DNA from: a virus
Length of the DNA: 33,828 bases
Virus record (IMG/VR): IMGVR_UViG_3300030109_001156
Coordinates: 1 to 33,828 of that record
Reading direction: 5' to 3' (one strand)
The notes below the pieces were generated by a model. It saw only the letters and a list, made by a program, of their open reading frames with translations, was not told the origin of the DNA and did no database searches. Positions 1 to 33,828 of the stretch are shown piece by piece. The position numbers were made by a program, and so were the translations under genes. Position 1 is the stretch's first letter. Each line of letters starts with the position of its first letter.

Positions 1-670
1 GCTTGAGATTGATAGATGATCTATCAAATAGAACAATAGATCGTGGATTATATAGTAAAGTTGCTGGTAAAGCCAAGCAATTATTTTATTCTACAAACTT
101 ATTGGGTCCAGCTACAAACCTTGCAAAAAGATTAGAGTCTATTTTTAGAGCGCATCAAATTATAGAAGATGCACTTAGTATTCAAAACAAAACAGCATCT
201 AAACAAACTGTAGAAATGATGGCTAAGATGGGGTTTGGTATAAAAGAAATAGAAGAGATAGCTAAAAAAGCACCTTACGAAAGAAATACACCAAAAGGTT
301 TATACTTAGCTAACTCTGATGGATGGTTAAAAGCTGGTGTTTCACGTGAAACATTAGATAAATTTAGAAATTCAATGAACGCTGGTATTTTTAATACTGT
401 TATTATGGCATCACCAGCAGATAAACCTATTATGATGGATGGTATTTTTTATGTGCCTTGGCGTGTTGCTAAATATATTCCAGGAATGACAGAAAGCAAA
501 TCAGTTCGTGGTTATTCAAGAATAGAGAATGGTTTGTTTTCATTGCCTTTTGCTTTTATGTCTTATTCGTTTGGTGCGGCAAATAAAATTACAGCAAGTT
601 TAGCACAGAATACATTAAAGAATAAAGCTATGGGTTTTACTATGGCTATGGGTTTAGCTTATATGGGTTT
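1..670. repeat. Left copy of the diverged terminal repeat (partner 33159..33828)
   Basis: Bases 1 to 670 align without net gaps to 33159..33828. The first 76 bases are identical; the copies then differ by scattered substitutions. Over the shared reading frame I count 32 differences in about 223 residues, roughly 86 percent protein identity. Both copies encode the same part of the gp16-like internal virion protein in the same frame. A genuine phage terminal repeat would be identical, so this is most likely a circular or terminally redundant genome closed across two co-occurring strains. A real tandem duplication is the alternative. Confidence 0.9.
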
Positions 671-1067
671 ACAATTACGATACAGAAACAGACCCTATGT
701 ATTAGAAAATATGTCTACTGAAGATAAAATAGCAAGAACATTTGATTATTCTGGTTTAGCTGCAATATACTCTGATATGTTTTACAGAGGATTATCTATT
801 GGTGCTAACTTAGGTTACTTTGAAAACTCACCAGTTAATCCAAAGTTTATATCTAAAGATAAAGCAGAAAGACCAATGGATGCTGCACTAGAAGTTATAG
901 GCGCACCAGCTTCATTGCTTTGGGAATATAAAAGAGGTGTTGTTGATTTTTATAATGGTGAAGTTAATGAGGGTGTAAAGAGATTCCAAAGAAATTTACC
1001 GTTTGCTAAGATATGGTGGATGGAGAATTTAAGTAAAGACATAGGAAAGGTAGTAGGCAGATGGTAA
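3..1067 (+). CDS. gp16-like internal virion protein, C-terminal part (5' end cut by the window)
   Basis: This is the C-terminal 354 residues of the large internal virion (DNA ejection) protein whose N-terminal part begins at 30407. The frame is open through base 1, so the TTG at base 3 is not a true start: the same stretch occurs in mid-gene at 33161 in the other copy. If the ends are joined at 1 = 33159 the frame is preserved and the complete protein would be about 1272 residues, close to T7 gp16 (about 1318). The segment is rich in Ala, Gly and Met around residues 175 to 225 (SLPFAFMSYSFGAANKIT, then an alternating Met/Gly stretch), an amphipathic or membrane-prone region that would suit a protein ejected through the cell envelope. 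In T7-like phages this protein sits in the head core and helps form the trans-envelope conduit. The family call rests on length and position, not on a conserved catalytic motif in this part. Confidence 0.75.
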   Translation: MRLIDDLSNRTIDRGLYSKVAGKAKQLFYSTNLLGPATNLAKRLESIFRAHQIIEDALSIQNKTASKQTVEMMAKMGFGIKEIEEIAKKAPYERNTPKGLYLANSDGWLKAGVSRETLDKFRNSMNAGIFNTVIMASPADKPIMMDGIFYVPWRVAKYIPGMTESKSVRGYSRIENGLFSLPFAFMSYSFGAANKITASLAQNTLKNKAMGFTMAMGLAYMGLQLRYRNRPYVLENMSTEDKIARTFDYSGLAAIYSDMFYRGLSIGANLGYFENSPVNPKFISKDKAERPMDAALEVIGAPASLLWEYKRGVVDFYNGEVNEGVKRFQRNLPFAKIWWMENLSKDIGKVVGRW

Positions 1068-1107
1068 TTTTTATTGAAAATATAATTAAAAGAGGTATGA
1101 TTCAGCC

Positions 1108-3060
1108 ATGACTATAGACTTAACAGATAATGCACCTCGTATATCATACACTGTAAATCAAGGTGTAACACAAACTTCGTTTACAGTACCCTTTGAATTT
1201 TTTGATACAACAGATTTAAAGGTAGTTCTTGATGGAACAACTAAAACGATTACTTCACACTACACAGTTAGTGGTGGAGATGGTTCTACAGGCACAGTTA
1301 CCATGTCAGTAACAGGTGCTAGTGGTGGAAGTACAGTAATAATATATAGAGAAATACCATTAAGCAGATCAACTGACTTTCCAACATCTGGTGCTTTTCC
1401 TATAGCTACGCTTAACACAGAGTTAGATAGAACGGTTGCTTTGTTTGATGATCGTAAGGATCGTATTGATAGATCAATAAGATTACTTGATACAGATGAT
1501 GCAGCAACTATGACACTACCAGTAAAAGCAAGCAGAGTAGGTACTGTTCTTGGTTTTAACGCTACAACAGGTGCAGTAGAAGCTGGACCAACAATAGCAA
1601 ATGTAAATTCTTTATCAGCTATTACTGCTAATATTAATACAGTAGCTGGTATATCTAGCAATGTAACTACTGTAGCTGGAATACAAGCTAATGTTACTAC
1701 CGTTGCTGGTATATCATCTAATGTTTCAACAGTAGCTGGTATATCTTCTAATGTTACAACCGTTGCTGGTAAGGCAAGTTTAATTACGTCTGACTTTGCA
1801 ACTGATATGAGTTTAGTTACATCTGATTTTGTTGCAGATATGGCATTGGTTACGTCAGATTTTGTAGCTGATATGGCATTAGTTACAGCCGATTTTGTAA
1901 GTGACATAAATACACTAGCAACATCTGATATAGTTAGCGATTTAAATACGCTTGCTACTAGTGATATTGTAACTGATTTAAATACACTTGCAACAGCAGA
2001 TATAGTTAGTGATCTTAATACATTGGCTACAACGGATATAGTAAGCGACCTAAATCAATTAGCTACAAGTGATTTTGTTTCTGACTTAAATGCTATTGAA
2101 GCTATAAAAGCAAACGTAACAACAGTAGCTGGTGTAAGTAGTAACGTAACGACAGTAGCTGGCATCTCAAGTAATGTAACAACAGTAGCTGGTATTAGTG
2201 CAAATGTTACAACAGTTGCTGGTGCTAATAGCAATATTTCAACAGTTGCATCCAACATTAGTGGAGTAAATTCTTTTGCTGAAAGATATAGGGTTGGTTC
2301 TTCTGATCCAACATCATCTTTAGACGAAGGAGATTTATTTTATAATACATCTACAAATGCACTTAAATATTACAATGGGTCAAGTTTTCAATCTATTAGT
2401 GTAATTTCAACAGGGATTACTAATGGTGATGTTCCTGTGTTTACAAGTGGTGCAGCAGATGATGATTTTCTTAGGATTGCTGGTACAAGCATAGAAGGTA
2501 GAAGTGCTTCGGAAGTGTTATCAGATATTGGTGGTCAAGCATCTTTGACCTTTGGCATTGCTAATACCAATGCTGTTAAGGTTGATAGCTCAAGTGTAGC
2601 TGATGACGAGTATGCTAGGTTTACGGCTAGTGGTTTAGAAAGCAGATCAACGTCTGAAGTTCTATCTGACATAGGTGGTGCTGCTTTATCTGGTGCTACA
2701 TTTACAGGAGAGATAACTGCTGATGGTGGAATCAACGAAGATCATAATAATGGTGCTTTGTCTAATAGCAATCAAACTTTAACACTTGATTGTCATAATG
2801 GGAATAATTTTAGTGTAACTACGGCTGCAAACATTACTAGCTTTTCAGTTACTAATTTACCTGCAAGTGGCACGGCATTTTTCTTTACACTTAAAGTTAC
2901 CTATGGTGGTTCTCATGCTATTACTTGGGGTTCTGCTGTTAAATGGAATGCAGCTACTGCACCCACACTTAGTACAAGTGGTTCAGACATCTTTGCTTTT
3001 TATACTGTAGATAGTGGAACAACTATTTATGGGTTTACAGCAGGTCAGGCATTAGCATGA
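1108..3060 (+). CDS. T7-type tail fibre with long repeat stalk
   Basis: Residues 1 to about 130 match the T7 tail-fibre N-terminal (tail-attachment) domain: an early YTVNQGVTQTSFTVPFEFF strand pattern, the IIYREIPLSRSTDFP motif, then the LNTELDRTVALFDDRKDRIDRSIRL helix region. The stalk is made of repeats: four 10-residue units of type TVAGISSNVT (about 175 to 220), then 11-residue (MALVTSDFVAD) and 12-residue (LNTLATSDIVSD) units, then a second block of TVAG units (about 335 to 380). The C-terminal third has two copies of a SEVLSDIGG motif (about 470 and 520) and a beta-rich tip. It is expected to form a trimeric, receptor-facing fibre. It follows the gp16-like gene and its last bases share ATGA with the next fibre gene, so the two are probably coupled. 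No ideal ribosome site sits right before the start (GAGG lies about 13 bases upstream). Confidence 0.85.
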   Translation: MTIDLTDNAPRISYTVNQGVTQTSFTVPFEFFDTTDLKVVLDGTTKTITSHYTVSGGDGSTGTVTMSVTGASGGSTVIIYREIPLSRSTDFPTSGAFPIATLNTELDRTVALFDDRKDRIDRSIRLLDTDDAATMTLPVKASRVGTVLGFNATTGAVEAGPTIANVNSLSAITANINTVAGISSNVTTVAGIQANVTTVAGISSNVSTVAGISSNVTTVAGKASLITSDFATDMSLVTSDFVADMALVTSDFVADMALVTADFVSDINTLATSDIVSDLNTLATSDIVTDLNTLATADIVSDLNTLATTDIVSDLNQLATSDFVSDLNAIEAIKANVTTVAGVSSNVTTVAGISSNVTTVAGISANVTTVAGANSNISTVASNISGVNSFAERYRVGSSDPTSSLDEGDLFYNTSTNALKYYNGSSFQSISVISTGITNGDVPVFTSGAADDDFLRIAGTSIEGRSASEVLSDIGGQASLTFGIANTNAVKVDSSSVADDEYARFTASGLESRSTSEVLSDIGGAALSGATFTGEITADGGINEDHNNGALSNSNQTLTLDCHNGNNFSVTTAANITSFSVTNLPASGTAFFFTLKVTYGGSHAITWGSAVKWNAATAPTLSTSGSDIFAFYTVDSGTTIYGFTAGQALA

Positions 3061-4985
3061 GTAGTAATAAAAAATTATTACAAGGTGCATCTGGTTTTCT
3101 TAATTTATCTGGATCATTAAATGTAGAAGATGTTTTTAGTTGTGATACTTATATAGGTAAAGGTGGCACAACAGCTACAATAACTAATAATATTGATCTT
3201 ACAGGAGAAGGAGGACTTGTTTGGATTAAAGCTAGAAATGCCTCAGAAGATCATGGTCTTTTTGATACTGCAAGAGGTGTTATGAAATTACTTAGTAGTA
3301 ATACTAATAGTGCTGAAGCTACAAATTCAGGTACATTAACTAATTTTTACAATAATGGATTTAAAGTTGATGGTAATGGAATAGTAGGTAGTTCTACTGA
3401 TCCATACGTAGCTTGGACATTTAGAAAAGCACCAAACTTTTTTGATGTAGTAACTTATTCTGGATCAAGCTCAACTCAAAGTATTGCTCATAATTTAGGT
3501 TCAGTTCCAGGCATGATTATAGTAAAACAACTTAACTCTAGTGGTCGTTGGACAGTTTGGCATAGAAGTTTAAGTACTACAAACAATACTCCTTATTATG
3601 GTCGTGTTGCTTTAAACAAAACAGATGCGTATGCTGAATATCCAACTATATCTTCTTTCCAATATCTTTGGGGTGAAGCTAATCCTACAGCTACACATTT
3701 TACTGTTGGTCCTCATAATGATACATCAGCTAGTGGATCAAATTATGTAGCTTATCTTTTTGGACATGATACTTCTGATGAAGGAATGATACAATGTGGT
3801 AATTTTACAGGCACTGGTTCGCAAATTACTACAACTTTAGGGTTTGAACCACAATGGTTAATATTTAAAAGAACAGATAATTCAGCAGGTGGTGGTTGGG
3901 GTATAGTAGATAATATACGTGGTTGGGTTGAAGGTGGAAACTCCTCTAATTTTCAATATATTGCAGCTAATGCAATAGATTCTGAAGCTGAATCAAGTGG
4001 TCCAGGATTAATAAGTACTGGATTTACAAGTAATCATACAAATGGAAGAGAATACATTTATATGGCTATTCGTAGAGGACCAATGGCTACACCTACAAGT
4101 AGAGCTAGTGTATTTGCAATTGGTGAACGAGGTCAAGACAGCCCACCTCCAACTTATCTAGCTAATTTTCCACCAGATATGTTTACTAATAGGTCAGATG
4201 TAACAGGAACTAATAATTGGTATACTTATGATAGGCTTCGTGGAAATATAGAGGTTCTTTTTTTGGATACTAATGATGTTGGACAAGCATTTGGTGGTAC
4301 TGCTTCGGCCTTTGACCAGATGAAAGGGATTGGTTCACCAACCGATTCAGACGTTAATAATTATTCATGGATGTGGAGAAGATCGCCAAAATTTTTTGAT
4401 ATAGTTGCTTATACAGGAAATGGATCAGCAGGTAGACAAATTACTCATAATCTAGGTGTTACTCCAGAAATGATTTGGGTTAAACTGCGAGATAGCTATA
4501 CAGATAATTGGCAAGTTTACCATAGTAGTTTAACAAGTGGTCATAATATATTTTTAGATGTTAATAGTGCTTCTGCAGATTATAGTAGCAGACTTTATAG
4601 TCCTAGTAGTACAATATTTACTGTAAGTAGTGATACCTCTGTAAATAGTAATAATTTAACCTATATATCTTATCTTTGGGCTACCCTTGCAGGTATTAGT
4701 AAAGTGGGAACATTTAGTCATACTAATGGTTCAAGCACAGATGTTGATTGTGGATTTAGTTCTGGTTCAATGTTAGTTATTGTTAAAAGAACAGATGCTT
4801 CTGGTGATTGGTATCTTTGGGATAGTTCAAGAGGTATTGTATCTGGTAATGATCCTTATTTATTAATAAATAGTAGTGCAGCACAAAATTCATCATACGA
4901 TTACATTGACCCACTTAATAGTGGCTTTCAAATAGCTAGTGGATTTACAACTGGAACATACCTTTTTTACGCAATAGCAAGTTAA
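3057..4985 (+). CDS. Second tail fibre / receptor-binding candidate with duplicated lectin-like domain
   Basis: A 642-residue Gly/Ser/Asn/Trp-rich protein starting at an ATGA overlap with the first fibre. It is built from related modules. The pattern FFDVVTYSG... HNLG...PGMIIVK ...W.VWHRSL at about residues 128 to 172 recurs as FFDIVAYTG... HNLG..PEMIWVK ...WQVYHSSL at about 447 to 492. Related GLVWIKAR, QWLIFKRT and MLVIVKRT strands occur at about 53, 266 and 560. Such modules occur in fibre proteins of marine phages and cyanophages. Its place directly after the attachment fibre and before a fibre chaperone suggests it is the distal, host-recognising part. Substrate unknown. Identification as a fibre is by context and composition; no T7 attachment domain is present. 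Confidence 0.7.
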   Translation: MSSNKKLLQGASGFLNLSGSLNVEDVFSCDTYIGKGGTTATITNNIDLTGEGGLVWIKARNASEDHGLFDTARGVMKLLSSNTNSAEATNSGTLTNFYNNGFKVDGNGIVGSSTDPYVAWTFRKAPNFFDVVTYSGSSSTQSIAHNLGSVPGMIIVKQLNSSGRWTVWHRSLSTTNNTPYYGRVALNKTDAYAEYPTISSFQYLWGEANPTATHFTVGPHNDTSASGSNYVAYLFGHDTSDEGMIQCGNFTGTGSQITTTLGFEPQWLIFKRTDNSAGGGWGIVDNIRGWVEGGNSSNFQYIAANAIDSEAESSGPGLISTGFTSNHTNGREYIYMAIRRGPMATPTSRASVFAIGERGQDSPPPTYLANFPPDMFTNRSDVTGTNNWYTYDRLRGNIEVLFLDTNDVGQAFGGTASAFDQMKGIGSPTDSDVNNYSWMWRRSPKFFDIVAYTGNGSAGRQITHNLGVTPEMIWVKLRDSYTDNWQVYHSSLTSGHNIFLDVNSASADYSSRLYSPSSTIFTVSSDTSVNSNNLTYISYLWATLAGISKVGTFSHTNGSSTDVDCGFSSGSMLVIVKRTDASGDWYLWDSSRGIVSGNDPYLLINSSAAQNSSYDYIDPLNSGFQIASGFTTGTYLFYAIAS

Positions 4986-4995
4986 GGATTTTATC

Positions 4996-5502
4996 ATGGC
5001 TGAATTTAGACATTCTTCTGGAACAATCAAAACTGAAAGTGAAATACGAGCAGACAATGCACACACTTCATTCCCAAGAGGGCCACTTTCTACAGATATA
5101 TTAACTTCTCTAGGGTACGAAGGTGTATTACCTACAGCTAAACCAACTGCATCATCAGTAACTAAGATGATTACAAGAGATGGAGTAGAACAAAATAGTA
5201 ATAAGCAATGGGTAGAAAAATGGAAAGAGGTTGATCGTCATTCTGATTACACAGATGATGATGGTAAAACAGTTACAAAATCTACACAAGATACAGCCTA
5301 TCAAACAAGTTTAGATAATAACCAAAAAGAAACATTAAGAAACACAAGAAAGCCATTGCTTGAAGAAGCTGATTGGCAAATCCATAAACTAGAAGATGCT
5401 AGTGGTGATGCTTCTGCATGGAAAACTTATCGACAAGCACTAAGAGATATTACAAAAGCAAGTGATATTTATAATGTAACATGGCCTACTAAACCATCAT
5501 AG
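4996..5502 (+). CDS. Tail fibre assembly chaperone-like protein
   Basis: 168 residues. The C-terminal part (about 115 to 168) has the recurring fibre-assembly pattern: R.PLLEEADW, then W.TYRQALRDIT, then a closing WPTKP. This Trp/Tyr-Arg-Gln-Ala-Leu-Arg-Asp and WP.P signature is shared by phage tail-fibre assembly proteins and short tail-tip chaperones. The N-terminal part (residues 1 to about 60) is a small unassigned domain. It lies 10 bases after the second fibre, the usual place for a dedicated fibre chaperone. An alternative is that it is a small structural fibre-tip protein, since related domains also occur fused to fibres. Confidence 0.65.
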   Translation: MAEFRHSSGTIKTESEIRADNAHTSFPRGPLSTDILTSLGYEGVLPTAKPTASSVTKMITRDGVEQNSNKQWVEKWKEVDRHSDYTDDDGKTVTKSTQDTAYQTSLDNNQKETLRNTRKPLLEEADWQIHKLEDASGDASAWKTYRQALRDITKASDIYNVTWPTKPS

Positions 5503-5515
5503 AGGAGGTGATACA

Positions 5516-5632
5516 ATGCCAATGGGTAAAGGAACTTATGGTTCAAAAAAAGGTAGACCACCTTTGTCTGCCAAACAAAAGAAACTACCAGCAAGCCTAA
5601 AGAAAAAGATTATGGCTTCAAAGAAGAAGTAA
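5516..5632 (+). CDS. 38-residue Lys-rich basic peptide
   Basis: An ATG with a strong ribosome site (GAGGAGG at 5503..5509) opens a 38-residue frame beginning MPMGKGTYGSKKGRPP and ending MASKKK. Almost a third of the residues are Lys or Arg. It fits tightly between the fibre chaperone (stop at 5502) and the next gene (start 5634), which supports it being translated. Similar tiny GKGTYGSKKGRP-type peptides are common in phage late operons and may bind DNA or RNA or help assembly, but I know of no proven function. Confidence 0.75.
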   Translation: MPMGKGTYGSKKGRPPLSAKQKKLPASLKKKIMASKKK

Positions 5633-5633
5633 T

Positions 5634-6119
5634 ATGTTTGATCCAGCGTCGATAGCTACTGCGGTAAGTCTATCGACTGCTGCATTTAATAACATAAAGA
5701 AAGCATTTGCTATTGGTCGTGATCTGGAAGGTATGTCTGGTGATCTATCAAGATGGATGAAAGCTAGTTCAGATATAGAACAAGCTGTTAAGTCTACAAA
5801 GAATCCTCCCTTTTATAAAAAGATGTTAAGTGGTGACTCTGTTGAGGAGTCTGCAATGAAAAGTTTAGTTGCTCAAAAGACTTTGGAGAAGCAACGATAT
5901 GAATTACAACAGTATGTTAAATTTAAATTTGGTGTTAAAGCTTGGGATGATTTGTTAAAGATGGAAGGTTCTATTCGTAAAAAAAGACAAGAGTTAATTT
6001 ATAAAAGACAAGAGTTTAAACAAAAATGTATTGAAGTATTTTTTATTTTTGTGTTATTAGCTACCATTATTGGTTTTATTTTCTTTGTTATTTGGTTAAA
6101 GAAACAACAAGATGTCTGA
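5634..6119 (+). CDS. C-terminally membrane-anchored late protein, possible lysis protein
   Basis: 161 residues. An Ala/Ser-rich N-terminal helix (residues 1 to about 25) is followed by a charged, coiled-coil-prone middle (about 70 to 130, heptad-like Lys/Glu/Gln/Leu) and one strong C-terminal membrane segment (about 136 to 154, rich in Phe, Ile, Val), ending in a short Lys-rich tail. It opens the group of small membrane proteins that sits before the endolysin. It could be a spanin-type or pinholin-type protein or a lysis regulator; no lipobox or diagnostic motif is visible. The ATG starts one base after the stop of the small basic gene. Confidence 0.6.
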   Translation: MFDPASIATAVSLSTAAFNNIKKAFAIGRDLEGMSGDLSRWMKASSDIEQAVKSTKNPPFYKKMLSGDSVEESAMKSLVAQKTLEKQRYELQQYVKFKFGVKAWDDLLKMEGSIRKKRQELIYKRQEFKQKCIEVFFIFVLLATIIGFIFFVIWLKKQQDV

Positions 6120-6204
6120 GAAAGATATTATATTTGTAATGATGGTTCTTTTGTCTTATGTTTGGTGTACATGGTATGAGCCAAAATGGTTATTTATTAA
6201 GTGA
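6112..6204 (+). CDS. 30-residue single-pass membrane peptide
   Basis: An ATG at 6112 overlaps the end of the preceding gene by 8 bases and opens a 30-codon frame, MSEKDIIFVMMVLLSYVWC followed by a Trp/Tyr-rich amphipathic end. Residues 6 to 20 form a hydrophobic segment long enough to enter a membrane. It sits between two membrane-protein genes in the lysis region, and its stop is 6 bases before the next ATG, so the spacing is gene-like. The ribosome site is weak, so expression would depend on coupling to the upstream gene. Could be a lysis accessory peptide; function unknown. Confidence 0.45.
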   Translation: MSEKDIIFVMMVLLSYVWCTWYEPKWLFIK

Positions 6205-6210
6205 GGTAAT

Positions 6211-6426
6211 ATGCCAGCTACAATTATAGATGATTATAAAATATTCCCAAGACTTATGATGCTTGTCGTTACTATTCTAACTTACCAAAGTGTTCATTGG
6301 TATATGGGATTAGATGATCCAACAATACAACAAAGTGGATTAGTGTCTGTTTGTATGGGTGCATTGACAGGTTGCTTTGGAATCTGGATGAATGGAGAGA
6401 AAAGAAATGATACTAACAATTGTTAA
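6211..6426 (+). CDS. Two-span membrane protein, holin candidate
   Basis: 71 residues starting after a clear GAGGTAAT site. The protein has two hydrophobic stretches, about 14 to 30 (RLMMLVVTILTYQSVHWY) and about 42 to 60 (LVSVCMGALTGCFGIWM), separated by a short polar link DDPTIQQ, and ends in a charged tail. This layout and the Val-Ser..Gly-Ala-Leu-Thr-Gly pattern are common in small proteins from the lysis regions of marine podoviruses and cyanophages. It overlaps the next membrane gene. With that neighbour it forms a probable holin or holin/antiholin pair. Function is inferred from topology and position. Confidence 0.6.
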   Translation: MPATIIDDYKIFPRLMMLVVTILTYQSVHWYMGLDDPTIQQSGLVSVCMGALTGCFGIWMNGEKRNDTNNC

Positions 6427-6763
6427 ATCTTTAGGCTCATTGGCATCTAGTTATGTAGATGGCAAAGTACAAACACAAAAAGTAAAAGCAGAGATACAAA
6501 AGAAACAACTGACCGGTGAGATTGATTGGGACTTAGAAGCTATCAAAGCTACACAATCTAGTTGGAAAGATGAGTGGATAACCCTTTTATTAAGTTTACC
6601 ATTTTTGTTGTGCTTTATTTCTGATGAAACAAGAGCAATGGCATTTGCTGGTTTCCAAGCATTAGAGCAAGCTCCAGCTTGGTATACATATTCTTTTGGT
6701 GTGGTGATTGCTGCATCCTTTGGTATAAGATCAGCAACTAAATTTTTTGGAGGTAGAAAATAA
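6407..6763 (+). CDS. Holin of the three-span (GTA holin) type
   Basis: 118 residues from the ATG at 6407, chosen because GGAGAG (6394..6399) sits 7 bases upstream; an in-frame ATG at 6392 has no comparable site. The C-terminal half has the signature of the GTA_holin_3TM family: WKDEWITLLLSLPFLLCFI, a short charged turn, GFQALEQAPAWYTYSFGVVI, then AASFGIRSATKFF. The N-terminal about 45 residues are amphipathic and charged. Holins form the membrane lesion that lets the endolysin reach the peptidoglycan; the M15 endolysin lies one gene downstream. It overlaps the previous gene by 20 bases and shares TAATG with the next. Confidence 0.7.
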   Translation: MILTIVKSLGSLASSYVDGKVQTQKVKAEIQKKQLTGEIDWDLEAIKATQSSWKDEWITLLLSLPFLLCFISDETRAMAFAGFQALEQAPAWYTYSFGVVIAASFGIRSATKFFGGRK

Positions 6764-7452
6764 TGGCTTATAATGATGGCTATGGAGTTAAAGGTAAGTT
6801 TACATCTAATACTGGGAAGAAAGCTGCACAACAAAATAAAATAAAACAAGCCTCACAAAAACAAAAAGCAGCAAACTTTAGAGCTAATGAAAAAAAAAGT
6901 CTGACCAAATCTATTGGGACTGCTGGACCAAAAGTAAGACCAGATGGTACGACTAAAGATGACAAACCTACTGCTGCACAAAAGGTTGCATTTAGAGAAC
7001 AAGAAGATACTTATCGTACTAATTCACCTGGTACTGTAGGAGATAAGTATTATAAAAATCCAGAAGGTACAGGAACAGGTCAAGGTGGTAGTGGTATTCC
7101 AAAAGATACAACCAAACAAACAAGTAGTGGTGTTGTAACGACAACAACTCCACCAGTTGAAAGACCAGAATCTGTAGCACCACAAACTATTTCACCACCA
7201 CAAGATGAAGTTATTGTTATTAATTTACCAGCAGAAGAGGTAACAGAAACACCTACATTATCTGGATTAACTGTTCAAGATACAGCTAGTATATTTGCAA
7301 CTGATGCTATAGAACTTGATAGAGGTAATCAAATACCATTGTTATTAAAAGCTTTTGAAACTCAAACTTCTTCTTTATCACTCAAGCCAAGACTAAGTTT
7401 AAATAAAAAAGGTACGTTTCTTAGAGGCTTTGATGTGAATTTTAAATTTTAG
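6763..7452 (+). CDS. Unrecognised low-complexity late protein
   Basis: 229 residues, starting at a TAATG overlap with the holin. The N-terminal about 90 residues are Lys/Gln/Ala/Asn-rich and predicted disordered; the middle (about 90 to 160) is Thr/Pro/Gly-rich with runs such as VTTTTPPVERPE; the last about 60 residues are more ordered (LLLKAFETQTSSLSLKPRLSLNKKG). I recognise no family. It lies between the holin and endolysin and ends 11 bases before the endolysin ATG. It could be a minor virion decoration protein or a lysis accessory factor. No signal peptide or membrane segment is visible. Confidence 0.6.
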   Translation: MAYNDGYGVKGKFTSNTGKKAAQQNKIKQASQKQKAANFRANEKKSLTKSIGTAGPKVRPDGTTKDDKPTAAQKVAFREQEDTYRTNSPGTVGDKYYKNPEGTGTGQGGSGIPKDTTKQTSSGVVTTTTPPVERPESVAPQTISPPQDEVIVINLPAEEVTETPTLSGLTVQDTASIFATDAIELDRGNQIPLLLKAFETQTSSLSLKPRLSLNKKGTFLRGFDVNFKF

Positions 7453-7463
7453 AAAGGGTTATC

Positions 7464-7937
7464 ATGGCATTTAAATTATCAAAGAGAAGTTTAAGTAAGT
7501 TAGAAGGTGTGCATCCAGAGTTAGTTAATGTTGTTAAGCTAGCCATTACGCTTACCAAAGTAGATTTTGGAGTGACATTTGGCAAGCGTACTAAAGAAGA
7601 ACAAGAAGCTTTAGTTAAAGCTGGCAGATCAAAGACACACAAAAGCTATCATCTTATTCAAACAGATGGGTACTCTCATGCAGTGGACTTGATGGCTTAT
7701 GTTAATGGTCCATGTTGGGAGTTGAATGTTTATGATGATCTTTGTGATGCAATGAAACAAGCGTCAATGCAGTTAGGTAATATCCCAATAAAGTGGGGTG
7801 CTGCTTGGAGTGAAGGTAGTATTACTAGTTATACTGGTACTGCTGAAGAAGCTATGAACTCATACATTGATCTTCGTCGTTCTCAAGCTCGTCGACCTTT
7901 TCTGGATGGTCCCCATTTCGAACTAATGTACTTATAA
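7464..7937 (+). CDS. Endolysin, M15-type peptidoglycan peptidase
   Basis: 157 residues. The order of motifs fits M15 (VanY / T5-endolysin-like) zinc peptidases: FGKRTKEEQEALV (about 39 to 51, cf. the substrate-side F..GxRT..EQ motif), the zinc-binding S.H...G..HAVDL block (His63, Asp75) and the C-terminal DGPHFEL block (Asp148 as probable general base region, His151 as third ligand). The His63 to Asp75 spacing is longer than the usual HxxGxAVD, suggesting a small loop insertion. It would cut stem-peptide bonds in the host wall after holin action. No signal peptide, so holin-dependent release is expected. It is the last gene of the rightward unit, and its final 86 bases overlap the oppositely oriented gene 7852..8184, including the codon for His151. 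Confidence 0.8.
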   Translation: MAFKLSKRSLSKLEGVHPELVNVVKLAITLTKVDFGVTFGKRTKEEQEALVKAGRSKTHKSYHLIQTDGYSHAVDLMAYVNGPCWELNVYDDLCDAMKQASMQLGNIPIKWGAAWSEGSITSYTGTAEEAMNSYIDLRRSQARRPFLDGPHFELMYL

Positions 7938-8184
7938 GTTCTACTGCTAGAGCTGAGTAACCAGCTATATCTTCATAAGAATCTATATGCAATGGATCTT
8001 GTTTTAATCTCATTGCTTTTGTTAGTATCATCATAATACATACATCAAGATAGTTAAACTCTTGACCTTTGTACTCTGACCAAGTCTTAGCTATTGATCT
8101 AAGATTGTCGTTAGGGTGTCCATAACTATGTTGTCTTTTGGTGAGGGTGTCACCTACTTTTCTTAGGAATTGTGATCTGTTCAT
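7852..8184 (-). CDS. DUF6378-type (MazG-like helical) protein
   Basis: 110 residues. The pattern RQHSYGHPNDNLRSIAKTWS..., DVCIMMILTKAMRLKQ...HIDSYEDIAGYSALAVE is that of DUF6378 proteins, small helical phage proteins with the acidic Asp/Glu-x-x-Asp layout seen in MazG-like nucleotide pyrophosphatases. A role in nucleotide clean-up is plausible but unproven. The start follows an AAGGA site. It is the last gene of the leftward unit, sits after a strong terminator (8199..8234) and therefore depends on read-through or an unseen promoter. Its last 28 codons are antisense to the end of the endolysin gene. Confidence 0.65.
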   Translation of the reverse strand: MNRSQFLRKVGDTLTKRQHSYGHPNDNLRSIAKTWSEYKGQEFNYLDVCIMMILTKAMRLKQDPLHIDSYEDIAGYSALAVELISTLVRNGDHPEKVDELENDEDQCMSS

Positions 8185-8198
8185 TTGTTTTTCCTTGT

Positions 8199-8234
8199 AA
8201 AAAAAAGAGGCACTAGAGGGTGGTCTAGTGCCTC
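8199..8234 (-). terminator. Rho-independent terminator of the early (leftward) unit
   Basis: GAGGCACTAGA (8207..8217) and TCTAGTGCCTC (8224..8234) form a perfect 11-bp stem with a 6-base loop. Read leftward, the stem is followed by eight T (8206 to 8199). It lies between the SSB-like gene and the final leftward gene 7852..8184. A second weak pairing (GTCTATC / GATAGAC, about 8239..8270) lies just upstream on the leftward transcript. Confidence 0.9.
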
Positions 8235-8274
8235 CCGAGTCTATCGTTTTTTTGAAAGAGAGAGATAGACCCTC

Positions 8275-8682
8275 TTAAAACGGAATCTCATCATCAATAA
8301 CTTTAGCTGGTTCTTCTTTAGTAGAAGGTTGGTCAGCAGGTCTTTTGTTTTCTGACACTTGTAAACTAAGATAGTTCTTATTACCACTATGTTGTTTCTT
8401 CCATGCAGCTAATCTTAATTTGGTGCCAGCATTTATTTCAAATCTTTCATGACAATTACCAGTGTAATCTGGTGATGCACTTAACATATTATCATTCTCA
8501 AACAATGCACATAACTCTGTGTAACATTTAATGATTACTCTTCCAGCTTTAGTCATACTTCTAATCATTACTATCTTATGTTCACTGCCTTCAATGTCAA
8601 GCTTTCCCTCTAATATAAAATCATTATTGGGAAAAGGTTGAAACACTGCTCCACTATTTTTATTGTCGTATTCTTCTGCCAT
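8275..8682 (-). CDS. SSB-like single-strand DNA-binding protein candidate
   Basis: 135 residues. The last residues, after a Pro/Glu/Lys-rich linker, are DDEIPF, the acidic and hydrophobic tip by which bacterial-type SSB proteins bind partner proteins. The body (about 18 to 105) is beta-rich, fitting an OB-like fold, but I do not recognise a standard SSB domain sequence. It is directly downstream of an ERF annealing protein and a YqaJ exonuclease, so a recombination and replication SSB is the natural reading. The start has AAGGAG 6 to 7 bases upstream. The gene is followed by the strong terminator at 8199..8234. Confidence 0.6.
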   Translation of the reverse strand: MAEEYDNKNSGAVFQPFPNNDFILEGKLDIEGSEHKIVMIRSMTKAGRVIIKCYTELCALFENDNMLSASPDYTGNCHERFEINAGTKLRLAAWKKQHSGNKNYLSLQVSENKRPADQPSTKEEPAKVIDDEIPF

Positions 8683-8695
8683 TTATCACTCCTTT

Positions 8696-9115
8696 TTAAA
8701 ATGGTTTGTTTGGTTTCTTACCAGTTGATACCCAATCACCATCATCTTCTGTGGCATCATCTGGCATTAGGTTTAGTAATGCTTGTAGTGTATATCTTCT
8801 CATGTAAGTTATAGCACCACCAGTCCCTTGTGGACCTTTGTTATTGTTATCTAGTTTAACTTCAGAAGTTATTACTCCTTTTGTATGAATATGATGAAGT
8901 CTACAAGTTAATCTATCTACTGGAATAGCAACACCTTCTGTCACATGATCCAATGCAAATACAACTAATAAATTATTATCTTCCAATGACTTACCTACTG
9001 CATCCATAATATCTTTTAATGTATGGAACTTACCGAACTGTGCTTTGCCACTTTGCTTGAGTGGCTTAAATGTTTTTCTAGCTTTGGCTAATGCTGTAAA
9101 TATATTATCTTCCAT
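8696..9115 (-). CDS. ERF-family single-strand annealing protein
   Basis: 139 residues with the ERF superfamily layout: N-terminal helix FTALAKARKTFKPLKQSG, then KFHTLKDIMDAVGKSLEDNNLLVV, a variable strand region, and the hallmark GGAITYMRRYTLQALLNL (about 99 to 116) followed by the acidic DDATEDDGD. ERF proteins anneal complementary single strands in phage recombination, as P22 Erf does. It is paired with a YqaJ/lambda-exo-type exonuclease just upstream and an SSB-like protein just downstream, a complete Red-like recombination set. The protein is shorter than many ERF members; the C-terminal tail is only about 15 residues. Confidence 0.85.
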   Translation of the reverse strand: MEDNIFTALAKARKTFKPLKQSGKAQFGKFHTLKDIMDAVGKSLEDNNLLVVFALDHVTEGVAIPVDRLTCRLHHIHTKGVITSEVKLDNNNKGPQGTGGAITYMRRYTLQALLNLMPDDATEDDGDWVSTGKKPNKPF

Positions 9116-9124
9116 TTCTCTCTC

Positions 9125-9898
9125 CTAATGAATAACAATTCTAATTGAACCACGCTTATCTCTACGTAATGAAAGCTTGTCTGAATACAATTCTCTTTCA
9201 TTCGGAGCAATAAGACTCTTTAATTCTTTCTTTGTTTCTTCGTGTTGTGAATGCTGACTTGAAGTTTCAAAGTAATTATCAACAAGACTAATAAAATAAT
9301 TGTTTTGGTTTCCATTTCTTTTGACCATCTCGTTGATTAATACTTTATCAGTATCAATTTCAACTTGGTCTTGAGTAGGGGGGGGAGTATCAGATGTAAC
9401 ATACTGCCAGAACTGAAACAATCTATCTTTCATAGTATCAAGATAGTCACCGTTCTTAGCAACATGGACACATTCCCATCTACGATTACCAAACTTATTA
9501 GCAAAGTAACAACTGCTTATGTTACTAACAAACATATAGAATTGTAACTGTGGCATATACCTGGCTAATTGATCTTCCATCTTATTGTATTCATAAGTTT
9601 CTTTTGCTTCGACAATCGCCGCTCCGCTTTGGGTGGCGGCGTCGATTGTCCCTTTTAACGGAACACCATTCCAATTCATTTCAAATGTTTTTTGATAGTC
9701 AGTTAGTTGTTGTTTGTATTGGACAGTAAACCAATGCAGTATAAACTCTTCATTGTGTATACCGGATTGCACTGTAAAGTTATTTGATAAATCTTCTGGT
9801 TGTTCCTTACCAGTTTTGATTGACCATAGTTTAACCCAATCACCATTCATAATTTGAACAGCGTCTGAGCCACCAATAAATCCTATTCTATTGTTCAT
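9125..9898 (-). CDS. YqaJ / lambda-exonuclease-type recombinase exonuclease
   Basis: 257 residues from the ATG at 9898, chosen over the ATG at 9916 because an AGAGAGGTG site lies just before it and family members begin with an IGGSDA motif near the N-terminus (here residues 8 to 12). PD-(D/E)xK core: GTIDA with Asp86, then VEAKE with Glu97 and Lys99, followed by QLARYMPQLQFYMFV (Gln110, Gln117, Gln119). It would resect double-strand ends to give the 3' tails used by ERF. The gene contains two sequence oddities: a GC-rich hairpin (9611..9650) inside the catalytic region and a run of eight G (eight C in the coding strand, 9378..9385) encoding Pro-Pro-Pro. Confidence 0.88.
   Translation of the reverse strand: MNNRIGFIGGSDAVQIMNGDWVKLWSIKTGKEQPEDLSNNFTVQSGIHNEEFILHWFTVQYKQQLTDYQKTFEMNWNGVPLKGTIDAATQSGAAIVEAKETYEYNKMEDQLARYMPQLQFYMFVSNISSCYFANKFGNRRWECVHVAKNGDYLDTMKDRLFQFWQYVTSDTPPPTQDQVEIDTDKVLINEMVKRNGNQNNYFISLVDNYFETSSQHSQHEETKKELKSLIAPNERELYSDKLSLRRDKRGSIRIVIH
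9611..9650. other. GC-rich hairpin inside the exonuclease gene
   Basis: GACAATCG (9611..9618) pairs with CGATTGTC (9643..9650), and CCGC (9619..9622) with GCGG (9636..9639) across a 3-base bulge, giving a 12-bp stem with a loop of about 13 bases. The patch is far richer in G+C than its surroundings. It codes for the IDAATQSGAAIVE segment that includes the catalytic residues, so coding constraint alone may explain part of it. Confidence 0.6.
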
Positions 9899-9932
9899 GG
9901 AACACCTCTCTTTCATATGTTCTTATATACTA

Positions 9933-9961
9933 TTGACCCAAAAAAGTAAATAGTTTATTAC
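9933..9961 (+). promoter_or_regulatory. Candidate rightward promoter in the 9.9 kb spacer
   Basis: TTGACC (9933..9938) and TATTAC (9956..9961) with 17 bases between them resemble a sigma70-type promoter reading rightward. The genes on both sides are leftward, so a transcript from here would be antisense and short, ending at the terminator 10014..10041. The 95-base spacer must also carry whatever drives the leftward exonuclease gene, but I see only a weak match there (TTTACT, 15 bases, TATATA). Confidence 0.4.
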
Positions 9962-9967
9962 TGTTTA

Positions 9968-10041
9968 ATAGGGTACAAAAATGATTTTCTCCATAGCCCT
10001 GCCTGTAATAACTAGGGTAACTTTTTGTTACCCTTTTTTTT
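9968..10041 (+). ncRNA. Possible small antisense RNA, about 73 nt
   Basis: Predicted from the promoter-like boxes at 9933..9961 and the strong rightward terminator ending at 10041. The RNA would be antisense to the 3' end of gene 10012..10197 and contains no convincing reading frame. Inferred from signals only. Confidence 0.35.
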
Positions 10042-10197
10042 CTGTTCCTCCCAATCAATATGGAATGTTTCAACTGTTTCATCTGGTCTGGTAAACTCTT
10101 GAGGAACATAAGGTAATGATATATCTACTACTCTTGGATCTCTTAACCATCTATCACGAAATACTTTTATCTTGTGGGTGTACTTTTTAATATCCAT
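10012..10197 (-). CDS. Small unrecognised early protein (61 aa)
   Basis: A short, charged, Lys/Asp/Pro-rich protein (MDIKKYTHKIKVFRDRWL, then DISLPYVPQEFTRP, FHIDWEE, ending KKKGNKKLP). I choose the ATG at 10197 (weak AAGTGAG-like site upstream); an in-frame GTG at 10206 would add three residues. The start overlaps the end of the upstream gene by 11 bases, typical of coupled translation in this operon. Family unknown. The C-terminal codons coincide with the rightward terminator at 10014..10041. Confidence 0.6.
   Translation of the reverse strand: MDIKKYTHKIKVFRDRWLRDPRVVDISLPYVPQEFTRPDETVETFHIDWEEQKKKGNKKLP
10014..10041 (+). terminator. Rightward rho-independent terminator overlapping a leftward gene end
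   Basis: AGGGTAAC (10014..10021), a TTTTT loop and GTTACCCT (10027..10034) form an 8-bp stem; the T run 10034..10041 follows. It points rightward although the local genes are leftward, and the same bases encode the Lys-rich end (KKKGNKKLP) of gene 10012..10197. Confidence 0.8.
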
Positions 10198-10372
10198 AAT
10201 ACTCACTTTCTGGTCTTTTCAATGGGGGTTTCTCTAAATAAAACTCTTCATACTTGTATGTCTTATGACACTTATATCCCTCACCATAGATTTTATCTGA
10301 CCACATTTGGCAAGCTTCTTCAGTATCAAAATGCATGACAGTAAGTAAACTGTATAATATAATTTTATTCAT
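10187..10372 (-). CDS. Small unrecognised early protein (61 aa) with hydrophobic N-terminus
   Basis: Begins MNKIILYSLLTVMHF, a short hydrophobic stretch after one Lys that could be a weak signal or anchor or simply a beta strand, followed by DTEEACQMWSDKIYGEGYKC with two cysteines and a Tyr/Lys/Pro-rich tail. GGAG lies 10 bases before the ATG. It overlaps the genes on both sides by a few bases. The DTEEAC..W pattern resembles small phage proteins that have an N-terminal strand followed by a helix. Function unknown. Confidence 0.6.
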   Translation of the reverse strand: MNKIILYSLLTVMHFDTEEACQMWSDKIYGEGYKCHKTYKYEEFYLEKPPLKRPESEYYGY

Positions 10373-10926
10373 GTAAATAAATCTCCTTGTGCTGGTGGTT
10401 CTCCAAGTTCACTAAGTATATAATCTCTTAGTTCATTGGCTTTGATATATTCACTAGCATCTCTCTTAAGTATATGACCAGAACGATAGCCAGTGCTGGT
10501 AGTTGGTAATGGTATGGTATCAACTGCATTGTAAATACCATTCTTTTGTTTTACAAATTCTACTTTATTACCTTTAGCTTGATAAGAATATTCATGGTGA
10601 TGTGATCCACCATTCTTCTGTAAACAATAACCAAAGTGATTAATCTTTACATCAATAGTAATTTTATTCCATTCTATTTCAAATGTTTCTATATTGGTAT
10701 CTTCTACAAATCCCCAATAGGTTGAGTGTTTGTTATGCCACCAATTATATTTACTAAATTTTTCATGAACAAATTTGTTTGCATCTTCCTCATAGGTTTC
10801 TTCACCTTTGCGATACTTACATTTGCCACCGTTGTTACTCCATATATATTCTGATATATAAAATCTTTTACCAGATTCATTGAGTACTTCAGCTACATAA
10901 TCAAGAGGTATGATTGGTAGTGGCAT
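10369..10926 (-). CDS. Unrecognised early protein, 185 aa
   Basis: Soluble, Tyr/Lys/His/Trp-rich protein with no signal peptide or membrane segment. Visible blocks are the N-terminal PLPIIPLDYVAEVLNESGKR, a Trp/His/Asn-rich middle (NWWHNKHSTYWGFV), CLQKNGGSHHHEYSYQAKGN and a C-terminal helix EYIKANELRDYILSELGEPP. It starts at a TAATG overlap with the replication gene upstream, so it is translated in the replication block. I do not recognise a family; the His and Cys positions do not form an obvious metal motif. Confidence 0.6.
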   Translation of the reverse strand: MPLPIIPLDYVAEVLNESGKRFYISEYIWSNNGGKCKYRKGEETYEEDANKFVHEKFSKYNWWHNKHSTYWGFVEDTNIETFEIEWNKITIDVKINHFGYCLQKNGGSHHHEYSYQAKGNKVEFVKQKNGIYNAVDTIPLPTTSTGYRSGHILKRDASEYIKANELRDYILSELGEPPAQGDLFT

Positions 10927-11327
10927 TACTTTTCTCCTAATAATTTTTTGTGATACAACTTATCAAGCTGATTAAGTATTGACTCTCTGTTTCTTTTTCT
11001 GTGGTTAACTATCTTTGCAAAGTCAGACCAAACAGGAAACTCAACTTTGGTATCTACAATTTGTCTCATTGCATACAAAGTTATGTCAGCTGGCACATCT
11101 AAAAGCTGACTTGTTAGTGCCTTGATTCTGATACTTTGGTCAGCAGCTGTCTCACCAAATGGTTTTTTCATGAGTGTAGAAATTGAGGCTAGAGCCTTCT
11201 TAATATCTTCCGAGGGTAATGGTACTAAAGACTCTTGAATGACCTCTCTACAAGCTTTAAAATGGCTCTCATCAGCTATCTTCATAGAGAGGTGGGGTGA
11301 TCTATACTCTGTGCCTAGCTTAATCAT
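10926..11327 (-). CDS. Putative replication accessory / helicase-loader-like protein
   Basis: 133 residues from the ATG at 11327, which overlaps the stop of the upstream initiator-like gene by 8 bases (GATGATTAA) and has GAAGGTG just before it. The frame stays open to an ATG at 11540, but the extra 71 residues (Ser/Leu/Thr-rich, low complexity) would overlap the upstream gene completely in another frame, so I treat them as chance. The body is helical: SEDIKKALASISTLMKKPFG, then the conserved-looking LLDVPADITLYAMRQIVDT..EFPVWSDFAKIVNHRKR. This Pro-Ala-Asp-Ile .. Phe-Pro-x-Trp pattern occurs in small phage proteins beside replication initiators. By position it could be a loader partner, like lambda P; not proven. 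Confidence 0.55.
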   Translation of the reverse strand: MIKLGTEYRSPHLSMKIADESHFKACREVIQESLVPLPSEDIKKALASISTLMKKPFGETAADQSIRIKALTSQLLDVPADITLYAMRQIVDTKVEFPVWSDFAKIVNHRKRNRESILNQLDKLYHKKLLGEK

Positions 11328-11967
11328 CACCTTCGAGTCCGTCAACGACTGTAGAGAAGTAGTCAGACTTATGTCCACCGATATTGGATTTTTTATTCCC
11401 TTTAAAACTTTCAAAGCTAATGACTTTTTCTCTCCACTGAGCGACGTTACGACACCAGTTGTAATAAGCTCTCTCTGGTTTTGCAAAGACTGAACCCTTT
11501 GCGACATGATAGTTGACAAACTTGTCGGTTTCTTCTCCATGATTTATTTCTCCAAATGATTTGTTAATCTTATCTAGTATCTCTTTGTCTGGTAACCAAT
11601 CTAGTTTAATTAATCCTCTTTTATTCATAGATACTTTACTGTTTACTTGGTTACTTGATAGGTTAGTGGTCGGCTGGCGACCAACGTAGGGCGTGTCCCG
11701 ACTAAGGTGTGGTAGTACTGTGTAGATATTTGAAGCATAAGAATTGCCAGATGATCTATCAATATATTCGTTATCTTCTAACCAACGGAGTCTATCTTTG
11801 AGTGTTGTATTACGAATACGACTACGTTTGGTTAGCGTCGACAAGCTTGGGAAACAAGTTCTTGTTTTGTCATCAGCATAATCAGCAAGCACTAACAGTA
11901 ACCATTTGGATAGAGGATCATCAATATCCTCTATCTTCATTACCTCTGCCATAAGTATAAAAGACAT
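11320..11967 (-). CDS. O-like replication initiation protein with winged helix domain
   Basis: 215 residues; an AAGGAGAAC site precedes the ATG. The N-terminal domain (about 15 to 75) is a HTH_36-type winged helix: DPLSKWLLLVLADYADDKT, then CFPSLSTLTKRSRI and NTTLKDRLRWLEDNEYIDR. A linker (about 85 to 120) is followed by a C-terminal domain with LPDKEILDKINKSFG, ETDKFVNYHVAKGS and YYNWCRNVAQW, the F..Y...KG....W..W pattern shared by phage replication proteins and DnaT-like domains. This suggests origin recognition and helicase recruitment. No primase or helicase is encoded nearby, so host DnaB and polymerase would be used. Confidence 0.65.
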   Translation of the reverse strand: MSFILMAEVMKIEDIDDPLSKWLLLVLADYADDKTRTCFPSLSTLTKRSRIRNTTLKDRLRWLEDNEYIDRSSGNSYASNIYTVLPHLSRDTPYVGRQPTTNLSSNQVNSKVSMNKRGLIKLDWLPDKEILDKINKSFGEINHGEETDKFVNYHVAKGSVFAKPERAYYNWCRNVAQWREKVISFESFKGNKKSNIGGHKSDYFSTVVDGLEGDD

Positions 11968-11979
11968 ATGTTCTCCTTG

Positions 11980-12195
11980 TTAATGAGCAAAGTAATCGTT
12001 CCACAACTCTTCGCATTGTGATTCTATATGACAAGAGTGACTAATTAATTCACCAGCAGTTTTTGATTCTCGTTCAGCCCATGCAATTATGTGTTGCAAA
12101 TCTTCTACATGAGTTGCATCTTTAATTTTATCTTCAACTTGATTCCAAAACAAGTCATAATTACTAGGGCAGTTCACCGTCTTTAGTTTTCCCAT
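11980..12195 (-). CDS. Small unrecognised early protein (71 aa)
   Basis: Start taken at the ATG at 12195 because GGAGG lies about 9 bases before it; the open frame reaches an ATG at 12231 without a better site. The protein is acidic and helical (YDLFWNQVEDKIKDATHV, LQHIIAWAERESKTAGELI, CEELWNDYFAH) with three scattered cysteines and two histidines. It overlaps the 3' end of the upstream nuclease gene by 32 bases. It could be a small regulatory or accessory protein of the replication block. Family unknown. Confidence 0.55.
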   Translation of the reverse strand: MGKLKTVNCPSNYDLFWNQVEDKIKDATHVEDLQHIIAWAERESKTAGELISHSCHIESQCEELWNDYFAH

Positions 12196-12514
12196 GCTCT
12201 CTTTCCTCCATGAGTTGTTGAAAAATTTCACCAGACATAATGACTAGTGTTTGTGGTACACCTTTACGTCTTTTGTAAAAGGCTATATCTCTGTTCACCA
12301 AGACTTTAAATGGACTTGGAAAACTAGAAACATCTCTGTATTTAACTTCGCCAATGAGTCTAATGCCTTGCATCTCTAGTACAAGATCACCACTATACTC
12401 ACCACCTAATGAACCAGACATGGGTTGACGTTTGGTTTTAATACCAAGACTATTCAACCAGTCAACGAACCATCTCTCATGATAGGTTCCTTTGTTTTTA
12501 TTTTTGTTTGCCAT
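12164..12514 (-). CDS. Holliday junction resolvase-like PD-(D/E)xK nuclease
   Basis: 116 residues with the archaeal Hjc / phage resolvase-like order: Gly9 and Glu13 in KGTYHERWFVDWLNSLG, Arg29 and the PMSGSLGG block, then GDLVLE with Asp43, and IGEVKYR with Glu56 and Lys58. These are the usual metal-binding and catalytic positions of the fold. It would resolve four-way junctions or branched concatemers before packaging, fitting the recombination genes downstream. The upstream ribosome site is weak; the start lies inside the zinc-ribbon frame 12454..12660, so translation may be coupled to it. Confidence 0.75.
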   Translation of the reverse strand: MANKNKNKGTYHERWFVDWLNSLGIKTKRQPMSGSLGGEYSGDLVLEMQGIRLIGEVKYRDVSSFPSPFKVLVNRDIAFYKRRKGVPQTLVIMSGEIFQQLMEEREHGKTKDGELP

Positions 12515-12660
12515 TCATCACCATCATAACAATGTACACATAGAATGTAATACTTTGTTATGTCCCCATTTAAAGAGATCATTACAAAGTATTCTGATTT
12601 ATTATCACAAGCTTGACAAGTTTTATAAACTTTCTTGCTTTGCTTTTTCTTTCGTTTGAT
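12454..12660 (-). CDS. Zinc-ribbon peptide frame with possible ATC start
   Basis: This frame has no ATG, GTG or TTG before its first cysteine, yet a perfect GGAGGT (12672 to 12667) sits 6 bases before an ATC at 12660. From there it encodes 68 residues: a Lys/Arg-rich start, TCQAC (Cys15, Cys18), a strand-rich middle, ILCVHC (Cys37, Cys40) and a charged tail. Two CxxC pairs 18 residues apart make a zinc ribbon. It overlaps 12623..12961 at one end and the nuclease gene at the other, and it fills an otherwise empty gap. Options: a true ATC start, an inactive gene that lost its ATG, or a base-call error. An internal ATG exists after the first CxxC, but would give an incomplete ribbon. Confidence 0.5.
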   Translation of the reverse strand: MKRKKKQSKKVYKTCQACDNKSEYFVMISLNGDITKYYILCVHCYDGDEWQTKIKTKEPIMRDGSLTG

Positions 12661-12961
12661 CTTTGTACCTCCACATTACACAAGGTCTTTTGTATTTAGT
12701 TTCACCTCTGAAACCACTGTCCTCAATCAAACCTTGATTGCTAAGTTCAGATATTCTTGGTTGTATCTGACACATATCATAACCTAGACGTTCAGCAATC
12801 ATAGTCGCACTGTAAATATGATCTTGCTTTTCTGAAAAAAATTGTAAGACCTCTTGTCTTAATGTTAGTTTTTTCTTTTTATTTTTGGTTGCTGCCTTAT
12901 AACTTGTGTCTTGTTTTTGATAGCCTATGCCATCAGATGTGTAACCACTAGCTTGAGTCAT
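12623..12961 (-). CDS. Winged helix-turn-helix DNA-binding protein
   Basis: 112 residues. The N-terminal about 35 are polar and Lys-rich (KNKKKK). Residues about 36 to 100 form a winged helix: RQEVLQFFSEKQDHIYSATM, IAERLGYDMCQIQPRISELS (helix-turn-helix), NQGLIEDSGFRG, then the wing strands. This arrangement (sensor helix, then RISELSNQGLI) is that of small phage transcription regulators or replication accessory proteins. The start shares ATGA with the stop of the DUF2958 gene upstream. A role as regulator of the early or late switch is possible. Confidence 0.65.
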   Translation of the reverse strand: MTQASGYTSDGIGYQKQDTSYKAATKNKKKKLTLRQEVLQFFSEKQDHIYSATMIAERLGYDMCQIQPRISELSNQGLIEDSGFRGETKYKRPCVMWRYKDQTKEKAKQESL

Positions 12962-13242
12962 TTTATATCTCCACTCCAGTATAAATCTCTTTCAATCTTA
13001 CCACCAAACTGTAAAGTCATAGACTTTAGTTCATTTAAATCTACATATCCAAGCTCAGTTTCATAACCTAGATTGCAATGACCAAATGCTATGTCATTGT
13101 CATCTAGTTCTGATAGATACCAAGTACCTACACCATATGGATTAAATAGTTTAACGATTGGTGCAAATGTTTTATCGCCATCTGCGTTAGCTTTATGGTT
13201 AGCACGCAGTTGACTTTCTATTTTCTTTGTTAACAATTCCAT
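12958..13242 (-). CDS. DUF2958-family protein
   Basis: 94 residues with the DUF2958 pattern: N-terminal helix, then PIVKLFNPYGVGTWYLSELD, DNDIAFGHCNLGYETELGYV, DLNELKSM and a closing IERD. The family is common on plasmids and integrative elements, often beside anti-restriction proteins, and also in phages; its biochemical role is not known. Here it lies in the early operon between small unknown genes and the winged-helix regulator, which would suit a host take-over or anti-defence role. That role is inference. It overlaps the genes on both sides by 4 to 13 bases. Confidence 0.75.
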   Translation of the reverse strand: MELLTKKIESQLRANHKANADGDKTFAPIVKLFNPYGVGTWYLSELDDNDIAFGHCNLGYETELGYVDLNELKSMTLQFGGKIERDLYWSGDIK

Positions 13243-13415
13243 TGTTCTTCCTCTCTTTTTATGATGGCTTCAGCATGGTCAACTGCATATCTACCATACT
13301 TTTCATATTTCTTTTTGATCCATGCTATAGCTTGATCATTGGTCATGCCTTTGTCATTCCAACAGTAAGCAAGTGTAGTTTCTATTTCAATTTCAAGATC
13401 ACTGTTTCTTCCCAT
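13230..13415 (-). CDS. Small unrecognised early protein (61 aa)
   Basis: A helical, charged protein: MGRNSDLEIEIETTLAYC, NDKGMTNDQAIAWIKKKYEK, YAVDHAEAIIKREEEQW. The MTNDQAIAWIKKKY segment has the look of a small helical pair. It overlaps the neighbouring early genes by 13 to 17 bases, which supports translation within the operon. There is an AGGAGGT site ahead of the ATG. Family unknown. Confidence 0.6.
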   Translation of the reverse strand: MGRNSDLEIEIETTLAYCWNDKGMTNDQAIAWIKKKYEKYGRYAVDHAEAIIKREEEQWNC

Positions 13416-13731
13416 CAGTACCTCCTATGATTTTATATTCTGGTATTGAATCACCAATTATATTTTCTAATGTGTGTTCATTCTTTCTTTCGTTTAAAGT
13501 TTGCATAGTATCACACATTTCATCAAGCATTTTTGACTCTATCTTTTTGAAAAGATAATCAAAAATTATTTCTTTTAATTTTTTATCTTGTTGCAATTCT
13601 AAAAGCACTGACAAATCTCTGACTGTCTGACTGTCTGCAAGCCAGTCTGAAAGTTTAGTAAGTTGCTGCGGAGTTTCTACTATCTCTAGTAGTTTGTCTG
13701 CTAGATGTATATAGGGATTGGTATTTGGCAT
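13399..13731 (-). CDS. Unrecognised helical early protein (110 aa)
   Basis: Start taken at the ATG at 13731, which has GGAGG 7 bases upstream; the open frame continues to 13818 but that extension crosses the separate small gene 13767..13856. The protein is almost entirely helical: PYIHLADKLLEIVETPQQLT, KLSDWLADSQTVRDLSVLLE, KKIESKMLDEMCDTMQTL. No known domain. It may be a small structural or regulatory protein; the leucine-rich periodicity suggests self-association. Confidence 0.6.
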   Translation of the reverse strand: MPNTNPYIHLADKLLEIVETPQQLTKLSDWLADSQTVRDLSVLLELQQDKKLKEIIFDYLFKKIESKMLDEMCDTMQTLNERKNEHTLENIIGDSIPEYKIIGGTDGKKQ

Positions 13732-13766
13732 GGTTGCCTCCTCTCTTTCAATGGTTTTATTGTATA

Positions 13767-13856
13767 CTATTGTGCAAGAAATACAACTAGTATTATGTAT
13801 ATCATGGTAAACAACCATAATGATGTAAACATACCTAGTAAAAATATACGTATCAT
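13767..13856 (-). CDS. 29-residue membrane peptide in the early operon
   Basis: A near-perfect ribosome site (AAGGAGGT, 13868 to 13861) stands 4 bases before the ATG at 13856. The peptide begins MIRIFLLGMFTSLWLF and continues as an almost unbroken hydrophobic run to its end at Ala-Gln. It is one membrane span. It is too short for usual gene callers but fills the gap between two early genes. A tiny early membrane peptide could act in superinfection exclusion or host take-over; this is inference. Confidence 0.6.
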   Translation of the reverse strand: MIRIFLLGMFTSLWLFTMIYIILVVFLAQ

Positions 13857-13876
13857 ATTAACCTCCTTGAGTTAGT

Positions 13877-13926
13877 AGAGAGGCTAGACTAGCTAACCTC
13901 TCTTGATAACTGGACCTAAAGTCCAG
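13877..13926 (-). promoter_or_regulatory. Two tandem hairpins between early genes
   Basis: CTGGAC (13910..13915) pairs with GTCCAG (13921..13926), spanning the stop codon of the gene 13916..14350. Next on the leftward transcript, AGAGAGGTTAG and CTAGCCTCTCT (13877..13903) form an 11-bp stem with one U-G pair and a 5-base loop. No T run follows, so these look like RNA processing or stability elements and not terminators. They separate the first early gene from the membrane peptide's ribosome site. Confidence 0.5.
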
Positions 13927-14350
13927 CTATCCTACGAGCATCAGTGCTGATGGCTTGGCTGTTAGTTACCATCTTAGATTTAGTCATGTGACTATACTCT
14001 TTACCAGTGTGATCTTTGAACACTTGCTTACACGCTGTCAATCGTTCTTCAAGTGCCTCAAGTTCTGGTTCCATTCGTTGATAGAGTGCAACCTTTTTCT
14101 CAAGGTTGACGTCGACAACTTCTGAACCTTCAGCTGGTATAAGTTCCTTGATCTCAGCTCTTAACTCGTCCATTATTTTAACTTTATAGTTATGTGAATT
14201 TTGTGCAGTGTAGCACATATCACGGTAAACAGATTCGATAAAAGCCTCATTAAGCTCTGGTTTAGTTTGTCTAGGATGTTTAGCGAGAGCCTCTACAAGT
14301 TGTACAAGGGTTGCGTTATCAAGTGTTACTTTTTTAGTAGTTGTACTCAT
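13916..14350 (-). CDS. First gene of the early operon, unrecognised (144 aa); also the intact arm of the inverted repeat
   Basis: Start at the ATG at 14350, with GGAGGT 5 bases upstream; an earlier ATG at 14362 lacks a site. The protein is charged and helical: KKVTLDNATLVQLVEALAKH, ELNEAFIESVYRDMCYTAQN, a long probable coiled coil (VNLEKKVALYQRMEPELEAL, EERLTACKQVFKDHTG) and a basic end. I do not recognise the family. It is promoter-proximal, so it should be among the first phage proteins made. The whole gene and its leader are repeated in inverted, frameshifted form at 14462..14919, so this gene has been duplicated in place. A DNA- or RNA-binding early regulator is one guess; nothing proves it. 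Confidence 0.7.
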   Translation of the reverse strand: MSTTTKKVTLDNATLVQLVEALAKHPRQTKPELNEAFIESVYRDMCYTAQNSHNYKVKIMDELRAEIKELIPAEGSEVVDVNLEKKVALYQRMEPELEALEERLTACKQVFKDHTGKEYSHMTKSKMVTNSQAISTDARRIAGL

Positions 14351-14433
14351 TTTTACCTCCATGAGTTAGTTGATTAATGAGAGCACTTGGACACTCTACG
14401 AGGGAACGAAGTGACTTTACTGATTCGCAAGGC
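13961..14433 (-). repeat. Left arm of a 0.5 kb imperfect inverted repeat
   Basis: Read leftward from 14433 this arm matches the rightward sequence from 14462. Paired blocks in order outward include CGCAAGGC/GCCTTGCG at 14426..14433, TTAATC at 14377 to 14372, ACTCATGG at 14366 to 14359, AAAAAAGTAACACTTGA at 14335 to 14319, CAACTTGTAGAGG at 14302 to 14290, TTAATGAGGCTT at 14253 to 14242, GAGTTAAGAG at 14167 to 14158, ACCTTGAGA at 14106 to 14098, TAAGCAA at 14030 to 14024 and AACTAAC at 13967 to 13961. Confidence 0.88.
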
Positions 14434-14579
14434 CTTTAGTTGACGAGCTTGCCTCGGCATTGCCTTGCGACTCTGCTCGTGGTTTGTCAAAGTGATGGAG
14501 TTAATCGGCTGACTCATGGGGGTGAAAAGGTGGACAATGGATAAAAAAGTAACACTTGAGAACCAAGCCTTGTGACAAC

Positions 14580-14606
14580 TTGTAGAGGATTGAGCGATTG
14601 TATAGT
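14580..14606 (+). promoter_or_regulatory. Candidate late promoter upstream of terS
   Basis: TATAGT (14601..14606) is a good -10 match; TTGTAG (14580..14585) is a possible -35 but the 15-base spacing is short. It lies inside the right arm and would give a leader of about 280 bases before terS. Another box, TTGACA at 14844..14849, lacks a good -10. Confidence 0.3.
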
Positions 14607-14733
14607 ATGCATTCTAGTATGAACTTAACCAGAGGTTAATGAGGCTTGTTCGAAGCTGTTTTTCGTATATGTGATACGCAGTACAAAAGGCACATGGCTA
14701 TCAAGTAAAATGATGGTTGAGTTAAGAGATGAG

Positions 14734-14825
14734 TCAAGGTCTTGTAGCAGATGAGGGTTCAGCATTGGAGAGGTTGACCTTGAGATGAAGGTGGGACACT
14801 AGCAATGATTGGGACAAGACCTTGA
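14734..14825 (+). promoter_or_regulatory. Perfect 12-bp inverted repeat with competing third arm
   Basis: TCAAGGTCTTGT (14734..14745) is perfectly complementary to ACAAGACCTTGA (14814..14825). A third segment, GACCTTGA (14776..14783), can also pair with TCAAGGTC. The rightward RNA could thus adopt two exclusive folds just ahead of terS. The intact gene copy has only weaker versions of these pairings. Confidence 0.45.
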
Positions 14826-14893
14826 GGTTCACTTGTATGACGGTTGACAGAGGTTAAGCAATGTGCAAGATTACACATAAAGAGGATGGTTAT

Positions 14894-15268
14894 ATGACAG
14901 AGCTAAGTGTTCAACTAACCGACAAACAAGTGAAGCTTGTTGATACGCTTGTAGCCACTGGGTGCAGTATCAAAGAGGCAGCTGGTATTGCTGGCTACGC
15001 TAAAGGAGAGTCAGGTCGTGTGTCTGCTAGTAAGGCATTACGGACACCTAAGGTACAAGCCTATATGCAGACAGCAATTCAGCAGACTCTTGGACTAAAT
15101 GCTACGTATGCGGCGCATAAGTTGTCAGAGCTTAGCACTGGTGCAAGAAGTGAGTACGTTCAGTTGGAAGCTAGCAAAGACATACTTGATCGGGCAGGGT
15201 TTAAAGCTCCTGACAAACATATGCATCTGCATACGGGTGGTATTAAAATCAACATACAGCTGGACTAA
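14894..15268 (+). CDS. terS: Terminase small subunit
   Basis: 124 residues from the ATG at 14894, with AGAGGA 7 bases upstream. An in-frame ATG at 14861 also has AGAGG before it and would add 11 residues; I prefer 14894 because the protein then opens with the usual short tail before the DNA-binding domain. A helix-turn-helix lies at about 12 to 55 (LTDKQVKLVDTLVATGCSIK, EAAGIAGYAKGESGRVSASK, ALRTPKVQAYM), as in small terminases that bind the packaging site, followed by a helical oligomerisation part (ATYAAHKLSELSTGARSEYV, SKDILDRAGFKAPDKH). It heads the late operon. Its first codons coincide with the outer end of the inverted repeat. Confidence 0.75.
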   Translation: MTELSVQLTDKQVKLVDTLVATGCSIKEAAGIAGYAKGESGRVSASKALRTPKVQAYMQTAIQQTLGLNATYAAHKLSELSTGARSEYVQLEASKDILDRAGFKAPDKHMHLHTGGIKINIQLD

Positions 15269-15364
15269 ATGCATAGCGTGTCAACAAACTATAGGGGGGG
15301 AAAAACAGTGGAAGTGTTACAGCAAGTAGTAGTCTACTCACATTTTTAGTCAGAAAGGTTCGTT
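15269..15364. other. Spacer after terS with a G7 run and small hairpin
   Basis: The spacer holds a run of seven G (15294..15300) and a 5-bp stem AGTAG/CTACT (15325..15338) followed by a short T run (15343..15347), at best a weak terminator or processing site. A 26-codon frame starts at 15269 but has no ribosome site. Confidence 0.35.
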
Positions 15365-15655
15365 ATGGCAAAAACACCAGCTTGGACAAGAAAAGAAGGA
15401 AAGAACCCCAGAGGTGGTTTAAATGAAAGAGGTCGTAAGAGTTATACTCAAGGAACTTTGAAACCTCCAGTTAGGAGAGGTGATAATCCTCGTCGTGCTT
15501 CTTTCTTAGCTCGTATGGGAAATATGAAAGGACCAGAAAGAGATTCTAAGGGTAAGCCGACTCGGTTGCTTCTTAGTTTAAAAGCTTGGGGTGCTAGTTC
15601 AAAGGCAGATGCTAGAGCCAAAGCAAAAGCAATTAGTAAAAGGAATAAAGCATAA
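15365..15655 (+). CDS. DUF6321-type small basic protein
   Basis: 96 residues, very basic. The pattern TPAWTRKEGKNPRGGLNERGRKSY...GTLKPP, then RRASFLARMGNMKGPERDSKGKPTR, is that of DUF6321 proteins found in marine phages and cyanophages, followed by an Ala/Lys-rich C-terminal helix. The conserved GGLN and SF.ARM blocks suggest a compact fold and not a random basic tail. Function not known; nucleic acid binding is likely from charge. It sits between terS and terL with three other small basic genes. Confidence 0.7.
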   Translation: MAKTPAWTRKEGKNPRGGLNERGRKSYTQGTLKPPVRRGDNPRRASFLARMGNMKGPERDSKGKPTRLLLSLKAWGASSKADARAKAKAISKRNKA

Positions 15656-15921
15656 TGGTAAAGAAAACTCCAGAACAAGTAGCTGCAATAAGAAAAGCAA
15701 AGAAAGCTAAAGATAAAGATAAAAGCACTAAATTTGCTGGTATGAAAGCATTTATAGATTACATAAAAGAGTTTGAAACTACAACTTATAAATATATAAA
15801 AAGAAACATGGGTTTATCAGACAAAGAAATATATTTAAGATTCCAACAAGATGTTGGTGATCCTATTGAATTTCAACAACTAACTTATGAAGCAGAAAAA
15901 GCAAGTAAAGGTAACTATTAA
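15655..15921 (+). CDS. Unrecognised small protein (88 aa)
   Basis: Starts at a TAATG overlap with the DUF6321 gene. The N-terminal about 25 residues are Lys/Ala-rich (AIRKAKKAKDKDKSTKF); the rest is a helical domain (GMKAFIDYIKEFETTTYKYI, GLSDKEIYLRFQQDVGDPIE, FQQLTYEAEKASKG). No known family. Position in the packaging region suggests a packaging or head accessory protein, but this is only context. Confidence 0.6.
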   Translation: MVKKTPEQVAAIRKAKKAKDKDKSTKFAGMKAFIDYIKEFETTTYKYIKRNMGLSDKEIYLRFQQDVGDPIEFQQLTYEAEKASKGNY

Positions 15922-15922
15922 A

Positions 15923-16057
15923 ATGAAAAAACCAGAAGTTGAAGTTTTGAAACCAGAGGAAATGTCAGATCAAGAGATGGCTGATTTGTGTGAAGAAGAA
16001 ACAAACAAGCAGTTAAAATTGATATATAAAGATTTAACAAGAAAGTTATTTGAGTAG
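15923..16057 (+). CDS. 44-residue acidic small protein
   Basis: An ATG one base after the previous stop opens MKKPEVEVLKPEEMSDQEMA, then an acidic helix with one Cys and an amphipathic end (LKLIYKDLTRKLFE). It is acidic, unlike its basic neighbours. It fills exactly the gap between two genes. The ribosome site (AAAGG) lies about 12 bases upstream in the previous gene, so coupling is likely. Function unknown. Confidence 0.6.
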   Translation: MKKPEVEVLKPEEMSDQEMADLCEEETNKQLKLIYKDLTRKLFE

Positions 16058-16066
16058 GATTTAATT

Positions 16067-16231
16067 ATGGCAGTAAACGCAGCTGGTAATTATACCAAAC
16101 CTTCCATGAGAAAGAGTTTATTCAACAGAATCAAAGCTGGTGGTAAAGGTGGCAAGCCTGGTCAATGGTCAGCAAGAAAGGCACAGATGCTGGCTAGGAT
16201 GTATAAAGCCAAAGGTGGAGGTTACACTTGA
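16067..16231 (+). CDS. 54-residue conserved Gly/Lys-rich phage protein
   Basis: Begins MAVNAAGNYTKPSMRKSLFN, continues RIKAGGKGGKPGQWSARKAQ and ends GGGY plus Thr. The motif RKxLFNRIKAGGKGGKPGQWSARKAQML recurs in many marine phages in the same region, so this is a real gene although it is short. Strong positive charge suggests nucleic acid contact. A TAGGAT site lies 7 to 12 bases before the ATG. Its TGA overlaps the TTG start of the next gene. Confidence 0.75.
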   Translation: MAVNAAGNYTKPSMRKSLFNRIKAGGKGGKPGQWSARKAQMLARMYKAKGGGYT

Positions 16232-16461
16232 AAGCTCCTCAACGATCTTTATTTAATTGGGGTAAGCAGAAGTGGAGAACTTCTGATGGCTCTCCATCAA
16301 AAGGTAAGAAGAGATATTTACCAGATAAGGCTTGGAAGTCTTTGAGTGCTGGTGAGAAGGCGGCAACCAATCGTGCTAAAGCAGAAGGTAATAGAAAAGG
16401 AAAACAATTTGTTAAACAACCTAAGAGTATTGCTAAGAAAGTGAGGAAGTATCGAACATGA
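16228..16461 (+). CDS. DUF5872-type basic protein
   Basis: 77 residues from a TTG at 16228 that overlaps the preceding TGA; GGTGGAGG just upstream supports this start. The blocks SLFNWGKQKWRTSDGSPSKG, KKRYLPDKAWKSLSAGEKAA and TNRAKAEGNRKGKQFVKQP match DUF5872 (W..Q.WRT..G.PS, RYLP..A...LS..E.AAT.RAK). The family is widespread in phages and algal viruses; its role is not known. With the neighbouring genes it makes a set of basic proteins between the two terminase subunits. Confidence 0.75.
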   Translation: MKAPQRSLFNWGKQKWRTSDGSPSKGKKRYLPDKAWKSLSAGEKAATNRAKAEGNRKGKQFVKQPKSIAKKVRKYRT

Positions 16462-16562
16462 GTATGCTATTAAAAATATTATTTTTTTGGTTGCCTTCAA
16501 GGAAGGCTAAACCAACTCCACCAAAACGTACTGAACGTACCAAACGTACTAAAAAGAAATGA
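16458..16562 (+). CDS. 34-residue peptide with hydrophobic start and Arg/Lys-Thr repeats
   Basis: ATGA overlaps bind it to the genes on both sides (16458..16461 and 16559..16562). The peptide begins MSMLLKILFFWLPSRK, a short hydrophobic segment, and ends in three near-tandem KRT units encoded by 9-base repeats (CGTACTGAA, CGTACCAAA, CGTACTAAA). It could insert in a membrane with a basic cytoplasmic tail. The tight ATGA coupling is the main evidence that it is translated. Confidence 0.6.
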   Translation: MSMLLKILFFWLPSRKAKPTPPKRTERTKRTKKK

Positions 16563-16753
16563 GCTTTTATCATAAGCTAAATCAAGAGGATCGTAGAATA
16601 TTAAGGCATGTAGTAAAAACTGTACACATGAAATACTATCCAAAAGATTTTATAACCAATTATGAAGCTGATAAACTGATAGCAAGTATTCAATCAGAAA
16701 CTTTAGAAAGTTTATTAGAAACTGGTAAGAATTATAAAATAGATCAAAGATAG
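16559..16753 (+). CDS. Small protein preceding terL (64 aa)
   Basis: Helical protein MSFYHKLNQEDRRILRHVVK, TVHMKYYPKDFITNYEADKL, IASIQSETLESLLETGKNYK. ATGA start overlap, and its TAG shares a base with the GTG start of terL. Small proteins of this type sit before terL in related marine podoviruses; the function is not known. It may help terminase assembly. Confidence 0.65.
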   Translation: MSFYHKLNQEDRRILRHVVKTVHMKYYPKDFITNYEADKLIASIQSETLESLLETGKNYKIDQR

Positions 16754-18270
16754 TGCATACCTTTACTTACAAACCAGATGGTCAAACTATAAAATCATTT
16801 ATGAAGGACTCTAATTTTTTTAGAGGTATAAGAGGTCCGGTTGGTTCTGGTAAGTCAGTTGCTTGTTGTGTTGAAGTATTTAGAAGAAGTTTGGAGCAAC
16901 ACAAGAACAAGGAAGGTAAGCGTAAGAGTCGTTGGGCTATTATCAGAAACACTAATCCACAGTTAAGAACGACTACTATAAAGACTTGGCTTGATTGGTT
17001 TCCAGAAGATGTATGGGGTAAGTTTCATTGGTCAGTACCTTATACCCATCATATACAACAAGACGAATTAGACATTGAGATTCTTTTCTTAGCTTTGGAT
17101 AGACCAGAAGATGTTAAGAAACTTCTTTCTTTGGAACTTACTGGTATCTGGATTAACGAAGCAAGGGAAGTACCCAAGAGTATTATTGATGCATGTACTA
17201 TGCGTGTTGGTCGTTATCCTTCTATGCGTGAGGGTGGACCAAGTTGGTCTGGTGTCATTGCAGATACCAATGCTCCAGAAGAAGATCATTGGTGGGCAAT
17301 CATGGCTGGTGAGGTTCCGATACCAGATTACATTCCTAAAGAGCAAGCTAAGATGTTAATCAAGCCTGATAATTGGTCTTTCTTTGTTCAACCACCAGCT
17401 ATGGAAGAAAAGCTTGATGAGAAAGGTGATGTTAATACTTATGTAAAGAATAAGAAAGCTGAGAATAATAGTAATATACTTGATACTTATTATCCCAATC
17501 TTATTCGTGGTAAGACTAAAAGCTGGATAGATGTTTATGTTATGAATCGTTTAGGTTCTATACAGGAAGGTAAACCAGTTTACCCTCAATTTGTTAGTGA
17601 AACCCATATTGCTCAAGAAGAAATACCGATTGCTATTGGTGTACCTTTATACATTGGTGTTGACTTTGGACTTACTCCAGCCGCAGTTTTTGGTCAGAAG
17701 GTTAGAGGTCGTTGGTTATTACAATCAGAGATTGTAGCAATTGATATGGGTATTGTTAGGTTTGCAGAACTGTTAAGACAAGAGATAGCAACACGGTTTT
17801 CTGGTCTTGATGTAAATATTATTGGTGATCCAGCTGGTGATTTTAGAGCGCAAACAGATGAATCGACTCCATTTCAGATTCTAAGAGGTGCTGGTCTTAG
17901 GGCAATGCCAGCTCCATCCAATAGTGTTGATCTTAGATTAGAGTCAGTTTCGTCACAGTTGACAAAAATGTCAGATGGTCAACCAGCTTTTTTAATAGAC
18001 AGAAGATGTCCTTCTTTGATAAAAGGTTTTCAAGGTGGGTATTGTTATAGGAGAATGCAAGTGTCTGGAGAACGCTATGATGACAAACCAGAAAAGAATA
18101 TGTACTCTCATATTCATGATGCTTTACAGTATCTAATGTTAGGTGCTGGTGAAGGCAGACAATTAATTTCTGGACAACAACCCCTTTCTTCGTTTAATGC
18201 TAAGAAAGACTATGATTTATTTAAAAGAAAACCTATGAAACAAAGATTTAATTTTTGGTCAAGAATGTAA
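16753..18270 (+). CDS. terL: Terminase large subunit (packaging ATPase and nuclease)
   Basis: 505 residues with a GTG start. ATPase part: Walker A GPVGSGKS (28 to 35), an adenine-side Arg/Thr motif RNTNPQLRTTTIKTWL (about 65 to 80), Walker B LTGIWINEA with Glu136, and a coupling motif near IADTNAP (about 169). Nuclease part: VDFGLTPAAVFGQ with Asp304, NIIGDPAGDF with Asp359, and YSHIHDALQYLML with Asp456, the RNase H-like metal sites. The enzyme drives DNA into the procapsid and cuts the concatemer. The order and the VDFGLTPA block resemble T7-like and HTVC010P-like podovirus terminases. It is followed by a small gene and then the portal. Confidence 0.93.
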   Translation: MHTFTYKPDGQTIKSFMKDSNFFRGIRGPVGSGKSVACCVEVFRRSLEQHKNKEGKRKSRWAIIRNTNPQLRTTTIKTWLDWFPEDVWGKFHWSVPYTHHIQQDELDIEILFLALDRPEDVKKLLSLELTGIWINEAREVPKSIIDACTMRVGRYPSMREGGPSWSGVIADTNAPEEDHWWAIMAGEVPIPDYIPKEQAKMLIKPDNWSFFVQPPAMEEKLDEKGDVNTYVKNKKAENNSNILDTYYPNLIRGKTKSWIDVYVMNRLGSIQEGKPVYPQFVSETHIAQEEIPIAIGVPLYIGVDFGLTPAAVFGQKVRGRWLLQSEIVAIDMGIVRFAELLRQEIATRFSGLDVNIIGDPAGDFRAQTDESTPFQILRGAGLRAMPAPSNSVDLRLESVSSQLTKMSDGQPAFLIDRRCPSLIKGFQGGYCYRRMQVSGERYDDKPEKNMYSHIHDALQYLMLGAGEGRQLISGQQPLSSFNAKKDYDLFKRKPMKQRFNFWSRM

Positions 18271-18282
18271 GGAGATTGTACA

Positions 18283-18570
18283 ATGTGTTTTGGTGGTGGT
18301 AGTAGTGCGCCTGTTAGAGATCCAGAAGCTGAGAGGCAACAGGAACTTGAAAAAGAAAAACAACAAGCTCAGATTAAAACAAACAAAGCAAGCCAAGTAG
18401 AAAGAACCGTTGTTGTTAATCAACCATTAGCTTCTGCTGGTCCAAAAGAGCCAGATACTGTTTCTTCTGCTTTAACAAAATCTGGTAAGCCAAGAAAAAG
18501 AATTATAGGAGCGCAATCCTTAATTACTGGTTCTAGGGGTGGTAAAGGTTTTTATTCAAAATTTAGTTAG
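18283..18570 (+). CDS. Small MCFGGG-type protein between terminase and portal
   Basis: 95 residues after an AAGGAG site. Opens MCFGGGSSAPVRDPEAERQQ, then a Glu/Gln/Lys-rich helix, then NQPLASAGPKEPDTVSSALT and a basic end (KPRKRIIGAQSLITGSRGGK). Small proteins starting MCFGGG are found at this place in many podoviruses. They are assumed to be minor virion or assembly proteins. The Cys near the N-terminus is not in a lipobox. Confidence 0.65.
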   Translation: MCFGGGSSAPVRDPEAERQQELEKEKQQAQIKTNKASQVERTVVVNQPLASAGPKEPDTVSSALTKSGKPRKRIIGAQSLITGSRGGKGFYSKFS

Positions 18571-18579
18571 GAAAGTATA

Positions 18580-20124
18580 ATGCATAAAGAAGCTAAAGAC
18601 TTTTTACATAAATATGAAAAAGCTAAGACGCATAGAGAAAATTTTGTACCATTGTTTGAAGAGTGTTATGAATACTCTATGCCTCAAAGAGAATCTTTTT
18701 ATACTGAATCTGTTGGTCAGAGAAGAGATGAAAAGATATTTGATGAAACAGCAGTAGTTGGTGTACAGGAATTTGCATCTAGGTTACAAGCTGGTTTAGT
18801 TCCTAACTTTGCTAGGTGGGCTGACTTTGTTGCTGGTTCTGAAGTACCCAAAGAACAAAGAGAAGAAGTTAATAATGATCTTGATGAAGTAACTGACTAT
18901 GTGTTTGAAGTATTACAAAACTCTAACTTTGGTCAAGAGGTGCATGAATCGTTTATGGATTTAGCAGTAGGCACTGGTGTTCTTCATGTTGCTGAAGGTG
19001 ATGCAGTACACCCTGTTAATTTTTCTGCTATTCCATTACCTCATGTTGTTTTAGATACTGGACCAGATGATAAGATAGATCATGTCTTTCGTGAGAGAAA
19101 AGTAAGATATTCTGATTTACCAATACTTTATCCTAATGGATCGTTTAGTCCTAAGATTGTACAACTTATGCAAAATAGTCCAGAAGTAAAAACAAATATT
19201 CTTGAGGTTATTTGTAAAGATTATTCTAAAATAAATGAAGATGCTTTTTTATCCTATGTCATTGAGACAGGTGATAAAGATATAATATCTTTTGATAGCT
19301 TTAAAGGTATAGGATCAAATCCATTTATTTGTTTTCGTTGGTCTAAATGTGCTGGTGAAGTCTATGGTCGTGGTCCACTTATGAATGCATTAAGTGCAAT
19401 TAAAACAACTAACCTTACTGTACAGTTAGTATTGGAAAATGCACAAATGGCAATCTCTGGTATCTATCAATTAGATGATGATGGTATTATTAATCCAGAT
19501 ACAATTAGTTTAGTACCTGGGACAGTAATACCTAAGGCACCAAACTCTGCTGGATTGCAACCGATTAGGGCTGCTGGTAGTTTTGATGTTAGTCAGTTTA
19601 TTTTAAATGATATGCGTATAAATATTAAGAGAGCTTTGTATAATGAAATGCTTGGTGATCCTAATAAAACTCCAGCTACTGCTACTGAGATTGCAGAACG
19701 TATGGCTGATTTATCCAGACAGATTGGTTCTGCATTTGGTAGGTTACAATCAGAATTAGTACAACCAGTTCTTCAAAGGGTTATTTTTATTCTTAAGAAA
19801 CAAGGTAGAATAGAAATACCTACAGTAAATGGTAGACAAGTAAAGGTACGTTCTGTATCTCCATTAAGTCAAGGACAAGCAAAGCAAGATATAAACAATA
19901 CTGCACAATGGATGCAGTTAGTTCAACAAAGTTTTGGTCCAGAGATTATGAATTTATTAGTTAGTGGTGAGGAAGTTGCTAGTCATTTAGCTAAGAAATT
20001 CAATGTACCAGATAGTTTAATAAGAGATGCAAGTGAAAGACAAGAACTTGTACAGTTAATGCAACAGGCTCAACAGTTGCAACAAGCTCAACAACAACAG
20101 GGAGAGGAAGTTGTCCAACAATAA
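18580..20124 (+). CDS. Portal (head-tail connector) protein, T7 gp8-like
   Basis: 514 residues, the usual length for podovirus portals (T7 gp8 has 536). N-terminal helices KYEKAKTHRENFVPLFEECY and the YSMPQRESF motif; EFASRLQAGLVPNFARWADF (about 64 to 83); GTGVLHV and the PLPHVVLDTGP block; CFRWSKCAGEVYGRGPLMNAL (clip and crown region, about 248 to 268); and a long helical C-terminus ending in a Gln-rich stretch (LMQQAQQLQQAQQQQ). Matches the Head-tail_con family. It forms the dodecameric portal through which DNA enters and leaves. Confidence 0.92.
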   Translation: MHKEAKDFLHKYEKAKTHRENFVPLFEECYEYSMPQRESFYTESVGQRRDEKIFDETAVVGVQEFASRLQAGLVPNFARWADFVAGSEVPKEQREEVNNDLDEVTDYVFEVLQNSNFGQEVHESFMDLAVGTGVLHVAEGDAVHPVNFSAIPLPHVVLDTGPDDKIDHVFRERKVRYSDLPILYPNGSFSPKIVQLMQNSPEVKTNILEVICKDYSKINEDAFLSYVIETGDKDIISFDSFKGIGSNPFICFRWSKCAGEVYGRGPLMNALSAIKTTNLTVQLVLENAQMAISGIYQLDDDGIINPDTISLVPGTVIPKAPNSAGLQPIRAAGSFDVSQFILNDMRINIKRALYNEMLGDPNKTPATATEIAERMADLSRQIGSAFGRLQSELVQPVLQRVIFILKKQGRIEIPTVNGRQVKVRSVSPLSQGQAKQDINNTAQWMQLVQQSFGPEIMNLLVSGEEVASHLAKKFNVPDSLIRDASERQELVQLMQQAQQLQQAQQQQGEEVVQQ

Positions 20125-20374
20125 ACATATTGGTGTAGATGGAATAGAAAGAAGTAAGCAAGAAGATATAAGAATAAGTATGGATATAAAATCCTTATTT
20201 AAAACACCGAATGGTCAATCGGTATTAAAGTATTTAAGAAAACTTACAATAGAATATGTTAATGGTCCGAATATAAGTGATAGTGCTTTACGTCATCATG
20301 AGGGTCAAAGATATTTGTATGCTATTATAGAACGTAGAATTAATCATGCTGAAAAGGAGAGCAGTAATGTCTGA
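20111..20374 (+). CDS. Bbp19-like small phage protein
   Basis: 87 residues with a TTG start inside the end of the portal gene, preceded by GGAGAGGAAG. The core FKTPNGQSVLKYLRKLTIEY (about 31 to 50), ISDSALRHHEGQRYLYAIIE (about 57 to 76) matches the Bbp19-type pattern F.TP.G..VL..L ... EG.R.....I found between portal and scaffold genes in podoviruses. Probably a minor head protein. Overlaps the scaffold gene start region by 8 bases. Confidence 0.65.
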   Translation: MSNNKHIGVDGIERSKQEDIRISMDIKSLFKTPNGQSVLKYLRKLTIEYVNGPNISDSALRHHEGQRYLYAIIERRINHAEKESSNV

Positions 20375-21149
20375 AGAAACACAAACAGTATCAGAAGCAA
20401 TGGAACAACAGACCCCTGACATAAGTGACACAAGTGACATAAAATCAGAGGAAAAGGATTTTGTAACTGCTGAAGATCAAGCACCAGCAAGACCAGAGTG
20501 GCTACCAGAAAAGTTTAAAACACCAGAAGCTTTGTTAGAATCGTATAGTAATCTTGAGAAGAAACAAGGTCAGAAAGAAAGTGATATAAGAGAAGCTTGG
20601 GAAAAAGAATTAAATGAACAAGCTTATGCTGACAGACCAGAAAGTGCTGGTGATTATGTATTACCTAAAAGTATTGATGAATCGTTAGCTCCAGATAATA
20701 AAATGTTAGATTGGTGGTCTAAGTTTTCTTGGGAAAATGGTATGAGCCAAGAAGAATTTGAAGCTGGTATTAATATGTTTGAACAAGAAAGAGAGTCAAT
20801 AGTTGGCTCTATTGAATCTAATAGGGAAGATGAAGTAAAGAAACTTGGTGATAATGCAGAAGAAAGAATACAAGCTACTGCATTATTTGCACAAAAGTTT
20901 TTTCCAGAAAACCTTATGCCAGCTATAGAAAGACTTACAGAAACATCTGAAGGTATACAGGCAATAGAACATATTATGGAAAGTATAAAGCAAGGTGGTA
21001 ATATAGATACTGAACCAGCTAATCGTTTAGATTTACAGACTTTAGAGTCTATGATGAATGATGAACGATATTGGAATCCAGCTAAGAAAGATTTAAATTA
21101 TATTCGTGAGGTAACAGAAGGTTATAATAAATTAAATGGAGGAGGATAA
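20367..21149 (+). CDS. Capsid assembly scaffolding protein
   Basis: 260 residues from the ATG at 20367, which has AAGGAGAG just upstream; the ATG at 20346 has no site. Very acidic, helical, typical for scaffolds. The N-terminal about 40 residues are disordered. The conserved RPEWLPEKFKTPEALLESYS, NLEKKQG block lies at about 43 to 70. The C-terminus (LQTLESMMNDERYWNPAKKD, YIREVTEGYNKL) is a basic to mixed helical hook expected to bind the capsid protein. It sits before the gp13-like and capsid genes in the T7 order. Confidence 0.85.
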   Translation: MSEETQTVSEAMEQQTPDISDTSDIKSEEKDFVTAEDQAPARPEWLPEKFKTPEALLESYSNLEKKQGQKESDIREAWEKELNEQAYADRPESAGDYVLPKSIDESLAPDNKMLDWWSKFSWENGMSQEEFEAGINMFEQERESIVGSIESNREDEVKKLGDNAEERIQATALFAQKFFPENLMPAIERLTETSEGIQAIEHIMESIKQGGNIDTEPANRLDLQTLESMMNDERYWNPAKKDLNYIREVTEGYNKLNGGG

Positions 21150-21641
21150 TTGTTATCTTGCGTTCATTCTAATTTAGATCATGTAGATTATTTGTGTGTT
21201 AATCTTCGTGATGAAGATGAAGAAGAATTGAAAGCTATGAACGTAGATGGTCGCTATGCTTTAGCTTTTCCATTTACACAAAATCATTCTCTTACATTTA
21301 CTATTCTTGATGATGAAACACCATTAGCTATGTTTGGTACAATACCAGCTAGAAACAATGAAGCTAGGATATGGATGCTTTGCACAAATGAATTTCAAAA
21401 CAATTATAGAGAAATTTGCAGACACGCTAGAGATTTTATTGAGTTGTTGCAATCTAGTTACAGTACTATTTATAACGTTGTTCCAGCTAATAATAAAAGG
21501 ACAATACGTTTTTTAAGGTTCTGTGGCTTTCAATTTAGTGAGAAAATAAATATCAATGATGTAGATTTTATTAAATTTTTTCGTTGCAATAGTTTTTATA
21601 ATGATGTTAATAATAAAGAGTCACGACCTGTAATGCACTGA
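21150..21641 (+). CDS. gp13-like protein with acetyltransferase-type fold
   Basis: 163 residues from a TTG at 21150, with GGAGGAGGATAA directly upstream. The layout is that of T7 gp13-like proteins: EEELKAMNVDGRYALAFPFT, then LTFTILDDETPLAMFGTIPA, ARIWMLCTNEFQNNYREICR, and the closing NNKRTIRFLRFCGFQFSEK, which resembles the last strand and helix of GNAT proteins. In T7, gp13 is needed for building the internal core. Any acetyltransferase activity is unproven. Here it lies between scaffold and capsid, not after the tail genes as in T7. Confidence 0.75.
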   Translation: MLSCVHSNLDHVDYLCVNLRDEDEEELKAMNVDGRYALAFPFTQNHSLTFTILDDETPLAMFGTIPARNNEARIWMLCTNEFQNNYREICRHARDFIELLQSSYSTIYNVVPANNKRTIRFLRFCGFQFSEKININDVDFIKFFRCNSFYNDVNNKESRPVMH

Positions 21642-21659
21642 GCAACCCTTTATGGATAA

Positions 21660-21687
21660 TTGCTATGAGGTGATCTAATCAGATAAT
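21660..21687 (+). promoter_or_regulatory. Candidate promoter for the capsid gene
   Basis: TTGCTA (21660..21665), 16 bases, GATAAT (21682..21687). It lies in the 78-base spacer before the capsid gene, and the spacer also holds a nested palindrome (TGAT/ATCA within CTATG/CATAG). A separate capsid promoter, together with the terminator after 22819, would allow high capsid expression. Confidence 0.4.
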
Positions 21688-21725
21688 CGCATAGACATTA
21701 TTGAAACTTTATAGAGGAAATGCTT

Positions 21726-22541
21726 ATGGCAAATACTATATCTACAGCCTTTATAAAACAGTTTGAATCTGAGGTTCATATTGCCTATCAAAGAATGGGT
21801 AGTAAATTACGTAACACAGTTCGTACTGTTTCCAATGTTACTGGTAATGTTGTACGTTTTCAGAAGATTGGTACTGGCTCTGCATCAACTAAATCAAGAA
21901 ATGGTTTAGTTACTACAATGGAACTAGCTCATACAACTGTTGAAGCTACTATGGCTGACTTTTATGCAGCAGAGTACATTGACAAGTTAGATGAGTTAAA
22001 GACTAACATTGATGAAAGACAAGCTGTTGCAAAAAGTGCGGCGGCGGCTCTTGGTCGTAAAACAGATGAAATACTATATGATGCTATGGATTCTGGTGCT
22101 AATAGCACACAGATTCATGACACAGGTAGTGCGTTAGCAAAAGCTGATTTGTTAACATTATTTGAAACTTTTGGTGCTGGAAATATTCCAGAAGATGGTG
22201 GAAGATACTTAGCCATGAATCCAAAAGGTTTTGCAGATTTATTCTTAATAGAAGAATTTGCAAGTTCAGATTATGTTGGTGAGCAGAATTTACCTTATGC
22301 TGGTGGAATGACAATGAAACAATTTCTTGGTTTCAATATCTTTTCAACATCAGCAGTTACTGCTGGTAAGAATATGGCATACCATACTTCAGCAGTAGGT
22401 CTTGGTATTGGTGCTGATGTATCAACTGAATTAAACTATGTTGCTGAAAGAGCAGCACATTTAACCACATCTATGATGAGCATGGGTGCTGTTGTTATTG
22501 ATGACAACGGTGTTTATGAAGTCCTAGATAATAATTCATAG
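21726..22541 (+). CDS. Major capsid protein
   Basis: 271 residues from the ATG at 21726, with GAGG 8 bases upstream; the ATG at 21720 lies only 2 bases from that site. The sequence follows marine T7-like podovirus capsids: AFIKQFESEVHIAYQRMGSK (N-arm), VRFQKIGTGSASTKSRNG (E-loop), AEYIDKLDELKTNIDERQAV (spine helix region), a helical LGRKTDEILYDAM, then the A-domain and P-domain strands (GRYLAMNPKGFADL, MKQFLGFNIFSTSAVTAGKN) and MMSMGAVVIDDNGVYEV at the end. HK97-like fold by family. It is flanked by its own candidate promoter and by a terminator after the next gene. Confidence 0.88.
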   Translation: MANTISTAFIKQFESEVHIAYQRMGSKLRNTVRTVSNVTGNVVRFQKIGTGSASTKSRNGLVTTMELAHTTVEATMADFYAAEYIDKLDELKTNIDERQAVAKSAAAALGRKTDEILYDAMDSGANSTQIHDTGSALAKADLLTLFETFGAGNIPEDGGRYLAMNPKGFADLFLIEEFASSDYVGEQNLPYAGGMTMKQFLGFNIFSTSAVTAGKNMAYHTSAVGLGIGADVSTELNYVAERAAHLTTSMMSMGAVVIDDNGVYEVLDNNS

Positions 22542-22552
22542 GAGGTAATTAT

Positions 22553-22819
22553 ATGGCTTATAGTGCTTCTGGTTTAACCCTTTGGTCTATGAATGGAGAT
22601 GGTCCAAAACTTTGGAACTACTCAACAACAGATACGATTGCAACTGTTAACAGTGCTGGTTATTTTAATAGTGCTGCAAATATGTTGAATGTTCGTGATG
22701 TTATTTGTGTTTCAGATACCAATGCTCCAACAACTAATTGGGTAAACGTACTATCAAACACTGGCTCTGTAGTAGATGTATCGGATGGTACAGCTATTGT
22801 AGAAACAGATGGTGACTAA
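22553..22819 (+). CDS. Probable capsid decoration or head accessory protein
   Basis: 88 residues after an AGGAGG site, 11 bases beyond the capsid stop. Pattern: LWNYSTTDTIATVNSAGYFN, MLNVRDVICVSD, VNVLSNTGSVVDVSDGTAIV, a beta-rich domain that recurs in many phages immediately after the capsid gene. Its transcription with the capsid gene and its end at a terminator indicate high expression, as expected for a head surface protein. Role inferred from context. Confidence 0.65.
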   Translation: MAYSASGLTLWSMNGDGPKLWNYSTTDTIATVNSAGYFNSAANMLNVRDVICVSDTNAPTTNWVNVLSNTGSVVDVSDGTAIVETDGD

Positions 22820-22827
22820 TAGAGGAG

Positions 22828-22851
22828 GGGAGGGGTAAAACCCTCCCTTTT
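22828..22851 (+). terminator. Terminator after the capsid genes
   Basis: GGGAGGG (22828..22834), a 6-base loop and CCCTCCC (22841..22847) followed by TTTT (22848..22851). The next start codon is only 5 bases further on (22857), so the hairpin also occupies the place where a ribosome site would be. Confidence 0.8.
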
Positions 22852-22856
22852 AAAAT

Positions 22857-23450
22857 ATGGCATTAACTCCAAGTGAGGCAAATACAGCACTTGATATTTG
22901 TAGTAGAGCTTTAATTTTAATTGGAGCAGAACCAATCAGTTCTTTTGATGATGGTTCTACGGAAGCCTTAGTATGTGTTAATCTTTATGAAGATGTAGTT
23001 CGTACTGCATTAACAAATACTAGATGGAGATTTGCTACTAATCAAAAAGTATTAAACAGACTAACTGATATACCAACAGGTAGATTTAACTTTGCCTATC
23101 AAATACCACAAGATAATCTTATGGTTCATGCTGTAACAGTAAATGATAATTTGATTGAGTATCAAATTTATGGCGATAAGATTTATTCTAATACATCAGA
23201 AAATGATGAAGTAATTTCAGATTATTCTTTTAGGGCATCTGAATTAGATTTTCCTAGTTATTTTACATTAGCAGTACAGTTTTCTTTATCTGTTATATTA
23301 GCAACTTCTATAGCAAGAGATGCAAGTTTAGCACAATTAATGACAATAAGAGCAGATGGTGCAATGGCTAAAGCTAGAAGTTTAGATTCACAACAACAAA
23401 CTACAAGAAGGCTTGAAACAAATAGGTTTATAACTGCAAGGCAAAGTTAA
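22857..23450 (+). CDS. Tail tubular protein A (T7 gp11-like adaptor)
   Basis: 197 residues. N-terminal TALDICSRALILIGAEPISS and FDDGSTEALVCVNLYEDVVR match the tail tubular A family almost exactly; then ALTNTRWRFATNQKVLNRL and the Pro-rich QIPQDNLMVHAVTVNDN. C-terminal helices end in TTRRLETNRFITARQS. It joins the portal to the tail nozzle. The ATG follows the terminator hairpin without a clear ribosome site. Confidence 0.9.
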   Translation: MALTPSEANTALDICSRALILIGAEPISSFDDGSTEALVCVNLYEDVVRTALTNTRWRFATNQKVLNRLTDIPTGRFNFAYQIPQDNLMVHAVTVNDNLIEYQIYGDKIYSNTSENDEVISDYSFRASELDFPSYFTLAVQFSLSVILATSIARDASLAQLMTIRADGAMAKARSLDSQQQTTRRLETNRFITARQS

Positions 23451-25909
23451 TGCAGACATTCAGAATACCATTTACTAATTTTCAATTTGGTGAAATTAGT
23501 CCATCTATGATAGGTAGAACAGATGCAGAGGTATATAATAAATCTGCACAAAAACTAACAAACTTTTTTATTCGTAATGAAGGTGGTGTTATTAAAAGAC
23601 CAGGTTTCAAAAAGAAACTAAATCTTGGTGCATCTGCTGGTACTACGGATATTGGTTTAAGAATTATTCCTTTTATATTTAGTGATGATGAAAGATATAT
23701 TATTGGTTTTACTGCTAATAGTATTAAGGTAATAATACTTGATTTTGATTCTAATGGTTCTGCGTCTAGTGGTGCAGTAACTTTGTTACAAACTATTACA
23801 ACAGATATAGATGGTAACAATCTCCCATTTACTGCATCACTTATTAAAGAAATAAACTTTGCACAAACTGGTGACGTAATGTTTTTATGTCATAACACAA
23901 TGCAAACTTTAAAGCTGGTAAGAACTTCACTAATTACTTTTGAAGTATCTAATTTTACTTTTGATAAAAGAGCAGACAACAAACAAACGTATCAGCCTTA
24001 CTTTAGCTTTCAACCACAGAATTTTACTATGACTCCTAGTGGTACATCTGGTTCGATAACTATGACAGTTAAACCAACTGGTACAGCTAATAATTGGGCT
24101 AGTGGTCAATCTTATACAATTGGTACTTTGGTAAAAGATACTAATGCTAATTTAATATACAGAGTTAATACTGCACATACATCAAGTGGTGCTGAACCTT
24201 TATCTACAAATGCTAATGCAACAAAGTATTCTGCACAAAACTACTTTGATACAACAGGTAGTATATCTGGTAGTAATTATCCAAACTCTAAACATATTGG
24301 AATTACTATGAAGTTTAGAGGTCAAGAGATATTAATTACTTCTGTACAATCTGGTTCTCAAGCAACAGGTACAGTACAAGATGAGCTGTTTACTAAATTA
24401 GATATTAATGCGTTAAGAACAGTAAAAAGCTCTAGTGTTATTGAAGTAACTATGCCATTACATAACCTAAATGTAGGTGATAGTTTTACTATATCTGAAA
24501 CAACAGACGTAGGTGGAATTGCAAATAGTAACTTAAATGGAACTTATACTGTTGCAACCATTGTTGATGATAATAAATTTACTTATGATTGTACTACTAG
24601 TGCAAATAACTCTGAAGATGGTGGTGGTGCGCCTAAGATAGTTTCAGCTTCAGAAAGCTCTGACTTTGAAGAACAGTCTTTTTCTGAGTATCGTGGTTTT
24701 CCAAGAGCTATCTGTTTTCATGAAGGTAGGCTTTTCTTTGGTGGAACAACATCACAACCAGATGGTTTGTTTGGTAGTAAAACAAATCAGTTCTTTGATT
24801 TTAATGTTGGAAGTGCATTAGATAATGAATCAATACAACTTAACAGTAGTATTGGTCAGTTAGATAGTATTAAGCATTTAATATCAAATAGAGATTTACA
24901 AGTCTTTACTGAAAGTTCTGAGTTTATTGTACCAGCTTATCAAAACACACCTATTACTCCATTGAATGCTATGATTCGTAGACAAACTCCTTATGGAGTT
25001 AGTCATGTGAAACCTGTTGTGTTTGATGGTGCAACTATTTATGTACAACGATCTGGTACTGTTATGAGAGAGTTTATCTTTTCAGATAAAGAAAATGCTT
25101 ATATTTCTAATAGTGTATCTACACTATCATCTCATTTGATAACAAATCCAAATGATATGACATCATTGCAAGCAGCAATTAACAGACCGGAATCTTATAT
25201 ATTCATTGTTAATACTGATGGTAAGATGGCAGTATTTAATTCTAATCGTGCTGAACAGAAAGCTGGATATACAGAGTTTACTTTTAATAGCACTGGTAGT
25301 TTTAAGTCGGTATGTACTGTTGATGAAAGAGTATTTTCTATTGTAGATAACAATGCTGGTGGTGGTACTAATTATTTTTATCTGGTTGAATTAGATAACT
25401 CAACTAATTTAGATATGTCAGTTACTGCATCTGGTAGTAATGGTGTATTTACAGTGGGCAATGGTTCTGGAGAAACATTTGATAATGGTGCTGTACTAGA
25501 TGTTATTGATGGTAATAACTATCTTGGTCAGCATACAGTAAGTGGTAATCAAATTAATGTTGCTAGTATTGATAGTTCATTATCAAGTGTTGAAATAGGA
25601 TATGGTATTACACCAGAGTTAAAAACAAATCCATTGGATATTAATACATCAGAGGGTCCAACAACAGGTATGCTTAGAGGTTTAGGTCGTGTTGTTGTTG
25701 ACATTCGTGATACTTTATCTATGACAATAAACTCTAAGAATTTAGAAATTAGGAATGTAACAGATGATCCTTCTCTTCCTAGAAACTCAATATCTGGTAA
25801 AAGAGAAATAAGATTGTTAGGTTATAGTCGTGATCCACAAATAACAATTAGTCAACAACATCCATTATCTATGCAAGTCAATAGCATAGTAGCAGAGGTA
25901 CAAATATAA
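23450..25909 (+). CDS. Tail tubular protein B (T7 gp12-like nozzle)
   Basis: 819 residues, the usual length. Starts at a TAATG overlap. N-terminal FRIPFTNFQFGEISPSMIGR, TDAEVYNKSAQKLTNFFIRN, EGGVIKRPGFKKKLNLG is the family signature; GFPRAICFHEGRLFFGGTTS near residue 420 and a Ser/Asn/Gly-rich beta-propeller-like body follow. It forms the hexameric tail tube or nozzle with gp11-like protein and carries the fibres. It ends at a TAATG junction with the next internal virion gene. Confidence 0.9.
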   Translation: MQTFRIPFTNFQFGEISPSMIGRTDAEVYNKSAQKLTNFFIRNEGGVIKRPGFKKKLNLGASAGTTDIGLRIIPFIFSDDERYIIGFTANSIKVIILDFDSNGSASSGAVTLLQTITTDIDGNNLPFTASLIKEINFAQTGDVMFLCHNTMQTLKLVRTSLITFEVSNFTFDKRADNKQTYQPYFSFQPQNFTMTPSGTSGSITMTVKPTGTANNWASGQSYTIGTLVKDTNANLIYRVNTAHTSSGAEPLSTNANATKYSAQNYFDTTGSISGSNYPNSKHIGITMKFRGQEILITSVQSGSQATGTVQDELFTKLDINALRTVKSSSVIEVTMPLHNLNVGDSFTISETTDVGGIANSNLNGTYTVATIVDDNKFTYDCTTSANNSEDGGGAPKIVSASESSDFEEQSFSEYRGFPRAICFHEGRLFFGGTTSQPDGLFGSKTNQFFDFNVGSALDNESIQLNSSIGQLDSIKHLISNRDLQVFTESSEFIVPAYQNTPITPLNAMIRRQTPYGVSHVKPVVFDGATIYVQRSGTVMREFIFSDKENAYISNSVSTLSSHLITNPNDMTSLQAAINRPESYIFIVNTDGKMAVFNSNRAEQKAGYTEFTFNSTGSFKSVCTVDERVFSIVDNNAGGGTNYFYLVELDNSTNLDMSVTASGSNGVFTVGNGSGETFDNGAVLDVIDGNNYLGQHTVSGNQINVASIDSSLSSVEIGYGITPELKTNPLDINTSEGPTTGMLRGLGRVVVDIRDTLSMTINSKNLEIRNVTDDPSLPRNSISGKREIRLLGYSRDPQITISQQHPLSMQVNSIVAEVQI

Positions 25910-26352
25910 TGAATCCATTAGGTTTAGCAGTTTTATCTGGAGCAATGAGTCTTATTACTGGTATTCAAGCTGGCAGAGAGGCAAAAAGAAAAGCAACACA
26001 ATCAGCTTATGATATTGAGTTAGAAAGAAAGAATGCAAAGATACAAGCAATGGCTCAACACAATGAAAGATTTGCTGAGTATGAAACAATCATGGCACAA
26101 TCAGAAGCTTGGTTAGGTCTTGCTAACAGAGGTTATGATCCATCAACTAAGGCTGGTTTTAAGAGATCAAAGAAAGAATTACAAAAAGATATTGGTAGTA
26201 TTAACTACACATCTTTAATAAGAGATTACAGATTAAGAGCAAAACAACAAGAGGTTCTTTCATCTGGTGAGTATGCACAAACTGCTGCAATAACAACTGG
26301 ATTTAACAATGCTATACAGATGGCATTTCAATATAAAACAACAAAGTTCTGA
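25909..26352 (+). CDS. Internal virion protein, gp14-like
   Basis: 147 residues. The N-terminal GLAVLSGAMSLITGIQAGRE is an Ala/Gly-rich hydrophobic segment, followed by a long charged helix (QSAYDIELERKNAKIQAMAQ), and a C-terminal part FNNAIQMAFQYKTTKF. This layout (membrane-prone N-terminus, coiled helix) and the place before the two giant internal proteins match T7 gp14, which enters the outer membrane at ejection. Shorter than T7 gp14 (196 residues). Confidence 0.7.
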   Translation: MNPLGLAVLSGAMSLITGIQAGREAKRKATQSAYDIELERKNAKIQAMAQHNERFAEYETIMAQSEAWLGLANRGYDPSTKAGFKRSKKELQKDIGSINYTSLIRDYRLRAKQQEVLSSGEYAQTAAITTGFNNAIQMAFQYKTTKF

Positions 26353-26366
26353 TTGGAAAAGTATAG

Positions 26367-29300
26367 ATGGCTATAGGTGTATATAAAAGTAAAGTATCAA
26401 TACCAGAGATAGGTATTAATGTAGCAAGTTCTAATACAAAAGCAAACTCTCTGCAAAGTATTTCCAATTCTTACGCACAAACATCTAATTTATTTTTTCA
26501 AGCTGCTGGTGATGAAGCTAAGAAGGTAGCTACTGAGTTTGGTATGTCTGTTCCTATTGAAAAGGTAATGGGTATTAATGGTGATACTGGTATGCCAGAG
26601 GCTTACAGTTTACCAGAAAATTATGGAACAATAGCTATGGATGCTTTTAAGCAAGTTATTGACCAGAGATTCTTTGAAGCTATTGAGAATGATTATAGAG
26701 CTAAAGCTAAAGAATTATATACTAAATATTCTTTAGATGTAGCTGGTTTTGAAAATGCTTTCTTAGGATATACTGCTGAAGTAGTAGATGTTGCTCAAGG
26801 AAAGTTTAAGGAGTTTGCAAGAGAATTAGGTATTAACCAGACTAAAGGTTATGTAGCTAATATACGTTCTAATATTTATCAAGAAAGTTTAAGAAAAGCA
26901 AAAGAGTTAGACCAAAAACAAGACAATAATTTTATAGATATGATGCTTAATGGAGCATTTAATTTCCAAAATCAAGTTAATCAATTTGGTGTTCCTCGTG
27001 GTAGTGATTTTGGTGATTACCCAGATAGTTTTATACAAGATTCAATTAATGGATTTAGGGCAAGCAAACAAGCTTTAATAGATTCTGGTACAACAACAGA
27101 GGGAGAAGTTCTTGGAACAATAAGAGATGGTGTAAATGTATTTTTACAAGGTAGATTAAATACTATTTTAAATGATAAATTTTTTAAAAATAGTAGAGTT
27201 TATTCAGATATATTTATTAACTCAGTTAAATTAAGACGCACTCATAGAGATTTACCAAAAGAAGCAAATGAGTTTATAAGAAGTTTTTTAAGTATTAATC
27301 CTAGTCAACAAATGATTAAGGACATGGTTACTATTTATAAAAGTGACCAGACATTATTTGAATCACATAGAACAGCTTTAGCTGAAGATGCTGCTAATAA
27401 GAAACAACAAAGTGATGAAGCTTTAAAATTACAACAGCAAATTAATTCAGCTATTAGTGTTAGTGATTTTATTGATTTAAATAACACAACTGAACAAAAT
27501 TTTTTAAATAGAGATTTTATACCTTATGGAGATTTATATAATTTTGAAGTTAATGGTAAAGCAAAACATGAAAGCAATCAATTAATTAATATATCAGACC
27601 CAAATAGAGGTTATGAAGGAGATAATGGAATATTAAATTCTATTGATAAAGTTGTAGGTAGAGTTTTAAATCAAGGTTATACAAACATTATTAAAAAGAT
27701 TGCTAATACAATACCTACAAATACAAGTTCAGAAACATTAAAAGATATTAAAGCTTTTATAATGAGTTCTTATAGTGGTTCTGTTAAACCAAATGAAGTT
27801 AATGAAAATTTAATTGGTATACCAGCTGCAACTGAATTAAAAAATCTTTTAACACATTATCCTATTCCAGAAAATGATGTAGAAGGATTTTTAAAAGCAA
27901 ATGAATTTGAAATTCTAGATAGAATATTAGAAAAAAGAATAGCACAAGAAAAGATAGATGCTCAATTACAAAAAGAAGATAGAGAAATTTTTCAAGCAAA
28001 TCAATTAAGTATAAATAGAGATGTATTTTTTGATAGATTTGATAATCAAAGTTTTAATATTATTGATGAATTAAAAACAGCAGGTAATTTTAATGAGGAA
28101 TCTTATAATAAGTTATTAAACGATTTAAATTCACAAACAACGGTTAGAGGTGAGTTTGGTGGTAAATCTATATTAAGTGATGAGAAAAAAAATCAGTTAG
28201 AAAAAGAATTAAAAAGTGATGTTGCTTCTCAGTTAATTGCAAATGAATTAATTAATTTTATAATAGAATCTGAAGGTACAACAAAAAGTTTAGGCAAAGA
28301 AGATGTAAAACAAATAAGAGATTATTTTGACAGTGGATCAAAAGATATACCTATACCAGAATCACTAAGAGTAAAGTTATCACAATTAGAAAGAGAGTTT
28401 AACTTTAATGTAGTTGATAAAAAAAGAATGTTTCAATCTATATTAGATAATTATAATGAGTATTATGAAAAGAAAGAAGCTTTTAAAAATGAAATAAGAG
28501 AGTTTAATAGTCTTACAACAGGTGATGTAACAAATGCAGAAGGTTCACAAGTTGATAAAGTAATAAGAAAAAGACATAAAATAGGTGATTTACCTTTTAA
28601 TCCTTTCGATCATTATACATCACAGGATAGAAAGTTTGATCTACCATTATTAGAAATGATAGCTAATGATAATGTTGGTGATGAACTAGTTAAGGTTGTT
28701 AAAACATTTGCTAGTGATCCATCTAACTCTGCTTTTGAAAATAAAAATATGAATTTTTTTATTAATTTTTTAAGAACTTTAAAACAGTTTCCAAGTGGTA
28801 ATGGCGATCAAACAATAGATATTGTACCTACTAAGTTTACAAACGATTCAGAAATAGCAAGATTATTTACTATTCTTGATATGACAGCAAGAGATGTAAA
28901 CATTGATATATCATCTATTAAATCTAATATTGATTTAGTAAATCGTAATATTGGTTTGTATAAAACTTGGTTAGATGAAAATAAAGATGATTTTAGAAAT
29001 GATTCATTAGAAGATGAGATAAATAAACAACTAGGAACAAAAGGGTTAAGTCGTTTTAATAGTGCTAATTTTTTTGAGATGATAGATAATGAGTTGCCTG
29101 TTGCTGTTGCTTTAGGAACTGTAAGAGATAAAGCTTCTTTAGGTGTCTTTTTAAACAAAAGATATGGAGAAAGATACATTCAAAGTTCTGAGGTTCTTGA
29201 AAACTTTAATGATCCATCTGGAACAAATCGTACTAATAAAGCTTTAGAGATAACTATTCCTAATAAAGAAGTAAGAGATGCTACAAAAGATAGTATAATT

Positions 29301-30407
29301 TTAGAAGTTGCTATGCCTTTTTGGAAAGATCATCTTACAAGAATTGGTTCATCAATGGTTGAAGATGGTTTTGCATTAAAGTTTGGAGATAAGTTATATC
29401 CTAATAAAAAAGATTATGATCCAAATAATATAATAAGTATTATTATATCACCTAAACATAGAACAGATAATGACCCTATTGATGTTATTAGTACATTAGC
29501 TGATGGTTTTGAGTATGCAGATAGGGGTATGTTTTTACCTAGAGAAGAATTATATGGTATGTTTTTTAAAGGAAAAGATATGCCAAATCATATGCCTATG
29601 GGTGGATTAATGAAAAAAAATCAACTTGATCCACTAACAGAACATCATTATCAAACTATAGCAGATGGTAATTTTGTACAAAGAAACAATTTAACAAGTA
29701 CAGTTTATGCTTCTACACTAGGTTTTGAAGTTAATGGTATTGAAGCACATTTCTTACTACCTACTGTTTGGGATGGTAGGATAATGCCAATTAATACAGA
29801 AGAAGAAATTTCAGCTTTAGTTCAAAGAATAGAATCTACTGGTAAGTCTGTTTTTGATTATCCTTCTTTTAGCACTCCATTAGAAGCTCAACAATATTAT
29901 GAAGATGTGAAATTAAAATGGGCTAATATTGGTACAGATTCAGATGCTGCTTCATATCTTTTAGAAGTAAATAATTTTGATTCAACTGATATTGTAACTG
30001 TAAATCCTTTTGATATTGCAGCTAAGTTTAATCGTTTAAAAAATATTGAACTTAATAATAAGTTAATAAAGGATGAAATGGGTGAGATGGGTAAGATAAT
30101 ATCAGATTATCGTTATCCAGATAATACACCATATAAGTTTAGAAAAAAAAATGAATTGTCTTTAGAAGAATCAAGAGAGTTAGTAAAACAAATACAAATA
30201 GAAACTATTGATAAAAGAAATATAAAAAGAATGAATGCAGTAGCACAGTTAAAATTAAGAGAGCAAGATTATTTTATGAATTTATATTCAAGTCATTTTG
30301 TAGATTTAGATGGATTGCCAGGTATAAATCAAATGGGTGTTCCTGAAAGTGGTGAACTATCTAATGAAACCATTGAGGCTATGCGATTAATAATGAGTAT
30401 TCAATAA
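26367..30407 (+). CDS. Large internal virion protein, gp15-like (1346 aa)
   Basis: A very large, Lys/Asn/Glu-rich, mainly helical protein between the gp14-like and gp16-like genes, the position of T7 gp15 (747 residues), so it is much longer. N-terminal about 130 residues: SISNSYAQTSNLFFQAAGDE and a helical region. Around residues 1100 to 1190 there is a small recognisable module: NFVQRNN.TSTVYASTLGFEVNG.E, LLPTVWDGRIMPINTEEEIS, TGKSVFDYPSF..PLEAQQYYED, a module (..PTV.DG....EEA....TGK..G.F.....A..Y...) found in several phage virion proteins. No lytic transglycosylase or peptidase motif was found. The ATG has a GGAAAAG site upstream, and the last bases form a TAATG link to the next gene. Confidence 0.7.
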   Translation: MAIGVYKSKVSIPEIGINVASSNTKANSLQSISNSYAQTSNLFFQAAGDEAKKVATEFGMSVPIEKVMGINGDTGMPEAYSLPENYGTIAMDAFKQVIDQRFFEAIENDYRAKAKELYTKYSLDVAGFENAFLGYTAEVVDVAQGKFKEFARELGINQTKGYVANIRSNIYQESLRKAKELDQKQDNNFIDMMLNGAFNFQNQVNQFGVPRGSDFGDYPDSFIQDSINGFRASKQALIDSGTTTEGEVLGTIRDGVNVFLQGRLNTILNDKFFKNSRVYSDIFINSVKLRRTHRDLPKEANEFIRSFLSINPSQQMIKDMVTIYKSDQTLFESHRTALAEDAANKKQQSDEALKLQQQINSAISVSDFIDLNNTTEQNFLNRDFIPYGDLYNFEVNGKAKHESNQLINISDPNRGYEGDNGILNSIDKVVGRVLNQGYTNIIKKIANTIPTNTSSETLKDIKAFIMSSYSGSVKPNEVNENLIGIPAATELKNLLTHYPIPENDVEGFLKANEFEILDRILEKRIAQEKIDAQLQKEDREIFQANQLSINRDVFFDRFDNQSFNIIDELKTAGNFNEESYNKLLNDLNSQTTVRGEFGGKSILSDEKKNQLEKELKSDVASQLIANELINFIIESEGTTKSLGKEDVKQIRDYFDSGSKDIPIPESLRVKLSQLEREFNFNVVDKKRMFQSILDNYNEYYEKKEAFKNEIREFNSLTTGDVTNAEGSQVDKVIRKRHKIGDLPFNPFDHYTSQDRKFDLPLLEMIANDNVGDELVKVVKTFASDPSNSAFENKNMNFFINFLRTLKQFPSGNGDQTIDIVPTKFTNDSEIARLFTILDMTARDVNIDISSIKSNIDLVNRNIGLYKTWLDENKDDFRNDSLEDEINKQLGTKGLSRFNSANFFEMIDNELPVAVALGTVRDKASLGVFLNKRYGERYIQSSEVLENFNDPSGTNRTNKALEITIPNKEVRDATKDSIILEVAMPFWKDHLTRIGSSMVEDGFALKFGDKLYPNKKDYDPNNIISIIISPKHRTDNDPIDVISTLADGFEYADRGMFLPREELYGMFFKGKDMPNHMPMGGLMKKNQLDPLTEHHYQTIADGNFVQRNNLTSTVYASTLGFEVNGIEAHFLLPTVWDGRIMPINTEEEISALVQRIESTGKSVFDYPSFSTPLEAQQYYEDVKLKWANIGTDSDAASYLLEVNNFDSTDIVTVNPFDIAAKFNRLKNIELNNKLIKDEMGEMGKIISDYRYPDNTPYKFRKKNELSLEESRELVKQIQIETIDKRNIKRMNAVAQLKLREQDYFMNLYSSHFVDLDGLPGINQMGVPESGELSNETIEAMRLIMSIQ

Positions 30408-33400
30408 TGGATTTAGAAGATATAAAAAAAGGTATTGTTCCAGATAACATAGGTTTAGCAAACGATAATAGACAAACTTACTCTACTGCTGTTCCTAGAA
30501 AAAGTAGTTTTTCAGAAGCATGGTCAGCCATGATGGGTATAAGTTATGGTTCAATGTTATTTGAAGTAGATAATTATTTAAAACATGATGCAAGTTTGCA
30601 TGATGATTTAGATAATGGTAACTTTAATGCATTAACATCAACTGATCCATTTATTGTAGAACAATTAGAAAGTTTAAATAATAGAGATATAAAAAATGAT
30701 TTGATATTTGCTAGAAATAAAGAACATTTTTTAGGAATGATTGAGCAAAAATATCGTAGACTTGAGCAACATAAAACATTAGAAAATACAAGTTGGTCTA
30801 CTTATATACCAGCATTAATAGCTGATCCTATAAATGGTGCTACAATTTTCTTTCCTATATTGCGTAGTAAATCTGTATGGGATGCTATGCGTAAATCAGC
30901 ATTAATGACCACAGCTATTGTCGGACCATTAGAAACTGGTAGAGTATATGCTGATCCTACAGTTTCCCCAATGGAAGGTGTGGCTACAACAACTGCATCT
31001 GTTCTTTTTAGTAGTGCTTTAACTGGTGCTGGTAGAGGTATATCAGATTACTTTACCAACAGAGCAAGAAAAGAAATATATAATCAAGTTACATCTGAAA
31101 TGATAGCTACTGGTACGTTCAAACCAGATGGTATTTATAGAGATAGTAATGGAATGTTGCATGGTAACTTTACAGAAAATGTAAAGATAGCAAGATCAAG
31201 TGGTAAATCTATTTTTGATACATCAGAAGAAGAGCTTACTAAGATATTTAAAAACTTTTCCTATAATAAAATTATTACTAATCAAGCAAAAGTAAATGAA
31301 TATCTAAGAAAAGAGAATAAAAATTTAACAGGAATACTTGGTGTTAATGCAAAAGACGGAAACATATATTTAAACTTTGAAGCTATAAAACGTAGTTACA
31401 AAGATTTTAAAAGTAAAACAAAAAGCAAAGCTGCAATACAACAATATAAAACACAATTAAAACAAGTTTATGATAATAAAGAAATTTCTGAAGCAACTTA
31501 TAGACATCATTTAAATAAAATAAAACATATAGATTTATTTAATAATGTTGATGAATATGCTAAGTTTATTTTATTACACGAATTACATCATACTACAAAT
31601 CCTAGATTAAAATATGAGCGTTTAGGTTTGTATGAAGATCGTATTGATAATCTTGCACTTCATTTTCTTAGAGATGAAAGAAGTATAAGTGAGTATTCTG
31701 TTTTTAGAGATGGTGTTAAAACCAAAATTAATCCAGATGATATTCCAGTATTAGATAATCCAAATAGTTTTGATACTAGTGGTTCTGGTGCTTTCTTAAA
31801 CTCATGGGCTTACAAAGCTATACCTACTCCTTATAAAAATTTTATTATGAACAAAGCTATTAGTGATGATGTAAAAGAATTAATGCACAAATTAGGAAGT
31901 GACATGGGTATGAAGATGCAAAAGAATGCTCTTGGTATTCCTTCTGATTTTAGTGTTCATATAAAATCTAATACAGATCATGGCAAATGGGTAAGAGTAT
32001 ATGATGATATAATGAAAATATACTCTGAAGATACTAATAAGAAAGTAACTGGTGTATTAGATTATAGAATATGGGGTGCTAAAACCTTTGATGATTGGAT
32101 GAAGAACGTAAACAGACGTATGGTTTTTAATGATTTAGATGGTGTTACTGCTGGTGAAAAGAAAGCTATTAAAATGTTTCAAAACTTTTGGAAAGAATGG
32201 GAACAAAGATTAATTGATGTTAATATGATTGGTACTCGTCGTGGTTTGATTAATGAGATAGCTAGATTGGAAATAAGATTAAAAGAACTTGAAGCAACGC
32301 CAGCAATAAAAGGTGATTTAGATTACAATAAATTACAAATAGAAAGATACAAAGGTAAATTAGATGAGCTAAGATCAGATTTAAGTGCTAAAGTTGATAC
32401 TTCTGTGCCTCAAAATGAAATGAGTTTTTATGCTAGGTATTGGAATCATGATATGATTCTAGCTAATAAAGAAAAATTTACACAAATATTAGAAAAATGG
32501 TATGCACAAAATCCATATATATATGAGAAAGGTGTACAAAAATTATTATCAACAAATCCAGCAAGTGTAAGAAAAAGAGCAGATGAAACAGTATCAAAGA
32601 TACTAGGTGAAACAGATGGTAACTTTGAACAATCTTTTGCTGGTTATAGTTCTAAACATACAAGGCATAGAAACTTAAACATACCTAATAAACTTGTTTG
32701 GGAATTTATAGAACAAAATCCTATTAGTGTTATGAAGAACTATACAACAAGAGTTTCTCCAGAATATCATTTTAAAAATGATTTTAATGGTAGGTCATTA
32801 GAAGATGTGCAAGAGTTTATTTACAATAGTGTATCTAAATCTAGTAATGTTAAATCAGCACAAAAAGCAGTTATGCAATTTACACATATGTATGATCGTG
32901 TTGTTGGTAATGTTGTTAAAGACCCAACTAAATTAAATCAAAGAGTCAGACAAGTGCTTAGTGACTTAGCTGGTTTAACTTATTTAGGTTCTGCTGGTTT
33001 TGCAACACTTACTGACTATGCAGCAATAGCTTTGCAAAGGGAAGCTGGTGCTTGGTTAAAGTTATCTTTTTCAATTATGGATGGTCAGAAAATATCTTTA
33101 AATGCCAAAGAAGGTAGATATGCTGGTGAAGCTTTGGATATATTAAAAAATATGGAAGGCTTGAGATTGATAGATGATCTATCAAATAGAACAATAGATC
33201 GTGGATTATATAGTAAAGTTGCTGGTAAAGCCAAACAATTATTTTATTCTACGAACTTATTAGGGCCAGCTACTAATATAGCTAAAAGAATGGAATCTAT
33301 TTTAAGAGCGCATCAAATTGTTGAAGATTCAATAGGAATATATAATGGAAGAGCAACTCAGCAAACAAAAGAAATGATGGCTAAGATGGGGTTTGGAGCT

Positions 33401-33828
33401 AAAGAAATAAAAGAGATTGCAACAAAAGCTCCAGTAGAAAGAGCAACTGATAAAGGATTATACTTAGCTAATTCTGATGGATGGGTTAAAGCTGGTGTTT
33501 CACGTGAAACATTAGATAAGTTTCGTTATTCTATGAATGCTGGTATATTTAACACAGTTATTATGGCATCTCCAGCAGATAAACCTATTGCAATGGATGG
33601 TGTGTTTTATGTTCCTTGGAAAGTTGCTCAGTATATACCTGGCATGAAACAAGATAAAGCAGTAAGAGGATATTCAAGAATTGAAAATGGTTTATATTCT
33701 TTGCCATTTGCTTTTATGTCTTATTCTTTTGGTGCTGCAAATAAAATTACTGCAAGTCTAGCTCAAAATTCATTAAAGAATAAAGCTATGGGTATGACTA
33801 TGGCTATGGGTTTAGCTTATATGGGCTT
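30407..33828 (+). CDS. gp16-like internal virion protein with HELHH motif, N-terminal part (3' end cut)
   Basis: The frame runs off the window after about 1140 residues; it continues, in another strain's version, at 3..1067. A helical N-terminus with ENTSWSTYIPALIADPINGA and further hydrophobic stretches (about 135 to 220) is followed by a zinc-protease-like region: KFILLHELHHTTNPRLKYER with His391-Glu392 and His395, and LGLYEDRIDNLAL with Glu410 as possible third ligand. T7 gp16 instead carries a lytic transglycosylase near its N-terminus. Later parts contain a probable coiled coil (INEIARLEIRLKELEATPAI, about 617 to 636) and AQNPYIYEKGVQKLLSTNPA. After ejection this protein may open the wall or form the conduit; peptidase activity is inferred from the motif only. 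Confidence 0.75.
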   Translation, partial: MDLEDIKKGIVPDNIGLANDNRQTYSTAVPRKSSFSEAWSAMMGISYGSMLFEVDNYLKHDASLHDDLDNGNFNALTSTDPFIVEQLESLNNRDIKNDLIFARNKEHFLGMIEQKYRRLEQHKTLENTSWSTYIPALIADPINGATIFFPILRSKSVWDAMRKSALMTTAIVGPLETGRVYADPTVSPMEGVATTTASVLFSSALTGAGRGISDYFTNRARKEIYNQVTSEMIATGTFKPDGIYRDSNGMLHGNFTENVKIARSSGKSIFDTSEEELTKIFKNFSYNKIITNQAKVNEYLRKENKNLTGILGVNAKDGNIYLNFEAIKRSYKDFKSKTKSKAAIQQYKTQLKQVYDNKEISEATYRHHLNKIKHIDLFNNVDEYAKFILLHELHHTTNPRLKYERLGLYEDRIDNLALHFLRDERSISEYSVFRDGVKTKINPDDIPVLDNPNSFDTSGSGAFLNSWAYKAIPTPYKNFIMNKAISDDVKELMHKLGSDMGMKMQKNALGIPSDFSVHIKSNTDHGKWVRVYDDIMKIYSEDTNKKVTGVLDYRIWGAKTFDDWMKNVNRRMVFNDLDGVTAGEKKAIKMFQNFWKEWEQRLIDVNMIGTRRGLINEIARLEIRLKELEATPAIKGDLDYNKLQIERYKGKLDELRSDLSAKVDTSVPQNEMSFYARYWNHDMILANKEKFTQILEKWYAQNPYIYEKGVQKLLSTNPASVRKRADETVSKILGETDGNFEQSFAGYSSKHTRHRNLNIPNKLVWEFIEQNPISVMKNYTTRVSPEYHFKNDFNGRSLEDVQEFIYNSVSKSSNVKSAQKAVMQFTHMYDRVVGNVVKDPTKLNQRVRQVLSDLAGLTYLGSAGFATLTDYAAIALQREAGAWLKLSFSIMDGQKISLNAKEGRYAGEALDILKNMEGLRLIDDLSNRTIDRGLYSKVAGKAKQLFYSTNLLGPATNIAKRMESILRAHQIVEDSIGIYNGRATQQTKEMMAKMGFGAKEIKEIATKAPVERATDKGLYLANSDGWVKAGVSRETLDKFRYSMNAGIFNTVIMASPADKPIAMDGVFYVPWKVAQYIPGMKQDKAVRGYSRIENGLYSLPFAFMSYSFGAANKITASLAQNSLKNKAMGMTMAMGLAYMG
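33159..33828. repeat. Right copy of the diverged terminal repeat (partner 1..670)
   Basis: Aligns gap-free with the first 670 bases; see the left copy. The shared block starts exactly at base 1 of the window, with 76 identical bases before the first mismatch, as expected when an assembler stops at a branch shared by two strains. Confidence 0.9.

Follow-up and report, generated by a model that had tools for sequence, protein, structure and literature searches.

The boundary between the early and the late genes of the window, by which we mean the whole 33,828-bp IMG/VR virus record IMGVR_UViG_3300030109_001156, carries a palindrome, which is best interpreted as a selected, very long imperfect hairpin in a lineage of small marine podovirus-like phages. 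The inverted repeat is conserved, its arms covary and its non-coding arm is under constraint. On the + strand, the left arm is the antisense of the first early gene; the right arm is a non-coding inverted copy of this gene and its leader, which appears to be kept complementary by compensatory changes. As a plausible but tentative functional interpretation, the comparisons point to an RNA-level hairpin at the early/late boundary that would involve the antisense of the first early gene. As a rule, palindromes of great length are unstable and are eliminated, particularly where they cover coding sequence. One of about 1 kb that persists at a single regulatory boundary across a group of marine phages, with a gene tied to its own mirror image, would point either to a new regulatory RNA/DNA device or to a mutational upkeep of hairpins that is unusually strong.

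When 13900..14449 was aligned locally with 14440..14950 in reverse complement, a significant collinear match resulted, in which 13955..14402 and the reverse complement of 14475..14925 were joined in a single gapped alignment (72% identity, score 305). The maximal control scores were 32 among 200 shuffles of one arm and 29 elsewhere in the window. When the 1,051-bp stretch was compared with its own record by blastn, the match had an E-value of 2.6e-119 (72%), and a more permissive blastn self-match widened the palindrome to 13863..15008 (70.4%, E 1e-150). This wider form enters the first codons of terS, and its outer left extension ends ~53 bp beyond the point where the first early gene stops. 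With a score of 305 against a shuffle maximum of 32, the inverted duplication of the first early gene and its leader, which the initial annotation had placed at the early/late divergence, was borne out. The same holds for its finer details: the 17-base block is exact (14335-14319 with 14543-14559, 17/17 bases), the 21-base block has the one mismatch described (14262-14242 with 14627-14647, 20/21), and the innermost pair CGCAAGGC/GCCTTGCG (14426-14433/14462-14469) leaves a 28-base centre. The right copy stops after 12 codons as described, its ATG at 14537 being followed by MDKKVTLENQAL and then TGA. No conserved ORF of at least 50 aa was present in the right arm, and the reading frame of the copy is lost. 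The coordinates of the features are given in the table.

Features of the palindrome and its surroundings in the window
Feature	Position	Strand	Description and evidence
First early gene, 144 aa	13916..14350	-	Real coding gene; dN/dS about 0.2 vs L008/L009
Left arm	13955..14402	-	Most of the first early (leftward) gene, ribosome site and leader; self-alignment, pairing support
Outer left-arm extension, weaker	13863..13954	.	Pairs with 14926..15008; blastn self-match
Apex between the arms	14403..14474	.	In the window, short hairpin 14426-14433 with 14462-14469
Right arm	14475..14925	+	Non-coding inverted copy of gene and leader; G-enriched on the + strand
Vestigial start of the right-arm copy of the gene	14537..14575	+	12 codons, then TGA
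Conserved TTGACA, likely -35 of the terS/late promoter	14844..14849	+	Alignment; weak -10 CAAGAT 16 bp on
terS (Terminase_2)	14861..15268	+	Pfam PF03592; alignment

The product of the first early gene is predicted to fold as a helical hairpin (AlphaFold mean pLDDT 83.7) with helices at 15-29, 35-73, 77-115 and 131-141. Searches with the protein of the window gave no Pfam, PHROG or NCBIfam match, and a fold search against the PDB had no hit with an E-value of 0.001 or better; two marginal hits were both to phage proteins without assigned function. Between this gene and the next lies an unlisted 29-aa hydrophobic ORF (MIRIFLLGMFTSLWLFTMIYIILVVFLAQ, 13767-13856, - strand) with a GGAGG ribosome site. 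The genes at the ends of the late and early operons (7464-7937 on the + strand and 7852-8184 on the - strand) converge with an overlap of ~85 bp, and the early operon is closed by a terminator-like hairpin with a T run (8236-8205, - strand). At its two ends (1-670 and 33159-33828), the window has direct repeats with 84% identity and few gaps; they are probably either variants from different strains that were combined in one assembly of a circular genome, or end repeats that have diverged.

The same arrangement is present in related phages. The independent contigs L001, L002, L007, L008 and L009 bear the palindrome of the window, and the isolate Pelagibacter phage EXVC031P Hodr (OQ414635), the terL of which is 65% identical to that of the window, carries a palindrome at the same place with arms unlike the window's. 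Among 53 relatives found by TerS alone, 44 had a long palindrome (score of at least 60) within 1 kb before terS. This score was reached by none of the 146 control tiles taken from the same loci and the window (maximum 49). Five further loci from another collection, also found by TerS alone, had palindromes scoring 70-175 before terS. In the common form, the arms measure ~150-250 bp and cover the leader, the ribosome site and the first codons of the first leftward gene, and the right arm often stops ~80-100 bp short of terS. Whole-gene arms are found in the window cluster, in L075 with L096 and L097, in L084 and in L102/L103, and they extend ~35-56 bp beyond the stop codon of the gene (window cluster, L075, L084, L102, L103). 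The wider terminase kin HTVC010P and MEP301 have no comparable palindrome at that place. At the left end of its record (1-98), BcepC6B (L088) has a 98-bp palindrome (80%) just upstream of its repressor and terS genes. The contigs L099-L103 have been binned into MAGs with the labels Euryarchaeota, Gammaproteobacteria and Rhodobiaceae; these labels probably reflect binning contamination, so that the host cannot be read from them.

A fold-back assembly chimera is excluded because 28% of the sites differ between the arms and because the same junction is found in L001, L002, L007-L009 and Hodr. More generally, the idea of a plain decayed duplicate or an assembly artefact, with which the untranslatable right copy would agree, has a next to negligible probability, since an isolate as well as dozens of independent contigs carry the palindrome, which is constrained and covarying.

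When the window was compared with L008/L009, the right arm was 74-75% identical and the left arm 73-75%; the corresponding value for the 4-fold sites of terL was ~60%. The right arm, which is non-coding, thus equals the coding left arm in conservation. Its GC content is 42%, and the 4-fold sites of the late genes are 93% AT without G skew. In the consensus hairpin of alignment A1, 93.1% of the cells were paired, a value that is inflated because the structures were derived from the same alignments; the numbers of double changes still exceeded both controls throughout. Compensatory double changes were found at 73 pairs of A1 (41.1 in the shuffles, 9-11 after register slides), and 130 cells were doubly changed (50 in the shuffles, 11-16 in the slides). 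The apex alignment A2 had 11 double-change pairs compared with 0-1 after sliding, seven further groups (two of them overlapping) had 19-32 compared with 2-13, and the L075 lineage had 59 compared with 10-13. Simple or neutral decay of the right copy is ruled out by its conservation, its GC content and these compensatory changes. The right arm is constrained and co-evolves with the left arm, and the term "decayed", by which the initial annotation had characterized it, is wrong. Sorted by codon position of the gene, 31 double changes were located at third positions compared with 12 and 13 at the two others. Since they fall mostly at third positions, the first early gene drifts silently and the opposite arm follows.

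The arms of one genome are 70-74% alike in the window, L075, L084 and Hodr, whereas the right arms of these four compared with each other have no detectable similarity; their first early genes are homologous with 26-47% amino-acid identity. Likeness within genomes without likeness between them implies either that pairing is selected or that the arms are repeatedly homogenized or re-made. A four-way test of within- against cross-arm identity was equivocal inside the window cluster and clear between distant lineages. Covariation can also arise by copying of one arm onto the other, and mutational upkeep by template switching is the main rival of selected pairing. According to this explanation, which we consider rather unlikely, a fold-back template switch beside a hairpin-prone site created the duplication, and later template switching during replication or gene conversion recopies the arms, so that they pair without any function. 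Hairpin stems have been documented to arise and persist by template switching (PMC8794818), and the lineage-dependent arm identity (about 70-90% of aligned columns), the scattered lineages with whole-gene palindromes and the tracts of consecutive compensated columns that we found are consistent with such recopying. However, letters specific for the right arm and bulges, which copying would erase, are retained in the window, L006 and L009, and the apex, which lies outside the duplicated gene, covaries too. Moreover, the palindrome occupies a single site in nearly all lineages and is absent from the control tiles.

The apex itself is a conserved branched domain of ~190 nt with CGACCWCTTGGGAG repeats in L002, L006, L008, L009 and L093. 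This domain (2600-2790 in L009) is nearly invariant among genomes with strongly different arms. The window and L001 are without it, and in the window 14403-14474 takes its place. The CGACCWCTTGGGAG repeats may be protein-binding RNA or DNA repeats.

The two strands of the palindrome differ in their folding. For the window, the + (terS-sense) strand folds at -500 kcal/mol compared with -376 kcal/mol for the - strand (z -23 vs -18), and for alignment A1 the corresponding values are -236 and -146. The + strand also folds better in L075 and in 6 of 7 further groups. Over 24 lineages, the mismatches between the arms gave a G.U:A.C ratio of 313:105 on the + strand; permutation predicts 285:123, so that composition (G+T) accounts for a good part of the excess. 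Strict selection for G.U pairs was rejected, as part of the signal is composition. In the mismatched columns, G is enriched to a degree that exceeds the neutral skew of the 4-fold sites, and recopying of the arms by template switching leaves this one-strand G enrichment unexplained. No strand preference was seen in Hodr, the L043 group and L100-L103. Because of this and of the composition effect, we confine the strand claim to the lineage of the window, for which the terS-sense strand is likely to be the working strand. These data support, without proving it, that the element works as a single strand of terS sense, most likely in the form of RNA.

If RNA of the + strand is the working molecule, a rightward transcript starting left of the left arm is needed. 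However, no consistent or convincing candidate for a rightward promoter was found there. Early-promoter-like sites near the apex were seen in L006, L009 and Hodr only; L075, L084, L102 and L103 had none, and no matched rightward copy was found. The matched divergent promoters suggested by the initial annotation were not found in the apex. In most relatives, the late promoter (TTGACA, a spacing of 17-18 bp, a variable -10 and then G7 runs) is located between the right arm and terS and hence outside the palindrome; in the window, TTGACA lies inside the right arm. There, the motif at 14844 is the mirror image of early-gene codons and not of an early promoter, and the proposal that the late operon gained its promoter by duplication of the early one is unsupported. 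Because most relatives have the hairpin upstream of their recognizable late promoter, a role as leader of the late mRNA was rejected. The true start of terS is probably the ATG at 14894 (MTELSVQLT...), which follows AAAGAGGATGG, rather than 14861, and this start would leave space for a promoter in front (14861-14896). In L015-L085, a conserved TTGACA block lies ~25-70 bp before terS, followed by GGGGGGG-AACACAA-GGGGGGG or close variants before the start; this twin-G-run promoter/leader block was not found in the window cluster or in Hodr. A second terminator-like hairpin with a T run (10014-10034, + strand) points rightward within the early region, to which it is antisense, and would be expected to stop rightward read-through. 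The RNA interpretation is weakened by this terminator-like site, by the failure to find a consistent rightward promoter and by the position of the hairpin, which in most relatives is upstream of the late promoter. Pairing in trans of divergent RNAs, as had been suggested earlier, finds no support either: RNAs read outward from either arm are alike and not complementary, so that they cannot pair together, and pairing requires one strand with both arms.

In another explanation, the right arm is an inverted, untranslated copy of the transcription unit of the first early gene, and its RNA acts as a decoy that mimics the early mRNA and titrates its binder, complementarity being a by-product of kept identity. 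In the lineages inspected, the right arm does look like the leader, the ribosome site and the first codons, minus the start codon, and the whole-gene forms reach past the stop codon. The apex, however, is without a rightward promoter, a binding site would not require 440 bp, and better folding of one strand is not predicted by such a mechanism, which makes it very improbable.

The failed promoter search fits a hairpin of single-stranded DNA on the + strand, which needs no promoter and might serve replication (priming on the lagging-strand template, comparable to single-strand origins) or packaging and end formation beside terS. The phage encodes lambda O-like initiator, ERF, YqaJ, RusA and SSB-like proteins, and with such a gene set replication- or recombination-linked roles of the hairpin are possible. 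If the origin is located at the lambda O-like initiator gene (11320-11967), the + strand would be the lagging template for a rightward fork through the palindrome. Packaging sites are often found next to terS. The ends of the contigs differ between relatives. On the other hand, the position of the origin is deduced, the contigs as assembled end elsewhere than at the palindrome, and complementarity over 440 bp or a whole gene is far beyond the need of any known priming or pac/cos site. We regard a DNA hairpin of this kind as distinctly unlikely.

Returning to the RNA-level hairpin, we envisage that a rightward transcript spanning both arms would fold into a stem of roughly 440 bp, in which the antisense of the first early gene would be locked against its own mimic. 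Such a hairpin might be a double-strand target (RNase III type) or a leader, and at the onset of late transcription it could help to switch off the early gene or control the expression of terS. It is conceivable, if somewhat unlikely, that it represents regulatory RNAs of a new class in phages: giant transcripts that fold on themselves, in which the antisense of an early gene is joined to a non-coding mimic of the mRNA of that gene and which act at the early-to-late switch. If this is true, complementarity over hundreds of bases is kept by co-evolution in dozens of phage lineages. Since Hodr is an isolated member with a cultured host (SAR11 HTCC1062), both a regulatory RNA/DNA device and mutational upkeep can be tested experimentally.

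As the initial annotation had stated, the palindrome is not a standard annotated element: no Rfam covariance model matched the window or 7 relatives at the gathering score, and a permissive scan gave two chance-level matches. GOLLD and ROOL are large structured phage RNAs that were discovered by metagenome comparison; they are multi-branched, often located near tRNAs and have Rfam models. The phage element resembles them as a large structured non-coding element of phages found by metagenome comparison, but it is a palindrome without an Rfam match. Single-strand origins of rolling-circle plasmids are roughly 100-300 nt long and have conserved loop boxes. Like these, the phage element is a long, imperfect and non-coding hairpin, which may be strand-specific, but no conserved loop boxes were recognized in it. 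A literature search of incomplete coverage found nothing on the palindromic element or on Hodr. The coding palindromes of nematomorph mitochondria are perfect repeats of up to 284 bp with both arms protein-coding (PMC6649704). They share with the phage palindrome that long inverted repeats over coding sequence are kept under selection, but the phage arms are imperfect (70-80%) and longer, and the left arm alone is an open gene. In template-switch RNA hairpins, reverse-complement copies create stems, which keep pairing by multi-base compensatory changes; these are short helices of ordinary RNA genes (PMC8794818), whereas the phage stems comprise hundreds of bases at a regulatory boundary. The cabRNA of staphylococcal phages, which triggers CBASS, lies inside the terS-terL coding sequence and is about 400 nt long or shorter (PMC10686824). 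It is likewise a structured hairpin of the terminase region without sequence homology between the versions of different phages, but the element described here is located upstream of terS, is palindromic and is known from sequence alone. Pairing of a gene with its own maintained non-coding mirror copy sets the phage palindrome apart from all of these systems.
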